Below, piece after piece: positions 1 to 64,000 of a DNA stretch of 64,000 nt. This DNA comes from Actinomadura terrae (GTDB lineage: Bacteria; Actinomycetota; Actinomycetes; Streptosporangiales; Streptosporangiaceae), in assembly GCF_022751215.1 (NCBI RefSeq), contig NZ_JAICDG010000007.1, positions 377,643 to 441,642 of the forward strand, in the 5' to 3' direction. Each line of letters starts with the position of its first letter. Position 1 is the first letter of the stretch. The translations under genes and the position numbers were made by a program. The notes below the pieces were generated by a model. That model made no database searches. It saw nothing but the letters and a program-made list of their open reading frames with translations, and was not told the origin of the DNA.

Positions 1-705
<705 letters not shown>

Positions 706-729
706 CCGCGGCCGGCGGCCTGGCTCGGC

Positions 730-1185
730 TCAGCCGAGCCAGGCGCCGTCGCGCATGAGGTCGCGGCCCTTCAGCTCGTTGACCTCCCGCCACGCCTGGA
801 TCCGCCGCGGGGTGACGCGGAAGTACAGGTAGGGCGTGGTGAGTTCGCGCGGGTCGAAGCCGGTCTTGGCCGCGAACGCGTCGCCGACGCCCTCGGGCAG
901 CTCGGCGGCGGTGAGCGGCTCCGCGGCGCCCTCGATGAGGACCACGTCGCGGGTCGGCCCGAGCCCGAGGCGCACCCGGCCGGTGGCCCTCAGGTTCCGC
1001 CCGGTCGGGCTGTCGGCCGGGGTCGCGATCAGCACCGTCGTGCCGTCCCACAGGAACGACAGCGGCACCAGGTACGGGGTCCCCTCGTCCGGGTCCGCGG
1101 TGCTCACCCACGTGTCGACGTCGTGGTCGAGCCGGTGCAGGGTGTCGTGCTTGCGCTGGTCGCTCGTCCGTGCGGGCGGGATCAT
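730..1185 (-). CDS. PPOX-class pyridoxamine 5'-phosphate oxidase-like / F420 or flavin-binding protein
   Basis: A 151-residue protein with the split-barrel flavin-binding fold of the PPOX family: an N-terminal helix, then [28 protein letters not shown] and a central [18 protein letters not shown] strand pair, ending in [20 protein letters not shown]. Members bind FMN, F420 or heme and reduce small molecules; the substrate is not predictable. The ATG start overlaps the stop of the upstream LysR gene as ATGA, so the two are translationally coupled and co-transcribed. The LysR protein probably controls this gene (inference from arrangement). Confidence 0.8.
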
Positions 1186-2156
1186 CCTGGGTCATCCTCC
1201 TGGTCAGCCGGTGTGATCCACAAGGATGCACGGTCGCCGGTCGTGCTCGGACCGGGGGGCCCGCCGGGGGCCGACCGCCGGACGGCGTGGACGGCGCGGC
1301 CGACGGCGGGAATCTGGTCGGCCTCGGGATGGTGGACCAGGTACAGGCGCCGGGGCCGGAGCCCGGCGACGGCGGCGACGGCGACCTCGGGGTGCCGGAA
1401 CGCGGTGAGCGCGAGCCCCGGCAGCAGCCCGATCCCGAGGCCCCGCGCGATCAGCGCCTGGGCGACCACATAGTCGTCGGTGCTGTGCCGCACGTCCGGC
1501 GCGAACCCGGCGTCCTCGCAGGCACGGAGCAGGTGGTCGGTGCATCGCTCACAGCCCGAGATCCAGCGCTCCCCCGCGAACGCCCGCAGGTTCACCTCGG
1601 AAGAAAGGTCGGCCGCGTGCGGGTGCGAGTCCGGCAGGACGAGCCGCAGCGGGTCCGCTCCGATCGGGACGTGCTCCAGCCCCGACGGGGCGGCCGCCTC
1701 GTGGCCCTCGTGGGTGAAGACGATGGCGAGGTCGACCTGACCGTCCATCAGCAGGTCGAGCGCCTCCGGCGGTTCCGCCTGCCGCAGCCGGACGTCGATG
1801 CCGGGATGGGTCCGCTTCAGCAGGCTCATCGCGGCGGGGACGAGGGTGGCGCCGGCCGAGGGGAAGGCCGCCAGCCGGACCGTTCCGGCGCGCAGCTCGG
1901 CCAGCGCGCCGATGTCGTCGTCGGCGGCGTGCAGCCGCGCGGCGATGGCCTCGGCGTGCCGCAGCAGCACCCGGCCCGCCTCGGTGAGCTGGACGCCGCG
2001 GGGGCGGCGCACCACCAGCGGCATGCCCGCCTGCCGCTCCAGGGCCCGAAGGTGCTGGCTGACGGCGGGCTGCGTCCAGCCGAGCGCCCGGGCCGCGCCC
2101 GCGATCGACCCGCATCGCGCGATCTCGCGGAAGACGAGCAGCCGCCGGACGTTTAT
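1182..2156 (-). CDS. LysR-family transcriptional regulator, non-canonical start
   Basis: The frame gives an N-terminal winged helix (VRRLLVFREIARCGSIAGAA, then ALGWTQPAVSQHLRALE) and a C-terminal periplasmic-binding-like effector domain (GIGLLPGLALTAFRHPEVAV), about 320 residues, normal for the family. The HTH extends well upstream of the first in-frame ATG at 2024, so that ATG cannot be the real start. An in-frame TGA lies about 30 bases upstream of the HTH, and between them there is no ATG, GTG or TTG: only ATA (2154-2156) or CTG (about 2134). The coordinate given uses the ATA position that best matches the family N-terminus. Either a rare start codon is used or the start has been damaged. 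It is divergent from the racemase gene. Confidence 0.75.
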   Translation of the reverse strand: MNVRRLLVFREIARCGSIAGAARALGWTQPAVSQHLRALERQAGMPLVVRRPRGVQLTEAGRVLLRHAEAIAARLHAADDDIGALAELRAGTVRLAAFPSAGATLVPAAMSLLKRTHPGIDVRLRQAEPPEALDLLMDGQVDLAIVFTHEGHEAAAPSGLEHVPIGADPLRLVLPDSHPHAADLSSEVNLRAFAGERWISGCERCTDHLLRACEDAGFAPDVRHSTDDYVVAQALIARGLGIGLLPGLALTAFRHPEVAVAAVAGLRPRRLYLVHHPEADQIPAVGRAVHAVRRSAPGGPPGPSTTGDRASLWITPADQEDDPG

Positions 2157-2235
2157 GAGACATAAGTATCGCTTGGGGGTCGGCCAAGAACCTCACGGCT
2201 ACCGGACGGTCAGGCAGCCGCCGCACCATGGGGGC
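2157..2235. promoter_or_regulatory. LysR/racemase divergent control region with LysR-type box
   Basis: This 79-base gap separates the divergent LysR and racemase genes. It contains CTTGG-N7-CCAAG (2172-2188), which holds a T-N11-A core as expected for LysR proteins. The assignment rests on position and symmetry only. Confidence 0.4.
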
Positions 2236-2934
2236 ATGCGAACGATTGGCCTGATCGGCGGCATGAGCTGGGAGTCGTCGGCCGAGTACTACCGCCTGCT
2301 CAACGAGGAGACCCGCCGCCGGCTCGGCGGCCACCACTGCGCGCGGAGCGTGCTGCTCACCGTGGACTTCGCGGAGATCGAGGCGCTGCAACGCGCCGGC
2401 GACTGGGACGCCGCCGGACGCCTGCTCACCGAGGCGGCCCGGGACCTGGAGCGCGCGGGGGCGGCGATGGTGCTGCTGTGCACCAACACGATGCACCGGG
2501 TCGCCGGGACGATCGAGGCGGGCATCGGCGTGCCGTTCCTGCACATCGTCGACAGCACGGCCGACCGGATCCGCGCGTCCGGGATGAAGACCGTCGGGCT
2601 CCTCGGCACCCGGTTCACGATGGAGATGGACTTCTACCGCTCCCGCATGCGCGAACGCGGTGTGGAGGTCCTGGTCCCGGACGAGGAGGGCCGCGAGCTG
2701 GTGCACCGGGTGATCTATGAGGAACTCACGCTGAACCGGGTGGAGGACTCCTCCCCCGCCGCGTTCCGGCGGGTGATCGCCGACCTCGCGCGGCGCGGCG
2801 CCGAGGGCGTCGTTCTCGGCTGCACCGAGATCACGCTGCTCGTCGGCCCCGAGGACAGCCCGGTCCCGGTCTTCGACTCGACGCGCATCCACGTCCAGCA
2901 CGCGCTCGACACGGCCTGCGGGACCGCCATGTGA
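2236..2934 (+). CDS. Aspartate/glutamate racemase family protein
   Basis: A 232-residue cytoplasmic enzyme starting MRTIGLIGGMSWESSAEYY, the usual N-terminus of the PLP-independent Asp/Glu (hydantoin) racemase family. Both catalytic cysteines are present: LLCTNTMH (about residue 80) and VLGCTEITLL (about residue 197). Known members interconvert L- and D-aspartate or L- and D-glutamate by a two-base mechanism using these cysteines. It may supply D-amino acids for the cell wall or a secondary metabolite. It stands alone, divergent from a LysR gene. The substrate remains open. Confidence 0.85.
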   Translation: MRTIGLIGGMSWESSAEYYRLLNEETRRRLGGHHCARSVLLTVDFAEIEALQRAGDWDAAGRLLTEAARDLERAGAAMVLLCTNTMHRVAGTIEAGIGVPFLHIVDSTADRIRASGMKTVGLLGTRFTMEMDFYRSRMRERGVEVLVPDEEGRELVHRVIYEELTLNRVEDSSPAAFRRVIADLARRGAEGVVLGCTEITLLVGPEDSPVPVFDSTRIHVQHALDTACGTAM

Positions 2935-2972
2935 GGCCATCAGGTCGCTGGACGTCCTAATGGGGCGGCAGG

Positions 2973-3965
2973 ATGGGAGGTATGCGTGATCCCTCCGGAC
3001 GGCTGCTGCGGCTGCTGTCCCTGCTCCAGGCCCCGCGCGAGTGGTCGGGGACCGAGCTGGCCGAGCGGCTGGCCGTCACCCCCCGCACGATCAGGCGGGA
3101 CGTGGAACGGCTGCGCGAGCTCGGCTACCCCGTCCACGCCACGCACGGCAACACCGGCGGCTACCGCCTCACCGCCGGGACGGCGATGCCGCCGCTGCTG
3201 CTGGACGACGAGGAGGCCGTCGCCGTCGCGCTCGGCCTGCGCACCGCCACCGCGATCGCCGCCACCGGCATCGAGGAGACCGCCCTGCGGGCCCTGGCCA
3301 AGCTGGAGCAGGTCCTCCCGCAGCGGCTGCGGCATCGCGTGACGTCGCTGTCGCAAGCCTCCGTCGCCCTCCCGATACAGGACGGCGCCGCGCGGGTCGA
3401 CCCCGACCTGCTGGCCACCCTCGCCGCCGCCTGCGTGGCGCACGAGCGGATCCGGTTCGCCTACACCCGCGCGGACGGCACGGAGGGCCGCCGGCTGGCG
3501 CAGCCGCACCGGCTGGTGGCGGCGGGCCGCCGCTGGTATCTGGTCGCCTTCGACGAGGACCGCGAGGACTGGCGGACGTTCCGCGTCGACCGGATCGGCG
3601 AGCCGCACCGCACCGGCGTCCGCGGCGTGCCGCGCGAGCTTCCCGGCGGTCTGGACGCGGCGTCCTGGGCGATGGACTCGCTGGCGGGCGGCTCCGGCAC
3701 GATCCGCGCCCGGCTGCGGCTGCACGTGTCCGCCGCCGAGGCGGCCGAGCACGTCACCGCCTGGCACGGGTTCCTGGAACCGGTCGACGACCGGACGTGC
3801 CTGCTGCACACCCGGTCGGACTCGCTGTGGTTCCTCGCCTCGCGGATCGCCCTGCTGACCGTCGACTACACCCTCCTCGACCCGCCGGAACTGGCACCGC
3901 ACCTCGCCGCCATCGCGGGACGCGCGTCCCGCGCCGTGGCGGCGTTCACGGGGGTGGAGGAGTAA
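2973..3965 (+). CDS. WYL-domain transcriptional regulator (YafY-like)
   Basis: A 330-residue protein with an N-terminal winged HTH (LSLLQAPREWSGTELAERLAVTPRTIRRDVERLRELGYPV), a linker, and a WYL ligand-sensing domain (LAQPHRLVAAGRRWYLVAFD), followed by the WCX C-terminal domain. WYL proteins sense oligonucleotides or small ligands and control DNA-damage, phage-defence or metabolic genes. An alternative start is the ATG at 2982 (MRDPSGRLLRLL), but its GGAGG lies only one base away; the ATG at 2973 has a better spaced GGGG. No obvious target sits beside it; the downstream gene is convergent. Confidence 0.85.
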   Translation: MGGMRDPSGRLLRLLSLLQAPREWSGTELAERLAVTPRTIRRDVERLRELGYPVHATHGNTGGYRLTAGTAMPPLLLDDEEAVAVALGLRTATAIAATGIEETALRALAKLEQVLPQRLRHRVTSLSQASVALPIQDGAARVDPDLLATLAAACVAHERIRFAYTRADGTEGRRLAQPHRLVAAGRRWYLVAFDEDREDWRTFRVDRIGEPHRTGVRGVPRELPGGLDAASWAMDSLAGGSGTIRARLRLHVSAAEAAEHVTAWHGFLEPVDDRTCLLHTRSDSLWFLASRIALLTVDYTLLDPPELAPHLAAIAGRASRAVAAFTGVEE

Positions 3966-4066
3966 CGGGACCGGGATGCTCGGGGCGATAGATCTGCTGC
4001 GGAACCATCCCGGAAGGGTGAACGACTCCGTCTGGAGCCGGTGCGGGATCGTCGCGGTCTCGGCGG

Positions 4067-4567
4067 TCAGCGCGGGGACGTGTCGCCCAGCGACTCCAGG
4101 AGCGTCCGCAGCAGTCCGGCGAGGTGGTCGCGGTCGGCGGGGTCCAGGGCCTCCAGCAGCCGGGCCTCGTTGGCGGCGTGCAACCCGACCACCTCGTTGA
4201 CCAGGGACAGCCCGCGCGGTGTCAGCCGGATCCGCACCGAGCGGCGGTCGTCGGCGGTGCGGCGGCGCTCGACCAGTTCCCGCGCCTCCAGCCGGTCGAT
4301 CCGGTTGGTGATCGCCCCGGAGGTGACCATCGCGGCCTTCAGCAGCGCCCCCGCCGTCAGCTCGTAGGGCTCGCCCGAGCGGCGCAGCGTGGCCAGGACG
4401 TCGAACTCCCAGGTCTCCAGCCCCTGCCCGGCGAAGAAGTCCTTCAGCTCCCGGTGCAGGACGAGCTGGAGCCGGGAGATGCGGCCGATGACGCCCATCG
4501 GCCGCACGTCCAGGTCGGGCCGCTCGCGTCCCCACTGGGCCAGGATCTCGTCCACGGCGTCCGCCAT
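4067..4567 (-). CDS. MarR-family transcriptional regulator
   Basis: A 166-residue winged-helix protein (start MADAVDEILAQWGRERPD). The HTH and wing are seen in LTAGALLKAAMVTSGAITNRIDRLEARELVERRRTADDRRSVRIRLTPRG, with flanking dimerisation helices. MarR proteins repress efflux or detoxification genes and release DNA on binding phenolic ligands. It lies 69 bases downstream of an MFS pump on the same strand, its likely target. A pair of overlapping inverted repeats sits just upstream of its start. The longer in-frame start at 4630 would run through these repeats, so 4567 is preferred. Confidence 0.85.
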   Translation of the reverse strand: MADAVDEILAQWGRERPDLDVRPMGVIGRISRLQLVLHRELKDFFAGQGLETWEFDVLATLRRSGEPYELTAGALLKAAMVTSGAITNRIDRLEARELVERRRTADDRRSVRIRLTPRGLSLVNEVVGLHAANEARLLEALDPADRDHLAGLLRTLLESLGDTSPR

Positions 4568-4583
4568 CGCCCACCTCCGGTAC

Positions 4584-4604
4584 CTCAACGTTGAGATTAT
4601 CAAC
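4584..4604. promoter_or_regulatory. MarR-type operator upstream of the marR-like gene
   Basis: Two overlapping palindromes: CTCAACGTTGAG (4584-4595, perfect) and GTTGA-GATTA-TCAAC (4590-4604). They share the TTGA/TCAA half-sites common in MarR operators and lie 17 bases upstream of the MarR start, so autoregulation is likely. Confidence 0.6.
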
Positions 4605-4636
4605 CGGAGCCAACTTGCGGGCTGAGACAACGGAGC

Positions 4637-5848
4637 TCAGGCCGGCCGGTCGGGGCGGCGCGCGAGCGTCCGGTCCAGCAGGGCGGTCAGCGCCGTCGCG
4701 GCCGCCAGCCCGGCGCCGATCCAGGTGACCGAGGTGATCGAGGCGCCCGCGTCGAGGGCGATCCCGGCGAACACGGGGACGAGGCTGATGCCGAGCTGGA
4801 ACGCCGAGACGGTGGTGGCCCCGGCGAGCGTCGGCGCCTCGGACGCGATCCCGAAGACCCGCCCGTAGATCGCCGGGTTCAGCACGAACCCGGCGACCCC
4901 GAGGAGCAGGACGAGCGGGACGACCGCGACCGCGTGCTCGGCGAACGTCCCGAGCAGGAGGGAGCAGGCCAGAATCCCGGCCGCCCCGGCCAGCAGCGCG
5001 TGAGAGGGCCGCCGGTCGGAGATTCGCCCCCCGATCGACAGGCCGGCGAAGGCGCCGACGCCGAACAGCGTGAGGATCGCGGGCACCCAGACCTCGGGAA
5101 GGCCGGTGACGTCGGTCAGGAACACCGCGAGGTAGTTGAACGAGATCATGTAGGAGGCGGTGCTCAGGATCGTGGCGGCGAACACGACCCACAGCCGCGG
5201 CCGCCGCATCGTGCGGAGCTCGCGCCGCACGCTGGGCTCGGTGCCCGCGCTGGTCACGGGCAGCGTCAGCAGGGTCAGGACCGCCCCGGCGGCGGTGAGG
5301 ACGACCACGCCCCAGAACCCGCCCCGCCATCCGGTGAAGTAGCTGAGCAGCGCGCCCGCCGGACCCCCGGCGATCATCGCCAGGCTGAGCCCGCTGACGA
5401 CGACCCCGGAGGCGCGCGCGGTGCGGTCGGCCGGGACGAGCCCGATCGCGGTGACCGCCGCGACCGCCCAGAACCCCGCGTAGGCGAGGCCGCAGACGAA
5501 CCGGGTGGCCAGCAGCACCGCGTAGCTGCCGGTGAGCAGCCCGACCGTGACGGACACGGCGAAGACGGCCTGGGTGGCCACCAGCGTCGTCCGCCGCGGC
5601 CAGCGCAGCGTCACGATGGCGAGCGGCGGCCCGCCGACGACGACGGCGGCGGCGAACGCCGAGATCAGCGCGCCCGCCGAGGACAGCGAGACCTCCATGT
5701 CGTCGGCGATCGCCGGGAGCACCCCGGCGAGCAGGAACTCCGCGCTGCCCATCGCGAACAGGCAGAACGCGAGCAGGTAGACGCCGAGCGGCAGCCTCCC
5801 GCGAGCGGCCGTCCGCTTCTCGTCCGTGGTCTCGACGCTCATCGGCAT
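4637..5848 (-). CDS. MFS transporter, DHA1/AraJ-like drug exporter
   Basis: A 403-residue polytopic membrane protein with about 12 hydrophobic segments. The N-terminus LPLGVYLLAFCLFAMGSAEFLLAGVLPAIADD is characteristic of the AraJ/Cmx/YdhP group of proton-driven efflux pumps. The start at 5848 (MPMSVETTDEK) is preceded by GAGGAG at a suitable distance. A MarR gene follows on the same strand, consistent with a pump controlled by a ligand-responsive repressor. The substrate cannot be read from sequence. Confidence 0.85.
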   Translation of the reverse strand: MPMSVETTDEKRTAARGRLPLGVYLLAFCLFAMGSAEFLLAGVLPAIADDMEVSLSSAGALISAFAAAVVVGGPPLAIVTLRWPRRTTLVATQAVFAVSVTVGLLTGSYAVLLATRFVCGLAYAGFWAVAAVTAIGLVPADRTARASGVVVSGLSLAMIAGGPAGALLSYFTGWRGGFWGVVVLTAAGAVLTLLTLPVTSAGTEPSVRRELRTMRRPRLWVVFAATILSTASYMISFNYLAVFLTDVTGLPEVWVPAILTLFGVGAFAGLSIGGRISDRRPSHALLAGAAGILACSLLLGTFAEHAVAVVPLVLLLGVAGFVLNPAIYGRVFGIASEAPTLAGATTVSAFQLGISLVPVFAGIALDAGASITSVTWIGAGLAAATALTALLDRTLARRPDRPA

Positions 5849-5989
5849 ACGAAGTACTCCTCGCTGGGGGGCGGGCGCGCCACGCGGGCGCCGGAGGCGG
5901 AGCGCCTCCGGGCCCGATGGTGCGGATTCCGGCGGAGAGTCGACAACTTCTGTTGCCAATCCTGGGAAAGGCCGGGCGGACGCGGCCCC

Positions 5990-7576
5990 TCAGGACAGGG
6001 CCACCAGGTCGGCGTAGCCGGGGTTCCAGTGGTCCTCGACGCCGTCGGGCAGCAGGAGCACGCGGCCGGGACGCAGCGCCTCGACCGCCTCCTCGTCGTG
6101 CGTGACCATCACGACCGCGCCCCGGTACCCGCCGACCGCCGCGAGGACCTCCGCGCGGGACGCGGGGTCGAGGTTGTTGGTCGGCTCGTCCAGCAGCAGG
6201 ACGTTGGCGCCGGAGCTGACGAGCGAGGCCAGCGCCAGCCGGGTCCGCTCGCCGCCCGACAGCACCCCCGCGGGCTTGTCCGCGTCGTCGCCGGTGAACA
6301 GGAACGACCCGAGGACGCGGCGCGCGTCCCCCTCGGCCAGGTGCGGCGCGGCGTCGGCGAGGTTCTCCCGGACGGTCCGCGCCGGGTCCAGCGTGTCGTG
6401 CTCCTGCGCGAAGTAGCCCAGCCGCAGCCCGTGGCCGTGGACGACGCGTCCGGAGTCGGGCCGCTCGTGCCCGGCCAGAATCCGCAGCAGCGTCGTCTTC
6501 CCCGCGCCGTTCAACCCGAGGACGACCAGCCGCGCGCCCCGGTCCACGGCCAGGTCGATGCCGGTCAGGACGGGCGCGCCGCCGTAGGACTTGGTGAGGG
6601 AGACGGCGCCGAGCGGCGTCCGGCCGCTGGGCGCGGGCTCGGGCAGCCGGAACCGTGCGACCCGCTCGGCGCGCCGCACGGGCGCCGCGCCGGCGAGCAT
6701 CCGGTCGGCGCGCCGCGCCATGTCCTTGGCCCGGACGGCGGTCGCGGAGTTCGCGCGCATCCGGTCGGCTTGGGCGTGCAGCGCGGCGGCCTTGCGCTCG
6801 GCGGCGGCGCGCAGCCGGGCGCGGCGCCGGTCGGCGGCGTCCCGGTCGGCGAGGTAGGTGCGCCAGCCGGTGTTGTGCACCTCGATCTCCGTCCGCTCGG
6901 GATCGAGGTGCCAGACCCGGTTGACGGCCTCCTCCAGCAACGCGGTGTCGTGGCTGATCACCATCAGGCCCTCGCGGTGGGAGGCGAGGAAGCCGCGCAG
7001 CCAGGCCAGGGAGTCGGCGTCCAGGTGGTTGGTGGGCTCGTCCAGCAGGAGGGTGCCGCGCTCGCCGAACAGGACGCGCGCCAGCTCCACCCGGCGCCGC
7101 TGCCCACCGGACAGCGCGCCGATCGGCCGCGCGAGCGCGGGTGCGGGAAGGCCGAGACCGGCGGCGATCCGCGCGGCCTCGGCCTCGGCGGCATATCCGC
7201 CGCGCGCCTGGAACTCCGCCTCGGCGCGGACGTAGCGGCGCATCGCTCGCTCGTCCCCCTCGCCGAGCGCGGCCTCGGCGGCCCGCAGCGCGCGAACGGC
7301 CTCGTCCATGCCGCGGGCGGACAGGACACGGTCGTGGACGGAGACGGACGGGTCGGCCGCCGCCGGGTCCTGCGGCAGGTACCCGACGGGGCCGGTGCGC
7401 GTGACGGTCCCGGCGGCGGGCGCGATCTCGCCCGCCAGGACGCGCATGAGGGTGCTCTTCCCCGCGCCGTTGCGGCCGACCAGGCCGATACGGTCGCCGG
7501 GGGCGATGTGGGCGGTGACGTCCGCCAGCAGGAGGCGGGGGCCGACGCGCACGTCGACGCCACGGAAGGCAAGCAT
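5990..7576 (-). CDS. ABC-F family ATPase (ribosome-protection type)
   Basis: A 528-residue cytoplasmic protein with two ABC nucleotide-binding domains and no membrane segment. NBD1: Walker A GRNGAGKST (about residue 38), signature LSGGQRRRVELA, Walker B TLLLDEPTNHLD. NBD2: Walker A GLNGAGKTT, signature LSGGERTRLALA, Walker B VLLLDEPTNNLD. The NBDs are joined by a basic, Ala/Arg-rich linker (DAADRRRARLRAAAERKAAA), as in ABC-F proteins. Family members bind the ribosomal E-site; antibiotic-resistance members displace macrolide, lincosamide, streptogramin or pleuromutilin drugs, others tune translation. A hairpin and a tiny ORF in the leader would fit drug-responsive attenuation. Whether it is a resistance protein is inference. 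Confidence 0.85.
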   Translation of the reverse strand: MLAFRGVDVRVGPRLLLADVTAHIAPGDRIGLVGRNGAGKSTLMRVLAGEIAPAAGTVTRTGPVGYLPQDPAAADPSVSVHDRVLSARGMDEAVRALRAAEAALGEGDERAMRRYVRAEAEFQARGGYAAEAEAARIAAGLGLPAPALARPIGALSGGQRRRVELARVLFGERGTLLLDEPTNHLDADSLAWLRGFLASHREGLMVISHDTALLEEAVNRVWHLDPERTEIEVHNTGWRTYLADRDAADRRRARLRAAAERKAAALHAQADRMRANSATAVRAKDMARRADRMLAGAAPVRRAERVARFRLPEPAPSGRTPLGAVSLTKSYGGAPVLTGIDLAVDRGARLVVLGLNGAGKTTLLRILAGHERPDSGRVVHGHGLRLGYFAQEHDTLDPARTVRENLADAAPHLAEGDARRVLGSFLFTGDDADKPAGVLSGGERTRLALASLVSSGANVLLLDEPTNNLDPASRAEVLAAVGGYRGAVVMVTHDEEAVEALRPGRVLLLPDGVEDHWNPGYADLVALS

Positions 7577-7596
7577 GGGATGACGCTCCGGAATGA

Positions 7597-7659
7597 CTCA
7601 GGGACACACGTGTGGCGTGGAAGCGTGTTCCTGAGCTAGGAGATCCGGGGCGTGGACAT
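7597..7659 (-). promoter_or_regulatory. Possible leader ORF plus hairpin upstream of the ABC-F gene
   Basis: On the minus strand a 7-codon ORF (ATG at 7659, TAG at 7636-7638; peptide MSTPRIS) ends directly before an imperfect stem: 7624-7635 pairs with 7597-7610 (CTCAGG-ACAC-type arms, one bulge). The ABC-F ATG follows at 7576. The arrangement resembles ribosome-mediated attenuators of ABC-F genes, but the leader ORF has no convincing ribosome-binding site. Confidence 0.3.
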
Positions 7660-7680
7660 GTCATCGAGTCTGCCACATCC

Positions 7681-7713
7681 GTCACCAACCCCGCGCTACG
7701 CGGGGTTGGTGAC
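7681..7713. terminator. Perfect 15-bp hairpin at the 3' end of the MFS gene
   Basis: GTCACCAACCCCGCG (7681-7695) pairs perfectly with 7699-7713. The three loop bases (7696-7698) are exactly the TAG stop codon of the MFS gene on the minus strand. It is a likely intrinsic terminator overlapping the end of the coding region. Confidence 0.75.
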
Positions 7714-8874
7714 GGGCGGGCGGGCGCGCAGCCCGGGCGCCAGCGCGAGGGTCACCGCGACGGACGCGGCGGCCATCACCGCGATCGCCGTCGACGCCGT
7801 CGTCCACTCCGCCACGGCGCCCGCGAGCGCCGCGCCCACGCCCTGCATGGCGAGCATGCCGGAGGAGTGCAGCCCGAGCGCGTGCCCGCTGAGGTCGTCG
7901 GGGGTGAGGGCCATCAGCCGGTCCTGGAGCAGCAGCGTCGCCGAGTAGCCGAACGTGCCGATGGTCACGGCCGCGAGAACGACGGGCAGCGCCGGGTCCA
8001 GCGCGAAGACCAGGAACGGCGCGGCGAGCAGCAGCCGCAGCGGCGCGTCGAGCCTGACCCGCCACCGGGGCGGGACGAACCGCCCGGTGATCGCGTCCCC
8101 CGCCAGCATGCCCACCGCCGCGAACGCGAACAGCACGCCCGCGTGCGCCGGATCGTAGGGGACGAACAGCGACTCGCAGCCGACGATCAGCCCGTTCGGC
8201 ACCCAGAGCGCGAGGTAGACATAGCGGCGCGGCGGCGACGACCACAACTTCGCGTTGTTGCGCCAGGTCTCGGCGGCCGACGGCCGTCCGGACGCGCGCG
8301 GCGGGCGGCCCGTCAGCCCGAACCGGGCGACCACCGCCCCGACCAGGTACAGGCCCGCGCCGGTCAGCAGCGTCCCGCGCGCCGACAGCGTGGCCACCAG
8401 CGCGCCGCCGAGCGCGAACCCGATGATCTGCATCGCCCCGGCCGCCATGTTCAGCACCGAGCGGCCGAGCACGAATCCCTCCCGGGGCAGCACCTCGTTG
8501 AGCAGCCCGTAACGCACGCCGCCGCCCAGCGAGGCCGCCACTCCCAGGACGACGACCAGCGCGAACACGCCCCACACCGGCATCCCCGGGACCGCCTGCG
8601 CCGCGGTGCCGAGGCCGAACAGCAGCGCCAGCCCGGCCAGCGCCGCGCGCGGGGGCAGCCGGTCGGCCGCCGACAGCAGCGTGGTCGCGCCGATGAGCTG
8701 GGCGAGGGGCTGCCCGAACATCGCCAGCGACGACAGCAGCGGCGACCCGGTCGAGGAGTAGATCATGACGCCGAGGGCGAGGCCGCTCACCGTCTGCGCC
8801 GCGACCTGCGCGGACGACGTCAGGAACAGCGGCCCGAACTCCGGAGTCCGGAAGAGTTCACGGTACGTGCGCAT
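7696..8874 (-). CDS. MFS transporter
   Basis: A 392-residue membrane protein with about 12 hydrophobic segments. The N-terminus MRTYRELFRTPEFGPLFLTSSAQVAAQTVSGLALG and the motif-A-like segment between TM2 and TM3 (GATTLLSAADRLPPRAALAG) fit the MFS_1/EntS-like exporter group. The start at 8874 is chosen because upstream codons run into the operator of the divergent regulator. It is divergently transcribed from an ArsR-type gene with an inverted repeat between them. It is probably an efflux pump induced by a small molecule sensed by that regulator (inference). Confidence 0.85.
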   Translation of the reverse strand: MRTYRELFRTPEFGPLFLTSSAQVAAQTVSGLALGVMIYSSTGSPLLSSLAMFGQPLAQLIGATTLLSAADRLPPRAALAGLALLFGLGTAAQAVPGMPVWGVFALVVVLGVAASLGGGVRYGLLNEVLPREGFVLGRSVLNMAAGAMQIIGFALGGALVATLSARGTLLTGAGLYLVGAVVARFGLTGRPPRASGRPSAAETWRNNAKLWSSPPRRYVYLALWVPNGLIVGCESLFVPYDPAHAGVLFAFAAVGMLAGDAITGRFVPPRWRVRLDAPLRLLLAAPFLVFALDPALPVVLAAVTIGTFGYSATLLLQDRLMALTPDDLSGHALGLHSSGMLAMQGVGAALAGAVAEWTTASTAIAVMAAASVAVTLALAPGLRARPPVTNPA

Positions 8875-8912
8875 GCAGGGAGTCTCCGGGGCACGGCGCG
8901 AGCGCCGGTAGA

Positions 8913-8932
8913 GTTTCGCGCGGGGGCGAAAC
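8913..8932. promoter_or_regulatory. Operator between MFS and ArsR-type genes
   Basis: A perfect inverted repeat GTTTCGC (8913-8919), six-base spacer, GCGAAAC (8926-8932). The right arm ends immediately before the ATG of the regulator at 8933, so occupancy would block its transcription or translation initiation. Confidence 0.6.
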
Positions 8933-9904
8933 ATGGGTTTGTGGGAGATCAATACCGACACGCTCGCGGGCAGCCGGTTCCTGGTGTCCCCGCTGGCGGA
9001 GACCCTCGCGACGCTGAAGGCGCTGGAACGCGCCAGCGCGGCGCATCCGGCCGAGCGCGCGTGGCTCGACCGCCACCTGCCCGCCTACCGGAGGCGGCTG
9101 GCCGATGATCCGCTGACCGCGCTGACGATCCGGGCGGCGCTCGGCCCGACCTGGAACGCCGACTACCTCACTCCCCCGCCCGTCCACGAGGGCGAGACGA
9201 GCTTCGCCGAGGAGCTGCGCCCCATCCGCGAGACGCCGCCGGACGTCGCGCGCGAGCACCTGACGGTGTCGCTCGGCGGTCCGCTGCCTCCCGAGCTGCA
9301 CCGCGACGACCTCCCCGAACGCACCGCCGGGCTGCTGGAGTGGGTGTGGACGCACGCCGTCCTGCCGGACTGGCCGCGGCGGCGCCGGATCATCGAGGCC
9401 GACGTCCTGGCGCGCACCGCGCAGCTCAGCCGGGACGGCTGGGCCGGGCTCCTGGACGGCCTGCGCCCCGGCATGCGCTGGCTCGGCGGGAGCCGCCTCC
9501 AGGTCAACACCCACGACTACCCGCCGCGCGCGGTGACGGGCGCCCGGCTGATGTTCGTCCCGGTCACGCCCCGGTACGGCTGGACCGCCTGGGACGCGGC
9601 GTGGCGCCGCTTCGCGCTCATCTACCCCTGTTCGGGCACGCTGGCCGGGGCGGAGGGCCCGGTGCCCGAGGCGCTCGGCCGGCTGCTCGGCGCGGGACGC
9701 GCGCGCGTCCTGGTCCTGCTCGACACGCCGAAGAGCACGACCCAGCTCGTCGCGCTGACCGGGCAGGGCCTCGGGTCGGTGGGCCGCCACCTGCGGCTGC
9801 TGCTCGACGCGCGCCTGGTCGCACGGCGGCGGACGGGCCGCTCGGTCCTCTACTACCGCACGGCCGCCGGGGACGTCCTGGTCACGGCCCAGCGGGACAC
9901 CTGA
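8933..9904 (+). CDS. ArsR-family winged-helix regulator with N-terminal sensor domain
   Basis: A 323-residue protein. Residues 1 to about 240 form a domain of the type found in DUF5937 proteins (MGLWEINTDTLAGSRFLVSPLAETLATLKAL). The last 70 residues contain an ArsR-like winged helix (VLLDTPKSTTQLVALTGQGLGSVGRHLRLLLDARLVARRRTGRSVLYYRT). No metal-binding cysteine pair is visible in the HTH, so it is not a classical metalloregulator. It is divergent from the MFS gene and probably represses it and itself through the inverted repeat abutting its start. The ATG follows the repeat without a ribosome-binding site, so the message may be leaderless. Confidence 0.8.
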   Translation: MGLWEINTDTLAGSRFLVSPLAETLATLKALERASAAHPAERAWLDRHLPAYRRRLADDPLTALTIRAALGPTWNADYLTPPPVHEGETSFAEELRPIRETPPDVAREHLTVSLGGPLPPELHRDDLPERTAGLLEWVWTHAVLPDWPRRRRIIEADVLARTAQLSRDGWAGLLDGLRPGMRWLGGSRLQVNTHDYPPRAVTGARLMFVPVTPRYGWTAWDAAWRRFALIYPCSGTLAGAEGPVPEALGRLLGAGRARVLVLLDTPKSTTQLVALTGQGLGSVGRHLRLLLDARLVARRRTGRSVLYYRTAAGDVLVTAQRDT

Positions 9905-9975
9905 CCGCGCCCCCACCCGGGACGCCACGGTCAGCACAGGACCACCGGGGCCCGGCCGGCGGCGCCCCGGGGCGT

Positions 9976-10914
9976 TCAGCGGCTCACGGGGGTCTCCCGT
10001 TCCACGCGGGACAGCTTCTCGGGGTTGCGGACGTGGTAGGCGCCGGTGACGTAGCCGTTCTCCAGGCGCACCGCCACCACTCCGTCGACCTCCCCGTTGA
10101 CGCGGACGAGCAGCCCCGGGCCGCCGTTGATCTGGACGAGCTCGACCGACCTCTCGGCGTCGCGCCTCCACCAGCCGACGGCGAGGAGACGCGCGACGTT
10201 GTCGGCACCCACGACGGGACGCAGCAGGGCGTGCTTGACCCCGCCTCCGTCGCTGAGGGCGACGACGTCCGGTGCGAGGATGTCGAGCAGGTTCTGCAGG
10301 TCGCCGGTTTCGACCGCTCGCTGGAACGCCTGGAGCGCGGTTCGGGTCTCGGCCGGGGAGGCGACGCCGCGGGGACGGCGCGCGGCGACGTGGGCGCGGG
10401 CGCGGTAGGCGAGCTGGCGGACCGCGGCGGGACTCTTGTCGACGGCTTCGGCGATCTCCTGGTATTCGAGACCGAACACCTCGTGCAGCACGAACACCGC
10501 CCGTTCGGTGGGCTGGAGCGTCTCCAGGACCAGCAGCATCGCCATCGAGACACTGTCGGCGAGCTCGACGTCCTCGGCCACGTCGGGCGTGGTCAGCAGC
10601 GGTTCGGGCAGCCAGGGGCCGACGTAGGACTCCTTGCGCCGGCCGAGCGCGCGTAGCCGGTCGAGCGACTTGCGGGTGACGATCCGCACCAGGTATGCCC
10701 GCCGCTCCCGGACAGTGGCCAGATCGACGTCCACCCACCGCAGCCAACTCTCCTGGAGGACGTCTTCGGCGTCGGTGGCCGAGCCGAGCATCTCGTAGGC
10801 GACGGTGAACAGCAGGTTACGGTGCGCGACGAACGCCTCGGTGGCCGCGTCCATGCCGTCGGCACGGTCGCGTGGCCCGGCCGCGTCCGTGGATCGTTCG
10901 CTGCGCTCGTCCAT
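9976..10914 (-). CDS. sigJ: ECF41-type sigma factor SigJ with C-terminal SnoaL-like domain
   Basis: A 312-residue sigma factor: region 2 (AFVAHRNLLFTVAYEMLGSATDAEDVLQESWLRW), linker with WLPEPL, region 4 (LQPTERAVFVLHEVFGLEYQEIAEAVDKSPAAVRQLAYRARAHV), then a SnoaL-like C-terminal extension from about residue 205 carrying DGGG-K and NPEKL. WLPEPL, DGGG-K and NPEKL are hallmark motifs of the ECF41 group, in which the fused C-terminal domain modulates sigma activity in place of a separate anti-sigma factor. ECF41 genes are usually next to a carboxymuconolactone decarboxylase, oxidoreductase or epimerase; here both a CMD and an epimerase gene lie divergently. CAGGAG precedes the ATG at 10914. An autoregulatory promoter is visible upstream. 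Confidence 0.92.
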   Translation of the reverse strand: MDERSERSTDAAGPRDRADGMDAATEAFVAHRNLLFTVAYEMLGSATDAEDVLQESWLRWVDVDLATVRERRAYLVRIVTRKSLDRLRALGRRKESYVGPWLPEPLLTTPDVAEDVELADSVSMAMLLVLETLQPTERAVFVLHEVFGLEYQEIAEAVDKSPAAVRQLAYRARAHVAARRPRGVASPAETRTALQAFQRAVETGDLQNLLDILAPDVVALSDGGGVKHALLRPVVGADNVARLLAVGWWRRDAERSVELVQINGGPGLLVRVNGEVDGVVAVRLENGYVTGAYHVRNPEKLSRVERETPVSR

Positions 10915-10954
10915 GCCCGACTCCTGTTCGCTCGTACCCCTGGCTCACGCACGA

Positions 10955-10981
10955 GACGCCGGCCCTCTCCGCTTTGTAACA
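10955..10981 (-). promoter_or_regulatory. ECF41-type promoter of sigJ
   Basis: Read on the minus strand: -35 TGTTACA (10975-10981), exactly 16 bases, -10 CGTC (10955-10958). It has the same pattern and spacing as the divergent promoter and both promoters of the second sigma/CMD module. Confidence 0.7.
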
Positions 10982-11015
10982 CCTGGTCCCGGTGGCCTAC
11001 GTCACAGGGCCACGC

Positions 11016-11042
11016 TGTTACGGCCCTGGGGGCGCCGGCGTC
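11016..11042 (+). promoter_or_regulatory. ECF41-type promoter of the CMD-NmrA operon
   Basis: -35 TGTTACG (11016-11022), 16 bases, -10 CGTC (11039-11042), about 50 bases before the ATG at 11090. It resembles the GTCACA/CGTC promoters reported for SigJ/ECF41 proteins, with T in place of C at one position. Confidence 0.7.
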
Positions 11043-11089
11043 TCGTGTTCGTCAGGACGCCATGAGTCGAACCCGAGAGAAGGAAGACC

Positions 11090-11596
11090 ATGCCCGCACA
11101 CACCCAGGCCGAGCAGGAGGGCCGGCGGTCGCGCATGCCGGAACCCGTCCAGTTCCTCCCCGAAATGGTCGAGATCGCAGGGCCCCTGCACAAGGTCATT
11201 CAGAACGGCGTTGTTCCACGGGTCACCGTCAGCCTGATGCATCTCCGCGCGGGACAGATTCTGGGAAGCACGTACTTCACCATTCGGGAAACCGCCAACC
11301 TCCGCGAGATGGGGGAACCGGAGGAGCGCATCACCGCCGTGGCGACGTGGCAGGACGCCGCCTACTACAGCGATGCCGAACGAGTCGCGCTGGAACTGGT
11401 GGAGGCGGTCCTCACGCCGTCCCCGTCCGGGGAGCGCGTCCCGGACGAGCTGCACGCCAAGGCAGCCGAGCATTACGACGACAGGGCGCTCTGGACGCTC
11501 ATCATGGCGATCGCCCACATCGGCTTCTTCACCCCCGCGGCGCTCATCGCCAAGCCGATCCCCGGTATGCCTCCCGGCCAGAATTACAGCGCGTGA
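11090..11596 (+). CDS. Carboxymuconolactone decarboxylase-like (AhpD fold) protein lacking the CxxC
   Basis: A 168-residue protein with the CMD/AhpD helical fold: LRAGQILGSTYFTIRETANLREMG, then ATWQDAAYYSDAERVALELVEAVL and GERVPDELHAKAAEHYDD. In redox-active AhpD-like relatives the helix after LRA-QI carries a CxxC-xxH motif; here that stretch reads GSTYFTIRE, with no cysteine anywhere in the helix, so peroxidase-type chemistry is not possible. The chain end (AALIAKPIPGMP) keeps the family C-terminus. GAGAAGGAAG precedes the ATG. It heads an operon with an NmrA-like epimerase (14 bases apart) and is divergent from sigJ. A close relative is at 33305-33775 in the same context. Confidence 0.85.
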   Translation: MPAHTQAEQEGRRSRMPEPVQFLPEMVEIAGPLHKVIQNGVVPRVTVSLMHLRAGQILGSTYFTIRETANLREMGEPEERITAVATWQDAAYYSDAERVALELVEAVLTPSPSGERVPDELHAKAAEHYDDRALWTLIMAIAHIGFFTPAALIAKPIPGMPPGQNYSA

Positions 11597-11610
11597 GAAG
11601 GGCAGCAGAA

Positions 11611-12363
11611 ATGAGCAGATTCGCAGTGGCGGGAGCGACCGGCCGGTTGGGACGCCACGTCGTCGACGTCCTCACCGAACGAGGGCACCAGGTCGTTCCG
11701 ATGTCCAGGGCCACCGGCGTGGACATCATCACCGGTGAGGGTCTGGCCGAGGCGCTCGCCGGGACCGAGATCGTCATCGACGTCGCCTCGTGGCACGCCT
11801 CAGATCAGGACGCCGCCACGGAGTTCTTCACGACGTCGGCCGCCAACCTGCACGAGCACGGTGAGAAGGCGGGGGCCGCGCGGATCGTCATGGCGTCCAT
11901 CATCGGTGCCGACAAGGCGACCGCCGGGTTCGTCGCCGCCAAGAAGGCGCACGAGGAACTCCTCCTGTCCGGCCCGCTCCCCGTTCGCATTCTCCGGGCC
12001 GCGCAGTTCCACGAATTCGTCGGGCAGTTCCTGGACTGGCGGCAGGGTGAAGTCGCCTATGTTCCGGCGTTGCCGACCCAACTCGTGGCCTGCCGCACCG
12101 TGGCCGAGGTCCTGGTCGACCTGGCCCTCGAACCAGGCGAGCCCGCTCCGGGAGCACCGATCCCCGAGGTCGCCGGGCCCCGCACGGAGACCATGGCGGA
12201 GGCGGCGGCGCTCCTCGGCGCCCGCCGAGGCGTCAAGGTCGTCGGCGTCGACGGCTCGGGCATGCCCGACGCCGAGATCGCCGCCGAGGGCGGGTTCCTG
12301 CCCGGCCCGCACGCCGTCCTCGCCGGCCCCACCTTCCGGGAGTGGCTCGACGCCCAGCCCTGA
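11611..12363 (+). CDS. NmrA-like NAD(P)-binding SDR/epimerase
   Basis: A 250-residue atypical short-chain dehydrogenase. It starts MSRFAVAGATGRLGRHVVDVL, a Rossmann glycine motif (GATGRLG), and keeps the NmrA-type LRAAQFHEFV helix and a substrate-loop C-terminus. The classical YxxxK pair is not evident, as usual for NmrA-like proteins, which act as redox sensors or atypical reductases. It follows the CMD gene by 14 bases, giving the CMD plus epimerase pair typical of ECF41 neighbourhoods. It is probably transcribed from the SigJ-type promoter. Confidence 0.85.
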   Translation: MSRFAVAGATGRLGRHVVDVLTERGHQVVPMSRATGVDIITGEGLAEALAGTEIVIDVASWHASDQDAATEFFTTSAANLHEHGEKAGAARIVMASIIGADKATAGFVAAKKAHEELLLSGPLPVRILRAAQFHEFVGQFLDWRQGEVAYVPALPTQLVACRTVAEVLVDLALEPGEPAPGAPIPEVAGPRTETMAEAAALLGARRGVKVVGVDGSGMPDAEIAAEGGFLPGPHAVLAGPTFREWLDAQP

Positions 12364-12416
12364 CCCGGCCGTGTCACGGTCTCCCCCACAACCTCACTTC
12401 GGAAAGAGAGCTGTTC

Positions 12417-13001
12417 ATGCCCGTCACCACGATCGACTCCACGACCGCGCTCGTCCTCATCGACCTGCAGAACGCCATCGTGGCCCGTCCCGCGACTCCC
12501 CTCACCGGCGCCGAGGTCGTGGCCCGTGCGGTCGCATTGGCCGACGCCTTCCGCTCCCACGAGGCTCCGGTCGTCCTGGTCCGGGTCACGGCGCGGGCGG
12601 ACGGCTCGGACGCGGCTCCGGGACGCACCGAGACCCCGCGCCCGCCCGGCTCCCTGCCCGCGGGCTGGGACGCCATCGTCGACGACCTGGCCGGCCACCC
12701 CGACGACATCACCGTGACCAAACGCTCCTTCAACGCGTTCTACGGCACCGATCTCGACCTGCAACTGCGCCGCCGCGGCGTCACCCAGGTCGTGCTGGCC
12801 GGGATCGCCACCAGCATCGGCGTGGACTCCACCGCCCGCGCCGCCTACGAACACGGCTACAACGTCACGCTGGCGACCGACGCCATGACCGATCTGCGCG
12901 TGGAGGCACATCGCAACAGCATCGAACGGATCTTCCCGCTGCTCGGTGAGAGCGCCACCACCGCCGAGATCATCGACCTGCTGGCCAAGACCCGTGTCTG
13001 A
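12417..13001 (+). CDS. Isochorismatase-family hydrolase without the catalytic cysteine
   Basis: A 194-residue alpha/beta protein of the cysteine-hydrolase/isochorismatase superfamily: LVLIDLQNAI carries the acidic residue, VTKRSFNAFYGTDLD the conserved Lys. The nucleophile elbow, usually I-C-V in GVAT-ICVE, reads GIATSIGVDSTARAAYEHG, with Gly in place of Cys, as in true isochorismatases rather than the amidase members. The fold therefore suggests hydrolysis without a covalent thioester, or a binding role. It lies 53 bases downstream of the NmrA gene and may belong to the same transcript. GGAAAGAGAG precedes the ATG. Confidence 0.85.
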   Translation: MPVTTIDSTTALVLIDLQNAIVARPATPLTGAEVVARAVALADAFRSHEAPVVLVRVTARADGSDAAPGRTETPRPPGSLPAGWDAIVDDLAGHPDDITVTKRSFNAFYGTDLDLQLRRRGVTQVVLAGIATSIGVDSTARAAYEHGYNVTLATDAMTDLRVEAHRNSIERIFPLLGESATTAEIIDLLAKTRV

Positions 13002-13049
13002 CCCCTCGCGGCGCCGACCGTCCCAGGACAACCATCAAGGAGCGATGCC

Positions 13050-13475
13050 GTGTCATCGTCGAACCAGCTGAGTTCTCCGGCGCACACGGAGCACACCTCA
13101 GCTCCCCGGTTCTTCGGCCTGCTGAAGGCGTCAACGCTGTTCCTGGCCGCCGCGTTGTTGACGCAGGGAATCACGGCCGGCCAACTCCTCTCGAACGAGG
13201 GTCCCCACCAGTTGCACCACACCACCGCCGCCGTCGTCTCGTTCGCGGTGGCCGTACGGTTCATCGCCGCGCTCCTGGTGTGGCGGGTGGGCCACGGGTC
13301 GGCGCGCCACCTGGTCGTCACCGTGTCGATGGCCCTGCTGGTCAGCGTCCAGTTTCTCGTCGGCGCCAGCGGCGACGTCGCGGTCCACGTGCCCCTCGGC
13401 GTGGCGCTGTTCGGCGCGGGCGCCGTCATGGTGGCACGGGTGTGGTCCCCCGGCCGGTCCCGCGCCGCCGACTGA
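13050..13475 (+). CDS. Hypothetical four-helix membrane protein
   Basis: A 141-residue protein with four predicted membrane helices (for example FFGLLKASTLFLAAALLTQG and HTTAAVVSFAVAVRFIAALLV) and a short cytoplasmic N-terminus. Histidine pairs at the start of helix 2 (QLHHTTA) and helix 4 recall small heme- or quinone-associated membrane proteins, but I do not recognise a family. The GTG start at 13050 has AAGGAG eight bases upstream. It is the last gene of the sigJ-linked group, 48 bases after the isochorismatase-like gene. Confidence 0.65.
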   Translation: MSSSNQLSSPAHTEHTSAPRFFGLLKASTLFLAAALLTQGITAGQLLSNEGPHQLHHTTAAVVSFAVAVRFIAALLVWRVGHGSARHLVVTVSMALLVSVQFLVGASGDVAVHVPLGVALFGAGAVMVARVWSPGRSRAAD

Positions 13476-13507
13476 CCAGGGACGGCAATTCAGCCATACA
13501 TCGGCAT

Positions 13508-13560
13508 TTAAGTATTTAAGTATCGAAACCGCCAAGCGGGGCATCGCGCCGCTTGGCGGT
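13508..13560. promoter_or_regulatory. Direct repeat and 12-bp inverted repeat before the TetR gene
   Basis: TTAAGTAT occurs twice in tandem (13508-13523), a rare AT-rich patch, followed by ACCGCCAAGCGG (13528-13539), 9 bases, and its perfect complement (13549-13560). The inverted repeat lies 52 bases before the TetR start. It could be the TetR operator, or the terminator of the preceding operon; no T-tract follows it. Confidence 0.5.
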
Positions 13561-13612
13561 GAGTACGTTATGGAGGGCCGCCCCGTTTGGAAATCTCACG
13601 ATGGAGGTCCCC

Positions 13613-14218
13613 ATGGCTGACGGCAGCGTCACCTCGACCCGGGCCGGGCGGCGGATGCGCGCCGACGCGCGCCGCAACCGCGACCGGATCCTCGGCGCGG
13701 CCGTCTCGGCCGTCGCCGAACACGGCGCCGAGGCGTCGCTGGAGGAGATCGCCCGCCGCGCCGGCGTCGGGTCGGCGACCCTGCACCGGCACTTCTCGTC
13801 CCGGCGGGCGCTGCTGGACGCGGTCTTCCAGGACGCCGCCGAGGACCTGTGCGCCGCCGCCCGCGACCTCGCGACCGCCCCCGACCCGGCGGGCGCGCTG
13901 GACGCGTGGCTGCGCGCGGTCGCCCGCCACGCCGCGTCCAGCCGGGGCCTCGCCGCCTCCCTGATACCCGGTGGCCACGACGTGTGCGGCGCCTCGGTGC
14001 ACGACAAGATCGTGACGGCGGGCGAGGGCCTGCTGGCCCGCGCCCGCGCGGCCCGCGCCGTCCGGTCCGACATCGTGATCATGGATCTGCTCATGCTGGT
14101 CACCGGCATCTGCCTGATCACCGAGCGGCGGCCGGACGGCGCGGCGGAGGCCGACCGTCTCCTCGGCATCGCGCTCGGCGGCATCCACCCCGCCATCCCG
14201 GACGCGGATGCGACCTGA
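13613..14218 (+). CDS. TetR-family transcriptional regulator
   Basis: A 201-residue regulator. The HTH is in NRDRILGAAVSAVAEHGAEASLEEIARRAGVGSATLHRHFSSRRALLDAVF, followed by a helical ligand-binding domain. GGAGG lies five bases before the ATG at 13613; an in-frame ATG at 13601 is an alternative. It is convergent with an MFS pump ending nine bases downstream, whose promoter is elsewhere, so the regulated target is not obvious beyond itself. Confidence 0.85.
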   Translation: MADGSVTSTRAGRRMRADARRNRDRILGAAVSAVAEHGAEASLEEIARRAGVGSATLHRHFSSRRALLDAVFQDAAEDLCAAARDLATAPDPAGALDAWLRAVARHAASSRGLAASLIPGGHDVCGASVHDKIVTAGEGLLARARAARAVRSDIVIMDLLMLVTGICLITERRPDGAAEADRLLGIALGGIHPAIPDADAT

Positions 14219-14226
14219 CGAGGGCC

Positions 14227-15492
14227 CTACCGCCGCGAGACGACCCGGTCGTCGGGCGCGGCCGGTTCGCTCGCCTCCTGGGCGGCGGCGGAGTCGCGGC
14301 GCGGGAGCAGCAGCGGCGTGGCCAGCAGGAGCACTCCGGCGGCCGCGATCGCGGTCCGGGGGCTGGTGAGCGCGGCGAGCAGGCCCCACAGGGCGGTCAG
14401 CGCCGCGATCGCGGCGCTGCTGCTGACCGACCACGCGGTCAGGGTCCGGGCGACCCGGTCCGGTGCGGTGTGGTCGAGCCGGCTCGTCGCCACCAGCGGG
14501 TTGAACAGTCCGCAGCAGGTCACCAGGCCGAACTGGAGGACCATGACGAGCACGATCCCGGGGGCGCCGGGCCCGACGAACGCCAGCCCGGCCGGCCAGC
14601 ACGCGCGCAGCGTCCCGGCGGCCAGCAGCACCCGGTGCCGCCCGAACCGCGCCGCGAGCCGGTGCGCCATGCGCGCGCCGAGGAGGCCGCCGACGCAGGG
14701 CGCCGCGAACGCCAGGCCGTACTGCCAGGGCGCGAAGCCGAGCCGTCCGAGCAGGAGCACGGCCATCAGCGGCTCGGTCGCCATGATCAGGCCGTTGGCC
14801 AGGACGGTGTTGAACAGCAGCGGACGCAGCACCGGATGCCGCAGGATGTGCCGCCAGCCCTCGACCAGGTCACCGGCGCGCAGGCGGGACCGCTCGGCGC
14901 GCGCCGGGCGCGGCTCGCCGCCGCCGATGGCACGGAGGCCGAGCGCCGAGAGCAGGTAGCTCACCGCGTCGGCCACCACGGTCGCCACCGGGCCGAAGAC
15001 GCCGATCGCGGCGCCGCCGAGCGGCGGTCCGACCACGGTCGCGCTCCAGGTCGTGGACTCGAACCGGCCGTTCGCGACGAGCAGGTCCCCCGGCGGCACG
15101 AGCGCCTTCAGGTACGCGCCGCAGGCCGCCTTGAAGGCGATGTCGGCCGCCGCGACCACGACCGACACCACGAGGAGCTGGACGAAGGCGAGCCGGCCGA
15201 GCGCGAACGCGGCGGGCACGCTCATCATCGCCGTGAACCGGACCAGGTCCATCGCGATCATGACGGGCCGCTTGCGGTGGAACTCGACCCAGGGGCCGAG
15301 CGGCACGGCGAGCAGGGCGCCGACCGCCCGTCCGGCGGCGGCGAGGACCGCCACCTGGGTCGGCCCGGAGTCCAGCACGAGCACCGCGATCAGCGGGAAC
15401 GCGCCGAACCCGAACCCCGTGCCGTAGGCGCTGACCGCGTACGCCCCCCACAGCCACGCGAACCGCCACCCGAGCGTCCGCCCACCCGTCAT
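14227..15492 (-). CDS. MFS transporter (EntS/MefA-like)
   Basis: A 421-residue membrane protein beginning MTGGRTLGWRFAWLWGAYAVSAYGTGFGFGAFPLIAVLVLDSGP, with about 12 hydrophobic segments. The layout is that of the MFS_3/enterobactin-exporter-like group that includes macrolide pumps. The ATG at 15492 is favoured over an upstream in-frame ATG because the family starts here. It is divergent from a LysR gene across a gap with a clear palindrome, which suggests LysR control. Confidence 0.85.
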   Translation of the reverse strand: MTGGRTLGWRFAWLWGAYAVSAYGTGFGFGAFPLIAVLVLDSGPTQVAVLAAAGRAVGALLAVPLGPWVEFHRKRPVMIAMDLVRFTAMMSVPAAFALGRLAFVQLLVVSVVVAAADIAFKAACGAYLKALVPPGDLLVANGRFESTTWSATVVGPPLGGAAIGVFGPVATVVADAVSYLLSALGLRAIGGGEPRPARAERSRLRAGDLVEGWRHILRHPVLRPLLFNTVLANGLIMATEPLMAVLLLGRLGFAPWQYGLAFAAPCVGGLLGARMAHRLAARFGRHRVLLAAGTLRACWPAGLAFVGPGAPGIVLVMVLQFGLVTCCGLFNPLVATSRLDHTAPDRVARTLTAWSVSSSAAIAALTALWGLLAALTSPRTAIAAAGVLLLATPLLLPRRDSAAAQEASEPAAPDDRVVSRR

Positions 15493-15592
15493 GCCCGACG
15501 CACCTCGCACCGATCCGAACGACCACCCGCCGACCACCGGCATCCAAGCGAGTGGCGGACCGCGAGATCAAACAACCGATCGGCCCGTGAGC

Positions 15593-15607
15593 ACAACCAT
15601 TGGTTGT
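15593..15607. promoter_or_regulatory. LysR operator: ACAACC-ATT-GGTTGT
   Basis: A perfect 6-3-6 palindrome 17 bases upstream of the LysR GTG start, in the gap to the divergent MFS gene. A further half-site ACAACC is nearby (about 15572). The core ACAAC-N5-GTTGT is shared with the operator of the second LysR gene at 22462-22480. Confidence 0.65.
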
Positions 15608-15624
15608 ACCCCTACGATGGAGGC

Positions 15625-16569
15625 GTGGATCTCGATGCCGTGCGCGCCTTCGTGGCCGTCGCCGACGCGGGACGGTTCCAGGACGCCGCCGCCGAACTGT
15701 CGATCACCCAGCAGGGCGTCTCCAAGCGGGTCGCGACGCTGGAGAAGGCCCTCGGCGTCCGGCTGTTCACCCGCACCGCGCGCGGGGCGGCGCTCACCAT
15801 CGACGGGCAGGCGTTCCTGCCCCACGCGCGCGATCTCCTGCGGGCCGAGGAGCGGGCCGTCGCCTCCGTCCGGCCCGGCCGCCGGGCGCTGCGCGTCGAC
15901 GTGATCGGACGCCGGCTCGCCCCCGCCGGGCTGCTGCGTGACTTCCACCGCGCGCACCCCGAGGTCGAGCTCGACGTCGTGACCCTCTTCGACGCCGACG
16001 CGGCCGTCGACGCCGTCCGGTCCGGGACGATCGACGCGACCTTCCGCGCCGTCACGATGCCGGGCCGGCAGCTCCCCGACGGCATCGGCGCCGTCCGGGT
16101 CTCCGACGAGCCGATCCAGCTGCTGACCGGCCCGTCCCACGAGCTCGCCGCCGCCCGCGCGGTCGCGCCCGCGAGCCTCGCCGGGCGCCGGATCTGGATG
16201 CCCGGGATCGTCCCCGGAACCGAGTGGGCCGCCTACTACGACGACCTCGCCGCCGCGTTCGGGCTCACCATCGAGGTCACCGGCCCCGACTTCGGCACCG
16301 AGCCGCTGCTGGACACCATCGCCGACTCGCGCACGCTGGCGACCTTCGTCGGCGAGCGGACGCGGCTCGTCTGGCCCGCCGACCACGGCCTGCGGCGCGT
16401 CGCCCTGCGGGACCCGACCCCGGTCTACCCGCACTCCCTGGTGTGGCATCGCGACAACCCGCACCCGGCGCTCGCGGTCCTGCGCGACCACCTGTGCACC
16501 AGGCGGCCCGGCCTCCGCGACGGCGAGATATGGGCGCCGTCATGGACGCTGGTCGAAAACGCGGCCTAG
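15625..16569 (+). CDS. LysR-family transcriptional regulator
   Basis: A 314-residue regulator starting VDLDAVRAFVAVADAGRFQDAAAELSITQQGVSKRVATLEKALGVRLF, a textbook LysR winged helix, followed by a type-2 periplasmic-binding effector domain (LRVDVIGRRLAPAGLLRDFHRAHPEVELDV). The GTG at 15625 has GATGGAGG upstream. Its HTH resembles that of the LysR gene at 21497-22447, and the two genes carry matching operators. Its likely target is the divergent MFS gene. Confidence 0.88.
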   Translation: MDLDAVRAFVAVADAGRFQDAAAELSITQQGVSKRVATLEKALGVRLFTRTARGAALTIDGQAFLPHARDLLRAEERAVASVRPGRRALRVDVIGRRLAPAGLLRDFHRAHPEVELDVVTLFDADAAVDAVRSGTIDATFRAVTMPGRQLPDGIGAVRVSDEPIQLLTGPSHELAAARAVAPASLAGRRIWMPGIVPGTEWAAYYDDLAAAFGLTIEVTGPDFGTEPLLDTIADSRTLATFVGERTRLVWPADHGLRRVALRDPTPVYPHSLVWHRDNPHPALAVLRDHLCTRRPGLRDGEIWAPSWTLVENAA

Positions 16570-16637
16570 CGGCGCGGATATCGGGGATATTTTCGTCGTC
16601 TCACCGTGGCGGAGACGGGGAATCGCTCATGAACAGG

Positions 16638-17174
16638 TCATTGCCGAACCAGGCCCTGACTCCCGCCGCCACGGGACGAGGAATCGCGTCGCAGAAGGGA
16701 GCGGAGGGTGGCCAGGGCGCGGGAGGTCTGGCTGCGCACCGTCGTCGGCGCGCAGCCGAGGACGTCCGCGATCTCGCGCACGCTGAGCTGGTCCCAGAAG
16801 CGCAGCACAATGGCCGCGCGCTGCCGGTGGGCGAGCCTGTCCAGCGCGGACAGCAATGGCTGGTGGTCGCAATACCCCTGATCACAGGTCGCGGGCTCGG
16901 GGTCGCGGTCGGCGAGGATCTCGCGCGTCCAGCGGGCGGCCCGGCGCTCGCTGATGTAGGTGCGGACCATGACCGTGCGGGTGAAGCCGGTCAGCTTTTC
17001 GCGGTTGTCCAGGCGCGGCCACTGGAGGAACACCTTGACCAGGGTCTGCTGAGTCAGGTCGTCGGCCTCGAACCAGTCGCCGCAGAGTAAGAAGGCCCTC
17101 CGCCGCAATTCGGGTCTGACCTGCCTGACGTAGGTGGAGAAGCCATCGTCGGGGTTCGGGTCCACGGGGCACAT
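16638..17174 (-). CDS. ECF sigma factor, SigE-like (actinomycete type)
   Basis: A 178-residue sigma-70 family protein: region 2 (FSTYVRQVRPELRRRAFLLCGDWFEADDLTQQTLVKVFLQW), region 4 (ALDRLAHRQRAAIVLRFWDQLSVREIADVLGCAPTTVRSQTSRALATLRSLL). The start at 17174 (MCPVDPNPDDGF) is used because the longer in-frame start adds a tail unlike the family. No anti-sigma gene is adjacent. It is divergent from a secreted inhibitor-like protein that could be its target (inference). Confidence 0.85.
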   Translation of the reverse strand: MCPVDPNPDDGFSTYVRQVRPELRRRAFLLCGDWFEADDLTQQTLVKVFLQWPRLDNREKLTGFTRTVMVRTYISERRAARWTREILADRDPEPATCDQGYCDHQPLLSALDRLAHRQRAAIVLRFWDQLSVREIADVLGCAPTTVRSQTSRALATLRSLLRRDSSSRGGGSQGLVRQ

Positions 17175-17233
17175 CCAAAGATCTCGGGCCGCCGATGCAG
17201 CGGACGGCGGCGGGTGGCGCGTGTAGACGGCGA

Positions 17234-17248
17234 GGCCGTTCAACGGCC
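17234..17248. promoter_or_regulatory. Palindrome upstream of the SigE-like gene
   Basis: GGCCGTT-C-AACGGCC, a perfect 7-1-7 repeat in the gap between the divergent sigma gene (start 17174) and the secreted protein gene (start 17376). No regulator is assigned. Confidence 0.35.
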
Positions 17249-17375
17249 GCTTTTGCGGATAGCCGAAAGCTACTGAGCGTTCGGCGGTGCGGCCATCGTG
17301 GTAAACCCCTACTGCTTGCGTTCCAGCACAAGATCAGGTGAACAGCCGACCCGATTCCCGGAGGTCGATCGACCG

Positions 17376-17972
17376 ATGCGCGCCTTCCTGCCCACCGCCG
17401 CCACCATCGCGGCCGCCGCCAGCGCCTTCCTCCCCTGGACGGCGGCGAGCGCGGCACCGCCGCCGGGGTCCGGCGCGGCGTCGTCCCCCGTCCGGCACTG
17501 CGTCGTCCACCTGACCGAATCCGGTCGCGTGAGCTGCTATGCCACCTTTACCGAAGCGATCAACGACGCCACCAACGGAACGATCGCCGATGCTCCCGAG
17601 AACGCCCGCTCGGCCGTGGTCGACAAGGGCTTCAACGTCCGCCTGAACGCCCTCGCGACGCCGAAGGGCCGCGCGGCGGGAATCGCCTCGACCGTCATCG
17701 AGATCTCCTTCGAGCACAAGGACTTCCAGGGCACGTCCCTGACGTGGGAGGCCTCCAGCGGCTGCAACGACTCGAACGACGTGGAATGGCAGGCCGCCAG
17801 CGTCAGCGGATGGTGGAACGACCAGATCTCCTCGTTCCGGACCTATGCCAAATGCCAGAGCGACCACTGGGAGGACATCAATTTCCAGGGCATCAGCACC
17901 GGCTACCGGAACACCACCTCCTACATCGGAAATGCCATGAACGACAGGACGTCCTCCATCAAGTGGATCTGA
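17376..17972 (+). CDS. Secreted beta/gamma-crystallin-like protein (peptidase inhibitor I36 type)
   Basis: A 198-residue exported protein. It has a Sec signal peptide (MRAFLPTAATIAAAASAFLPWTAASA, probable cleavage ASA-AP), a linker, then a C-terminal crystallin-like region: EHKDFQGTSLTW, CNDSNDVEWQAASVSGWWNDQISSFRTYAKC, WEDINFQGISTGYR, and closing DRTSSIKWI. Such domains occur in Streptomyces metalloprotease inhibitors (I36) and calcium-binding crystallin folds. The two cysteines in the domain could form a disulfide. The function as an inhibitor is by family only. Confidence 0.75.
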   Translation: MRAFLPTAATIAAAASAFLPWTAASAAPPPGSGAASSPVRHCVVHLTESGRVSCYATFTEAINDATNGTIADAPENARSAVVDKGFNVRLNALATPKGRAAGIASTVIEISFEHKDFQGTSLTWEASSGCNDSNDVEWQAASVSGWWNDQISSFRTYAKCQSDHWEDINFQGISTGYRNTTSYIGNAMNDRTSSIKWI

Positions 17973-17997
17973 CTCGCCGCCCTATGCCCGAGTGTCG

Positions 17998-18522
17998 CTA
18001 TTCGGCGAGGTCCGGCAGTTCCTGCTGGCGGCACGTGGCGTTCGGGAACACCGCGACCTGACCGGACGGCAGAACGCACGCGGCCAGCCTCGGCACCGGA
18101 CGGGTCGCCGCGCCGTCGGTATCCTCGTGCAGGCGGGAATCTCCCTCCCGCAGGAATCCCTGCCGGAACAGCGTCGCGCAGGCGTCGAGCACATCGCCGA
18201 TCACCGCGGACCCGGCGACTTCTCCTGCGGGGACCGCCTTGGCGACCTCGCTGTAGAAGCCGTCGTCGTCCCATTTACTGGTGCTGTAGCAACGAATCGT
18301 GTTCCGTTGCGCCGCGGGCTCCTGGTGGGCGACGAAGGCGAAGGCGCCGATGGTGCCGAGCGCGACGGCGCCGGCGAGCGGCACCGCGACCACCGTCCGC
18401 CGCCGCCACGACCAGGGACGGCGGGTGATCGCGCGGGCCAGCAGCTCGGCGCGGGCCGCGCGCCGGTGCGGCGGCATCGGCCGCGGCCGCGGAAGGCGGG
18501 GCTCGTCCAGGGAGTCGTTCAT
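17998..18522 (-). CDS. Membrane-anchored protein coupled to an ECF sigma factor
   Basis: A 174-residue protein: a basic cytosolic N-terminus (about 1-42), one membrane helix (VVAVPLAGAVALGTIGAFAFVAH, about 43-65) and an extracytoplasmic domain with conserved-looking cysteines (IRCYSTSKW, LDACATLFRQGFL, AACVLPSG, ATCRQQELP). Its ATG overlaps the sigma-factor stop (ATGA), so the two are translationally coupled. Topology and linkage suggest a membrane regulator of that sigma factor, but the cytosolic part lacks the HxxxCxxC zinc anti-sigma motif. Four extracellular Cys could sense oxidation (inference). Confidence 0.65.
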   Translation of the reverse strand: MNDSLDEPRLPRPRPMPPHRRAARAELLARAITRRPWSWRRRTVVAVPLAGAVALGTIGAFAFVAHQEPAAQRNTIRCYSTSKWDDDGFYSEVAKAVPAGEVAGSAVIGDVLDACATLFRQGFLREGDSRLHEDTDGAATRPVPRLAACVLPSGQVAVFPNATCRQQELPDLAE

Positions 18523-19154
18523 CGCAGTCCGTTCTCCTGAATGCCTTCGAGGGCGTCGTCGGGAAGCATCTGGCGCAGCCGCGTCCTGGCCCGCGCGAGT
18601 CTGGACTTGACCGTGCCGACCGGGACCTTCAGCACGACGGCGACATCGGCGTAGGACAGCCCCGACCACGCGACCAGCGCCAGCACCTCGCGCTCGGCGG
18701 GCGGCAGGCGGCCGAGCCCGTCCCGGATGCGGCGCATGGTGCGCTCGTCGTCGACCCGGGCGGCCAGGTCCTCCTCGATGCCGGGGTCGCTCGCCGGCGT
18801 GGCGGCGGGGCGCAGCCGCGCCATGAGCCGCCGTTGCCGCCGGCTCATCCGGTCGGCGTTGCGCAGCAGGTTGTTGGCCACCGCCAGCAACCACGGCAGC
18901 ACCGACTCGCCGGTCATCGCGACCGCGCGGCGGCGCCGCCACGCCTGGAGGAACACGAGCGAGGTGAGGTCCTCGGCCACGGCCCAGTCGGCGGTGCGGC
19001 GGAAGCAGTGGTTGTAGACCGCGTCCGAATGCCGCTCGAACAGCATGCCGAACGCGTCACCGTCACCGTCGGCCGCGGCGGACCACAGCGCCGCGTCGGT
19101 GCGCGGCCGGTCGTGTGGGCTCCCGGGCTCGGAACCGTCGACGGAGATGTTCAC
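18519..19154 (-). CDS. ECF RNA polymerase sigma factor
   Basis: A 211-residue sigma factor: region 2 (GMLFERHSDAVYNHCFRRTADWAVAEDLTSLVFLQAWRRR) and region 4 (LGRLPPAEREVLALVAWSGLSYADVAVVLKVPVGTVKSRLARARTRLRQML). It is followed, with ATGA overlap, by a single-pass membrane protein. This is a recurrent actinomycete pair with unknown signal. It lacks a C-terminal SnoaL-type extension. Confidence 0.88.
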   Translation of the reverse strand: MNISVDGSEPGSPHDRPRTDAALWSAAADGDGDAFGMLFERHSDAVYNHCFRRTADWAVAEDLTSLVFLQAWRRRRAVAMTGESVLPWLLAVANNLLRNADRMSRRQRRLMARLRPAATPASDPGIEEDLAARVDDERTMRRIRDGLGRLPPAEREVLALVAWSGLSYADVAVVLKVPVGTVKSRLARARTRLRQMLPDDALEGIQENGLR

Positions 19155-19217
19155 ATCCTCCTATGTCCGCCTACCTCCCCAAGGTTCCGCCCATGGGGGG
19201 TGCGAGGAGGTGTCCGG

Positions 19218-19261
19218 ATGGGGTCACCGCCCGGGCGCCATGGGGTCACCGCCCGGGTGCC
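19218..19261. repeat. Tandem 22-bp duplication at the 3' end of an NmrA-like gene
   Basis: Two adjacent 22-base units (19218-19239 and 19240-19261) differ at one base. Each contains GGGGTCACCGCCCGGG. The second unit spans the stop codon of the NmrA-like gene on the minus strand (19246-19248). It looks like a recent replication-slippage duplication. Confidence 0.6.
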
Positions 19262-20109
19262 GCCGGGCCCGCCCACTCCTCCGCGTGGTCTCGGACGAAC
19301 TCGGCGAACGACCGGGGCGGACGGCCGGTCAGGTCGAGGACCGCCGTGCTGACCAGGTCCTCCCGGCCGGCCCTGATCCCCGCGTCCACCCCGGCGAGCG
19401 CGGCGGCGAACGCGGCCGGAATGCCGGCGGCGCGGTAGTTCCCCGCCAGCTCGTCCACGCCGATGTGCCGCACCCGGATCGGACGGCCGGTGCGGGCGGT
19501 GATGATCGCCGCCGCGTCCCGGTAGCTCAGCGCCGCCGGGCCGGTCAGCAGGTGGTCACGCCGGTCCGCGGGGTCGGGCGGGCCCGTCAGCAGGGCGGAC
19601 GCGGCGGCGGCGATGTCGCGCGCGTCGATCCAGCCGAGCCGTCCGTCACCCGCGGCGGTGCGGATCTCTCCGTCCCGCCGGATGCGCTCGGCCACCGGAT
19701 GCGCGCCCGTGAAGTTCTGCATGAACCCGGACGGGCGCAGCACCGCCCACCCGGGCCTGGCCCGCACCCGCGCGGCCAGCTCCAGCGGGCCGGGGGCGTC
19801 CGGCAGGTCGATCGCGGAGCCGAGAAGCACCACGCGGCGCACACCGAGCCGTTCCGCCTCGTCCAGGAACGGCCCCACCCGCGGCATCGGATCCACGGTG
19901 TTCACCGGGGGCACCAGGTAGACCCGGTCTATCCCGCGCAGCGCGTCGGCGTGGGTGGCGGGGTCGGCCCAGTCGAACCGGACCGCGTCCGGATCGCCGG
20001 CGGACGGGTGGCGGCTCGCCACCCTGATCGGCACTCCGCCGCCGCGCAGCACCTCGGCCAGCACGCTCCCGGTCTTCCCGGTGCCGCCGGTGACCAGCAC
20101 GCCCGCCAT
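19246..20109 (-). CDS. NmrA-like NAD(P)-dependent SDR protein
   Basis: A 287-residue protein starting MAGVLVTGGTGKTGSVLAEVL (Rossmann motif GGTGKTG) with the NmrA/ergot-alkaloid-type features LRPSGFMQNF and GWIDARDIAAAA. Family members are NADPH-dependent reductases or redox sensors. The ATG overlaps by one base the stop of the upstream SnoaL-like gene (TGATG), so the two form an operon. The substrate is unknown. Confidence 0.85.
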   Translation of the reverse strand: MAGVLVTGGTGKTGSVLAEVLRGGGVPIRVASRHPSAGDPDAVRFDWADPATHADALRGIDRVYLVPPVNTVDPMPRVGPFLDEAERLGVRRVVLLGSAIDLPDAPGPLELAARVRARPGWAVLRPSGFMQNFTGAHPVAERIRRDGEIRTAAGDGRLGWIDARDIAAAASALLTGPPDPADRRDHLLTGPAALSYRDAAAIITARTGRPIRVRHIGVDELAGNYRAAGIPAAFAAALAGVDAGIRAGREDLVSTAVLDLTGRPPRSFAEFVRDHAEEWAGPAAPGR

Positions 20110-20549
20110 CAGAAGGCCTCCGGGCGCGGGAGGCCGAGCAGCTCGGGCAGCGTCCCCGCCGCCGCGGCGGCGGCCAGCGGGTTCCAGTAGTCCCGGTAGC
20201 GGGTGATCAGTCCGTCCTGGACGGTGATGACCGAGATGTAGTCCAGCCGGTAGGGCTCGCCGGTGCGCACCGTGCGCCCGTCGACACTGAACTCCACCAC
20301 GATCGTGTCCGGACGTCCGGTGCGATGCACGGTGACCGCCGGTATCGCCCGCACGTCCATGCGTTCCGGGTATCCGGACAGGTAGCCGCGGATCTCCTCC
20401 CGTCCGGCCAGGTGCCGTGGCGAGGTCCCTATGGCGAACGGGAACTCGCCGGTGCCCTCCGGTGCCCACAGGTCGGCGATGGCGTCCATGTCCTTGGCCA
20501 GCAGCAGATCCAGCAGCAGGCGGAACGTTTCCTCAGGGGTGCGCGGCAC
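20109..20549 (-). CDS. SnoaL-like/NTF2-fold protein
   Basis: A 146-residue cone-shaped alpha+beta protein: VPRTPEETFRLLLDLLLAKDMDAIADLWAPEGTGEFPF at the start and GLITRYRDYWNPLA near the end, a typical SnoaL_2 pattern. Such proteins are cyclases, isomerases or hydrolases of small hydrophobic molecules. The GTG at 20549 has GGAGG about eight bases upstream, which decides the start over longer in-frame options. It is operonic with the NmrA-like gene; both are divergent from an XRE regulator that probably controls them. Confidence 0.8.
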   Translation of the reverse strand: MPRTPEETFRLLLDLLLAKDMDAIADLWAPEGTGEFPFAIGTSPRHLAGREEIRGYLSGYPERMDVRAIPAVTVHRTGRPDTIVVEFSVDGRTVRTGEPYRLDYISVITVQDGLITRYRDYWNPLAAAAAAGTLPELLGLPRPEAF

Positions 20550-20679
20550 GATGGCCCTCCGGTTTCGGTAGATGACGACCAGGCCAGGCTCGCCCCGCGA
20601 CCGTCGCCCGGGAACGGCCGGCCCAGCCCCGGACCACCGGTCCGTGGCTAAGCCGGGCGGCCTGTGCCAGCCTGGGCGG

Positions 20680-21510
20680 GTGAGCAGCGGTGAACTGGCC
20701 GACTTCCTGCGCCGCCGGCGGGAGGCGCTGCGTCCGGAGCAGATGCCCGCCGCGGCCGTCCACCCGCCCGGACGCCGCGCCCGGCGCACCCCCGGGCTGC
20801 GCCGCGAGGAGGTCGCGGCGCTGGCCGGGGTGTCGACCAGCTACTACGAGCGGCTGGAGCAGGCCCGCGCGCGGCGTCCGTCCGCGCAGGTGCTGGCCGC
20901 GCTCGGGACGGCGCTGCGGCTCACCGCCGCCGAACGCGAGCATCTGGCGCGGCTGGCCGGGCAGGCCCCCGTCGGCAGGGAGGCGGACCGGACGCCGGTA
21001 CCGGACGACGCCCGGCGCCTGCTGGACCGGCTCGTGCCGCTGCCCGCCTACGTCGTCGACGCACGGCAGGACGTCCTCGCCTGGAACGACGCGGCGGCGG
21101 CACTGATCATCGACTTCGGCTCGCTGCCCGCCGGGGAGCGCAACACGGTGCGGCTGTCCATCCGGTTGGGCGGCACCGTCTGCTCGGCGCCCGCCGGGGC
21201 GGAGGGCGAGTTCGCCCGGCAATCCGCTGCCCAACTGCGCGCGGCCCGCGCCCGCCACCCGTCCGACCGCGTGCTGGGCGAGCTCGTCAACGCGTTCGCC
21301 GCGCACAGCCCGGACTTCGCCGCCGGATGGCGCGACCACGACGTGCGCCCCGTCCCGACGCTGCGCAAGCACCTGCGCCACCCGACGCTCGGCCCGCTCG
21401 CGCTGGACTGCCAGACGCTGCTGCTGCCCGGCACCGACCTGCGGCTCGTCCTCTACACGGCGGAGCAGGGCAGCCCGAGCGCGGCCGCGCTCGACCTTAT
21501 GCGTCCGTGA
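20680..21510 (+). CDS. XRE-family regulator with MmyB-type ligand-binding domain
   Basis: A 276-residue protein: HTH_31-type HTH (RRTPGLRREEVAALAGVSTSYYERLEQARARRPSAQVLAALGTALRL), then the MmyB-like PAS-fold domain (LLDRLVPLPAYVVDARQDVLAWNDAAAAL). MmyB, from the methylenomycin cluster, is the name-giver; members regulate nearby oxidoreductases in response to fatty-acid-like ligands. The GTG at 20680 is used. It is divergent from the SnoaL/NmrA operon, its probable target. Its 3' end overlaps that of the convergent LysR gene by 14 bases. Confidence 0.88.
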   Translation: MSSGELADFLRRRREALRPEQMPAAAVHPPGRRARRTPGLRREEVAALAGVSTSYYERLEQARARRPSAQVLAALGTALRLTAAEREHLARLAGQAPVGREADRTPVPDDARRLLDRLVPLPAYVVDARQDVLAWNDAAAALIIDFGSLPAGERNTVRLSIRLGGTVCSAPAGAEGEFARQSAAQLRAARARHPSDRVLGELVNAFAAHSPDFAAGWRDHDVRPVPTLRKHLRHPTLGPLALDCQTLLLPGTDLRLVLYTAEQGSPSAAALDLMRP

Positions 21511-22447
21511 GTTTCGCGCGGTCGGTGCCGGGGAGCCAGTCGCGCTCGGGGACGTAGTCCAGCCAGCGGGCGGCGCGGCCCAGCTCGGTGAAGCCGCGCA
21601 GGAGCGGGTCGAGCCACGGGCGGCGATGGGACCCGCGCCAGGCCAGCGACCACGCGTACAGCGGCGTCGGCCGGACGAGCGGGATCGAGCGCAGCCCCGC
21701 GCGGTCGGGCAGCGGCGCGTCGGCGGGGAACAGCGTGAAACACGAGGCGTCGGCGCGCAGGTGCTGGACGAGGTGGTCCAGGCCCAGGTTGGGTCCGTCC
21801 TGCCGCCGCGTGATCTGGAACTCGTCGGCGAAGCGGCGCAGGAAGTCCAGGCGGTCGAGTTCGGCCGGGCACCAGAGCGCGCTGTCGCGCAGGTCCGCCG
21901 GACGCAGCTCGTCGGCGTGGGCCAGCGGGTGGGACGCGCCGACCACCGCGTCCACCGGTTCCAGCCGGACGAGCCGCTCGGCGAGGCCCGCGGCACGCCC
22001 GTCCGGCAGCGGATGCACCCGGCCGAATCCCAGGTCGGTGTCGCCGCGCGACAAGGCCGCCGCCACCGACGGCCAGTCCCGTCCCGGGCCCGGCTCCAAC
22101 CGCACCCCGCCCAACTCTTGGACCGCCGGGGCGATGGTGCGCATCGGCGCGTAGAGGTGGCCCCACGTGTCGATCCGGACGACCGTCCCGGCGCCCGTCA
22201 CGGCCGCGACCGCGCGGTCCCCCGCCGCGAGCGCCTCCCGCGCGACCGGCAGGAACCGCTCGCCCGCCTCGGTCAACCTGATGCCGCCCCGCCGCTCGAA
22301 CAGCCGGACCGCCAGCACCGCCTCCAGCCGCGCGACGCGTTTGGACAGCGCCTGCTGGCTCGTGCCCAGCCGTTCGGCGGCGCGGCCGAAGTGCAGCGTC
22401 TCGGCGGTCACGGCGAACGCGCGGACCAGCGCCAGGTCGAGATCCAC
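21497..22447 (-). CDS. LysR-family transcriptional regulator
   Basis: A 316-residue regulator: VDLDLALVRAFAVTAETLHFGRAAERLGTSQQALSKRVARLEAVLAVRLF is the winged helix, followed by an effector domain (GTVVRIDTWGHLYAPMRTI). The GTG at 22447 matches the family N-terminus. It is divergent from the quinone-oxidoreductase-like gene across a gap with a 19-bp palindrome. The SQQALSKRVARLE recognition helix is close to that of the LysR gene at 15625, explaining the similar operators. Confidence 0.88.
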   Translation of the reverse strand: MDLDLALVRAFAVTAETLHFGRAAERLGTSQQALSKRVARLEAVLAVRLFERRGGIRLTEAGERFLPVAREALAAGDRAVAAVTGAGTVVRIDTWGHLYAPMRTIAPAVQELGGVRLEPGPGRDWPSVAAALSRGDTDLGFGRVHPLPDGRAAGLAERLVRLEPVDAVVGASHPLAHADELRPADLRDSALWCPAELDRLDFLRRFADEFQITRRQDGPNLGLDHLVQHLRADASCFTLFPADAPLPDRAGLRSIPLVRPTPLYAWSLAWRGSHRRPWLDPLLRGFTELGRAARWLDYVPERDWLPGTDRAKLTDA

Positions 22448-22461
22448 GCCCTGACCATATG

Positions 22462-22480
22462 CGACAACGATCCGTTGTCG
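22462..22480. promoter_or_regulatory. LysR operator: CGACAACG-ATC-CGTTGTCG
   Basis: A perfect 8-3-8 palindrome 15 bases upstream of the LysR GTG start, in the divergent gap to the oxidoreductase gene. Its core ACAAC-N5-GTTGT equals that of the palindrome at 15593-15607. Confidence 0.7.
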
Positions 22481-22562
22481 GCCGGTCGGTCGCGTTGTTG
22501 GCCGGGCGGGCGCGACGTCCGGTGAGGTGGAGGCGAGGCACCCACCGAGGAGGCAGTCGACG

Positions 22563-23501
22563 ATGAAGGCACTCGTTCCGACCGGCGACCCCGCCGAACC
22601 GGTCGCGTTCGCCGAGGTCCCCGAACCGGCGCCGCGTCCGGACGAGGCGCTCGTGCGGGTCGAGGCGTTCTCGATCAACCGGGGCGAGACGTTCAAGCTG
22701 GAGCGGCCCGCGCCGGGTGACCGGCCGGGCAAGGACGTCGCGGGGCTGGTGGTACGTCCGGCCGCCGACGGGAGCGGCCCGGTCGCCGGGACGCGGGTCA
22801 TCGGCCACCCCATGGCGGGCGGCTGGGCGGAGTACGTCGCGGTACCGGTCGGCGCTCTCGCGGAACTGCCGGACGCCGTCTCCGCGATCCAGGGCGCGGC
22901 GCTGCCGCTGGCCGGGCTCACGGCGCTGCGGCTGCTGCGCGCCGCCGGTCCCGTCCTCGGACGGCGCATGCTGCTGACCGGCGCGTCCGGAGGCGTGGGG
23001 CACTTCGTGACCGAACTCGCGGCGGCCGCCGGGGCCGAGGTCACCGCCGTGACCCGGGACGCCGACCGCGGGACGCGGCTCACCGAACTGGGCGCGGCGG
23101 AGATCGTCCACGACGTGGCCGACGCGCACGGCCCCTACGACCTGGTGCTGGAGTCGGTCGGCGGACCGGTCCTGCCCCGCGCCCTCGCGCGGCTGGCAGG
23201 GCGCGGCACGCTCATCTGGTTCGGTCAGGCCAGCCGGACCCCGGTGACGCTCGACTTCTTCGACTTCTTCGACGGGCCCGAGTCGGCCGCCGTCCGCCAC
23301 TTCCACTACCTCGACGCCGACACGCGCCTCGCCCACGACCTCGCCAAGCTCGTCCGGCTGACCGCGGGCGGCCGCCTGCATCCCGAGATCGGCCGCGTCG
23401 CCGACTGGGCCGGCGCCGCGACGACCCTCACCGACCTGCGCGATCGCCGCGTGCGCGGCAAGGCCGTCCTCACCCTGATGACCGAAGGAGCACGAGCATG
23501 A
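22563..23501 (+). CDS. Quinone oxidoreductase-like NADPH dehydrogenase (MDR superfamily)
   Basis: A 312-residue medium-chain reductase: GroES-like N-terminus ([42 protein letters not shown]) and Rossmann domain with [14 protein letters not shown]. No zinc-ligand cysteines are seen, so it belongs to the zinc-free quinone oxidoreductase group that reduces quinones or enones with NADPH. GAGGAGG lies upstream of the ATG at 22563. It is operonic with a SnoaL-like gene (ATGA overlap) and divergent from LysR, the likely activator. Confidence 0.87.
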
Positions 23502-23917
23502 CCACCACCGACCCGCGCACCGTCGTCGTCCGCTACGTCGAGGCCGTCCGCGACGGCGACGCCGAGGTCGTCCGCGCGAGCTTCGCCGAGGACGCGACCT
23601 GGCACTACCCCGGCGACCTGCCCATCTCGAAGGTGTGGCGGGGCCGCGACGCGATCGTCGACGAGTTCCTGGGCGGCATGGAGCCGCTGCTGGTCCCCGG
23701 CACGCTGGAGATCGAACTGGTCGGCACGACCGCCGAGGGCGACCGGGTGGTCGCCGAGTGGACGTCCAGGGCCAGGACCGTCCACGGCGCCGCCTATGAC
23801 AACCGCTGCGCCGGCGTCTTCACCGTCCGCGACGGGCGCATCGCGTCCGTCGTCGAGTACACCGACACCCGGCATGCGGCCACGGTCCTCTTCCCGGACC
23901 ATGACGCTCGTGTGTGA
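23498..23917 (+). CDS. SnoaL-like/NTF2-fold protein
   Basis: A 139-residue protein with the SnoaL_2 pattern: [50 protein letters not shown], and [25 protein letters not shown] at the end. The ATGA overlap with the oxidoreductase gene shows coupled translation, so both probably act on the same small molecule. No catalytic assignment is possible from sequence. Confidence 0.85.
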
Positions 23918-23920
23918 GCG

Positions 23921-24343
23921 TCAGACGACGAGGTCGCGGAGCAGGTCGCGCAAGGACTCCTGCCGACTCTCGCTGAGCGCGGTCAGCGGCGAGTAGGTCC
24001 CGAGCCGTTCCAGGACCTCGCCCCTCCGCCGCTCGCCCGCGGGGGTGAGCACGATCCGCTTGGCGCGCCGGTCGGTCGGATGCGGCCGCCGCTCGACCAG
24101 CCCCTGCTCCTCCAGCCGGTCGATGACGAAGGTCGCGTTGGACGCCTCGCACGCCATCCGGTCGGCCAGCTCCCGCGCGGTGATCGGCTCGGAGAGCTCC
24201 CGCAGCGCCACCACCTGCGTGGGGGTCAGGCCGAGGTCGTCGGCGGCGCGGCGCACATGCGCCTCCAGCCGCTGGACGAACCGGTGGACGAGCTTGCACA
24301 CCTCCCGGTCGATCCCCTGCGGCTCCGTCACCGGCCCCACCAC
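23921..24343 (-). CDS. MarR-family transcriptional regulator
   Basis: A 140-residue regulator: helix-turn-helix and wing in LTPTQVVALRELSEPITARELADRMACEASNATFVIDRLEEQGLVERRPHPTDRRAKRIVLTPAG. The start codon is GTG. It is divergent from an MFS pump across a 99-base gap with a clear inverted repeat. Repression of the pump and of itself, relieved by a substrate of the pump, is the usual logic. Confidence 0.87.
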   Translation of the reverse strand: MVGPVTEPQGIDREVCKLVHRFVQRLEAHVRRAADDLGLTPTQVVALRELSEPITARELADRMACEASNATFVIDRLEEQGLVERRPHPTDRRAKRIVLTPAGERRRGEVLERLGTYSPLTALSESRQESLRDLLRDLVV

Positions 24344-24387
24344 CGCGAAGGACTGTTCGGCATGCCCCGAGTCTAGCGACAGTGTTT

Positions 24388-24410
24388 CGAGTCATGATAG
24401 TTATGACTCG
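24388..24410. promoter_or_regulatory. MarR operator between marR-like gene and MFS pump
   Basis: CGAGTCAT (24388-24395), spacer GATAGTT, ATGACTCG (24403-24410): a perfect 8-7-8 inverted repeat in an unusually AT-rich stretch, 33 bases upstream of the MFS ATG. Related half-sites (CGAGTT/TCGAAC) follow at about 24416-24428. Confidence 0.7.
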
Positions 24411-24442
24411 CATCATTCGAACTCGAACTATTAGGCGGCGGT

Positions 24443-25594
24443 ATGTCACGTCCGGTCTTCTCGCTCATGCTCGTGGTCTTCGGCCTGACCACCGGAGAGT
24501 TCGTGATCGCGGGCATCCTGCCGGACGTGGCGGACGGCCTGTCGGTCTCGATCCCGGCGGCGGGCCTGCTGGTCAGCGCGTACGCGCTCGGCATGATCGT
24601 CGGAGGGCCGGTGGTCACGACGCTGACCGCGCGGCTGCCCCGCCGCCCGCTCGTCACCGGGCTCGTGGGCACCTCGATCGCCGGGAACGCGGCGTCCGCC
24701 CTGGCCCCCGGCTACGCGGTCCTGCTGGTCTCGCGGTTCCTCGCCGGGCTGGTGGTGGCCACCTTCTTCGCCGTCGCGATCTCCACGGCCGTCGCCACCG
24801 CCGCGCCGGGCCGACAGGCGTCCACGGTGGCGCGGCTGACGCTCGGGATGAACCTGGGGATCGTCGCCGGTACCCCGCTCGGCACCCTCATCGGCCACCA
24901 CCTCGGCTGGCGGGCGCCCTTCGCCGCGATCGCGGTGTTCACCGCGGTCGCCCTGGTGCTCGTGCTGCGGTCCGTCCCCGGCGGGCCCGCGCCCCGCGTC
25001 GGCTCGCTGCTCGGCGAGTTGCGCGTGTTCACCCGTCCGGACGTCGTGCTCGCCATCGTCCTGACGGCCGTGGGGAACCTCGGGGCCGTCACCGTCTTCA
25101 GCTTCCTGGCGCCGTTGGCCACCGACGTCAGCGGCTTCTCCGGCGGCGCGCTGCCGATCCTGCTGCTGGTGTACGGGACCGGCGCGGTCGCGGGCAACTT
25201 CCTGGGCGGGTGGCTGGCCGACCGGGCACTCATGCCCTCGCTCGCCGGCCTGCTCGCCGTGCTGGCGGGCGTCCTCGCGGTGGGCTGGACGGCCAGCGTC
25301 CACGCGGCGCCGTCCGCCGTGCTGTGGTTCGTGCTCGGCGTCCTCGCCTTCGCGATCGTTCCGGGCCTCCAGACCCGGGTGATGACCACCGCTCAGGCCG
25401 CCCCGACCCTGGCCGTCGCCGTCAACGCCTCCGGCTTCCAACTGGCCGCCGCGTCCGCCGGGTGGCTCGGCGGACGGATCATCGACGGGCCGGGGCCGCG
25501 TTCCATCTACCCGGCCGCCGCCGCCCTCACCGCCGTGGGCCTGGCCGTCGCGCTCTACTCGATGCGCCGCGACCGGTCGGGTCACTCCGCGTGA
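24443..25594 (+). CDS. MFS transporter, Cmx/CmrA-like drug exporter
   Basis: A 383-residue membrane protein with about 12 helices. The start MSRPVFSLMLVVFGLTTGEFVIAGILPDVADGLSVSIPAAGLLVSAYALG and the motif ISTAVATAAPGRQAS are typical of the AraJ/Cmx chloramphenicol-efflux group. Proton-driven export of a drug is likely; the actual substrate is unknown. It is divergent from MarR. The last 13 bases overlap the convergent gene at 25582. Confidence 0.87.
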   Translation: MSRPVFSLMLVVFGLTTGEFVIAGILPDVADGLSVSIPAAGLLVSAYALGMIVGGPVVTTLTARLPRRPLVTGLVGTSIAGNAASALAPGYAVLLVSRFLAGLVVATFFAVAISTAVATAAPGRQASTVARLTLGMNLGIVAGTPLGTLIGHHLGWRAPFAAIAVFTAVALVLVLRSVPGGPAPRVGSLLGELRVFTRPDVVLAIVLTAVGNLGAVTVFSFLAPLATDVSGFSGGALPILLLVYGTGAVAGNFLGGWLADRALMPSLAGLLAVLAGVLAVGWTASVHAAPSAVLWFVLGVLAFAIVPGLQTRVMTTAQAAPTLAVAVNASGFQLAAASAGWLGGRIIDGPGPRSIYPAAAALTAVGLAVALYSMRRDRSGHSA

Positions 25595-26688
25595 CGAATC
25601 CGGAAGCGATCGGGTTCTGAAGGGTCCCGATCGGCGACGTGGATCGGCGCCCACGCCCATTGCCAGACGCTGATTCCGGGCGTGCGGGAGAACCGGATCG
25701 GCCCGCGAGTGCCCTCGACCGAGACGCGCGGCCACGACTCGGCGACGCTCCGCCTGCCGGTCCCGTACTCGCCCAGAATTCCGGCGAGGACGCTGATCGC
25801 GTCGTAGCCCTCGAAGGCGACGAAGGAAGGGGTTTCGGCGAGCCGTTCCTGGAGGGCCGTCTCGACTCGCGCACCGAGTGAGCCGAGACGCTCGGGCAGA
25901 TAGCGCAGGAACGGGATCGCGGCGCCGTCGCCGCCCAGCAGCCTCGTCCATTCGGGGAACTCCGGTTGCCCGGCCGGAGCACCGATCACGACCTCGGCGA
26001 GACGCCGATCGCGGCGGACGGCCGTCACGATCGGCACCGCCGGTTCCGGATTGCCGACCAGAAGGAGAAGGGCCGTCGCACCGCTGCCGGCAAGCCCGTC
26101 GCACAGTTCCGCGGGCGTGAGCGCGCGCATGTCGAGTTCGATGACCGTGCCGCCGTGTGGAGCGAGGTGGTCGCGCAGAATGCGCGTCCCGGCCGTCCAG
26201 TAAACGCTCGAATCGGTGGCCACGGCGATGCGACTGTGCCCCGCGCCGAGCAGGAAATCCGCGTAGACGCGCCAGCCACGGGACTGCGCCGGAGCGAGAC
26301 GCGCGACCCATTCCGTCGGCTGTTCGGTGAGCGCGTCGAGAACCGCCGACGAACAGAGATAGGGCAGGGAGAGGGCGTCGGCCTTGGTGGCGACGGCGCG
26401 GGCGACGACGCTGTGGTACTCCCCCACCAACGCGACCACGCCCAGATGAGCGAGTTCCTCTACGGCCGCCGATGCCTTGTCCGGGTCGGCCGCGGTATCG
26501 CGGACCACCAGCTCGACCGGCCGTCCGGCGACCCCGCCGGCGTCGTTCACCTCGCCGACCGCCAGTTCGAGTCCCGCGAGCAGATGCCGGCCCGCCTCGA
26601 CCCAGCCGGGCCGGGTCAGCGGAACGAGGGCACCGATCCGGATGGACGATCCGTCAGCCTGGCCCGCTCCGGATGGTGACGTACTCAT
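25582..26688 (-). CDS. Type-1 periplasmic-binding-fold protein without signal peptide
   Basis: A 368-residue protein of the Leu/Ile/Val-binding (Peripla_BP_6) fold: IRIGALVPLTRPGWVEAGRHLLAGLELAVGEVNDAGGVAGRPVELVVRDT, then VVALVGEYHSVVARAVATKADALSLPYLCSSA and SFVAFEGYDAISVLAGIL. The N-terminus MSTSPSGAGQADGSS has no hydrophobic signal and no lipobox cysteine, and no permease or ATPase genes are adjacent. It is therefore more likely a cytosolic ligand sensor than a transporter component. It lies 97 bases downstream of the VanS-like kinase on the same strand, so it may be co-expressed with it. Ligand unknown. Confidence 0.75.
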   Translation of the reverse strand: MSTSPSGAGQADGSSIRIGALVPLTRPGWVEAGRHLLAGLELAVGEVNDAGGVAGRPVELVVRDTAADPDKASAAVEELAHLGVVALVGEYHSVVARAVATKADALSLPYLCSSAVLDALTEQPTEWVARLAPAQSRGWRVYADFLLGAGHSRIAVATDSSVYWTAGTRILRDHLAPHGGTVIELDMRALTPAELCDGLAGSGATALLLLVGNPEPAVPIVTAVRRDRRLAEVVIGAPAGQPEFPEWTRLLGGDGAAIPFLRYLPERLGSLGARVETALQERLAETPSFVAFEGYDAISVLAGILGEYGTGRRSVAESWPRVSVEGTRGPIRFSRTPGISVWQWAWAPIHVADRDPSEPDRFRIRHAE

Positions 26689-26785
26689 GCGCTGGCGTCT
26701 CCCGTCTGACGATTCGGTGGCGTCTCCCGGCGGACGCCGATCCAATCACATCCTCGACACCGCGCGCCTCCGAACCCGAGTTGGG

Positions 26786-27931
26786 CTATTCCGGTGCGGG
26801 CACCGGGTCTCCGGCCAGCCATTTGGAGGCCCCGGACGAGAGCGACGCGTGCGGCGTCTTGGGAAGGCGAACCATCACGAGGAGACCGCCCTCAGGACGG
26901 GGCGTGAGGGTGAGCGTCCCGTAGTGCGCTCGGACGACGCTGTGGACGATGGCCAATCCGAGGCCGACGCCCGCGTGTTCGTCGGTGCGGGCTCGTTCCG
27001 TTCCGCGCTGGAAAGGCTCGGTGAGCGTCGGCACGAGTTCCGGCGGAAGAGAAGGCCCGGTGTTCTCGACATTCAGCACGCCCGCGTCGTACCGCGATTC
27101 GGTATGGACCCGCACGGTGCCGCCGGTCGGGAGGTTGTGGACGATGGCGTTCTGGACGAGGTTGGTCACCATCCGCAGGATCAGTTCGGGCGAGCCGACG
27201 GTCGGCGCCTTCTCGCCGGTGACGGTGAGGGAGATCTGCCGATGTTCGGCGAGCGGAAGCAGCGTTTCGGCGGCCTCTTCGGCGACGAGCGACAGATCGA
27301 CGGGCCCGCGGCTGAAGCTCCCGGTCTCGCCCCGGCTGAGCAACAGGAGTGCCTCGGTGAGGTCGATCGCGCGCGTGTTGACGGTGTGCAGGCGCTCGAT
27401 GAGTTCGCCGTTGTCGCGCGAGGGATCGTTGCGGGCGACGTCCAGCAGCGTCCGCGAGATCGCCAGCGGGGTCCGGAGTTCGTGGGAGGCGTTCGCGGCG
27501 AAGCGCCGTTGCTGCGCGACGTGGGATTCGAGCTGTTGGAGCATGGTGTCGAAGACGTCCGCGAGTTCGCGGAACTCGTCCCGGGGGCCGCGCATGCGGA
27601 TGCGGTGGGACAGCGACCCCTTGGCGGCCCGGCGCGCCGCGTCCGCGATCTGCTGGAGCGGGGAGAGCATCCGGCCGGCGAGGACCCACCCGCCCAGCGA
27701 GCCGAAGACCAGCAGCAGGAGCATCGCCGTGATGGCGGCGGGGGTGAAGGCGCGCGTGAGGTCGGTGCGGCTCGGGCTGAACCCGCCGGGCCCGTAGTGC
27801 GTGGTGTCCGGGACGTAGCGCAGCAGGAACGCCCACACGACGGCCAGCAGGAGGGCGCCGGCGATCAGTAGGAACCCGACATAGCTGATCGTGAGCTTCA
27901 GCCGGGCGCTGAGCCCCGGACGTCTATTCAT
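26786..27931 (-). CDS. vanS: VanS-like sensor histidine kinase
   Basis: A 381-residue kinase: TM1 (about 17-38), a short extracytoplasmic loop (about 39-62), TM2 (about 66-86), HAMP, HisKA with H150 in FAANASHELRTPLA, and HATPase_c (NLVQNAIVHNLP as N-box, GVGLGLAIVHSVV). Domain order, length and the short sensor loop match VanS of Streptomyces coelicolor, which detects glycopeptides or their lipid II complex. The start overlaps the response-regulator stop by 8 bases. The kinase would phosphorylate D51 of the VanR-like partner. The inducer is inferred from similarity recalled, not tested. Confidence 0.85.
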   Translation of the reverse strand: MNRRPGLSARLKLTISYVGFLLIAGALLLAVVWAFLLRYVPDTTHYGPGGFSPSRTDLTRAFTPAAITAMLLLLVFGSLGGWVLAGRMLSPLQQIADAARRAAKGSLSHRIRMRGPRDEFRELADVFDTMLQQLESHVAQQRRFAANASHELRTPLAISRTLLDVARNDPSRDNGELIERLHTVNTRAIDLTEALLLLSRGETGSFSRGPVDLSLVAEEAAETLLPLAEHRQISLTVTGEKAPTVGSPELILRMVTNLVQNAIVHNLPTGGTVRVHTESRYDAGVLNVENTGPSLPPELVPTLTEPFQRGTERARTDEHAGVGLGLAIVHSVVRAHYGTLTLTPRPEGGLLVMVRLPKTPHASLSSGASKWLAGDPVPAPE

Positions 27932-28604
27932 CGGGGCTGCCGGGCTCGGTGTCGATCCGGTAGCCGACGCCGGGCACCGTGGCGATGATCCACGGTTCGC
28001 CGAGGCGTTTGCGCAGCGCGGAGACGGTGATCCGGACGGCGTTGGTGAAGGGGTCGGCGTTCCCGTCCCAGGCCCGCTCCAGCAGCTCCTCGGCGCTGAC
28101 GACCCCGCCCTCGGCGGTGACGAGGACTTCGAGCACGGCGAACTGCTTGCGGGTGAGCGCGACGTAGCGTCCGTCGCGGAAGACCTCGCGGCGGAAGGGG
28201 TCCAGCCGGATGCCCGCGATCTCGCTGACCGGGGGCCGGGCGTGGGCGCGGCGGCGGTCCAGCGCCCTCAGCCGCAGGACGAGTTCCCGGAGCTCGAACG
28301 GTTTCGTGAGGTAGTCGTCGGCGCCGAGCTCGAATCCGGACGCCTTGTCGTCGATCCGGTCGGCGGCGGTGAGCATGAGGATCGGGATGCCGGTGCCCGA
28401 GGCGACGATCCGCCGCGCTACCTCGTCGCCGGAGGGACCGGGGATGTCCCGGTCCAGGACGGCGAGGTCGTAGGAGTTGACACTGAGTAGTTCGAGCGCG
28501 GTGTCTCCGTCGCCGGCGATGTCGGCGGCGATCGCTTCCAGCCGGAGTCCGTCGCGGACGGCTTCGGCCAGGTAGGGCTCATCCTCCACTATCAGCACGC
28601 GCAT
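27924..28604 (-). CDS. vanR: VanR-like OmpR-family response regulator
   Basis: A 226-residue regulator: receiver domain with phospho-acceptor D51 in LAVLDRDIPG, K in YLTKPF, and a C-terminal winged helix (YVALTRKQFAVLEVLVTAEGGVVSAEELLERAW, TVPGVGYRID). The sequence is very close to what I recall of actinomycete VanR proteins throughout. Its gene follows the racemase after 100 bases and overlaps vanS. It probably activates promoters upstream of vanY and of itself. Confidence 0.88.
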   Translation of the reverse strand: MRVLIVEDEPYLAEAVRDGLRLEAIAADIAGDGDTALELLSVNSYDLAVLDRDIPGPSGDEVARRIVASGTGIPILMLTAADRIDDKASGFELGADDYLTKPFELRELVLRLRALDRRRAHARPPVSEIAGIRLDPFRREVFRDGRYVALTRKQFAVLEVLVTAEGGVVSAEELLERAWDGNADPFTNAVRITVSALRKRLGEPWIIATVPGVGYRIDTEPGSPDE

Positions 28605-28703
28605 TCCCGCAGACTATGCGCAACGGCATATCGCTGACATATGCTGACGGATGGTGACCGCTCGCGCCGGGGCACGGCGGCCGGGCCGCCCGCCGCCGCG
28701 GCG

Positions 28704-29834
28704 TCACCCGACGTTCCTTCGCACGCGCGGCCCGATGCCGGTGACGATGGTGTGGGGAATGGTCCCGGCCCAGCGCGCCCAGTCCTGGACGGTCGGGGTC
28801 GCGCCCCCGTCCGGCCCGAACACGGTCGCGGACGTGCCGACCGGGAACGACTCGGCGCCCGTGTCGATCACGATCTGATCCATCGAGACCCGTCCCACGA
28901 CCGGGAACCGGCGCCCGCCGATCTCGACGCCGGCCTCGGGCGCGCATCCTCGCGGAATCCCGTCGGCGTAGCCGACGGGCAGGATGCTCAGATGGGCGGC
29001 ACGTTCCGTGACATAGGTGCCGCCGTAGCCGACCGGTGTGCCGGCCGCGACCGCCGCCGTGTGCACGATCGGCGCGGTCAGCCGGGACGCGCCGTGCAGC
29101 CGTACCGTCCCGGACGGGTCGATCCCGACCAGTCCGGCCCCCACGCGGACCATGTCGAAATGGGTCGCCGGGTCGGTCAGCGCGCCCGAGGTGGCCGCGA
29201 GGTGGGCGGGCGGCGAACCGAGCCCCGCCTCCCGGACGGCCCGCCGCGCCTCCTGCATCTCCGCGACCGCGGGTGCGTTCGCCGCGGGATCGGCGTGGTC
29301 GGCCAGCGGCAGATGCCCCATGACACCCGCGACCTCGACCTTCCGCGCGTCCCGAGCACGCCGGGCCAGACCGATCAGCTCGTCCCACCGGGCGCGAGGG
29401 CAGCCGCCCCGGGCCATTCCGGTGTCCAGGTGGAGGTGGATCCGCACCGGCGATGCGGCCTGGGAGACGAGCGCGTCGAGTTCGTCCACCGAACCGACCG
29501 CGACGTCGATCCTGTGGGCGACCGCCGCGCCGGCGTCGATCCCCGAGGAATGGAGCCAGGTGAGGATCGGTGCCGTGAGCCCCGCCTCGCGCAGCGCCGA
29601 GGCCGCCGCGATGCTCGTCGTCCCGAGCCACTCCGCACCGGCGGCGACGGCGGCCCTGGCGACCGTGACGGCGCCGTGGCCGTACCCGTCCGCCTTCACC
29701 AGGGCCATGATCGTGCTCTTGGTCCGGGCGCGGATCTCGGCCATGTTCGCGGCCACCGCTCCGGGAAGGGTCTGAAAGGTCGGCGGGCGAAAGGCGTCCG
29801 TGGGGCGTCGGGGCACGACCGGGGCCCGGTTCAC
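28704..29834 (-). CDS. Alanine (or serine) racemase, soluble, in van context
   Basis: A 376-residue fold-type III PLP racemase. The PLP lysine is in ALVKADGYGHG (K47), the second-barrel tyrosine in PVGYGGTYV, and GRVSMDQIVID is the conserved C-terminal motif. It lacks the N-terminal membrane acyltransferase-like domain of VanT serine racemases, so it is either a VanY-linked alanine racemase or a soluble D-Ser source. The GTG start at 29834 overlaps the vanY stop (GTGA), so translation is coupled to vanY. The longer in-frame ATG lies inside vanY and is not preferred. Substrate preference is unresolved. Confidence 0.85.
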   Translation of the reverse strand: MNRAPVVPRRPTDAFRPPTFQTLPGAVAANMAEIRARTKSTIMALVKADGYGHGAVTVARAAVAAGAEWLGTTSIAAASALREAGLTAPILTWLHSSGIDAGAAVAHRIDVAVGSVDELDALVSQAASPVRIHLHLDTGMARGGCPRARWDELIGLARRARDARKVEVAGVMGHLPLADHADPAANAPAVAEMQEARRAVREAGLGSPPAHLAATSGALTDPATHFDMVRVGAGLVGIDPSGTVRLHGASRLTAPIVHTAAVAAGTPVGYGGTYVTERAAHLSILPVGYADGIPRGCAPEAGVEIGGRRFPVVGRVSMDQIVIDTGAESFPVGTSATVFGPDGGATPTVQDWARWAGTIPHTIVTGIGPRVRRNVG

Positions 29835-30490
29835 GACCGCATCCTCGGGTCGAAGGTCGGGTCCGGATACATCGACGGGCAACCGTCGTCGGTGGCCTCG
29901 GAACGCAGTTCGTAATGCCAAGGCTCATTGCGGTATATCTGACACAGCCCATACGCGGAGCCGTGCTCGGAAAGCCAATTCGCGGCGGCGGCGGGGCCGA
30001 TGTCGACCGCGTCGCCCGACACGTGAGCGGACGTGGTCGGGGTGGCCACCCACCGCGCGGCCTCCCTTTCCGAGCCGTATTTGGCGACGGCCTCCCGCAG
30101 CAGCCGCCGCTGGTAGGTGGGTGACCGCCAGCCGCTGTTGACGCGGATCCGGACGCCGCCGGCCTGCGCCTCCTTGGCCGCCCGGCGCAGCGCGGCGCGG
30201 AGGTCCGGGTCGAGCCTGCTCACCGCCGGCCTCCGGTCGAACACCGAGATCGGCGCGCCGTCGGGAATGACGCCGATGGCCTCGTCCGAGGTCAGCGGCC
30301 TGACCGGCCGGGTGATCTCGACCGAGGTACCCGACGCGTCCGACGCCCCCGAGGTGTCCTCCGAACCGGAGGACCCGAGCGACCACTGCACGGCGAACGC
30401 GGCGATCGCCACACCGAGGATCGCCAGACCGGCCAACACAAACCAGCGTGTACGGCGGGGCGGCGATGACCGAGGTGCATTGTTGTACAT
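29831..30490 (-). CDS. vanY: VanY-like D-alanyl-D-alanine carboxypeptidase (M15B)
   Basis: A 219-residue membrane-anchored zinc peptidase: TM about residues 16-36, a Ser/Asp-rich linker, then the M15B catalytic domain with SGWRS (119-123), S-A-H156-V-S-G-D-A-V-D163 and E189-P-W-H192 supplying the zinc ligands H156, D163, H192 and the catalytic E189. It trims the terminal D-Ala from peptidoglycan precursors outside the membrane, removing the glycopeptide target. In some actinomycetes a lone VanY confers resistance without vanHAX. It is the first gene of the vanY-racemase-vanR-vanS set. Confidence 0.9.
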   Translation of the reverse strand: MYNNAPRSSPPRRTRWFVLAGLAILGVAIAAFAVQWSLGSSGSEDTSGASDASGTSVEITRPVRPLTSDEAIGVIPDGAPISVFDRRPAVSRLDPDLRAALRRAAKEAQAGGVRIRVNSGWRSPTYQRRLLREAVAKYGSEREAARWVATPTTSAHVSGDAVDIGPAAAANWLSEHGSAYGLCQIYRNEPWHYELRSEATDDGCPSMYPDPTFDPRMRS

Positions 30491-30522
30491 ACCTCAAGTG
30501 AAGAGGGAGGCCTGTTGCCATC

Positions 30523-30544
30523 GCGTATCCGGTTTTCGATACGC
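30523..30544. promoter_or_regulatory. Inverted repeat upstream of vanY (possible VanR site)
   Basis: GCGTATC (30523-30529), 8 bases, GATACGC (30538-30544), 33 bases upstream of the vanY ATG. It is the only clear repeat in the vanY leader and lies where an activator of the set would bind. Confidence 0.4.
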
Positions 30545-30605
30545 TCGCGATATGCGGAACCCTCGGCATGGCCGAACCGGCCCATTCCCGCTGCCGCAAA
30601 GAATG

Positions 30606-30633
30606 GCTGCCCGTGGCGTTCGCCACGGGCAGC
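30606..30633. terminator. Perfect 13-bp hairpin between the DHA2 pump and vanY
   Basis: GCTGCCCGTGGCG (30606-30618) pairs with 30621-30633, with TT between. It begins 13 bases beyond the stop codon of the minus-strand MFS gene and would shield vanY from read-through. Confidence 0.75.
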
Positions 30634-30646
30634 GGTCTCACGAAAG

Positions 30647-32095
30647 TCAGATCGTGGCGGGGTCGGCCGTGGCCGTCGCCTCCGGGCTGTGGCTCGCCGC
30701 CGAGCGGCCCGGGATCAGCGCGATCGCCAGCAGGCCCGCCGCCACCGCGATTCCCGCGGCGGTCAGCATGCCGATCTGGTAGCCCTCGGTGAGGGCCACG
30801 GCGGGGACGCGTTCGCCGCCCTCCAGGACGTCGGTCGTGCGGGCGGTGGCGATCGCGACGACGATCGCCAGGCCGAGCGAGCCGCCGCACTGCTGGGCGG
30901 TGTTGAACAGGCCGGACGCGAGGCCCGCCTCCTCCTGCCGGGCCGCCGACGTCGCCCCGACGGTGGTGGTGACGAACGCCAGCCCGCTCCCGACCCCGAT
31001 CACCAGGGACGGGCCGAGGACGTCCACCAGGAAGCTCCCGTCGACCGACATGCGGGAGAACCAGGCCAGCCCCGCGCCGGTCACGATCAACCCTGCCGCC
31101 ATCGGGGCCCGGACGCCGATCCTCGTGATCAGCGCGGACGCCACGCCCGCCGTCACCGCGATCGTCAGCGCGAGCGGCAGCGCGGCGAGCCCGGCCTTGA
31201 CCGGGCCGTAGTCGAGGACCTGCTGCATGTAGAAGGTCATGTAGAAGAACATCGGGAACATCGCCATCGTGCTCAGCAGGGCGATGATGTTGGCGCCGCG
31301 CAGCATGCCCAGCCGGAAGATCCGCAGCGGGACGAGCGGCTGCGCGGCCCGGGCCTCGATGACGAAGAAGAGCGCGATCAGCAGCAGCGACAGCGCGCCC
31401 AGGCCGAACGTCTGGGCGGAGCGCCAGCCCGCGTTGTTGGCGTCGACGAGCGTGTAGACCAGCGCCGCGAGCCCGCCGGTGGCCGTCACCGCGCCGGCGA
31501 GGTCGAAGCCGCGGGCACCCGCGTCCTTCGCCTCGGGCAGCAGCACGGGCGCCAGCGCGATCGCCAGCACCCCGATCGGGACGTTGACGTACAGGGTGGA
31601 CTCCCAGCCGAGCCACTCGGTCAGCCCGCCGCCGAGGATCGACCCGGCCGCGCCGCCCGCCCCGGCCACCGCGCCGATGACGCCCATGGCCTTGTTGCGC
31701 TCGGGTCCCGCCGCGAAGATCGTCATGATCAGCGACAGCGCCGCCGGGGCCACGATCGCGGCGCCGACGCCCTGCACGGCGCGGGCCCCCACCAGCATGG
31801 CCGCGTTCACCGACAGCGCCCCGACCAGCGAGGTCGCGGCGAACAGCGCCATCCCGACCATGAACATGACGCGGCGTCCGACCAGGTCGGCGGCGCGTCC
31901 GCCGAGGAGCAGCAGGCCGCCGAACGTCAGCGTGTAGGCGTTGGCGACCCAGGAGAGGTCCTCGGGCGCGAACTTCAGATCACGCCCGATGGAGGGCAGC
32001 GCGACGCCGACGATGGACGCGTCGAGCACGAGCACGAACTGGGTGGCCGCGAGCAGCGCGAGCGCGAGGCCGCGCCGCTGTGTTGTGTGTGTCAT
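30647..32095 (-). CDS. MFS transporter, DHA2 family (14-TM, EmrB/QacA type)
   Basis: A 482-residue membrane protein with about 14 hydrophobic segments. Motif D1/C features are clear: ATQFVLVLDASIVGVALPSIGRDL in TM1, GGRAADLVGRR after TM2 and a glycine-rich TM5 (GAVAGAGGAAGSILGGGLTEWLGWESTLYVNVPIG). These are characteristic of multidrug/antibiotic exporters such as those in Streptomyces clusters. The ATG at 32095 matches the family start (MTHTTQRRGLALALLAATQFVL). It follows a sigma-factor gene with a terminator between, so it has its own promoter. Confidence 0.88.
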   Translation of the reverse strand: MTHTTQRRGLALALLAATQFVLVLDASIVGVALPSIGRDLKFAPEDLSWVANAYTLTFGGLLLLGGRAADLVGRRVMFMVGMALFAATSLVGALSVNAAMLVGARAVQGVGAAIVAPAALSLIMTIFAAGPERNKAMGVIGAVAGAGGAAGSILGGGLTEWLGWESTLYVNVPIGVLAIALAPVLLPEAKDAGARGFDLAGAVTATGGLAALVYTLVDANNAGWRSAQTFGLGALSLLLIALFFVIEARAAQPLVPLRIFRLGMLRGANIIALLSTMAMFPMFFYMTFYMQQVLDYGPVKAGLAALPLALTIAVTAGVASALITRIGVRAPMAAGLIVTGAGLAWFSRMSVDGSFLVDVLGPSLVIGVGSGLAFVTTTVGATSAARQEEAGLASGLFNTAQQCGGSLGLAIVVAIATARTTDVLEGGERVPAVALTEGYQIGMLTAAGIAVAAGLLAIALIPGRSAASHSPEATATADPATI

Positions 32096-32238
32096 GGTCC
32101 GCCTGACTTGGTTTCGTGATGTCGCCGCCATGACGAAGGGCGGCGGACGGGTGTGACGGAAGCCCCCGCCGGTCCTGGAGGTCGGCCAGGACGCGGCGGA
32201 ATGATCCCGACAGGGCAAGAAGAACGCAGCCCTCATCG

Positions 32239-32262
32239 CGCCACACCTCGAAAGGTGCGGCG
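32239..32262. terminator. Hairpin after the second SnoaL-type sigma gene
   Basis: CGCCACACCT (32239-32248), loop CGAA, AGGTGCGGCG (32253-32262): ten pairs with one mismatch and a stable tetraloop, 12 bases past the stop codon of the minus-strand sigma gene. Confidence 0.6.
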
Positions 32263-32273
32263 ATGCCGGAGGG

Positions 32274-33146
32274 TCACGCGACCCAGGAGGGGACGACCTG
32301 CTCCAGCCGGGCCGGGTCGTTGAGGGTGCGGATCGCGGTGACCACGCCGCCGGTGACCGTGAAGGCCATCACCGTGACCGGCCGTCCCTCGACGGTGATG
32401 AGCACCCCGGGAACGCCGCCGACGAGCGCCGGGTGCACCCGCGCGTCCGGACGCGCGAACATCGTCGCCCGGGCCGCGATCTTGTCCGCGCCCCGCACGA
32501 CGAAGTCGCCCTCCAGCCCCTGGGCGCGCACCTCGACGTCGGGCGCGAGCACGCTGAGCAGCCCGGCGACGTCGCCCCGGCCGGCCGCCGCGAAGAACGC
32601 CTCGACGACCTCGCGGCCCGCGGCGTGGGAGTCGGGCGAGGGCGTGCCCGACCGCAGCCGTCCGCGGGCCCGGCTGGCGAGCATCTTCGAGGCCGCGGTG
32701 CTCCGTCCGAGGACGGCCGCGATCGTGTCGAACGGCACCTCGAAGACATCGTGCAGGACGAACGACACCCGCTCCGCCGGGGTGAGCGCGTCCATGACGA
32801 CGTACAGCGCCAGCCCGACCGATTCGGCCAGCACCGCCTCCTGCTCGGGGTCGAGCCGGGAGTCGGCGAGCGGCTCCCGCTGGAGCGCGCCGATGTCGAA
32901 CTCCAGCGGCTGCTCGCCCCGCGTCCCGCGCCGGCGCAGCGCGTCCAGGCAGATCCGGCCCGTCACCGTGGTCAGCCAGCCGCGCAGGTCCTCGATGTCG
33001 CCGCCGCCGTTCCGCACGAGCCGCAGCCACGCCTCCTGGACGGCGTCGTCGGCGTCCGCGTGCGACCCGAGCACGCGGAAGGCGATCGCGTGCAGATAAG
33101 GGCGCTGGCCCTCGAATCTCGCGGCGAGCTGTTCCTCTTCGGTCAC
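32274..33146 (-). CDS. ECF sigma factor with SnoaL-like C-terminal domain (SigJ/SigI-like)
   Basis: A 290-residue sigma factor: region 2 (FEGQRPYLHAIAFRVLGSHADADDAVQEAWLRL), region 4 (LTPAERVSFVLHDVFEVPFDTIAAVLGRSTAASKMLASRARGRL) and a SnoaL-like extension from about residue 180 (VVEAFFAAAGRGDVAGLLSVLAPDVEVRA). The ECF41 hallmarks WLPEPL and DGGG-K are absent; the tail has LNDPARLEQV in place of NP-KL. So it is a divergent relative of the sigJ product at 9976. GTG start with AGGGGGAA upstream. It is divergent from a CMD-like gene, the same arrangement as at 10-11.6 kb, and its own promoter has the same motif. Confidence 0.88.
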   Translation of the reverse strand: MTEEEQLAARFEGQRPYLHAIAFRVLGSHADADDAVQEAWLRLVRNGGGDIEDLRGWLTTVTGRICLDALRRRGTRGEQPLEFDIGALQREPLADSRLDPEQEAVLAESVGLALYVVMDALTPAERVSFVLHDVFEVPFDTIAAVLGRSTAASKMLASRARGRLRSGTPSPDSHAAGREVVEAFFAAAGRGDVAGLLSVLAPDVEVRAQGLEGDFVVRGADKIAARATMFARPDARVHPALVGGVPGVLITVEGRPVTVMAFTVTGGVVTAIRTLNDPARLEQVVPSWVA

Positions 33147-33180
33147 GGTTCCCCCTGGTCCTGGACGGTGTCACTACCAG

Positions 33181-33207
33181 GACGCACCAGGCGGCCGTGA
33201 GGTAACG
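33181..33207 (-). promoter_or_regulatory. ECF41-type promoter of the second sigma gene
   Basis: Minus-strand -35 CGTTACC (33201-33207), 16 bases, -10 CGTC (33181-33184), about 35 bases upstream of the GTG start. Its -35 and that of the opposite promoter form an 8-bp inverted repeat, AGGTAACG-N11-CGTTACCT. Confidence 0.7.
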
Positions 33208-33218
33208 CACCTTTCGGA

Positions 33219-33245
33219 CGTTACCTTTCGCCGCGCCCGGACGTC
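33219..33245 (+). promoter_or_regulatory. ECF41-type promoter of the second CMD gene
   Basis: -35 CGTTACC (33219-33225), 16 bases, -10 CGTC (33242-33245), 59 bases before the ATG at 33305. Same pattern and spacing as the other three promoters of the two sigma/CMD modules. Confidence 0.7.
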
Positions 33246-33304
33246 GTAGCGCCGTCAGACCAACAAGGCGCCGGTCCCGAACCGGCTTCGCTCTAGGAGG
33301 AACC

Positions 33305-33775
33305 ATGGGATCGCGGATGTCCAACCCCACCGTTCTCGTACCCGAACTCATACCGGTGGCGGGCGCGCTGGCCAAGGCCACCGGCAACGGCTCGCTGCCG
33401 GGGACCCCGATGGGCCTGGCCGGCCTGCGCGTCGCCCAGATCGTCGGCAGCACCTACCTGGTCATCCGGTCCACCAAGGCGCTGCGTGAGGCCGGGGAGT
33501 CCGAGGAGCGGATCGCCGCCGTGGCGTCCTGGCGGAACGCGCCCTACTTCACGGGCCCCGAGCAGGCGGCGCTGGCGCTGGCGGAGGCGGTGTTCCAGCC
33601 GGCGGCCGAAGGCGAGCGGGTCTCCGACGCGCTGTACGCGGAGGCGGCCGCGCACTTCGACGAGAAGGAGCTGGCCACGCTGATGATCGGGATCGGCCAG
33701 GTCGCCTTCTGGGCCACCGTCGCGCTCATCGGCAAGCCGGTTCCGGGCGTCGCCGAAGCGGAGACGTGGAGCTGA
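33305..33775 (+). CDS. Carboxymuconolactone decarboxylase-like protein lacking the CxxC (paralogue)
   Basis: A 156-residue CMD/AhpD-fold protein, clearly related to that at 11090-11596: LRVAQIVGSTYLVIRSTKALREAGESEERIAAVASWRNAPYF, GERVSDALYAEAAAHFDEKELATL, and the tail ALIGKPVPGVAEAETWS. As in the paralogue, the redox CxxC-xxH helix reads GSTYLVIRS, without any cysteine. AGGAGG precedes the ATG. Driven by the promoter at 33219-33245, divergent from the sigma gene at 32274. A very strong terminator follows. The role is unknown; a non-redox binding or regulatory function is inferred. Confidence 0.85.
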   Translation: MGSRMSNPTVLVPELIPVAGALAKATGNGSLPGTPMGLAGLRVAQIVGSTYLVIRSTKALREAGESEERIAAVASWRNAPYFTGPEQAALALAEAVFQPAAEGERVSDALYAEAAAHFDEKELATLMIGIGQVAFWATVALIGKPVPGVAEAETWS

Positions 33776-33792
33776 TCGTCCGAGGCCGGCCC

Positions 33793-33839
33793 GCCCGCCG
33801 GGGGCGTTCACCGTATTGCGGTGAACGCCCCCGGCGGGC
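33793..33839. terminator. Perfect 21-bp stem-loop after the second CMD gene
   Basis: Arms 33793-33813 and 33819-33839 are perfectly complementary (each starts or ends GCCCGCCGGGGGC), loop TATTG. It lies 17 bases after the stop codon. No T-tract follows, as is usual in actinomycetes. Confidence 0.85.
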
Positions 33840-33954
33840 GCCTGCGCGCAATAGTGGGAGCCACCGAGGAGGATTCGAACGGCAGTGGCGACAAGGATGG
33901 CCGCGACAACTCCATGCCCGGCCCACCGCCCGACACCGGGCAGATCTAAATAAA

Positions 33955-34009
33955 TTAGGCTAGCCTATCCTTAGTAAAGTTAGTCTATCCTAAATAAGGT
34001 TCGCCTAAG
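33955..34009. promoter_or_regulatory. Three tandem IdeR/DmdR-type iron boxes
   Basis: In an AT-rich patch: box 1 at 33955-33973 (contains palindrome TAGGCTAGCCTA), box 2 at 33975-33993 (AGTTAGTCTATCCTAA), box 3 at 33995-34009 (TAAGGTTCGCCTAAG). By eye boxes 1 and 2 match 15 of 19 positions of the iron-box consensus TTAGGTTAGGCTAACCTAA. Clustered iron boxes precede bfrB in mycobacteria, where IdeR activates. The bacterioferritin gene is the next gene, but about 440 bases away. Confidence 0.7.
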
Positions 34010-34448
34010 AAATTCGGACGGAAATAGATCCTTTCACGGGGTCCGATTGATCGCCATTAACTTGACTGATCGGTTGCGCGGCGCCATGACCATGGACAAC
34101 GTCCAAAGCCACTTGTCAGGAAGCCCGGAAAACTTCATGCCGACTAGAAAGACTCCCGTCATGTTGAAAGGCGCTCCGGCGTGAGATGGTCCGGTATATG
34201 CGAGTGAATTCTGTCGGAATTCATGCACCATCGACTGCCCGACCTGCGGCAAGAGTGTACAGGTCGACGCGAGCCCACGCCTCGGGATCTTCCTCGTTGA
34301 GGAATCCGCGCGCCCCGGTGACGACTCTTTCCGGACCGGCGGAGCCGCCGATCCGCGCAGTTGGCCCCGCGAATTCGCTCGGCGCCGAACATTCAACTCG
34401 AAGTTTCAAACCTGGTCGGGCCCTTCCGCTCGTGTGAGCATCAGCGCC
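34010..34448. other. 439-base intergenic stretch between iron boxes and bacterioferritin
   Basis: No protein gene is recognisable. Third-position GC bias is absent in all frames, and base composition is lower in GC than the neighbours. A 32-codon ORF (34086-34184, MTMDNVQSHLSGSPENF...) exists but has no ribosome-binding site and atypical codons. The stretch may be the long control region of the bacterioferritin gene or the remains of a lost gene. Confidence 0.5.
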
Positions 34449-34946
34449 ATGGAAGGTGACAGCCAGATCATTGAGCTGCTCAACGAGCAGCTCACCGCGG
34501 AACTCACGGCGGTCCACCAGTTCTTCCTGCACGCGAAGATGCAGCAGGACTGGGGTTATGTGCGACTCGCCAAGCACACCCGATCGGAAGCCCACGACGA
34601 GCTGAAGCACGCAGAGCGGCTCACCGAACGCATCCTTTTCCTGGAGGGTGCGCCGAACTACCAGGACCTCAGCGCGCTGCGAATCGGGCAAGGCGTTCCC
34701 GAGCAGCTCCGCAACGACCTCGCCCTGGAGCTGGAGACCGTCACGCGGCTGCGGGCCGGCGTCGAGCTGATGCGCTCGCGCGGCGACATCACCTCGGCCC
34801 GGATCTTCGAGGAGATCCTCGCCGACGAGGAGGAGCACGTCGACTACCTGGAGACCGAACTCGGGCTCCTGGAGTCCCTCGGTGAGCACAACTACCTGCA
34901 GCGCCTGACCGACGCCCCCGGGGAGGACTTCACCGAACCCGTCTAG
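34449..34946 (+). CDS. bfr: Bacterioferritin, heme-ligand Met replaced by Leu
   Basis: A 165-residue four-helix iron-storage protein, normal length. MEGDSQIIELLNEQLTAELTAVHQFFLHAKMQQDWG starts like all bacterioferritins; ferroxidase ligands E18, E51, H54 are in place and a second E-x-x-H pair is in ILADEEEHVDYL. Bfr dimers normally bind heme between two Met52 residues; here position 52 is Leu (DELKHAE instead of DEMKHAD). It may thus store iron without heme, or be a Bfr-like partner subunit. Start at 34449 rather than the in-frame GTG at 34434, on family N-terminus. Probably iron-regulated through the upstream boxes. Confidence 0.9.
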   Translation: MEGDSQIIELLNEQLTAELTAVHQFFLHAKMQQDWGYVRLAKHTRSEAHDELKHAERLTERILFLEGAPNYQDLSALRIGQGVPEQLRNDLALELETVTRLRAGVELMRSRGDITSARIFEEILADEEEHVDYLETELGLLESLGEHNYLQRLTDAPGEDFTEPV

Positions 34947-35144
34947 ACCCTCGCGCCGCCCCTCGGGGCGCGGACTTCGCACCGTTTCCGCTCGCACCCG
35001 GCCACCGAGGACCAGGCCACTTTCGGATCGGGCCCCTTCCGGACGTGGGCCCGGATGGTTCCGGCGGCCGGGTGCCCTACTCCTGTCCCCGGAGTGCGGC
35101 ACCACGCCACGACGGTGGCCGCACCATCGAGAAGGAGCACGATC

Positions 35145-35813
35145 GTGACAGAGACCAGCACATCCCACGATCCACCCAGCCCCGCCGCGTCCGCGACGCC
35201 CGAGGAGCGGCTGGTGCTGGAGATGTGGCGGACCCCCGTGTACCAGGCCGACTGCACCGGCGCCGCTCGGCACCTCCCGGACCTGCGTACGCTCATCCTC
35301 GACGGCGGTGGCGATGGGCACGCCGACGGCCCCGGCGGGCCGATCGCATCACCCCCGACCATGCTCACCCGGGACCACCCCTCGATCGACTGGCTGAGGC
35401 ACGAGATCGGCCTCGCCGGCAGGACCCTCGCCCGTGCCGTGCTGGGCGAGGCCGCCGACGAGATCCCCGACCACGAGGTCCACACCGAGGCGTGGGCGCT
35501 GGTCTGCCGGCCCGGTGAGCCGTTCCGGCCGCACACCCGCCATGACGCCGCCTGGTCGGGCCTGCTGTCGGTGGCCGCCGACCCGAGCGTCGACGCCGAT
35601 GCCGGCCATCTGGAGCTGCTCGATCCGCGTCCCGCGGCCGTCACGCGCGACGCCTCGCCGGGGGCCGTCCACTACACCCCCGTCCCCGGCCGGATGATCG
35701 CGTTTCCCGGCTGGCAGGCCAACTGGATGAGGGCGACCACCACCCATCTCCGGCTGAGGGTCGCGATCGCCTGGAACATCGTCTACCACCAACCTCGGAG
35801 CCGGACGTCATGA
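35145..35813 (+). CDS. Putative 2OG-Fe(II) oxygenase (PF13759-like)
   Basis: A 222-residue protein. After a Pro/Ser-rich N-terminus and a helical region, residues about 120-215 resemble the double-stranded beta-helix oxygenase group of TIGR02466/2OG-FeII_Oxy_5: WALVCRPGEPFRPHTRHDAAWSGLLSV, HLELLDPRP, PVPGRMIAFPGWQANWMRATTTHLRLRVAIAWNI. The HTRHD segment could provide the first metal ligands; the distal His expected after FP-W appears to be Asn (QAN). GAAGGAGC precedes the GTG start. It overlaps the next gene by ATGA. A substrate or even activity cannot be stated. Confidence 0.6.
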   Translation: MTETSTSHDPPSPAASATPEERLVLEMWRTPVYQADCTGAARHLPDLRTLILDGGGDGHADGPGGPIASPPTMLTRDHPSIDWLRHEIGLAGRTLARAVLGEAADEIPDHEVHTEAWALVCRPGEPFRPHTRHDAAWSGLLSVAADPSVDADAGHLELLDPRPAAVTRDASPGAVHYTPVPGRMIAFPGWQANWMRATTTHLRLRVAIAWNIVYHQPRSRTS

Positions 35814-36439
35814 CGCTGATCACCCCCGCCCCCGCCCCTGTTCCCACCCCCGTCCCCTCCTCCGGCCGCGATCGACGCAGTTGCGGTCACGCGGGACCGG
35901 CCGTCCGCCGGCACTGGGGAACGCCGGTGGCCTTCGCCACCCTCGACCCGACAGGGCTGCTGGCCCCCTCCGCCGGGGCCCTCAGCGCCGAGGGCCCCGC
36001 CCTGGAGGTCGTGCCGCCCGGAGAAATCATCACGGACCTCGCGGCGGCGACCGCGCGGTTCCAGACCTCGTTCGACGCTCTGGCCGCCGCCCACGAGCCC
36101 GGACTCGCGCCCCCCGCCGGAACCATCGACATCGCCGTCCAGGTCTGGCGGGAGGGCTACCACATGCCGCCCAGTGGCAACCCGGCGAGCCAGATCGCGT
36201 GGTGGATCCTGGACGCGGGTTCCGCCCCCGAGCGCCCGGAGGCGGGCGCCATCATCATCGCCGACCCCCGGTCCGGTCCCCCGGTCCCCTCGGCACTGGC
36301 CCGCCTCTGGGGACGCCACCTGATGATCGGCCCCCGTCCCGGCTCGCACATCGCCGTCCCCGGCTGGCTCACCGCCTCGGTCCAACCCGTGGAGGCCGGT
36401 CAGTACGTTCTGGTCGCCATCGCCTCGACCGCCAGGTGA
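35810..36439 (+). CDS. Degenerate 2OG-oxygenase-like partner protein
   Basis: A 209-residue protein whose second half follows the same pattern as the preceding gene: IAVQVWREGYHMPPSGNPASQIAWWILDAG, AIIIADPRSG, GPRPGSHIAVPGWLTASVQPVEAGQYVLVAIAS. The dPR and PGW landmarks align with DPRP and FPGW of its neighbour, but the HxxxHD cluster is missing, so metal binding is unlikely. ATGA overlap means coupled translation. A likely interpretation is a heteromer of an active (or semi-active) and a structural subunit. N-terminus is Pro-rich and low complexity. Confidence 0.5.
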   Translation: MTLITPAPAPVPTPVPSSGRDRRSCGHAGPAVRRHWGTPVAFATLDPTGLLAPSAGALSAEGPALEVVPPGEIITDLAAATARFQTSFDALAAAHEPGLAPPAGTIDIAVQVWREGYHMPPSGNPASQIAWWILDAGSAPERPEAGAIIIADPRSGPPVPSALARLWGRHLMIGPRPGSHIAVPGWLTASVQPVEAGQYVLVAIASTAR

Positions 36440-36819
36440 CCTCCGAGCCGGCGGCACCGGACCGCCCCGGCGGATCGGACGGCGGGCTCGGTGGCCTGCG
36501 CGGAACCTCGAAGTCCCCCGCGTGGACGCGGCGGGCCCTCAGCGAAGACGCCGGGCGACGCCGTACCTAACGGGGCCTGGAGTTCTGACCGCAACCTGGA
36601 GCGGGCCACCCGCGTCCGTTAACGACCGGCCGGACCGCATCCTTCCCGTGCTTCGGCCGCCCGGGAGGACGCCACAGGAGAGCGGCGGCGCTTCGCGCCG
36701 GACGAAGCCGCCGCCGGGGCCGCGCTCGGCACGCGTGACGGCCGCCGCCGGCGAGGAACGCCGATCCTCGCGAGCTGCTCTCGCCCCGACCGCGGGACGG
36801 AGAGCACAGGGCGCCACGC

Positions 36820-36939
36820 GTGCCATGCGCCGGGTTCGGCGCGGCCGTGCTCACCACCGCCGCGGGCGTCGTGGTCATCGGCACCGCCTTCTTCGCCGTC
36901 ACCCCGGACGGCGGAGCCGCCGTCCGGGTCACGCGGTGA
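36820..36939 (+). CDS. Possible 39-residue single-pass membrane peptide
   Basis: A GTG-initiated ORF, VPCAGFGAAVLTTAAGVVVI, continuing through GTAFFAVTPDGG to VRVTR and TGA. Almost every codon ends in G or C and the peptide forms one clean membrane helix, unlike the other frames. There is no good ribosome-binding site, and its 3' end overlaps a terminator-like hairpin serving the opposite strand. It may be a genuine microprotein or a decayed gene end. Confidence 0.3.
   Translation: MPCAGFGAAVLTTAAGVVVIGTAFFAVTPDGGAAVRVTR
36903..36928. terminator. Perfect 12-bp hairpin after the P-loop ATPase operon
   Basis: CCCGGACGGCGG (36903-36914), AG, CCGCCGTCCGGG (36917-36928). It lies 33 bases beyond the stop codon of the minus-strand ATPase gene (36961) and probably ends that operon. 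Confidence 0.6.
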
Positions 36940-36960
36940 CGTTCCCCGCCGACATGGCTC

Positions 36961-37563
36961 TCATCGCCCTCGGAGCACCGTTTCGTGGATGTGCTGTTCG
37001 ATCTCCGCCACGCGTTCGTCGACGGGTGCGGGCGGCACGTCGACCAGCTCGTAGCCATGGGCCCGGTACACCTGCTCGTGGACGCGCGCGAAGGCCAGGG
37101 ACTCCTCGAAGGTGATCCGGCGCGCGGCGGTGGGGGCGACGAAGCCGATCGGCTGGATCAGGAAGACCTGCCGGTGATAGACGCCGTCGCGCTCGATGCG
37201 GTCGATCGCCGCCGCCAGCGCCTCGGGAACGGCGCGCCGCAGGTAGCGGGCCAGGGCCAGCGTGCACAGCGGTGAGCGGTCGTAGATCTGCACCACCGCG
37301 CCGGAGGCGTCGGCCGCCCGCTGCCGCTGCTGCTGCGTCCGGAGGATGTCTTCAAGGAATCCAGGACCGTTCCAGGGCTCCTGTTCGCCGCGGGCCTGCC
37401 GTTGTGCGATGACATCGGTGGCCGCCTCGTCGATCACCATGTGCCCGCGGTCCCTCAACCGGTGGGCGATCGTGGTCTTGCCCGCACCCGGGGCCCCGGT
37501 CAGCACGTACCGCCGGGGTCGCGGGGACGCCTCCCCGGCCGGGCCGGTCTCGTGGTCAGCCAT
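36961..37563 (-). CDS. P-loop ATPase/kinase-like protein (AAA_28)
   Basis: A 200-residue cytoplasmic nucleotide-binding protein: Walker A GAPGAGKTTIAHRL near residue 24, GHMVIDEAATDVIAQ (Walker B-like), and IYDRSPLCTLALARYL. This is the AAA_28 group of small ATPases related to NadR-type kinases; individual functions are unknown. Start MADHETGPAGEASPRPRRYVLTG at 37563. It lies 31 bases after the APH-type gene, in an operon with it and the epimerase-hydrolase fusion. Confidence 0.8.
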   Translation of the reverse strand: MADHETGPAGEASPRPRRYVLTGAPGAGKTTIAHRLRDRGHMVIDEAATDVIAQRQARGEQEPWNGPGFLEDILRTQQQRQRAADASGAVVQIYDRSPLCTLALARYLRRAVPEALAAAIDRIERDGVYHRQVFLIQPIGFVAPTAARRITFEESLAFARVHEQVYRAHGYELVDVPPAPVDERVAEIEQHIHETVLRGR

Positions 37564-37594
37564 GCCGCCCACCCTCACACACCGGTCGGGGCCT

Positions 37595-38401
37595 TCAGGC
37601 CATGTCCCAGAGCAGGCGGTAGTAGTCGATGCGCTCGGGGTCCGGGTCGATCCCGTACGCCTCGTACAGGACGCCGTCGTACCCCGGCCCGTAGTCCCAT
37701 TCCGTGCTCCACGCCGCGACCGCGAGGTCGGCCCACCGGTCGGCCGTGCCGAGCGACCCGAGGTCCACGTGCGCGGCGAACGCGCCGTCGTCGTGCAGCA
37801 ACGTGTTGGGAACGCACGCGTCCCCGTGGCACACGACGAGCCGGTCGATCTCAGGCGGCTCACCGATGCGCGCGCGGGCCTTCGCGAGCTCCAGGTGCCG
37901 GTACTCGGGCGACCGGTCGGCCGGGCCCTCCCCTTCGGCGATGCGCTCGTCGGCGCGGACGAGCCGCCGCTCGACGCTCCAGTCGAACGGGCAGCCGTCG
38001 ACGGGGAGGGAGTCGTGCAGCAGGCGCAGCCCCCGCCCGATCCCGGCCGCCGCCGTCGCCGGGTCGTCCTTCCACCGGGGGTCCACCGCGGAGCTGCCGG
38101 GGACCTCCGCGGTGACCAGCCACGCGCCCTCATCGTCCGTACCGTGCTCGATGACCTGCGGGACGGAGGTCCATCGCCCCGCCCAGGCTAGCCGCTCCGC
38201 CTCCGCGGCCAGATCGATCTCCGGCGTGCCCGCGGCGACCCACTTGACGTACCTGACCGCGCCGCCTTCCAGGCGGAACGTCAGTCCCCCGAGCTCGTTG
38301 CGCCACACCGGAGTGACGGTGTCTCCCCCGGCGAGAGCCGCGACGGCGTCGGGAACGTCCACGGGACCGGTCGGAATCTCGGCATTCTCCAGGCGGCTCA
38401 T
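37595..38401 (-). CDS. APH(3')-like aminoglycoside phosphotransferase
   Basis: A 268-residue protein-kinase-fold phosphotransferase. The N-lobe has GGLTFRLEGGAVRYVKWV (ATP-binding lysine), the catalytic loop is VVCHGDACVPNTLL with Asp as base, and HVDLGSLGTADRWADLA is the metal-binding segment. This pattern and length match APH(3')-type aminoglycoside kinases (kanamycin/neomycin inactivation). Linkage to an epimerase fusion suggests either resistance or a metabolic small-molecule kinase. 13 bases after the upstream gene stop. Confidence 0.82.
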   Translation of the reverse strand: MSRLENAEIPTGPVDVPDAVAALAGGDTVTPVWRNELGGLTFRLEGGAVRYVKWVAAGTPEIDLAAEAERLAWAGRWTSVPQVIEHGTDDEGAWLVTAEVPGSSAVDPRWKDDPATAAAGIGRGLRLLHDSLPVDGCPFDWSVERRLVRADERIAEGEGPADRSPEYRHLELAKARARIGEPPEIDRLVVCHGDACVPNTLLHDDGAFAAHVDLGSLGTADRWADLAVAAWSTEWDYGPGYDGVLYEAYGIDPDPERIDYYRLLWDMA

Positions 38402-38414
38402 AGGCTCATGATCG

Positions 38415-40112
38415 TTACAGGCCTTCCGGGCTGGTCACAAATGGTTTTCCCATCCGGAGGCCGTGGGCCACCCGGGCCGGATGGGTGAGCTGAGGGTAGT
38501 GCCCGGCTCCGGCGATCTCGGTCACCGGCTGGACGACGTCCATGGCCAGCGGGTCGGCCGATCCCACGATGATCTCGACCGGGACGGCTACTTCGTCCAG
38601 CAGCGCTCTCGTTCGCTCGCGTTCGGCGTGAGCCGCACGCAGGGCCGTGACCACCCGGCGCGGCGCGCCCGGCCGCCGCAGGTCCGCGGCGGCACTGGCG
38701 ACCTCCGGGCCGTCCGGCAGGCCGAGCGTCCCGGCCAGCCGGGAGGACGACATGCGCCGCATCACCGGCACGGCGACACGCGAGCGGGTGAACCGCGAGC
38801 TGGGAGTTTGCAGGAACGACGGGGAGACGAGGACGAGCTTGCTGACGCGTTCGGGATGCTCGGCGGCGAAGCGGAGCGCGGGCGCGCAGGCCAGCGAGTG
38901 CGCGACCAGCACGGGCCGGGTGCGGACCGGGCTCATCAGGTCGGCCAGCCATGCGTCCGTCGGCAGGGACGAGGCGGCCGAGCGTCCCAACCCGGGGAGG
39001 TCAGGCGCCAGGACCGGGCCGGTGAGGTGGGGTGCCAGCGGCGCCCAGACGTCGGCGTTCATCGGCAGCCCGTGCAGCAGGACGTGGGCGGGGCGATGGC
39101 GATCACCGAGCATCCAGGTTCGCGTGCCCGCCACGGAGGCGAAGCCGTAGGGCCTTGTCCAGGGCGACGCGGCGCCGAAGCGGGCGGCCAGCAGGTCGTC
39201 GGCCCAGGTCCGCAGCGCATCGGCGGCCGGAGGCATCTCAAGGCCGACGGACGCGGCGAGGGCGGAGGCGGAGGCTGTCGGGTACCGGTCGGCCGACAGG
39301 AACGACAACGTCTCGGGATCGGCCCCGGTGAGCTTGCGCGGGAGGCGCCGCAGGAGGCCCACGGGCACGGACCGGCGGGGCGCCCGCACCCCCATGTGAT
39401 CGGCGATAATGCCGATCAACTCGGGGAGCGGGGGTGTGGCGTCGTCGAGCACCCAGTGGTGCTCGTTCGGCGGTGCCGCGGGGATCTCGGCCAGGAAGCG
39501 TGTGAAGTAGCCGATCGTGACGATGGGCACGAAGACGTCCGGGCCGCCGGGGAACGCGGGTAGCCGTCCGTTCCACAGGTTCTCGACGAGGGCGGCCGGG
39601 CCGATGTACTGGCCGGGCCCGATCACGCTGCTGGGGTTCGCGATGGTCAGCGGAACGTCCAGCTCGCGGGCCCGCGCGCGTACTGCGAGGTCACCCTCGA
39701 TCTTCGACGCCTCGTAGGCCCCGAGCCTCGCGTAGTCGGGCTGTCCGCCGGCCCCGCTCACCCGGTAGCCGCTGACGTGCACCAGCCGCCGCAGCCCGGG
39801 CAGCGCTGCGGCCCATTCGAGCACGTTGAGCGCCCCCGTCACGTTGACCGCCCGGGCCTCCGGCACCGCGAGGCCGAACGCGTAACGAGCCGCGACGTTG
39901 TAGACGTCGCGAGCGGCGGGCAAGCCGGTGAGCGGGCGCGTGATGTCGGCGGTGACCACGACGAGCCCGCCCGTGTCGACGCCCTGGCCGGTGAGCCAGG
40001 GCGTGAGGGAGTCGTCGCGGACGACCGCCGCCACCCGCCGTCCCCGGCCGAGCAGCTCGGCGACCAGCGAACGGCCGATGAAGCCCGTCGCCCCGAAGAC
40101 GATCGCATCCAT
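38415..40112 (-). CDS. Fusion of NAD-dependent epimerase and alpha/beta hydrolase
   Basis: A 565-residue two-domain enzyme. Residues 1 to about 325: extended SDR/epimerase (MDAIVFGATGFIGRSLVAELLGRG; NVLEWAAALPGLRRLVHVSGYRV; YEASKIEGDLA with the Y-x-x-x-K pair). Residues about 330-565: alpha/beta hydrolase (AHVLLHGLPMNADVW oxyanion region, VAHSLACAPALRF with nucleophile Ser, VGSADPLA acidic residue, GAGHYPQLTHP histidine). No frameshift is seen, so it is a true fusion. It probably reduces/epimerises and hydrolyses a common substrate. AGGAG precedes the ATG. It heads an operon with APH and ATPase genes; a TetR box lies in its promoter. Confidence 0.87.
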   Translation of the reverse strand: MDAIVFGATGFIGRSLVAELLGRGRRVAAVVRDDSLTPWLTGQGVDTGGLVVVTADITRPLTGLPAARDVYNVAARYAFGLAVPEARAVNVTGALNVLEWAAALPGLRRLVHVSGYRVSGAGGQPDYARLGAYEASKIEGDLAVRARARELDVPLTIANPSSVIGPGQYIGPAALVENLWNGRLPAFPGGPDVFVPIVTIGYFTRFLAEIPAAPPNEHHWVLDDATPPLPELIGIIADHMGVRAPRRSVPVGLLRRLPRKLTGADPETLSFLSADRYPTASASALAASVGLEMPPAADALRTWADDLLAARFGAASPWTRPYGFASVAGTRTWMLGDRHRPAHVLLHGLPMNADVWAPLAPHLTGPVLAPDLPGLGRSAASSLPTDAWLADLMSPVRTRPVLVAHSLACAPALRFAAEHPERVSKLVLVSPSFLQTPSSRFTRSRVAVPVMRRMSSSRLAGTLGLPDGPEVASAAADLRRPGAPRRVVTALRAAHAERERTRALLDEVAVPVEIIVGSADPLAMDVVQPVTEIAGAGHYPQLTHPARVAHGLRMGKPFVTSPEGL

Positions 40113-40125
40113 GTGCGCTCCTAAT

Positions 40126-40136
40126 GGATCGGTCTA
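40126..40136. promoter_or_regulatory. TetR half-operator in the promoter of the fusion gene
   Basis: GGATCGGTCTA, whose complement TAGACCGATCC matches the repeat at the tetR start (40753-40762, TAGACCGACC) at 9 of 10 bases; CTACAT follows both. It lies between the terminator at 40160 and the fusion ATG. Confidence 0.5.
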
Positions 40137-40150
40137 CATATTTTCTTCGC

Positions 40151-40179
40151 CAAAAGAGAGCCCGCCGGTCGCGGCGGGC
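40151..40179 (-). terminator. Hairpin plus T-tract terminating the TetR gene
   Basis: Arms 40160-40167 and 40172-40179 (GCCCGCCG and its complement), loop GTCG, followed on the minus strand by TCTCTTTT. A classical intrinsic terminator; the fusion gene downstream therefore needs its own promoter. Confidence 0.75.
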
Positions 40180-40184
40180 CCGTC

Positions 40185-40742
40185 TCAGCCGAGCAGGGCG
40201 GTGATCTGGCGTCCGACGCGCGTCAGCGGCTCCCTGCTGCGGTGGGCCTTGGCCAGCAGCAGGGCCCCCTCGATCAGCGCCAGGACCGTCACCGCGAGGT
40301 CATCGGCGTCCGCGCGTCCGTCCAGGCGGGCGCGCAGGGCCGCTTCCCATCGGGAGTAGACCTCCGAGCAGGCCTCCTGCAACGGGTCGCTGGTCGCGGC
40401 CATTTCCAGCGCGACCGTGGCCACCGGGCACCCTTTGCGCCAGCCCGACTCCTCCAACCGGTCCCCCAGGTGCCGCAGCACCGCTTGGGCGAACTCCGCC
40501 GCGGAACCGCTGGACTCCGCCAAGCCCTCCATGCCGTCGCCGATCGCCAGCCCGGCCCGCCGGATGGACGCGCCGACCAGCTGGTCCTTGCCCTCGGGGA
40601 AGTGGAAGTAGAGCGAGCCGCGAGGCGCGCCACTGGCCGCGACCACCTGGTTGAGCCCGGCGCCGGAGTAGCCGCCGACCTCGATGAGCTCCTGCGTCGC
40701 GTCCATGAGCCGGTCCCGCGTCCGCGCACCCTTCTCTCCCAT
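40185..40742 (-). CDS. TetR-family regulator (YcdC/NemR-like)
   Basis: A 185-residue regulator: TRDRLMDATQELIEVGGYSGAGLNQVVAASGAPRGSLYFHFPEGKDQLVGASI is the HTH; the C-terminal helices include GWRKGCPVATVALEMAA, with the Cys-Pro motif seen in NemR/YcdC relatives that sense electrophiles. The start at 40742 lacks a strong ribosome-binding site. It is terminated before the fusion gene, but both promoters carry the TAGACCGAyC element, so it most likely represses itself and the epimerase-hydrolase operon. Confidence 0.85.
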   Translation of the reverse strand: MGEKGARTRDRLMDATQELIEVGGYSGAGLNQVVAASGAPRGSLYFHFPEGKDQLVGASIRRAGLAIGDGMEGLAESSGSAAEFAQAVLRHLGDRLEESGWRKGCPVATVALEMAATSDPLQEACSEVYSRWEAALRARLDGRADADDLAVTVLALIEGALLLAKAHRSREPLTRVGRQITALLG

Positions 40743-40752
40743 GGCGAAAGAG

Positions 40753-40765
40753 TAGACCGACCTAC
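40753..40765. promoter_or_regulatory. TetR autoregulatory operator
   Basis: TAGACCGACCTAC with GTAG-N6-CTAC symmetry, 11 bases upstream of the tetR ATG; the same element recurs upstream of the fusion gene. Confidence 0.5.
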
Positions 40766-40928
40766 ATATTTCGCCAAGTCCTCCCCCCAAGGGTGGATCG
40801 AGCCCGCCGGAATGCCCCGCGCGGGGGAAGGACATCGTGATCTTGGGGGAGGTGGTGCCGTCCCGCGCTGGACGAGGGTTGCCCCAGCGTCACCGAACCC
40901 GGTGACCTCGCCTTGTGAGGAGTTCGCC

Positions 40929-41528
40929 GTGACCGCGACCCGGACCCGTCCACCCGCACGCCGCCCAAACCCGGTGGTCGCCGCCTTCGTGAAGCTGCAC
41001 GGCCGGCCGGTCGAGGGCGCACAGCGATGGGCCGTGCTGGCGGCCTACGCGACCACGCTGGTCGTGCTGCCCTCCTGCCTGTGGCGGCTGGCGTTCGGGG
41101 CCTTCGACCTTCCGATCGTCGAGCACCGCGAGGTCTCCGGCGACATGGACGACGACCTTCCCGGCTGGCTGCCCGGCTGGGTCTACATGGTCCTGCTGTC
41201 CGCGGTCAGTGAGGCGCTGGCGTTCCTGGCCGTCGGCCTGGTGAACCGGTGGGGCGAGGTCGTCCCGAAATGGGTCCCCTTCTGGGGAGGCCGCAGAATC
41301 CCGCCGCTCGCGGCCGTCATCCCGGCCGGCCTGGGCGCGTCCCTCCTCATCGCCAACAGCTTCTTCGCCCTCTTCTTCGCCGAGTCCAACGAGAACTTCG
41401 ACAAGACCTTCGCCCACGAGTGGCAGCTCAACCTCCTCCGTGTCTGCTACGCACCCTTGCTGGCCTGGGGTCCGCTCCTGGCCGTCCTCACCGTCGCCTA
41501 CTACGTGCGCCGCCGCAGGACCGGCTGA
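40929..41528 (+). CDS. Hypothetical four-helix membrane protein
   Basis: A 199-residue protein with four predicted helices (for example AVLAAYATTLVVLPSCLWRLAFG, LPGWVYMVLLSAVSEALAFLAVGLV, PPLAAVIPAGLGASLLIANSFFALFF and the C-terminal LLAWGPLLAVLTVAYYV) and a charged exterior loop NENFDKTFAHEWQ. The basic C-terminus RRRRTG is cytosolic. I do not recognise a family. The GTG has GAGGAG upstream. No functional neighbours. Confidence 0.7.
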   Translation: MTATRTRPPARRPNPVVAAFVKLHGRPVEGAQRWAVLAAYATTLVVLPSCLWRLAFGAFDLPIVEHREVSGDMDDDLPGWLPGWVYMVLLSAVSEALAFLAVGLVNRWGEVVPKWVPFWGGRRIPPLAAVIPAGLGASLLIANSFFALFFAESNENFDKTFAHEWQLNLLRVCYAPLLAWGPLLAVLTVAYYVRRRRTG

Positions 41529-41627
41529 GCGGGGCTCAGCCGGTCCCGGATAGCAGCCTCGGCCGGGAGGGGTCCCCGCAGTTCAGAGTTACGGTCCTGG
41601 CGACTCTGGGTTCGAGGAGCAAGGTCG

Positions 41628-42158
41628 ATGGCGGGCTTCCTTCCGGCGATCGCACAAGCCTTCAGACGCTGTTGGGATTTTGACGGACGCGCCACTCGCA
41701 GCGAGTTCTGGTTCTACTTCCTGTTCGCCGAGCTGTGCGCGTGGAGCCTGATCATGCTGACGGTGGTAACGCGTGCCAAGGCGCTCGGGGTGGTAACCCT
41801 CATCGTCAATACCGTCCTGTTGTTTCCAATGTGCTCGGTGTGCACCCGGCGTCTGCACGACAGTGGCCTCGCCCTCGGCTGGCGGCGGCTCGCACTCCTG
41901 CCGATCCTCGGGTGGCTGATCCTCGCCGTCTTGCTCTGTAGGCCCAGTTATATGGGAGTCAACCGGTACGGGTCGTGGGAATCCGCGACCGAACAGCAGA
42001 TTGCCCGGCGACTGTACGAGCGCCGCAGGAAGGACGGTGGACGGGCGCACACCATCGCCGATATCGCAGCCAGGCTCGGCGTCAGCCGCGCGACGGCCTT
42101 CAGCTACCTCGACCCGGACCAGCAACGGCAGGTCCGGGTCGAGCGAGACGCGAGCTGA
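41628..42158 (+). CDS. DUF805 membrane protein fused to a C-terminal HTH domain
   Basis: A 176-residue protein. Residues about 1-118 are DUF805: FDGRATRSEFWFYFLFAELC, three to four helices, CTRRLHDSGLALGWRRLALLPILGWLIL and the closing CRPSYMGVNRYG. Residues about 125-165 form a resolvase-type helix-turn-helix: IARRLYERRRKDGGRAHTIADIAARLGVSRATAFSYLDP. The frame is uninterrupted. DUF805 proteins normally end after the membrane part; joining a DNA-binding domain suggests a membrane-tethered transcription factor. Target unknown. Confidence 0.8.
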   Translation: MAGFLPAIAQAFRRCWDFDGRATRSEFWFYFLFAELCAWSLIMLTVVTRAKALGVVTLIVNTVLLFPMCSVCTRRLHDSGLALGWRRLALLPILGWLILAVLLCRPSYMGVNRYGSWESATEQQIARRLYERRRKDGGRAHTIADIAARLGVSRATAFSYLDPDQQRQVRVERDAS

Positions 42159-42192
42159 AGAGCCGCGCGACAGCCTCGGCTCGGGCGTTCGG

Positions 42193-43074
42193 TCACCCGG
42201 CGATGGGCGCTCCGACTATGCGGGGACGGAACCCGATGATGGCGGCGGCGACCTCGTCGAGGTGGCTCTCCAGCAGGAAGTGGCCGCCGTCGAGCAGGAC
42301 GATCTCCGCGTCCGGCGCGTCCCGCCGGAACGCCTCCGCGCCGGCCGGCAGGAAGATCTCGTCGTTGCGTCCCCAGATCGCGAGGACGGGGACGCGGCTC
42401 GTCCGCAGCCACTCCTGCACCGCCGGGTACAGGGCGCGGTTGCCGGCGTAGTCGCCGAACAGGGCGACCTGGGCGCGGTCGTTGCCGGGACGGGCGAGCA
42501 GCGCCAGGTCGTGCTCCCAGGCGTCGGGGTCGATCAGGCTGGGGTCGGGGACGCCGTGGGTGTACTGCCATTCGACGGCCTCCCGGTCCAGCGCGGGTCG
42601 CACCCCCGCCTCGTTCTCCGGGGTGCGGTGCGCTCCGTAGGCCCAGATGGGCTCCCAGAACTCCTGGTCGAACCCGTCCTCGTAGGCGTTGCCGTTCTGG
42701 GAGACGACGGCGGTGACCGATTCCGGGGCCGCCAGCGCGAGGCGCCAGCCGATGGGCGCGCCGTAGTCCTGGACGTAGATCGCGTAGCGGTCCACGCCGA
42801 GGCGGTCCAGGAAGCCGCGGGTCACCTCGGCGAGCCCGTCGAAGGTGTAGGCGAAGTCCGCCGCGCTGGGCGCCGACGAGCGGCCGAAGCCGATGTGGTC
42901 GGGCGCGATCAGCCGGTAGTGGCCGGCCAGCGCCGGGATGAGGTGGCGGAACATGTGCGAGCTCGTCGGATAGCCGTGCAGCAGCAGGAGGACGGGCGCG
43001 TCGGCCGGGCCCGCCTCCCGGTAGAAGACGGTCAGGCCGTCGACGTCCACGGTCCGGTGGTGAACAGCCGCCAT
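42193..43074 (-). CDS. Alpha/beta hydrolase, haloalkane dehalogenase/epoxide hydrolase type
   Basis: A 293-residue enzyme. Oxyanion region LLLHGYPTSSHMFRHL, nucleophile in IYVQDYGAPIGWRLA (Asp, not Ser), acidic residue in AIWGRNDEIFLP and histidine in LLDGGHFLLE. The Asp nucleophile places it with haloalkane dehalogenases and epoxide hydrolases rather than esterases. Substrate unknown. It is divergent from a CGNR regulator with a palindrome just upstream of its start. Confidence 0.87.
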   Translation of the reverse strand: MAAVHHRTVDVDGLTVFYREAGPADAPVLLLLHGYPTSSHMFRHLIPALAGHYRLIAPDHIGFGRSSAPSAADFAYTFDGLAEVTRGFLDRLGVDRYAIYVQDYGAPIGWRLALAAPESVTAVVSQNGNAYEDGFDQEFWEPIWAYGAHRTPENEAGVRPALDREAVEWQYTHGVPDPSLIDPDAWEHDLALLARPGNDRAQVALFGDYAGNRALYPAVQEWLRTSRVPVLAIWGRNDEIFLPAGAEAFRRDAPDAEIVLLDGGHFLLESHLDEVAAAIIGFRPRIVGAPIAG

Positions 43075-43083
43075 GGTAACCCC

Positions 43084-43097
43084 TTAAATGAATTTAA
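43084..43097. promoter_or_regulatory. Operator TTAAAT-GA-ATTTAA
   Basis: A perfect 14-bp AT-only-arm palindrome 10 bases upstream of the hydrolase ATG, in the gap to the divergent CGNR gene. Striking in this GC-rich background. Confidence 0.65.
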
Positions 43098-43155
43098 CTG
43101 GTTAGGCTATGCTCATGATGCACAGGGCCCCGCGGAGTGTCAAGGAGAGTGAGCC

Positions 43156-43653
43156 GTGGTCGAGGACGAGGAGCTGCTGCTCACCGTGCTCAACAGCGCA
43201 CCGGTGGTCGACGGACGCCCCACCGACCTCCTGAGCGGAGAAGGGGCGGCGGACTGGATACGGGCACTCGGAGGACGTGGCACGGGCGAGGAGCGCGAGC
43301 GCCTGCGGCTCGTGCGCGACACGCTGCACCGGCTCGTCCGGCGGACGTCCTCGGACGTCGGCGATCTGGCCTCGGTGCTCGATCAGGCGCGGCTGCGTCC
43401 CGCCGTCTCGGCCGACGGTGTGTCGTGGCGGCTGGAGGTGGCGCCCGAGGACGAGCTGGCCGTGCGCGTCGTCCTCGCGTGGTCGCGCGTCACCGCGCGA
43501 CTGCCGGGACGGCTGCGGGCCTGCGCCAACGAGGAGTGCAACCTGTTCCTCATCGATCACAGCCGTCCCGGGACCGCCCGCTGGTGCTCCATGGCGACCT
43601 GCGGCAACCGGATGAAAGCGCGAACCCACGCGCGCAAGCAGCGCCTCAAGTAG
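43156..43653 (+). CDS. CGNR zinc-finger transcriptional regulator
   Basis: A 165-residue protein with an ABATE-type N-terminal region (LLLTVLNSAPVVDGRPTDLLSGEGAADWI) and a C-terminal CGNR zinc finger: CANEECNLFLIDHSRPGTARWCSMATCGNRMKARTHARK. Four cysteines coordinate zinc; the basic tail is thought to bind DNA. GTG start at 43156. Its position suggests control of the divergent hydrolase. I know of no defined ligand. Confidence 0.85.
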   Translation: MVEDEELLLTVLNSAPVVDGRPTDLLSGEGAADWIRALGGRGTGEERERLRLVRDTLHRLVRRTSSDVGDLASVLDQARLRPAVSADGVSWRLEVAPEDELAVRVVLAWSRVTARLPGRLRACANEECNLFLIDHSRPGTARWCSMATCGNRMKARTHARKQRLK

Positions 43654-43729
43654 CGTCTCAGGAGCGCCGACCGAGTACGGCGCCGCCCGCCGGGAGGGCG
43701 TCCGGCCTCATGTCGCCTGGAGTGTGCCC

Positions 43730-44992
43730 ATGAGCAGGTCATCGACCGCGGGCGACGTCCCGGAGGAGCTGCGGCGGACGCTCGGCGTCCCCGACGCCGT
43801 CATGATCGGTCTGGGGTCGATGATCGGCGCGGGGATCTTCGCGGCGCTCGCCCCGGCCGCGCGCGCCGCGGGCTCCGGGCTGCCGATCGGCCTGGCACTG
43901 GCCGCCGTGGTCGCCTACTGCAACGCCACCTCGTCCGCACGGCTGGCCGCGCGCTACCCGGCCTCGGGCGGGACGTACGTGTACGGCCGCGAGCGCCTCG
44001 GCGAATTCTGGGGCTACCTGGCGGGGTGGGGCTTCGTCGTCGGCAAGACGGCCTCCTGCGCGGCGATGGCGCTCACCGTCGGCTCGTACGTATGGCCGGG
44101 GCGGACGCACGCGGTCGCGGTCGCGGCGGTGGTGGCGCTGACGGCGGTGAACTACGCGGGGGTGCGCAAGTCCGCGCTGCTGACCCGGGTGATCGTGGCC
44201 GTGGTCCTGGCGGTCCTCGCCGCCGTGGTGGTCGCGGCCCTCACCGCGGACACGGCGGACGCGGCCCGGCTGGACATCGGCTCCGACGCCACGGTCGGCG
44301 GCGTCCTCCAGGCGGCGGGCCTGCTGTTCTTCGCCTTCGCCGGGTACGCGCGCATCGCCACGTTGGGCGAGGAGGTCCGTGATCCCGGGCGCACGATCCC
44401 GCGGGCGATCCCGCTCGCGCTCGGTATCGCCCTGGTCGTCTATGCCGTCGTCGCCGTGTCGGTCCTGAGCGTGCTGGGGCCGGACGGGCTGGCCGAGGCG
44501 GCCGCGCCGCTGTCCGACGCGGCGCGGGCCGCCGGTGCCGGATGGCTGGTCCCCGCCGTCCGGGCCGGTGCGGCCGTGGCCGCGCTCGGCTCCCTGCTCG
44601 CGCTGATCCTCGGCGTCTCGCGCACAACCCTGGCCATGGCCCGGGACCGGCACCTGCCGCACGTGCTGGCCGCCGTCCACCCGAGATTCCAGGTCCCGCA
44701 CCGCGCGGAACTCCTCGTCGGCGCAGTGGTGGCCGTGGTCGCCGCGACCGGGGACGTGCGCGGGGCGATCGGGTTCTCGTCCTTCGGGGTCCTGCTCTAC
44801 TACGCCGTCGCCAACGCCTCCGCCTGGACCCTCGCCCCCGAGGAGGGCCGCCCGTATCGGCTGATTCCCGCCGCCGGGCTGGCCGGGTGCCTCGTCCTGG
44901 CCTTCGCCCTGCCCGCGACCTCGGTCATCTCCGGGGCCGCGGTGATCGCGCTGGGCGCCGCCGTGTACGCGGGACGCCGCGTCCTCCGGTGA
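43730..44992 (+). CDS. APC-family amino acid permease
   Basis: A 420-residue membrane protein with about 12 helices. DAVMIGLGSMIGAGIFAALAPAARAAGSGLPIGLALAAVVAYCNA is the characteristic TM1/TM2 glycine motif of the APC superfamily, and FFAFAGYARIATLGEEVRDPGRTIPRAIPLAL the TM6-7 signature. It transports amino acids or polyamines; specificity cannot be read. The ATG at 43730 has GGAG eight bases upstream; an in-frame GTG lies two codons before it. Confidence 0.87.
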   Translation: MSRSSTAGDVPEELRRTLGVPDAVMIGLGSMIGAGIFAALAPAARAAGSGLPIGLALAAVVAYCNATSSARLAARYPASGGTYVYGRERLGEFWGYLAGWGFVVGKTASCAAMALTVGSYVWPGRTHAVAVAAVVALTAVNYAGVRKSALLTRVIVAVVLAVLAAVVVAALTADTADAARLDIGSDATVGGVLQAAGLLFFAFAGYARIATLGEEVRDPGRTIPRAIPLALGIALVVYAVVAVSVLSVLGPDGLAEAAAPLSDAARAAGAGWLVPAVRAGAAVAALGSLLALILGVSRTTLAMARDRHLPHVLAAVHPRFQVPHRAELLVGAVVAVVAATGDVRGAIGFSSFGVLLYYAVANASAWTLAPEEGRPYRLIPAAGLAGCLVLAFALPATSVISGAAVIALGAAVYAGRRVLR

Positions 44993-45013
44993 CGGGATGC
45001 AGGCGGCGGTGCC

Positions 45014-45421
45014 TCATCGGGTGTTCCCCGCGACCGGTACGGGATCTGAAGGCGTGGTGCCGTCCTGCCGCAGGGCGGTGTCGAGCATGGAGTCGAGCGC
45101 GTGCTGGGTGGCTCGCAGGCGGGTGATCTCCCCGGTGACGCGCGAGTGTTCCTGCCGCAGCTTGGCGATCATGGTCGGGCAGGGCGAGGGGACCATCCGT
45201 CCGTCCTCGTCGTGGACGCAGTGCAGGAGCCGGGCGATGGCCGCGGTGGGGAGCCCGGCGGTGAGCAGGGCGCGGATGTGGCGCACCGCGGTCACGTCGG
45301 CGTCGTCGTACTCCCGGTAGCCGTTGGCCAGCCGGGTCGGGTGCAGCAGCCCCTGGTCCTCGTAGTAGCGCAGCAGCCGCCGGTTCACCCCCGTCGTGCT
45401 GGCGAGCTCACCGATCCGCAT
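45014..45421 (-). CDS. MerR-family transcriptional regulator
   Basis: A 135-residue regulator: MRIGELASTTGVNRRLLRYYEDQGLLHPTRLANGYREYDDADVTAVRHIRALLTAG, a canonical MerR winged helix, with a coiled-coil dimer region. The sensing region has a single CVHDEDGRMVPSPC pair (two Cys), which could bind metal or sense oxidation. GGAGGAGG precedes the ATG. It is divergent from an SDR gene with a MerR-type promoter between. Confidence 0.87.
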   Translation of the reverse strand: MRIGELASTTGVNRRLLRYYEDQGLLHPTRLANGYREYDDADVTAVRHIRALLTAGLPTAAIARLLHCVHDEDGRMVPSPCPTMIAKLRQEHSRVTGEITRLRATQHALDSMLDTALRQDGTTPSDPVPVAGNTR

Positions 45422-45437
45422 CCGCGCCTCCTCCGGG

Positions 45438-45468
45438 TTGACCTTCACATGGATGTGACGCCTTAACG
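45438..45468 (+). promoter_or_regulatory. MerR-type promoter with 19-bp spacer and palindrome
   Basis: -35 TTGACC (45438-45443), 19-base spacer, -10-like TTAACG (45463-45468). Inside the spacer lies TCACAT-GG-ATGTGA (45445-45458), perfectly symmetric. MerR activators untwist exactly such over-long spacers. Confidence 0.75.
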
Positions 45469-45506
45469 TGCCGAATATTCCCGACCAGGAATTTCGAGGA
45501 GGCGGC

Positions 45507-46190
45507 ATGTCCGGAGCGGTGGTCATCGGAGCGGGGCCGGGGATCGGCCAGGCGGTCGCCCGCAGGTTCGCGCGGGAGGGCTTTCCGATCGCCCTCATAG
45601 CCCGTAGCGACGGGACATTGCGAACGGCCGCGGACGCCGTCGCGTCCAGCGGAGTGCCGGTCGTCACGGTGGCGGCCGACAGCGCCGACGAGGACGCACT
45701 GCGAGCCGCGCTGGACCAGGCCGTCGCCGAGCTCGGCGTGCCCGACGTCGTTGTCTATAACGCCGCGCTCGTCCGGCCCGACGCGCCCGGGGAACTGTCG
45801 GCGCGCGAGCAGCTGGACGCGTGGGCGGTCAACGTAGTGGGCGCGCTTACCGCCGCCAGTCATCTGGCGCCGGAAATGGCGCGTCGCGGGAGCGGATCCA
45901 TTCTCGTCACCGGAGGCATGCCGGAACCGAAGCCGGAATATGTGAGCCTGTCCCTGGGCAAGGCGGGAGTACGGACCTTGGTGCGGCTCCTCCACCAGCA
46001 GTACGGGGACGCCGGGGTGCACGCCGCCAGCATCACCGTCGACGGTCCCGTGGCGCCGGGCACCGATTTCGATCCCGACGACATCGCGGAACACTACTGG
46101 CGCCTGCACGCCCAGCCGCGGCACCGGTGGGAGCACGAGATCCTGCACACCGCTCAGTCGGAGTCGATGAGGTCGCGGGTCAGGTCGTAG
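45507..46190 (+). CDS. SDR-family oxidoreductase
   Basis: A 227-residue short-chain dehydrogenase: GAGPGIGQAVARRFAREG cofactor loop, VVYNAALVRPD, ILVTGGMPEPKPEYVSLSLGKAG (Tyr and Lys separated by six residues, as in a known atypical subset). NAD(P)H-dependent reduction of a small carbonyl compound is likely. AGGAGG precedes the ATG. It is activated by the MerR protein (inference). The last 37 bases overlap the convergent SDR gene. Confidence 0.85.
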   Translation: MSGAVVIGAGPGIGQAVARRFAREGFPIALIARSDGTLRTAADAVASSGVPVVTVAADSADEDALRAALDQAVAELGVPDVVVYNAALVRPDAPGELSAREQLDAWAVNVVGALTAASHLAPEMARRGSGSILVTGGMPEPKPEYVSLSLGKAGVRTLVRLLHQQYGDAGVHAASITVDGPVAPGTDFDPDDIAEHYWRLHAQPRHRWEHEILHTAQSESMRSRVRS

Positions 46191-46981
46191 AGGCGCCGGG
46201 CGGCCTCGGGGTCGAAGCCGGGGCCGTCCAAGGCGATCGGACGGCCCATGGCCACGGCGCTGAGCGGCTCGGCGGGCGGGGCGTCCAGCAGTTCGAGTAT
46301 CGGTGCGATGGCCTTTCCGACCGGCTGCGCGTGCCTGCGCATGACTTCGATCTGGGCCGCGACGCGCGGGTGGTATTCGCCGGAGAGCGCGGTCGCGACG
46401 CTGCCCGGGTTGTACAGCACATAGCGAACCTTCGCCGAGGGCCGGAGTTGCGCGTATCCGGTGCCGAGGAGGTCGTTCAGCAGGCCGCCCTGCATAAGTG
46501 CGCCCTGGCCGTCGTAGTCCCGTTCGCGGCCGAGATCGTCCCAGCGGACGCTTTCGGGGTTCGGCCCCGGCCCCGCGACGTTGAGGACGACCGGCCGATC
46601 GGCGGCGTCCAGCAGGTCGGTCATCTCGTAGCTCATCAGGAAACGGCTCAGATAGAAGTGCGCGAACGTGTACTCGAACCCTTCGGCGGTGACGAGGCGG
46701 GTGGAGCGGAAATGGCGGGCGCACAGCACCAGGGCGTCCACCTTGCCGAAATGCGTTTCCACCTCTTGGACGGCCCTGCGGGTGTCGGACATCAAGCTCA
46801 GGTCGGCATGGACGAAGCGCGCCCGCTCGGCGGCGCCGAGCCGGCGGGCCGCGTCGAGGAACGCGGCTCCCTTGCCGGCGTTGCGGCCGACGATCGCGAC
46901 CGAGTCGCCGCGTTCCAGGTAGGCGAGCCCGATCGCGCGTCCCATGCCGTCCGTGCCGCCTGTGATGACGAAGGTCTTCAC
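46154..46981 (-). CDS. SDR-family protein with missing Tyr/Lys pair
   Basis: A 275-residue protein starting MKTFVITGGTDGMGRAIGLAYLERGDSVAIVGRN, with the Rossmann glycine motif and VDALVLCARHF strand of classical SDRs (retinol-dehydrogenase-like group). In the position of the catalytic Y-x-x-x-K the sequence is ALMQGGLLNDLL, lacking both residues, so ordinary SDR catalysis looks lost. It is divergent from a TetR gene. A non-catalytic or altered role is inferred. Confidence 0.82.
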   Translation of the reverse strand: MKTFVITGGTDGMGRAIGLAYLERGDSVAIVGRNAGKGAAFLDAARRLGAAERARFVHADLSLMSDTRRAVQEVETHFGKVDALVLCARHFRSTRLVTAEGFEYTFAHFYLSRFLMSYEMTDLLDAADRPVVLNVAGPGPNPESVRWDDLGRERDYDGQGALMQGGLLNDLLGTGYAQLRPSAKVRYVLYNPGSVATALSGEYHPRVAAQIEVMRRHAQPVGKAIAPILELLDAPPAEPLSAVAMGRPIALDGPGFDPEAARRLYDLTRDLIDSD

Positions 46982-47113
46982 TGGAACACCCTCCGAGGAT
47001 GTGGTCGTGCGTCGCTACTGTCACACGAATGTAGCACTTAGAACCACACATGCCATTTCGTGGATGCACTTCGGAGCTGAGCTGCCAGGCGGGTGGGTAG
47101 GATCGTGGCCGCC

Positions 47114-47674
47114 ATGAGAGCCGACGCCGCGCGCAACCTCGACTCGGTCCTGGAGACCGCCGCCCACCTGCTGCGACAGGACCCGGGCGTCAGCATCGCG
47201 GCGATCGCGGCGCGGGCGGGCGTCGACCGGCGCACCGTCTACCGGCGGTTCCCCACCCGAGAGGCGCTGGTGGACGTCATCCACCGCGGCAAGCTCGACG
47301 CATGCTGGGAGGTCGTCGACGCGGCCCGCCTGGCCGAGGCGCCGGTTCCCGTCGCGCTGCACCGGTACGCCGAGGGCATCATCGGCGTGAGCCGCCGCTG
47401 GCCCGTCGACCTGAGCCGCCTGCCGGACGACGCGGAGTCCGCCCCCCGCCTGCGCGAGCTGCTCGGCCGTCTCGACGCCTTCATGGACCGCGCGGCGCGC
47501 GAAGGCGTGATCCGGCCCGGCCTTCCCGACCGCTGGGCCCGCTCCCTGCTCGTGCACCTGACGAACCTGGCCGCCCACGAGATGCCGGAGCTCACCCCGG
47601 CCCAGGGTGCCGACGTCGTCGTCGAATCGCTCCTCGACGGCATCGGCACCCGTCCGTCCGGGGCTACTCCTTGA
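47114..47674 (+). CDS. TetR-family transcriptional regulator
   Basis: A 186-residue regulator: MRADAARNLDSVLETAAHLLRQDPGVSIAAIAARAGVDRRTVYRRFPTREALVDVI. The ATG at 47114 fits the family; an in-frame GTG at 47093 is possible. It is divergent from the SDR gene at 46154, its presumed target, and overlaps the convergent RtcB gene by 11 bases. Confidence 0.85.
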   Translation: MRADAARNLDSVLETAAHLLRQDPGVSIAAIAARAGVDRRTVYRRFPTREALVDVIHRGKLDACWEVVDAARLAEAPVPVALHRYAEGIIGVSRRWPVDLSRLPDDAESAPRLRELLGRLDAFMDRAAREGVIRPGLPDRWARSLLVHLTNLAAHEMPELTPAQGADVVVESLLDGIGTRPSGATP

Positions 47675-49175
47675 CGGTAAGGAGCGGCCGCAGCTCGACC
47701 ACGGGGTCGGCGACGCCGGCGCGGCCGAGGCTGGACACGACCGGGCCGATGTCCTTGTACACCCACGGCGCCTCCTGCTTGAGGTCGCGCCGCCAGGCGG
47801 CCATCACGTCCGCGCGCCGCGCGACCGAGGGGTCGCGGGGGTCGAGCGGCGTGACCACGCGGAACTCGTCGAGGAACGCGTCCAGGTCGGCGTCGCTCGC
47901 CCGGGACGCCGCACCGCGCGGGACGCGGCGTCCGGCGCCGTGGCACGCGCTCGCCAGCGTCCGCGGGTTGCCGTGCCCGCGCAGCACGTAACTGGCCGCC
48001 CCCATGGACCCGGGCACGATCACCGGCTCGCCCCACATCGCGTACGGCCCGCCCGCCATGTCGGCGTACCCGCCCGCGGGCGTCGCGCCCTTGCGGTGCA
48101 CGACCGACCCGTCGTCGTGCCGCCACAGCAGGTTGTGCGGGGCGTCGTAGACCAGATCGGCGGTGAGGTCGCCGCACTCGGCGGCGAGCCCCTGGCGCAG
48201 CATGAGCGAGAGGAAGAACCGGTTGCCGACCGCGAAGTTCGCGGCGTTGCCGAACGCGTCGAGGTAGCGCCGGAGCGCCGCCTCGTTCCGCTCGCCGAGG
48301 AGGATGGGAAGGATCTTGTTGTCCGGGAGCGGGACGGAGCCGGGCCACGCCCTCCTCGCCTGGTCCAGGCCCTCGGCGTTCGCCTGGTGCCCCAGCGACA
48401 GCGAGCCGCTGTGCACCATCAGCACGACCCGCCCGAGCTCCAACCCCCACGCGTACGCGGCCTGCCGGTCGTGGACCGACGCGACGTACTGCACCTCGGC
48501 GAAGTGGTTGCCGCCGCCGACGCTGCCGATGATGCTGTCGTGGCTGGTGCCGCCCGCGCTGTCGATCCAGTCGCGGAACGGCTCGGCGGTCGCGGTCGGG
48601 TACCGCTCGCCGTGGACCCGGCCCGGCCGCCCGTCCTCGGGACGGTGCTGCGACCAGATCCCGCCCGCGCGCTCCCCCGGGACGCCGAGCAGGCCGGGCA
48701 GCCCGTCGCGGAGCAGGGCCTCCCGCTGGAGCCCCGACAGCGCGATCCGCCGGCCGCCCTCGAAGAACAGATGCCGCAGCCGGCCTTCCAGCGCGCCCAG
48801 CCGGGGACGCACCTGGTCGACGGTGAGCGAGGTCGTCTCCAGCCGCATTCCGCAGTTGATGTCGTTGCCGACCGCCTGCGGGATCAGCGCGCCGCTGGTC
48901 CGGAGCACGGTGCCGATGGGGATTCCGGCGCCCTTGTGCAGGTCGGGGGTGAGCGCGACGCGGTCGATCGCCGCCTTCTCCTGCCCGGTCGCGGCGGCGA
49001 GCCGCGCCAGGGTGTCGGCCGTTTCGAGCACGGTGAGGATCTCCTCGACCGCGCTGGACTCGATCGGCACGTCGGCGCCGGCGCAGACGTCGATGGGAAT
49101 GCCCCACCGGTTGGGGAGGGTGAGCCAACTGTCGTCGGCGCGAACAAGACGCGAATCCTGCCGGGATGCGTTCAT
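47664..49175 (-). CDS. rtcB: RtcB-family RNA ligase
   Basis: A 503-residue RtcB protein. DLHKGAGIPIGTVL, GNDINCGMR (C108, metal ligand), GGGNHFAEVQYV, MVHSGSLSLG and ACHGAGRRVPRG (guanylylated His region) are all in order. RtcB joins 2',3'-cyclic phosphate or 3'-phosphate ends to 5'-OH ends using GTP and Mn2+, in tRNA splicing or RNA repair. No archease or RtcA gene is adjacent. A stress- or nuclease-repair role is likely in bacteria (family knowledge). The start at 49175 (MNASRQDSRLVR) has GAAGGAAAG upstream. Confidence 0.9.
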   Translation of the reverse strand: MNASRQDSRLVRADDSWLTLPNRWGIPIDVCAGADVPIESSAVEEILTVLETADTLARLAAATGQEKAAIDRVALTPDLHKGAGIPIGTVLRTSGALIPQAVGNDINCGMRLETTSLTVDQVRPRLGALEGRLRHLFFEGGRRIALSGLQREALLRDGLPGLLGVPGERAGGIWSQHRPEDGRPGRVHGERYPTATAEPFRDWIDSAGGTSHDSIIGSVGGGNHFAEVQYVASVHDRQAAYAWGLELGRVVLMVHSGSLSLGHQANAEGLDQARRAWPGSVPLPDNKILPILLGERNEAALRRYLDAFGNAANFAVGNRFFLSLMLRQGLAAECGDLTADLVYDAPHNLLWRHDDGSVVHRKGATPAGGYADMAGGPYAMWGEPVIVPGSMGAASYVLRGHGNPRTLASACHGAGRRVPRGAASRASDADLDAFLDEFRVVTPLDPRDPSVARRADVMAAWRRDLKQEAPWVYKDIGPVVSSLGRAGVADPVVELRPLLTVKE

Positions 49176-49546
49176 GGGTCTTTCCTTCGTGGCTGCTGGA
49201 ATTCGGGCATGGGTCGGATACGTGGACGTCCGTGGTGGACGCACGGGACATCGCGCGGTAGGCGATGGGCTCCCCCGAGGTTCAGCAGCCGCGAGGTGGG
49301 ACGAACACTAGCCGCCGTCGGCCGCCCGTCCAACCGAATATGTCGGCGTCCACTCCCCGCCGCTCCACGGGGAACGCGCGCCCGGCCTAGTGCATATGCA
49401 CTAGGCCATGTGGACGCCTCGTCGCGACGCACCAGAGAAAAGACGGCGGCGGGAGACGATGCCGGGCATAGGCGCCGGAGGGAAATGTGGGTGGCGCGTG
49501 AATCTCGCGTATTTCCCTTGCCAACGGCGTCTGGAGTGATCGACAG
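49176..49546. other. 371-base gap between rtcB and MMPL gene
   Basis: It holds the divergent promoters of rtcB and the MMPL operon and a perfect 24-bp palindrome. No protein gene is visible. Confidence 0.6.
49384..49407. promoter_or_regulatory. Perfect 24-bp palindrome (operator-like)
   Basis: Each 12-base arm reads GGCCTAGTGCAT and its complement, with no spacer, centred on TGCATATGCA. It lies 140 bases upstream of the MMPL start and about 210 upstream of rtcB. With no loop it is a poor terminator but an excellent dimer-binding site; no cognate regulator is obvious. Confidence 0.65.
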
Positions 49547-51766
49547 GTGGCGACATATCTCTATCGGATCGGGCGGTGGGCCTTCCGGCGGCGCCGCCTC
49601 GTGGGCGCGCTGTGGCTGGCCGCCCTGGTGCTGGCCGTGGTCGCGGCCGCCACGGCGCCGTCCGGCGAGGACGAGGACCTCGCCATGCCCGGCACCGAGT
49701 CGCAGCAGGCGTTCGACCTGCTGGACGAGCGGTTCCCCCAGAGCAACTCCCAGGGCGCCGAGGCCCGCCTGGTCTTCCAGGCGCCGGACGGGCAGCGGGT
49801 GACGTCCACGCGGAGCAAGGCGGCCGTCGCCGCCGCGCTCGGCTCGCTGAAGGGGGGCGACCAGGTCGCCGCGACCACCGACCCCTACCGGACCGGCGCC
49901 GTCAGCAAGGACGGCACGATCGCCTTCTCCACGATCACCTACACGGCGGACGCCGTCGACCTCGCCGAGCCGACGAAGAGCGCCCTCGAAGCCGCCGCGG
50001 GCAAGGCCCGCGACGCGGGACTGACCGTGGAGATCGGCGGCTCGGCCCTGGACGCCGAGGAGGCGCCCGGCGGCACCACGGAGATCATCGGCGTGGCGGT
50101 GGCGGCGGTGGTGCTGATCCTCGCCCTCGGGTCGCTGGTCGCGGCCGGGCTGTCGCTGCTGACCGCGTTCTGGGGCGTGGCCATCAGCTTCGGCCTGGTC
50201 AGCGCACTGGCCGTGCCGCTCGGCCTGACCTCCACCGCCGCCATCCTGGCGCTGATGCTGGGGCTCGCGGTCGGCATCGACTACGCGCTGTTCATCACCT
50301 CCCGCTACCGCGACGAGCGCGCCCGGGGCGGCGAGCCGGAGGAGGCCGCGGGACGGGCCGTCGGGACCGCCGGATCCGCCGTCGTCTTCGCGGGCGCGAC
50401 CGTCTTCATCGCGCTCGTCGGGCTCGGGGTCGTCGGAATCCCCGAGCTGACCAAGATGGGCATGGCCGGCGCGGGCGCCGTGGCCCTCGCCGTGCTGGTC
50501 GCGCTCACCCTCGTTCCCGCGCTGTTCGGCTTCTTCGGGCGGCGGGTGCTGTCCCGGGCCGTCCGCAAGGCGCCCCCGCCAGACGGCGGGGCCCCCGTCG
50601 CGGACGGACGGCCCGGGCTCGGCACCCGCTGGGCGCGGTTCGTCCTGCGCCGGCCGGTGGCCGTGCTGCTGGCCGCCGGACTCGGGCTCGGCGCCGTCGC
50701 GCTCCCGGCGCTGAGCCTCGAACTCGGCCTGCCCGGGGACGAGTCCAAGTCGGTGGAGACCACCCAGCGCCGGGCCTACGACCTGCTGTCCGACGGCTTC
50801 GGCCCCGGCTTCAACGGCCCGCTCACCGTGGTCGTGGACCTGTCGGGGTCCGCGAACCGCCGGGCCGCCGCGGACCTGGTCGCCAGGACCGTCCGCGGGG
50901 TGGACGGCGTCGCCTCGGTCGGTGACCCGGTGCTCAGCCGGAACGGGGACACGGCCGTCCTCACCGCCGTCCCGACGACCGCGCCGAACAGCGGCGAGAC
51001 CAAGGACCTGGTGCACGCGATCCGGGACGCGGCCGGCGGCGTCGAGGCCGACACGGGCGCGGGCGTCCTGGTGACCGGCACCACCGCGTTGAACATCGAC
51101 ATCTCCGACGCCATGTCCGACGCCCTCGTCCCCTACCTGGCCGTGGTCATCGGCCTGGCGGTGCTCCTGCTGCTGGTGGTCTTCCGCTCGGTGCTGGTCC
51201 CGGTCAAGGCCGCGCTCGGCTTCCTGCTGTCGGTGGGCGCCGCCTTCGGCGTCGTCGTCGCCGTCTTCCAGTGGGGCTGGGCGGCGGACCTGATCGGCAT
51301 CGAGCAGACCGGCCCGGTCATGTCGCTGATGCCGATCCTCATCATCGGCATCGTGTTCGGCCTCGCCATGGACTACGAGGTCTTCCTCGTCAGCCGGATG
51401 CGGGAGGCCTACGTCCACGGCGCACCCCCCGGAGAGGCGATCGTGCACGGTTTCCGGCACAGCGGACGGGTGGTGGCCGCGGCGGCGATCATCATGATCA
51501 GCGTGTTCACCGGGTTCGTCGGGATGAGCAACCCGACGATCCAGACGATGGGCGTCGGCCTGGCCTCCGCCGTCGCCTTCGACGCCTTCGTGGTCCGGAT
51601 GGCGATCGCGCCCGCGGTCCTGGCGTTGCTCGGCGACCGGGCCTGGTGGCTGCCCCGTACGCTGAACCGTGTGCTCCCGAACGTGGACATCGAAGGCGAG
51701 GCGCTGAGCAGGCGCGCCCCGTCCTCCGCGCCGCTCCTGCCGCAGCTCCCCCACGGCGGGCGCTGA
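49547..51766 (+). CDS. MMPL-family RND transporter
   Basis: A 739-residue membrane protein: TM1 at the N-terminus (RLVGALWLAALVLAVVAAAT), a first periplasmic domain, six-helix bundles about residues 180-370 and 530-710, and a second periplasmic domain between. LALMLGLAVGIDYALFITSRYRDERARGGEPEEA and LMPILIIGIVFGLAMDYEVFLVSRMREAYVHG are the paired MMPL signatures. Such pumps export lipids or drugs using the proton gradient. GTG start. It is followed after seven bases by a two-component system in the same operon. Confidence 0.9.
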   Translation: MATYLYRIGRWAFRRRRLVGALWLAALVLAVVAAATAPSGEDEDLAMPGTESQQAFDLLDERFPQSNSQGAEARLVFQAPDGQRVTSTRSKAAVAAALGSLKGGDQVAATTDPYRTGAVSKDGTIAFSTITYTADAVDLAEPTKSALEAAAGKARDAGLTVEIGGSALDAEEAPGGTTEIIGVAVAAVVLILALGSLVAAGLSLLTAFWGVAISFGLVSALAVPLGLTSTAAILALMLGLAVGIDYALFITSRYRDERARGGEPEEAAGRAVGTAGSAVVFAGATVFIALVGLGVVGIPELTKMGMAGAGAVALAVLVALTLVPALFGFFGRRVLSRAVRKAPPPDGGAPVADGRPGLGTRWARFVLRRPVAVLLAAGLGLGAVALPALSLELGLPGDESKSVETTQRRAYDLLSDGFGPGFNGPLTVVVDLSGSANRRAAADLVARTVRGVDGVASVGDPVLSRNGDTAVLTAVPTTAPNSGETKDLVHAIRDAAGGVEADTGAGVLVTGTTALNIDISDAMSDALVPYLAVVIGLAVLLLLVVFRSVLVPVKAALGFLLSVGAAFGVVVAVFQWGWAADLIGIEQTGPVMSLMPILIIGIVFGLAMDYEVFLVSRMREAYVHGAPPGEAIVHGFRHSGRVVAAAAIIMISVFTGFVGMSNPTIQTMGVGLASAVAFDAFVVRMAIAPAVLALLGDRAWWLPRTLNRVLPNVDIEGEALSRRAPSSAPLLPQLPHGGR

Positions 51767-51773
51767 GCCGGCC

Positions 51774-52958
51774 ATGACGAACGGAGGCGCGCGATCATGG
51801 TGGCGCGAGGCGGCGGTCACGGCGGCGGCGTTCGCGTGCTGCCTGCTCGGCGGTGTGCTGCGGGCCGGTGACACGGTGGGACCGCCGCCCGGCGCCGCCT
51901 ACGTGATCGCCGTGGTGTCCTGCGCCGTCCTGCCACTGCGGCACCGGGCACCCGTGGCCGCCGTCGCGGGCACGACCCTGTGCGGCGTGCTGGCGCAGCC
52001 CCTGGACCTCCTGCTGACCCCGCTCACCGTCGCCCCCGTCGTGATCACCGCGTACTCGCTCGCCGTGCGCACCGAATGGCGCGCGGCGGGCGCGGTGACG
52101 CTCACCTCCGCCGCGCTGCTGGTCGCCTCGGTCCTCCTGTTCGAGGACCTCTCCTGGAAGGACGCGAGCAGGATGGCGGCGGTGGCGGCGTCCCCGCTGG
52201 TGGCGGGCGTCCTCGGTTACTCGACGCGGAACCGGCGGGCCTACCTGGCGGCCATGGAGGAGCGGGCCAGGCGGGCCGAGGAGAGCCGGGACAGCGAGGC
52301 GCGCCGGAGGGTCGCCGAGGAGCGGGTCCGCATCGCCCGGGAGCTGCACGACCTGGTCGCCCACCAGATCACCCTGGCCAACGCGCAGGCCACCGTCGCC
52401 TCCCACCTCTTCGACGTCCGCCCCGAACAGACCCGGGAGAGCCTGCGAGAACTCGTCGGCACCACCAGGGACGCGCTCGACGACCTGCGGGCCACGGTCG
52501 GCCTGCTGCGCCAGACCGGGGACGCGGTGGCGCCTTCCGAACCGGCGCCCGGACTGTCCCGGCTCCCCACCCTCCTCGACTCCTTCCGCCGCGCGGGCCT
52601 GGAGGTGTCGGTGCACCAGGAGGGCCCGGCCAGGCCGCTGCCGCCGGGGGTGGACCTCACCGCGTACCGCATCGTCCAGGAGGCCCTGACCAACGTGACC
52701 AAGCACGCCGGCACCGGGAGCGCCCGGGTGCGCCTCGCCTGGAGGAACGACCGCCTCACCATCACCGTCGCCGACGACGGCACGGCGCCCGCGGCACCGG
52801 ACCGGCCGTCCGGCTACGGTCTGATCGGGTTGCGCGAACGCGCCACCGCGGTCGGCGGGCACCTCTCCGCGGGCCGGCGTCCGGAGGGCGGCTTCCTCGT
52901 CTCCACCGAACTGCCCCTCCCGCCCGCCCGTGACACGACCACGGGGGACGCGCCATGA
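51774..52958 (+). CDS. NarL-type sensor histidine kinase
   Basis: A 394-residue kinase: a membrane part with about four helices (1-150), a coiled linker, HisKA_3 with H192 in RVRIARELHDLVAHQITL, and HATPase_c (TNVTKHAGTGSARV, YGLIGLRERATAVGG). This is the actinomycete type that senses membrane or cell-wall state and phosphorylates a LuxR-type partner. It is co-transcribed with the MMPL pump and overlaps the response regulator by four bases (ATGA). Confidence 0.9.
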   Translation: MTNGGARSWWREAAVTAAAFACCLLGGVLRAGDTVGPPPGAAYVIAVVSCAVLPLRHRAPVAAVAGTTLCGVLAQPLDLLLTPLTVAPVVITAYSLAVRTEWRAAGAVTLTSAALLVASVLLFEDLSWKDASRMAAVAASPLVAGVLGYSTRNRRAYLAAMEERARRAEESRDSEARRRVAEERVRIARELHDLVAHQITLANAQATVASHLFDVRPEQTRESLRELVGTTRDALDDLRATVGLLRQTGDAVAPSEPAPGLSRLPTLLDSFRRAGLEVSVHQEGPARPLPPGVDLTAYRIVQEALTNVTKHAGTGSARVRLAWRNDRLTITVADDGTAPAAPDRPSGYGLIGLRERATAVGGHLSAGRRPEGGFLVSTELPLPPARDTTTGDAP

Positions 52959-53650
52959 CTCTCCGGGTTCTGCTCGCCGACGACCAGGCCCTGCTGCGCG
53001 GCGCGTTCCGGATCCTGCTCGACAGCGCCGACGACATCACCGTGGTCGGCGAGGCCGCCGACGGCGCCGAGGCGGTGCGGCTGACCCGGGAACTGCGTCC
53101 GGACGTGGTGGTCATGGATATCCGCATGCCCGAGGTGGACGGCCTCACCGCCACGTCGGAGATCTGCGCGGACCCGGACCTGCGCGGCAGCCGCATCCTG
53201 ATCCTCACCACCTACGAGACCGACGAGTACGTCGCCCAGGCGCTGCGCGCGGGGGCCGGCGGCTTCATCGGCAAGGGCATGGGGGCCGGGGACCTGCTGG
53301 ACGCCGTGCGGACGATCGCCGCCGGCGACACCCTCCTCTCCCCCGCCGCGACCCGCTCCCTGGTCGCCCGCTTCCTCGCCACCCCGGACGGCCTCCCCGC
53401 GCACCACCCGGAACAACTCGCCGTCCTCACCCCGCGCGAGCGCGAGATGGTGGCCCTGGTCGCGACCGGCCTGTCCAACCAGGAGATCGCCGAGCGGATG
53501 TTCCTCAGCCCGTTCACCGTCCGCGCCCACGTGCAACGCGCCATGACGAAGCTGGACGCCCGCGACCGGGCGCAACTCGTCGTCATCGCCTACCAGACGG
53601 GCCTCGCCCGGCCGATCGACCGCCGGTCGCCGGACGACCCGGTCGGCTAG
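52955..53650 (+). CDS. NarL/LuxR-family response regulator
   Basis: A 231-residue regulator: receiver domain with D55 in VVVMDIRMPEVDG, T and K at ILTTYE and FIGKGM, and a C-terminal LuxR HTH (LTPREREMVALVATGLSNQEIAERMFLSPFTVRAHVQRAMTKL). It probably controls the MMPL operon or cell-envelope genes. Encoded directly after its kinase. Confidence 0.9.
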   Translation: MTLRVLLADDQALLRGAFRILLDSADDITVVGEAADGAEAVRLTRELRPDVVVMDIRMPEVDGLTATSEICADPDLRGSRILILTTYETDEYVAQALRAGAGGFIGKGMGAGDLLDAVRTIAAGDTLLSPAATRSLVARFLATPDGLPAHHPEQLAVLTPREREMVALVATGLSNQEIAERMFLSPFTVRAHVQRAMTKLDARDRAQLVVIAYQTGLARPIDRRSPDDPVG

Positions 53651-53660
53651 GTCGCCCCGC

Positions 53661-54638
53661 ATGGTCGGATACTTCCCCGTGAACCTTCCATCGCCGATCT
53701 TCGTAGCCGGCACCGGCCGGTCGGGAACATCGCAGCTCGCCGACATCCTCGGCGAGCATCCCGAGATACACAGGATTCCGATCGAGACCAGGTTCCTGGT
53801 CGACCCGGGCGGCTTCAGGGACCTGGCGGACGCGCTCACGGTCCGGTACGACCCCTACGTCGGGGACGACGCCCTCCGCAGGCTCAGCGACTTGCTCACC
53901 GTGCGGCTTGTGGGCCGCAAGGACATCGATCGCGGTCACACCGTCCCCGAGGCCATCGGCGAGCGGCACTACTGGAACGCGGTGGGACGCCTGTGGTCGG
54001 AGCTCGTCGCGACCACGTTCGACGAGTCCGTGCCGGCGGCAGGGTCCGGCCATACCGACTGGGCCGCCGGGCCGTTCGAGCGCCAGAGCCGCCGCCGGGC
54101 GATCCCGAGGTACTTCGGCGATCGGAGCGAACTGCTCAAAACCCTTCGTCGCTCAGTAGACGAAATGTTCGGCGGGGCCGCGGCCGACGCCGGAAAACCG
54201 GCATGGTGCGAGAAGACACCGTTCAACCTCTTGTGCATGGAATTCCTTTGGGAACTCGTCCCCGAGGCGACCATCGTCCACATCAAGCGCCACCCCGTCG
54301 CAGTGGTCGCCTCGCACGTCGACCAACCGTGGGCGCCGTCAACGGTCGAGGGTGTGCTCGCCTGGCTCAAGCCGATCTACGACCGCTGGCTCACCTGGAA
54401 GGCGACCGCCGATCTCGGCAGCAGGCGATACGGCGAGGTCAAGGCGGAGGACCTCGCCGCCGACTGGCCCACCCGGCGAGAAGCGCTTTTCGAGAGCGTC
54501 GGCGTTGACGACTTCGCGACCACGTCGACATTCCACCTCCGCGGCCTCACCCACCGCGACGGCCAGTTCGACAGCACCACGCGCACTCTGATCGAACGAA
54601 CACTCGCAGATGTCATCCCCGCCATGGGATACACCTAG
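53661..54638 (+). CDS. Sulfotransferase-family protein
   Basis: A 325-residue protein with the PAPS 5'-phosphosulfate-binding loop FVAGTGRSGTSQLADIL (about residues 14-30) and the 3'-phosphate-binding region IVHIKRHPVAVVASHVDQPW (about 205-225). It transfers sulfate from PAPS to a hydroxyl or amine. The acceptor is unknown; local codon use in 54200-54330 is slightly less GC-rich, hinting at a separate origin. The next gene, a 2OG oxygenase, could act on the same product (inference). Confidence 0.8.
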   Translation: MVGYFPVNLPSPIFVAGTGRSGTSQLADILGEHPEIHRIPIETRFLVDPGGFRDLADALTVRYDPYVGDDALRRLSDLLTVRLVGRKDIDRGHTVPEAIGERHYWNAVGRLWSELVATTFDESVPAAGSGHTDWAAGPFERQSRRRAIPRYFGDRSELLKTLRRSVDEMFGGAAADAGKPAWCEKTPFNLLCMEFLWELVPEATIVHIKRHPVAVVASHVDQPWAPSTVEGVLAWLKPIYDRWLTWKATADLGSRRYGEVKAEDLAADWPTRREALFESVGVDDFATTSTFHLRGLTHRDGQFDSTTRTLIERTLADVIPAMGYT

Positions 54639-54947
54639 GCGCACCCCGAACCGTGTGACGGGCGCCTTTCAGGCGGCCTTGCCCTTCCGCTGAAAGAGTG
54701 TGAGGAGAACTCCGCCGAAGGACCATTTGTGAGCCGCGTGGAAACGCGGGCCCCTTTGCAGCGCCGCTCGGTTGCGCAGGGAGACAGGCGTCTCCAGCTT
54801 GCCAGTCGGCGAAGCCGCCCAGCGCGGCGGCCCCTACGATTCCGGAACCTTGATCGGCGGTTGAGGGTTCTCGGCCGGTTCGGGCCTGCCACCGGGACGG
54901 TGTCCGGCAGAAGTCTCCGAGATCGGTTCAACGTGACACTGGAAGTC
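54639..54947. other. 309-base gap before the 2OG oxygenase gene
   Basis: No gene is visible. Short repeats such as GGAGAC-AG-GCGTCTCC (about 54779-54794) are present. It probably contains the promoter of the oxygenase gene; nothing more can be supported. Confidence 0.4.
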
Positions 54948-55994
54948 ATGGCTCCAGAAGACAGCTTCAACCGAGACGCGACGAAGGCGCCCATGAACCC
55001 GAACTCGGTCACCATGGTCGACGGATATGTGCCGGTCATCGACATCTCCGCGCGGCGCACCGGCTCCGGCCGCGCCGCACTGGCCCAGGCGATCGGCAAG
55101 GCCTGCCGGACCTCGGGTTTCTTCGTCATCGTCGGCCACGGAATCCCGTCCGAGCTCATCGACCGGATGCACACGGCGACCACGGCGTTCTTCGAACTGC
55201 CCGACGCCGAGAAGGACCGGATCGCGCACCGCCCCGGATTCTCCGGATTCCGCAGGTCCGGCGGCACCACCGCCCAGAGCCTCGACCGCAGGACGCCGCC
55301 CGACCTGTGCGAGACCTTCGGCGTCCACGTCACGGGAGAAATGGGCGACCGGGAACGCGAGGCGCTCGGCGACTACTGGGCGACCTGGAAACTGGCCAAC
55401 CTGTGGCCGAGCGACCCGGCCGAGTTCAAGGACACCTGGCAGGAGTACCTGACCGCGATCCACGCGCTGGCGGCCGACCTGCTGCGGCTGTGCGCCCTGG
55501 CCCTCGGGCTCGACGAGGGCCATTTCGACGACAAGTTCGACCGGCACGTCTCGTCGCTGGTCGCCAACTTCTACTACCCCCAGGTGGACGAGCCGCTGCC
55601 GGACCAGCTCCGCAGGGGCGCCCACACCGACTTCGGCGGCCTGACCGTCCTCTACCAGCAGGACGACAAGGGCGGCCTCCAGGTCCTCCAGGGCGAGGAC
55701 GCCTGGCGCGACGTCCGCGCCATCCCCGGCAGCTTCGTGATCAACATCGGCGACCTCATGGCCCTGTGGACCGGCGGCCGGTGGGTCTCGACCATGCACC
55801 GGGTCGTCAACCCCGAACGCGCGGACACCTCCTCCCGCCTGTCCATCCCGTTCTTCTTCCAGCCCAACCACGACGCCGTGATCGAGCCGCTACCGCCCCT
55901 CACCCCGGCTGCCGACAAGCAAGGGCCCCAGGCCGTCATCGCCGGTGAATGGATGGCCATGAAGACCCAGAAGTTGTTCGCCCCCGCCCAGTAG
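54948..55994 (+). CDS. 2OG-Fe(II) oxygenase, isopenicillin N synthase-like
   Basis: A 348-residue non-heme iron oxygenase: N-terminal DIOX_N (VPVIDISARRTGSGRAALAQAIGKACRTSGFFVIVGHGIP) and the 2OG-Fe(II) core with H226-x-D228 in AHTDFGGLTVLYQ, H284 in STMHRVVNP and R297-x-S299 binding 2-oxoglutarate. It hydroxylates, cyclises or desaturates a small molecule. Start at 54948 (MAPEDSFNRDA) follows GGAAG; MNPNSVTMV at 54993 is an alternative. No biosynthetic cluster surrounds it apart from the sulfotransferase. Confidence 0.88.
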   Translation: MAPEDSFNRDATKAPMNPNSVTMVDGYVPVIDISARRTGSGRAALAQAIGKACRTSGFFVIVGHGIPSELIDRMHTATTAFFELPDAEKDRIAHRPGFSGFRRSGGTTAQSLDRRTPPDLCETFGVHVTGEMGDREREALGDYWATWKLANLWPSDPAEFKDTWQEYLTAIHALAADLLRLCALALGLDEGHFDDKFDRHVSSLVANFYYPQVDEPLPDQLRRGAHTDFGGLTVLYQQDDKGGLQVLQGEDAWRDVRAIPGSFVINIGDLMALWTGGRWVSTMHRVVNPERADTSSRLSIPFFFQPNHDAVIEPLPPLTPAADKQGPQAVIAGEWMAMKTQKLFAPAQ

Positions 55995-56050
55995 ACCGCG
56001 GGGCCCTCGGAGCCGTCCTTGCCCAGGCCGGGGACGGCTCCGGGGGCCGG

Positions 56051-57046
56051 CTACGAGCCCGCCGTCCGATCCGGGCCGAAGCGGCGCTGGTACGCCGACG
56101 GGGTGACGCCGGTCTCGCGACGCATCAGCGTCCGCAGATTGGCGGCGGTACCGAGCCCGCTGCGCCGCGCGACCACCTCGAAGCGGGACTCGCCCCGCTC
56201 GATCAACCGGCAGGCCAGGGCGAGCCGTTCGCCGGTGAGCCATCTCAGCGGCGTCGTGCCCAGCTGCGCCTGGAAGCGGCGGTGCAGGGTCGCCGGGCTG
56301 ACCGCCGCGCGCGCCGCCAGGGCGGCCACCGTGAGCGGCGCGTCCAGCCGTTCGTTGGCCCAGTCCAGGACGGGTGCCAGGGACTCGTCCGGGAGGTTGG
56401 GCATGGGACGCTCCACGAACTGGCGCTGCCCGCCGTCCCGGTGCGCCGCGAACACCAGCCGCCGGCTCACCGAGTTGGCGACCTCCGCGCCGTAGTCGCG
56501 GCGGACCACGTGCAGCCCGAGGTCGAGGGCGGCCGCGCTCCCCGCGGCGGTGAGGATGTCACCGTCGTCCACGAACAGCACGTCCGATTCGAGCCGCACG
56601 GAGGGGAAGCGGGCCCGGAAGGAGTCCGCCCACTGCCAGTGCGCCGTGGCCCTGCGCCCGTCGAGGACTCCCGCTTCGGCCATGGTGAAGGCGCCGCTAC
56701 AGAAACCGATCAGGCGCGCACCGCGCGCGTGCGCCCGCCGGATGGCGTCGAGCACGTCCGGGCGGCGCGGGACCTCCACGTCGGGGCGGTTGGGGACGAT
56801 CAGGGTGTCCGCCGCGTCGGCCTCCTCCAGCTCGGCGACCCCGGTGAGGGTGAAGAACCCGTCCCGCATGACGGTGCTCGGCTCGGCGGCGCAGAGCCTG
56901 AAGTCGTAGAGGTCACGGCCGAGCTCGGGCCTGCGCAGCCCGAAGACCTCGGTCGCGCAGCCGAGTTCGAAGGGGTTGGAGTTCTCGTCGACGATCACGA
57001 CGACCCGGTGCGACCCCGCCTGCGAGGATTCTTTCGCCATATGCAA
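56051..57046 (-). CDS. GlxA-type AraC-family regulator (DJ-1/PfpI domain)
   Basis: A 331-residue regulator: a DJ-1/PfpI-like N-terminal domain (VVVIVDENSNPFELGCATEVFGL, ARLIGFCSGAFTMAEAG with the conserved Cys) and a C-terminal AraC HTH pair (LTVAALAARAAVSPATLHRRFQAQLGTTPLRWL, SRFEVVARRSGLGTAANLRTLMRRETGVTPSAYQRRF). Relatives regulate nitrogen or catabolic genes and resemble FtrA. It is divergent from a cupin gene, the likely target, 45 bases apart. Confidence 0.88.
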   Translation of the reverse strand: MHMAKESSQAGSHRVVVIVDENSNPFELGCATEVFGLRRPELGRDLYDFRLCAAEPSTVMRDGFFTLTGVAELEEADAADTLIVPNRPDVEVPRRPDVLDAIRRAHARGARLIGFCSGAFTMAEAGVLDGRRATAHWQWADSFRARFPSVRLESDVLFVDDGDILTAAGSAAALDLGLHVVRRDYGAEVANSVSRRLVFAAHRDGGQRQFVERPMPNLPDESLAPVLDWANERLDAPLTVAALAARAAVSPATLHRRFQAQLGTTPLRWLTGERLALACRLIERGESRFEVVARRSGLGTAANLRTLMRRETGVTPSAYQRRFGPDRTAGS

Positions 57047-57091
57047 TTCCTAGCACTCACGCGGCGCGTTCGAACCCCCGAGGATGGGCCC

Positions 57092-57487
57092 ATGAGCAAC
57101 GAACCCGTCCTTCTCGGCAAGGCTCTGGCCTCCTTCGACGCCGTGTGGAGCCCGCGCATCGTCACCCGCGTCAACGACTACGACGTCCGCGTCGCCAAGG
57201 TCGAAGGCGAGCACATCTGGCACGTCCACGACGACACCGACGAGTTCTTCCTCGTGCTCGACGGAGAGCTGCACATCTCCCTGCGCGAGCCCACAGGAGA
57301 GCGCACGGTGCTGCTCCCCCAGGGCGCGGTCTTCACCGTTCCCGCAGGCACAGAGCACAGGCCCTACGCACCGTCCGGTGCCTCCATCCTCCTGTTCGAG
57401 CCCACCGGGACGTCGACGGTGGGCGACCGCCACGACGAGATTCCGGACCACGTGGACGCGACGATCGGCCACGCACTGGAGTCCTGA
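57092..57487 (+). CDS. Cupin-domain protein
   Basis: A 131-residue single cupin: GEHIWHVHDDTDEFFLVLDGEL carries the H-x-H...E metal motif and AVFTVPAGTEHRPYAP the second His. Such proteins are small metal-dependent enzymes (isomerase, dioxygenase or epimerase) or sugar-binding proteins. ATG at 57092; GAGGATGGG upstream. Control by the divergent GlxA-type regulator is likely. A strong bidirectional terminator follows. Confidence 0.87.
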   Translation: MSNEPVLLGKALASFDAVWSPRIVTRVNDYDVRVAKVEGEHIWHVHDDTDEFFLVLDGELHISLREPTGERTVLLPQGAVFTVPAGTEHRPYAPSGASILLFEPTGTSTVGDRHDEIPDHVDATIGHALES

Positions 57488-57513
57488 GCCACAGGGCCTG
57501 GTGTCGGACGGCT

Positions 57514-57541
57514 CCCCGGGGAGGGCTCCCCCTCCCCGGGG
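57514..57541. terminator. 12-bp hairpin between convergent cupin and TetR genes
   Basis: CCCCGGGGAGGG (57514-57525), loop CTCC, and its perfect complement (57530-57541), located between the two stop codons (57487 and 57574). Can serve both directions. Confidence 0.75.
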
Positions 57542-57573
57542 TTGAGGACGCGGCGGGGCGCCCCGGACGGCCG

Positions 57574-58143
57574 TCAGCCGTCCTCGTCGTGGAGGTCCAT
57601 CAACACGATGTCGGCGGCGCGGGCGCGGACGTCGGCGCGGGTGCGGCCCGGATGGTCCGCGGCGAGGAAATGGCTGCCTATGGCCAGGCAGAAGGCCAGC
57701 AGGCTCCGCGCCTCGACCTCCTCGGGATCCGAGCAGAACGTGCCGATCATCTCGCGCGCCAGGGCGATGCGCTGGTTGTCGACGCGGCGCAGGCGCTCGG
57801 AGACCGCCTCGTCGCGCCGTGCCCAGTCCCGGACGGCCAGGTCGATCGGCAGCAGGCGTTCCCCCGACAGCGTCAACCGGCCGGCAAGCCGGATCTTGGT
57901 CCGGGCGTCGCCGCCCTCGCGAGCGACGCGAGCCAGGACGTCGTCGATGCTCTCGCGCTCCCAGACGTCCAGCATCGCCTCCAGGAGCGCGTTCCGGTCG
58001 GCGAAGTACCCGTAGAACCCGCCCTTCGTCACGCCGAGCCTCTTGGCGAGCGCCTCAATGCGCACGGCGTCGGGCCCGCCGGCGGAAAGTGCCCGCAACC
58101 CTTCCTCGATCCATGCGGACCGCGGCGTTCGAACGGCTCCCAC
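57574..58143 (-). CDS. TetR-family transcriptional regulator
   Basis: A regulator of about 189 residues (VGAVRTPRSAWIEEGLRALSAGGPDAVRIEALAKRLGVTKGGFYGYFADRNALLEAML). The GTG at 58143 has GAGGTGGG upstream; the in-frame ATG at 58167 would place the first operator four bases from the start codon and lacks room for a ribosome-binding site. It is divergent from the DUF2867 gene, and two equal operators occupy the gap. Confidence 0.85.
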   Translation of the reverse strand: MGAVRTPRSAWIEEGLRALSAGGPDAVRIEALAKRLGVTKGGFYGYFADRNALLEAMLDVWERESIDDVLARVAREGGDARTKIRLAGRLTLSGERLLPIDLAVRDWARRDEAVSERLRRVDNQRIALAREMIGTFCSDPEEVEARSLLAFCLAIGSHFLAADHPGRTRADVRARAADIVLMDLHDEDG

Positions 58144-58171
58144 GGTGTGACCCACCTCATTCCCCAAGATC

Positions 58172-58187
58172 TATACGCACCCGTATA
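58172..58187. promoter_or_regulatory. TetR operator 1: TATACG-N4-CGTATA
   Basis: Perfect 6-4-6 inverted repeat just upstream of the TetR gene. An identical-arm copy lies 35 bases further on. Confidence 0.75.
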
Positions 58188-58206
58188 TATAGGCCTAGCC
58201 TCGATA

Positions 58207-58222
58207 TATACGCCAGCGTATA
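58207..58222. promoter_or_regulatory. TetR operator 2: TATACGC-N2-GCGTATA
   Basis: Perfect 7-2-7 inverted repeat, 24 bases before the DUF2867 ATG. Centre-to-centre distance to operator 1 is 35 bases, so two dimers could bind and cover both divergent promoters. Confidence 0.75.
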
Positions 58223-58245
58223 CGGATGGGGTCGAGGAGGAGATC

Positions 58246-58872
58246 ATGTCGAACCGGCTGCCGCATACCGAGCACACCTCGCGCCCGTGGCGGATCCACG
58301 AACTGACGCGGGACTTCCGGGTGGAGGACGTGTGGCGGTACCGCACCCCCGGGGCGGGTCCGGACGACTTCCCGCTCATGCTCGACGCGCTGGAGGCGCT
58401 CGCCGGCCCCGCGAACGCGGGGCCGGCGGTGCGCTTCCTGTTCGCGGCCCGCTGGAAGCTCGGCGCCCTGTTCGGCTGGGACAAGCCCAAGGCGAGCCTG
58501 GGGACACGGGTCCGGTCGCTGCGGGAGATCCTGCCGCCCGACCTCCCCGCGGCCGCAGACGGCGTGGCCGTCCGCGGCACTCCGTTCACGCGGCTGTACG
58601 TCCTTGAGGACGAGTACGCCTTGGAACTGGCGAACAAGACCGTGCACACGGTGTGCCACATGGGATGGGTGCCGGCCGGCAACGGCGAATACGAGCTGCG
58701 CATGGCCGCGCTCGTCAAGCCCAACGGAATGTTCGGGCGCCTGTACATGGCCTTCATCAAGCCGTTCCGGTACCTCATCGTCTACCCCGCGCTGACCCGG
58801 CAGTGGGAACGCGCGTGGCGCGACCGGGCCCGCCTCGTCCCGGGCACGGAAGGCCACAGCGTTCGCTCCTGA
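58246..58872 (+). CDS. DUF2867 domain protein
   Basis: A 208-residue protein matching DUF2867: WRIHELTRDFRVEDVWRYRTPGAGPDDFPLMLDAL, GTPFTRLYVLEDEYALELANKTVHTVCHMGWVP and KPFRYLIVYPALTRQWERAW. DUF2867 domains are often attached to NmrA-like proteins; the stand-alone form may be a lipid- or ligand-binding scaffold. No function is known. GAGGAGG precedes the ATG. It is under the control of the divergent TetR. Confidence 0.8.
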   Translation: MSNRLPHTEHTSRPWRIHELTRDFRVEDVWRYRTPGAGPDDFPLMLDALEALAGPANAGPAVRFLFAARWKLGALFGWDKPKASLGTRVRSLREILPPDLPAAADGVAVRGTPFTRLYVLEDEYALELANKTVHTVCHMGWVPAGNGEYELRMAALVKPNGMFGRLYMAFIKPFRYLIVYPALTRQWERAWRDRARLVPGTEGHSVRS

Positions 58873-58896
58873 AGGAGACCGCGCAGGCGACCAGTC

Positions 58897-59856
58897 TCAC
58901 TCCGCCAGGGCCTCGCGGAGAAACTCGCGGATCTCCGCCTGGGCGTCCGCCGCCTGGGGTTCCACGCCCGGCAGGGTGAGGAACGCGTGCCGCGCCCCCG
59001 GATATTCGGTGAGGCGCACGGACGTCCCGGCCGCCCGCAGTTCCTCGGCGTAGCGGCGGCCGTGATCGGCGACCGCGTCCTGGGTCGGCACCACGACCAG
59101 CGCGGGGGCGAGCCCGCTCAGGTCGTCCGCGTACAGCGGGGAGAGCGCGCGGGCGTCGGCCTCCGGCGGGATCGCGAGTCGCCGCAGGAACCGGAGGAGC
59201 GGCATGGCGGGGCTCGGGCTGTAGGCGTACTCGGTGATGGAGGGGTAGTCCAGCATCGTCTCGCTCACGTCGACCGCGGGGTTGACCAGCACCTGCGCCC
59301 TGAGCCGCAGGCCGGCGTCCCGGGCCCGGATGGCGGTCAGGGCGCTGATCAGCGCGCCGAAGCTCTCCCCGAAGACGGCCGTGCGCGCCGGGTCGACGCC
59401 CCACTCCGAGGCATGCCGCAGGACGTGCTGGAGGACGTCCCACCCGTCGTCGGCGGCGTTCGTGAGGGGGCTGTCCGGCGCGACGAGACGGTGCTCGACC
59501 GAGACGACCAGGGCGGGCAGCCGTGCGGCGAGGTGGCTGCTGGTCCAGTCGCACTGCGCCGCCGTGCCCACGAACCCGCCTCCGTGCACATGGATTACGA
59601 GCGGCAGACCCGCGCCGGCGGCTTCACCCTCGTCCGTCGACGCCGGCCGGTACACCCGGACCGGGAGGTCACGGCCCGGCAGCTCCACGCTCTGCCACTC
59701 GATCGCGGCCGCGGGGTCGGGCTCCCCGATGAACGCCCACGCCTCGCTGGACGCCCGCCAGTCGTTCTCCGCGGTGCGGTAGGCGATCAGTTCCTCGGTC
59801 GTCATCGTCTCGAAGTCCGGCTCCGGGGGCCGCTTCGCAGCAGTGGTCTCGCCCAT
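58897..59856 (-). CDS. Alpha/beta hydrolase, HSL (hormone-sensitive lipase) family
   Basis: A 319-residue esterase: VIHVHGGGFVG (oxyanion), VFGESFGALISAL (nucleophile Ser), PTQDAVADHG (acid), YPGARHAFLTLPG (His). This triad and the HGGG motif define family IV lipases/esterases that cleave short acyl esters. The start at 59856 (MGETTAAKRPPEPDF) follows GAAGGAGAGGG. It is divergent from a TetR gene. Confidence 0.88.
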   Translation of the reverse strand: MGETTAAKRPPEPDFETMTTEELIAYRTAENDWRASSEAWAFIGEPDPAAAIEWQSVELPGRDLPVRVYRPASTDEGEAAGAGLPLVIHVHGGGFVGTAAQCDWTSSHLAARLPALVVSVEHRLVAPDSPLTNAADDGWDVLQHVLRHASEWGVDPARTAVFGESFGALISALTAIRARDAGLRLRAQVLVNPAVDVSETMLDYPSITEYAYSPSPAMPLLRFLRRLAIPPEADARALSPLYADDLSGLAPALVVVPTQDAVADHGRRYAEELRAAGTSVRLTEYPGARHAFLTLPGVEPQAADAQAEIREFLREALAE

Positions 59857-59911
59857 GTCTCCCTCTCCTTCCCCTGGCCGAGGACCCTCGGCCAACGTGT
59901 TGCACACAGTA

Positions 59912-59928
59912 TGCACGCGGTGCGTGCA
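59912..59928. promoter_or_regulatory. TetR operator: TGCACGC-GGT-GCGTGCA
   Basis: Perfect 7-3-7 inverted repeat between the hydrolase (start 59856) and the TetR gene (start 59974). TTGCAC and TGCAA half-sites flank it. Confidence 0.7.
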
Positions 59929-59973
59929 ATGGCAAGTGCATGGGCTAGGCTCGGCGCGGACGAGAGGGGCGAG

Positions 59974-60627
59974 ATGGCAGGTCGACGGCGTTGGACCACC
60001 GAGGAGATCCTGGACGCGGCGGTGGATCTGCTGCGCACGAGCGACACCGAGTCGTTCAGCGTGCGCAAGCTCGCCGCCGCGCTCGGGACCGACTCCTCCA
60101 GCCTCTACCGGCACTTCCGCAACAAGACCGAGCTGCTGCGCGCGGTCGCCGACCGGATCCTCGCCGCCGCGATGGACGGCTACCGCCCCGCGGGCGACTG
60201 GAAGCAGCGCATCACCGCCACGGCCCTGCGCCTGCGAGAGGCCTTCGGGGAGCACCCCCAGCTCGCCGCGGTCTGGGGACGCTACGCGTCCGGCGGCACC
60301 GGTTCCCGGCTGGTCATGGAGGAGGTGCTACAGGCATTGCGGGCCTCGGGCCTGCCCGAGGAGGAGATTCCGTCCCGCTACCACCGGCTCGTGATCCTCC
60401 TGGCCGCACTGATCGCCTCCGAGGCGAGCATCGGCGTCCTGACCCCCGGCGAATACGAGCAGGGCATGGAGCACTTCCGTGTCGCGGTCCTCGGCGCCGA
60501 CCCCGACCGCTTTCCCGCCCTGGCCCACTTCGCCCGCGAGATCCGTCCCCTCGGCGCCGACCGCCGCGCCGCGTTCGAAGAGATCCTCGCCGCCCACATC
60601 GCCCAGATCGAGACCGCGATTCCCTGA
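59974..60627 (+). CDS. TetR-family transcriptional regulator
   Basis: A 217-residue regulator: MAGRRRWTTEEILDAAVDLLRTSDTESFSVRKLAAALGTDSSSLYRHFRNKTELLRAVAD is a standard HTH with Y-R-H-F-x-N-K, followed by a TetR_C_33-like helical domain. GAGAGGGG precedes the ATG. The palindrome upstream makes control of the divergent esterase likely. Confidence 0.87.
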   Translation: MAGRRRWTTEEILDAAVDLLRTSDTESFSVRKLAAALGTDSSSLYRHFRNKTELLRAVADRILAAAMDGYRPAGDWKQRITATALRLREAFGEHPQLAAVWGRYASGGTGSRLVMEEVLQALRASGLPEEEIPSRYHRLVILLAALIASEASIGVLTPGEYEQGMEHFRVAVLGADPDRFPALAHFAREIRPLGADRRAAFEEILAAHIAQIETAIP

Positions 60628-60858
60628 CCCGGCGGCCGACCGGACGAACGTGGCGCCGTTCGACGCCGCACAACCCCCAGGTTTTGGGATGGCTCGCCTT
60701 TCTGGGCTCGGGCATCGTGAGGGAGTAGCAGCACAGGCACGGACTCGCGCCGCTCGGGCGCCAAGCCCGAAGAGAAGAATGGGAATGAACCTTCCCGATC
60801 TTGACGGGCGGAATTGCCTGAACGCACCCAAATCGATCCTACGGAAGGCGAGGACTTC

Positions 60859-61080
60859 ATGGCTGCACCAGTGGGGCAGAGCAACTGGCGGTTCTGTTCG
60901 AAGTGCTTCGGCTTGTGGTACAACGGGCTGCCCACGAACGGGGTGTGCCCCGCGGGCGGCTCCCACCAGGCGTTCGCGTCCTCGGCCGGTCCGGCATCCG
61001 CCCCGGCGGCGCCGCAGGGCGGGCCCGGGAGCTGGGATTACCTGCTCGCCGCCGATCCCGCGGTCTATCCCAATGAATGA
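60859..61080 (+). CDS. Small zinc-ribbon-like protein
   Basis: A 73-residue protein, MAAPVGQSNWRFCSKCFGLWYNGLPTNGVCPAGGSHQAF, a Pro/Ala/Gly spacer, and SWDYLLAADPAVYPNE. The W-R-F-C-x-x-C, CPAGGSH and a Y-L end match a repeat-like module frequently found in actinomycete secreted and lectin-like proteins. CxxC plus Cys and His could bind one zinc. No signal peptide, so probably cytosolic here. GGAAGGCGAGG precedes the ATG; a strong terminator follows. Monocistronic. Confidence 0.75.
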   Translation: MAAPVGQSNWRFCSKCFGLWYNGLPTNGVCPAGGSHQAFASSAGPASAPAAPQGGPGSWDYLLAADPAVYPNE

Positions 61081-61107
61081 GTAGGGATTCCGAACAGGCC
61101 GAGACAC

Positions 61108-61139
61108 AGGGCCCGCACATCACCGGATGTGCGGGCCCT
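61108..61139. terminator. 14-bp perfect terminator hairpin
   Basis: AGGGCCCGCACATC (61108-61121), loop ACCG, perfect complement (61126-61139), then TTTCC. It separates the zinc-ribbon gene from the convergent acetyltransferase. Confidence 0.85.
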
Positions 61140-61176
61140 TTCCGCTATCTGCCCCACAGCCCCGCCGGTGGCAGCC

Positions 61177-61821
61177 CTACCTTCCGCGGGCCGCCTCCTC
61201 CAACTCGTCGATACCGCCGGACATGATCGCGCGGACGTGCTCGGTGATCTGCTCCAGCGGCCAGTCCCACCAGGCCAGCGCCAGGAGGCGGCCGATGTCG
61301 GCGTCGCTGTAGCGGCGCCGGATCAGCCGGGCGGGGTTGCCGCCGACGATGCCGTAGTCGGGGACGTCGTCGACGACCACGGAGCCGGAGGCGACGACCG
61401 CACCGTGGCCGATGCGGACGCCGGGCATCACCGTGGCCCGGTAGCCGAACCAGACGTCGTTGCCGATCACGGTGTCGCCCCGTCCGGGCAGGCCGGTGAT
61501 GAGGTCGAAGTGCTCGGTCCAGGAGCCGCCCATGATCGGGAAGGGGAAGGTCGAGGGCCCGTCCATGCGGTGGTTGGCGCCGTTCATGATGAACCGCACG
61601 CCCTCGCCCAGCGCGCAGAACCTCCCGATGATCAGCTGCTCGGGCCCGTAGTGGTACAGGACGTTGCGGGTCTCGAACGCGGTCGGATCATCCGGGTCGT
61701 CATAGTAGGAGAACTCGCCGACCTCGATCAGCGGCGAGGTGACCAGCGGCTTCAGCAGCACCACCCGCGGCTGCTCGGGCATGGGATGCACGACGGTCGG
61801 GTCGGCGGGGACGAGCGGCAT
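61177..61821 (-). CDS. Vat-type xenobiotic O-acetyltransferase
   Basis: A 214-residue left-handed beta-helix acetyltransferase: IIGRFCALGEGVRFIMNGANHRMDG (catalytic His in NGANH), FPFPIMGG, DTVIGNDVWFGYRATVMPGVRIGHGAVVASGSVVVDDVPDYGIVGGNPARLIRRRYSD. Length and landmarks are those of the CatB/Vat group, which acetylates streptogramin A or chloramphenicol with acetyl-CoA. Environmental members often lack a proven drug substrate. Adjacent to the rifamycin monooxygenase gene, same strand, 177 bases downstream of it. Confidence 0.88.
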   Translation of the reverse strand: MPLVPADPTVVHPMPEQPRVVLLKPLVTSPLIEVGEFSYYDDPDDPTAFETRNVLYHYGPEQLIIGRFCALGEGVRFIMNGANHRMDGPSTFPFPIMGGSWTEHFDLITGLPGRGDTVIGNDVWFGYRATVMPGVRIGHGAVVASGSVVVDDVPDYGIVGGNPARLIRRRYSDADIGRLLALAWWDWPLEQITEHVRAIMSGGIDELEEAARGR

Positions 61822-61998
61822 GGTGAATCGCTTCCTCGGTGGAGTTTCTTGTGGGCGTCCGGACGTCTGGCGGTGGCGGCGCCCCCAAGGTCAGGCGGGC
61901 GCCCTCCCACCGAACCCGTGCAAGCGTATGGTGCGCACCGGATGGTGCCCACGACCCTGACGAAAGAGCACCACGGCTCAATCGGTCGCTCAGGTGGG

Positions 61999-63537
<1,539 letters not shown>

Positions 63538-63591
63538 TCAATCGCCCAACCGCGACCGGAAGGGGAGCACCCACGTCGATACTGCGTTCAT
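63538..63591 (-). CDS. Leader peptide of rox (17 residues)
   Basis: A short ORF, MNAVSTWVLPFRSRLGD, preceded by an excellent ribosome-binding site (GAGGAGGTGAG, six bases away), far better than that of rox itself. It ends 55 bases before the rox ATG, followed by a hairpin. The position is that of an attenuation leader; no match to known leader peptides is recalled. Confidence 0.55.
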   Translation of the reverse strand: MNAVSTWVLPFRSRLGD

Positions 63592-63623
63592 GGGTCTCAC
63601 CTCCTCGGGCGGTGTCACGGCCA

Positions 63624-63642
63624 GGAGCAAGTTACAAGCCCC
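63624..63642. promoter_or_regulatory. Rifamycin-associated-element-like 19-bp motif
   Basis: Minus strand reads GGGGCTTG-TAA-CTTGCTCC. It has the length, position upstream of a rifamycin-inactivating gene and GGGGCTTG half of the actinomycete rifamycin-associated element as I remember it. The second half is imperfect. Confidence 0.5.
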
Positions 63643-63705
63643 GGCGTCATGCCGTCCAGCCATTTACACCTGCCCGCCCTCGATGCCACGGGCCGCTGCC
63701 GGTCG

Positions 63706-64000
63706 TCACTTGTCCATCGCGTGATCGACGGTCGTGCCTCCCGCAAGGGTCTCGGGCATGGGGATCTTTGCGGCGCGGGGCCGCCGGGTGAGCCGGTGGG
63801 CCAGTTCCGACAGCCCGAGGGCGAGCAGCGCGATCACGGCGGCGGCCGGGGCGAGCCGGTCGGCGCCGAGCCAGCCGATGCCGACGGCCCCGGCCATGCC
63901 CGACAGGGAGATGGCCAGGTAGAGGATGGCGGCGTTGAGCGACACGTAGACCGAGGCCGCGGCCGGGTCCAGGGCGATCAGCCGGTGCTGCTGGGGGGTG
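63706..64000 (-). CDS. MFS transporter, C-terminal part (5' end off window)
   Basis: The frame is open to the end of the window. The visible residues (QHRLIALDPAAASVYVSLN, then AAILYLAISLSGMAGAVGIGWLG and two more hydrophobic helices ending SELAHRLTRRPRAAKIPMPETLAGG) are the last two or three helices of an AraJ/YdhP-like MFS pump. QHRLI-LDP-AA-VYVSLN-S--YLG is the usual TM10-11 region of that group. Apparent internal GTG starts are not real. 114 bases upstream of the rox leader, same strand. Confidence 0.75.
   Translation of the reverse strand, partial: TPQQHRLIALDPAAASVYVSLNAAILYLAISLSGMAGAVGIGWLGADRLAPAAAVIALLALGLSELAHRLTRRPRAAKIPMPETLAGGTTVDHAMDK

Follow-up and report, generated by a model that had tools for sequence, protein, structure and literature searches.

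Divergent ECF41-type promoter pairs of Actinomadura terrae that are probably read by their adjacent sigma factors

The window analysed here, a stretch of 64,000 nucleotides of the Actinomadura terrae genome, holds two modules (modules 1 and 2) in which a sigma factor gene and a CMD gene diverge, and in both the gap separating the divergent genes is filled by a pair of promoters. Our main reading, to which we give a probability of about 0.8, is that the adjacent sigma factor reads such a divergent ECF pair and drives its own gene and the partner operon, with a reading code in module 1, insulation of the modules from each other and a Crp-like element at the dyad. What was observed comprises the sites, their conservation, their covariation with the sigma factor (sigma1 type only), a palindrome and the exchange of cargo genes. 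The promoters are most likely of the ECF41 type, and a sigma factor that reads both promoters of its gap would combine positive autoregulation with output. That each sigma drives itself and its partner had been proposed in an earlier, sequence-only reading of this DNA; comparison with relatives supports the proposal, by promoter bases that track contact residues in module 1 and by conservation only in module 2.

The sigma factor of module 1 (sigma1; 9976..10914, minus strand; 312 aa) is of the SigJ/SigX4 (ECF41) type according to its NCBIfam matches (SigX4, 366.5 bits, cut-off 323.25; SigJ, 309.6 bits, cut-off 271) and to a PDB match with Mycobacterium tuberculosis SigJ (5xe7, E 5e-44). The alignment spans residues 26-302 of SigJ and supports a SnoaL-like extension at the C-terminus of sigma1, and a Pfam SnoaL search of the protein gave no match at E 0.001. 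Arg81 and Asp85 lie in region 2 and Tyr170 in the region 4.2 recognition helix, VRQLAYRAR. A WLPEP linker motif is described between regions 2 and 4 of ECF41 factors in the available part of PMC3426412, and sigma1 carries it there (YVGPWLPEPLL). On the plus strand, CMD1 (11090..11596) is a cysteine-free member of the AhpD/CMD family (Pfam CMD, 33.9 bits), and the CMD domain is common to it and its AhpD-like PDB matches (7xw1, 2ijc and 2o4d, the last named PA0269); where these relatives have a CxxC-x3-H stretch CMD1 reads GSTYFTIRE, with the cysteines and the histidine replaced. The closest named relative found, from Actinomadura litoris, is 89% identical. CMD1 is followed by a gene for an NAD(P)-binding epimerase/NmrA-like protein (11611..12363, plus strand; Pfam NAD_binding_10, 37.8 bits), which is probably co-transcribed with it, and by one for an isochorismatase-family hydrolase (12342..13001, plus strand; Pfam Isochorismatase, 148.8 bits; the longest frame is given and the true start may lie further in), possibly the last gene of the operon. 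Downstream of sigma1, the protein encoded at 8933-9904 gives an ArsR/SmtB-like helix-turn-helix match near its C-terminus (NCBIfam HTH_metalloreg, below cut-off).

In module 2, sigma2 (32274..33146, minus strand) is a SigI/SigJ-like ECF factor with a C-terminal SnoaL_2 domain (Pfam, 29.9 bits). It scores below both NCBIfam cut-offs (SigJ, 216.7 of 271 bits; SigI, 205.2 of 317 bits), lacks WLPEP, with IGALQREPL in its place, and has Ser at the place of residue 170. SigJ and SigI are classed as ECF41 in the accessible portion of PMC8999054; because it falls below their cut-offs and lacks WLPEP, we call sigma2 ECF41-like rather than a member of ECF41. Its plus-strand partner, CMD2 (33305..33775), is again a CMD without cysteine (GSTYL; Pfam CMD, 35.5 bits). 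A C-terminally extended sigma factor beside a CMD or epimerase gene is what these modules share with the ECF41/COE modules of PMC3426412, as far as its available text describes them, and a gene of the CMD, oxidoreductase or epimerase kind adjoins the sigma genes of the window; the CxxC of ECF41-linked CMDs is absent from both window CMDs. Downstream of CMD2, AT-rich repeats (TTAGGCTAGCCTATCCTTAGTAAAGTTAGTCTATCC...) stand out at 33955-34009 in this GC-rich genome. We take them to resemble iron boxes of the DtxR/IdeR type, upstream of a bacterioferritin-like frame at 34434.

The sigma-side promoter of module 1 (10955-10981, minus strand) reads TGTTACA-N16-CGTC, with the -35 element at 10975-10981 and the -10 element at 10955-10958, and the cargo-side promoter (11016-11042, plus strand) reads TGTTACG-N16-CGTC. 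Both promoters of module 2 read CGTTACC-N16-CGTC, on the sigma side at 33181-33207 (minus strand) and on the cargo side at 33219-33245 (plus strand). Four ECF41-type promoters with N16 spacing had been claimed; all four could be read directly at these places, and all are kept in relatives. The excerpt of PMC3426412 gives TGTCACA-n16-CGTC as the promoter preceding COE and sigma genes and reports divergent order in 55 cases (15%), with the promoter before the sigma gene in 36 and before the COE gene in 41. Compared with this promoter, the spacing and the -10 element of the window sites agree and the -35 element differs (TGTTAC, CGTTACC). In the portion of the RIViT-seq paper PMC9205884 that was available, no ECF41 promoter motif was found. 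The window has six sites of the pattern YGTYAC-N17-CGTC, whereas shuffled sequences averaged 1.39 and none of 100 gave as many; four of these six sites are the promoters of modules 1 and 2. The genome-wide scan that the sequence-only reading had suggested returned 111 sites across the 9.0-Mb genome and 29 in a reversed control that was not matched in composition. Conservation of the promoters in relatives is more telling than such chance counts. The -10 regions of module 1 (10949-10962 and 11035-11048) share 14 identical bases, GCCGGCGTCTCGTG, and form a long-range inverted repeat.

A search of the genus detected a sigma1-type gene (E <= 1e-100) in 61 of 65 genomes, with 113 matches in total. 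The first set of 87 regions consisted of 70 of these matches (taken strongest first, a few at contig ends omitted) and 17 named loci with a GSTYF CMD. A divergent promoter pair with a gap of 31-36 bp was present in 64 of the 87 sigma1-type upstream regions, the gap measuring 34 bp in 36 of them and 35 bp in another 24. The new set comprised 80 sigma1-type loci, the first 80 outside the genus among the matches listed, one partial match being omitted; 62 of them had a divergent pair, five of these duplicating gaps already included and 57, a poor one among them, being new. The 41 regions in which no pair could be scored (23 of the 87 and 18 of the 80) were dropped prior to counting, as were the five repeats, and removal of one duplicate (L171) and of the poor pair (L318) gave a combined set of 119 modules. 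When the gaps of 15 named GSTYF loci were aligned with those of the window and its within-genome paralog, both promoters stood at near-fixed spacing, and the two sides largely covaried, with TGTTAC/CGTC, TGTCAC/CGTC or TGTCAC/GATC each occurring twice in a gap. Orthologs of sigma2 (E <= 1e-90) were present in 16 of the 65 genus genomes. A both-sided pair was found at 13 of the 16, the -10 always being CGTC and the -35 being CGTTACC in 21 of the 26 promoters; one further ortholog (L165) has a sigma-side promoter only, and in the two most distant (L169 and L170) the sigma-side -35 is CGTTACG and the cargo side shows no credible promoter. Per genome, CGTTACY-N16-CGTC occurred on average 4.8 times in the 16 genomes with sigma2, 3.4 times in the 49 without it and 1.8 times in the reversed control of all 65. 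A large sigma2 regulon beyond module 2 itself was considered and set aside, there being no clear excess of this pattern in the 65 genomes.

Within the sigma1 type, to which the reading code applies, the promoters follow the sigma factor. Alignment of the sigma factors of the first 64 modules gave Tyr at residue 170 in every module with T at -35 base 4 on one or both sides, and His (in one case Arg) in every module with C on both. This training set gave Tyr with at least one T in 22/22 and non-Tyr with C/C in 41/41, and the rule, fixed beforehand, then held for 56 of the 57 new modules from other genera. The exception was L318, in which His accompanies a called T in a poor pair (-10 GAAC, gap 37). 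Over the 119 modules, at least one T accompanies all 41 Tyr170 (32 T/T, 8 mixed T/C and 1 G/T), and C on both sides accompanies all 78 non-Tyr170. Because one side has C in 8 of the 41 Tyr170 modules, besides the G/T case, T is a permitted variant and not an exclusive one. Among residues 20-185, residue 170 is the best separator of the -35 states and the sole complete one (next column 0.79). The paralog of sigma1 in the same genome (C1:179787-180653; 71% identical), which is not included in either set, combines His170 and Thr85 with TGTCAC..CGTC and CGTCACA..CATC promoters and with a CxxC CMD, and fits the rules for both residues. On phylogenies computed with the trait columns removed, five changes of the -35 state and five or six of residue 170 were counted. 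Two to three independent pairs lie on well-supported branches, all in the same direction (sign test, p 0.5 and 0.25, not significant); including weak branches raises the number of independent switch pairs to five.

Residue 85 is tied to -10 base 2 more loosely than residue 170 is to the -35 element. In all 57 Asp85 modules the cargo-side -10 is CGTC and base 2 is G in both promoters, and all 12 Lys85 modules have GATC on the cargo side, with GATC (9), GGTC (2) or CCTC (1) on the sigma side. A residue other than Asp or Lys goes with a cargo-side CATC in 42 of 50 modules, yet with a sigma-side CGTC in 29 of the 50. A strict equivalence of Asp85 and cargo-side CGTC was broken by 6 of the 57 new modules, which pair a non-Asp residue with CGTC. 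Residue 85 is the best separator of the -10 states among residues 20-185.

Both residues fall where structures of other sigma factors place DNA contacts. We take the corresponding helix of sigmaE to be VRSRIFRAR, and its alignment with VRQLAYRAR puts Tyr170 at the place of F175. In our own alignment the G of TGTYAC is G-35 and its AC is -32/-31, which places base 4 at -33. The available part of the SigW/sigmaE study (PMC6713349) has T'-33 contacted by F175 of sigmaE and by H174 of SigW. For the -10 element, the M. tuberculosis SigH structure (PMC6411747, in the portion at hand) shows that N92 contacts the G:C pair at -11 and that the residue four places before it, N88, is replaced by Arg in SigJ; Arg81 and Asp85 of sigma1 have the same spacing as N88 and N92, and Arg81 is invariant in the 119 modules. 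That the covarying pairs are known contact pairs is our main reason for holding that the adjacent sigma factor reads these promoters. In module 1, Tyr170 of the region 4.2 helix would read -35 base 4 (T, position -33) and Asp85 of region 2 would read -10 base 2 (G). A change of the sigma factor at 170 or 85 would be followed by the same kind of change in both promoters, which would explain the match between the two promoters of a module. The C-to-T change had been suggested to define a variant specificity. As -35 base 4 follows residue 170 in the sigma1-type modules, the change is a sigma-linked variant; the association with residue 170 (Tyr, 41/41; non-Tyr, 78/78) supports the suggestion, qualified in that Tyr170 tolerates C and that the tree holds only about five switches.

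The gap of module 1 also contains a dyad element, GTGGCCTACGTCAC (10992..11005), a GTG-N6-GTCAC palindrome that matches GTG(N)6GNCAC. Its centre, 10998.5, is the exact midpoint of the -35 starts at 10981 and 11016, and the element lies about 10 bp from each -35. GTG-N8-CAC was found at most 1 bp from the dyad in 102 of the 119 gaps and was not there in 17, and GTG(N)6GNCAC was at the dyad in 94. The first 64 modules had 53 dyad-centred elements against 0.065 expected from shuffled centres; the 16-bp spacers, which served as a small control because each allows only three start positions, contained no GTG-N8-CAC. Eight copies of the fuller form GTGNNNYANGTCACA are present in the genome and none in the reversed control; by our own reading seven of the eight are intergenic, and the sites include the upstream regions of two lipoprotein-like genes and of an ABC-transporter gene. 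The genome encodes a CRP/FNR protein (open reading frame in L249) near PDB 4byy, 4cyd, 3r6s and 3d0s (E about 1e-84), which reaches 110 of 266 bits, below the cut-off, against the NCBIfam model of E. coli-type CRP. These four structures are presumably GlxR and M. tuberculosis CRP. A GTG-N8-CAC upstream of the Crp homolog frame was given no weight, as about 0.1 would be expected by chance. The accessed text of PMC10033298 gives GTG(N)6GNCAC as the Crp consensus of Streptomyces coelicolor and GTG(N)8CAC as that of GlxR; the Streptomyces Crp and Corynebacterium GlxR sites described there thus have the same patterns as the module 1 dyad, whereas in module 1 the element is centred exactly between two divergent ECF promoters. 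No report of a Crp-like dyad site in ECF41 promoter pairs was found in the open-licence literature searched. Crp is the likeliest binder of the element on this sequence evidence, and a cyclic-AMP-type regulator bound to a Crp/GlxR-like palindrome at the centre of module 1 would probably act on both promoters. Two other uses of the element were rejected: the CGTCACA at its centre lacks a plus-strand CGTC at N16 and is therefore not read as a third -35 element of a second promoter, and the spacing misfits the consensus of a BldD site. Elsewhere in the genome, a CxxC-less CMD gene (GDGYATD; G000:C1:1915242, L241) with no adjoining sigma gene recognised has a dyad element and, about 9-10 bp after it, a CGTCACA-N16-CATC site.

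Two other accounts of the promoters were weighed. The repeats might be operators of transcription factors rather than sigma factor promoters, and the four sites are indeed arranged as inverted repeats, but in bipartite form and spacing they equal the promoter that has been mapped for ECF41 factors of B. licheniformis and R. sphaeroides, and their bases track DNA-contact residues of the sigma factor, so that we regard this reading as very improbable. Shared ancestry could also underlie the covariation, Tyr170 and TGTTAC having been inherited together by chance with no reading of DNA. One part of the tree does hold most Tyr170 modules, and the supported branches carry few independent switches; against this, nested exceptions switch both traits (L178 in the Tyr part, L199 in the His part, and the GATC group), although some of these forks are modestly supported. 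Moreover, the best-separating columns are those that structures put on these bases, and complete -35 separation is reached by no other column. We therefore consider common descent alone to be quite an unlikely source of the pattern, and prefer direct reading by the adjacent sigma factor.

Whether that reading is confined to each module, and by what the dyad is bound, allows further alternatives. Cross-talk between the modules, 22 kb apart, had been predicted, in which case either sigma factor would read all four promoters as one regulon. The overall form, the N16 spacing and the -10 CGTC are common to both modules, some sigma1 modules, among them L175, L181, L268, L270 and L286, carry CGTTAC[AG] as their cargo-side -35, and the G at base 7 on the sigma side of L169 and L170 counters a clean split at that base between the two types. 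However, all 238 promoters of sigma1 modules have a purine at -35 base 7, and one of the 238 has T at base 8, whereas all 26 promoters of the 13 complete sigma2 pairs have a pyrimidine at base 7 and T at base 8. In addition, sigma1 and sigma2 are only 36% identical, with different recognition helices (VRQLAYRAR and SKMLASRAR). Bases 7-8 thus separate sigma1 from sigma2 promoters, the predicted cross-talk was not supported, and we judge a single regulon unlikely. Module 2 would use its own version, CGTTACCT, and as its orthologs have this version too, the two modules are probably insulated, though weak cross-recognition between sigma1- and sigma2-type modules may occur. Each module, including a third GSTY module, matches itself better than the others, which also argues for insulation. 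This third module (C13:932352-933810; L068, G000:C13:929500-937500) is divergent and has a GSTYH CMD; by eye, its promoters read GCTCAC[A/G]-N16-TGTC on both sides, extended to TGTCGGAC, and many of its orthologs in named genomes have, again by eye, CCTCACA-N16-CGTCGGAC-like sites. As for the dyad element, binding by a dimeric regulator other than Crp has close to even odds. Its left half-site (GGTGG) is weak against TGTGA, GTGA-N6-TCAC is contained in only 17 of the 119 gaps, and the HTH_Crp_2 model has 23 matches in the genome, 16 of them over the cut-off. The frequent match to GTG(N)6GNCAC (94/119), and the eight largely intergenic copies of GTGNNNYANGTCACA, as a global regulator could show, speak for Crp instead.

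The cargo genes varied more than the promoters. Classified by short motifs, the cargo of the 70 genus sigma1-type loci comprised 25 MFS exporters, one exporter combined with an epimerase motif, 16 CxxC CMDs, four epimerases, two GSTY CMDs with epimerase, four SDR and five DoxX-like genes; 13 loci were left without a class, of which at least one (L176) is exporter-like by eye. The exporter cargo (25 of 70 loci, 26 with the epimerase-motif one) departs from the three COE classes in the part of PMC3426412 available. Of the 16 sigma2 orthologs, 11 are partnered by a CxxC CMD and two, those of the window genome and of its closest relative, by a GSTYL CMD; CMD2 thus stands where 11 of the 16 orthologous loci have a CxxC CMD. 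Since the cargo varies while the sigma factor and the double promoter persist, the latter two are more stable than the gene they serve. Named loci were also inspected (80 of 142 matches to patterns, one of which contains GSTY, a sample uninformative on the frequency of CxxC loss). A sigma1 ortholog was in divergent position at 15 of 17 GSTYF loci and an ECF41-type sigma factor was in the locus at 35 of 42 GSTYH loci, and none was found in most GSTYL loci of Streptomyces. Many CMDs of the 80 loci have one to three cysteines elsewhere, and 36 have none in the first 167 codons. In L140-L154, mostly from Streptomyces, a GSTYL CMD is accompanied in most cases by a single conserved [GT]GTCACA-N16-CGTC, with no sigma match in the locus. 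A tie between cysteine-less CMDs and TGTTAC was rejected: sigma1 modules with TGTTAC also face exporters and epimerases, and the CGTTACC of sigma2 persists beside CxxC partners. In the text available, Wecke et al. 2012 (PMC3426412) state that CxxC is present in all ECF41-linked CMDs. CMD1 and CMD2 contradict this universal, so the peroxide-defence reading is weaker for these modules.

ECF41 modules as such are known, and what is new here is the reading code, the Crp-like dyad element and the exchangeable cargo, including CxxC-less CMDs. From the modules in the available part of PMC3426412, those of the window differ in their -35 element (TGTTAC or CGTTACC), in their CxxC-less CMDs and in the dyad element. 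Transcription from the module promoters by these sigma factors, and any activating ligand, we infer. ECF41 paralogs are numerous in actinomycetes, and a search of the genome with sigma1 gave 17 matches at E <= 1e-34. To our knowledge no anti-sigma factor of ECF41 regulators has been described. A tentative, rather speculative generalization is that divergent ECF41 modules serve as swappable "ports", in which sigma factor and two-sided promoter would evolve in step through a two-residue code (170 with -33, 85 with -10) that separates the many paralogs of a genome, a Crp dimer exactly at the dyad would gate both directions by cyclic AMP, and the output (CxxC CMD, CxxC-less CMD, exporter or epimerase) would be swapped freely. 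The open-licence literature searched contained no report of a nutritional (Crp) input to ECF41 regulators; the Crp-like dyad site, if true, would be such an input. Two opposite promoters that covary with residues of the adjacent sigma factor form a natural data set that makes promoter specificity directly testable, and this covariation could yield orthogonal sigma-promoter pairs.
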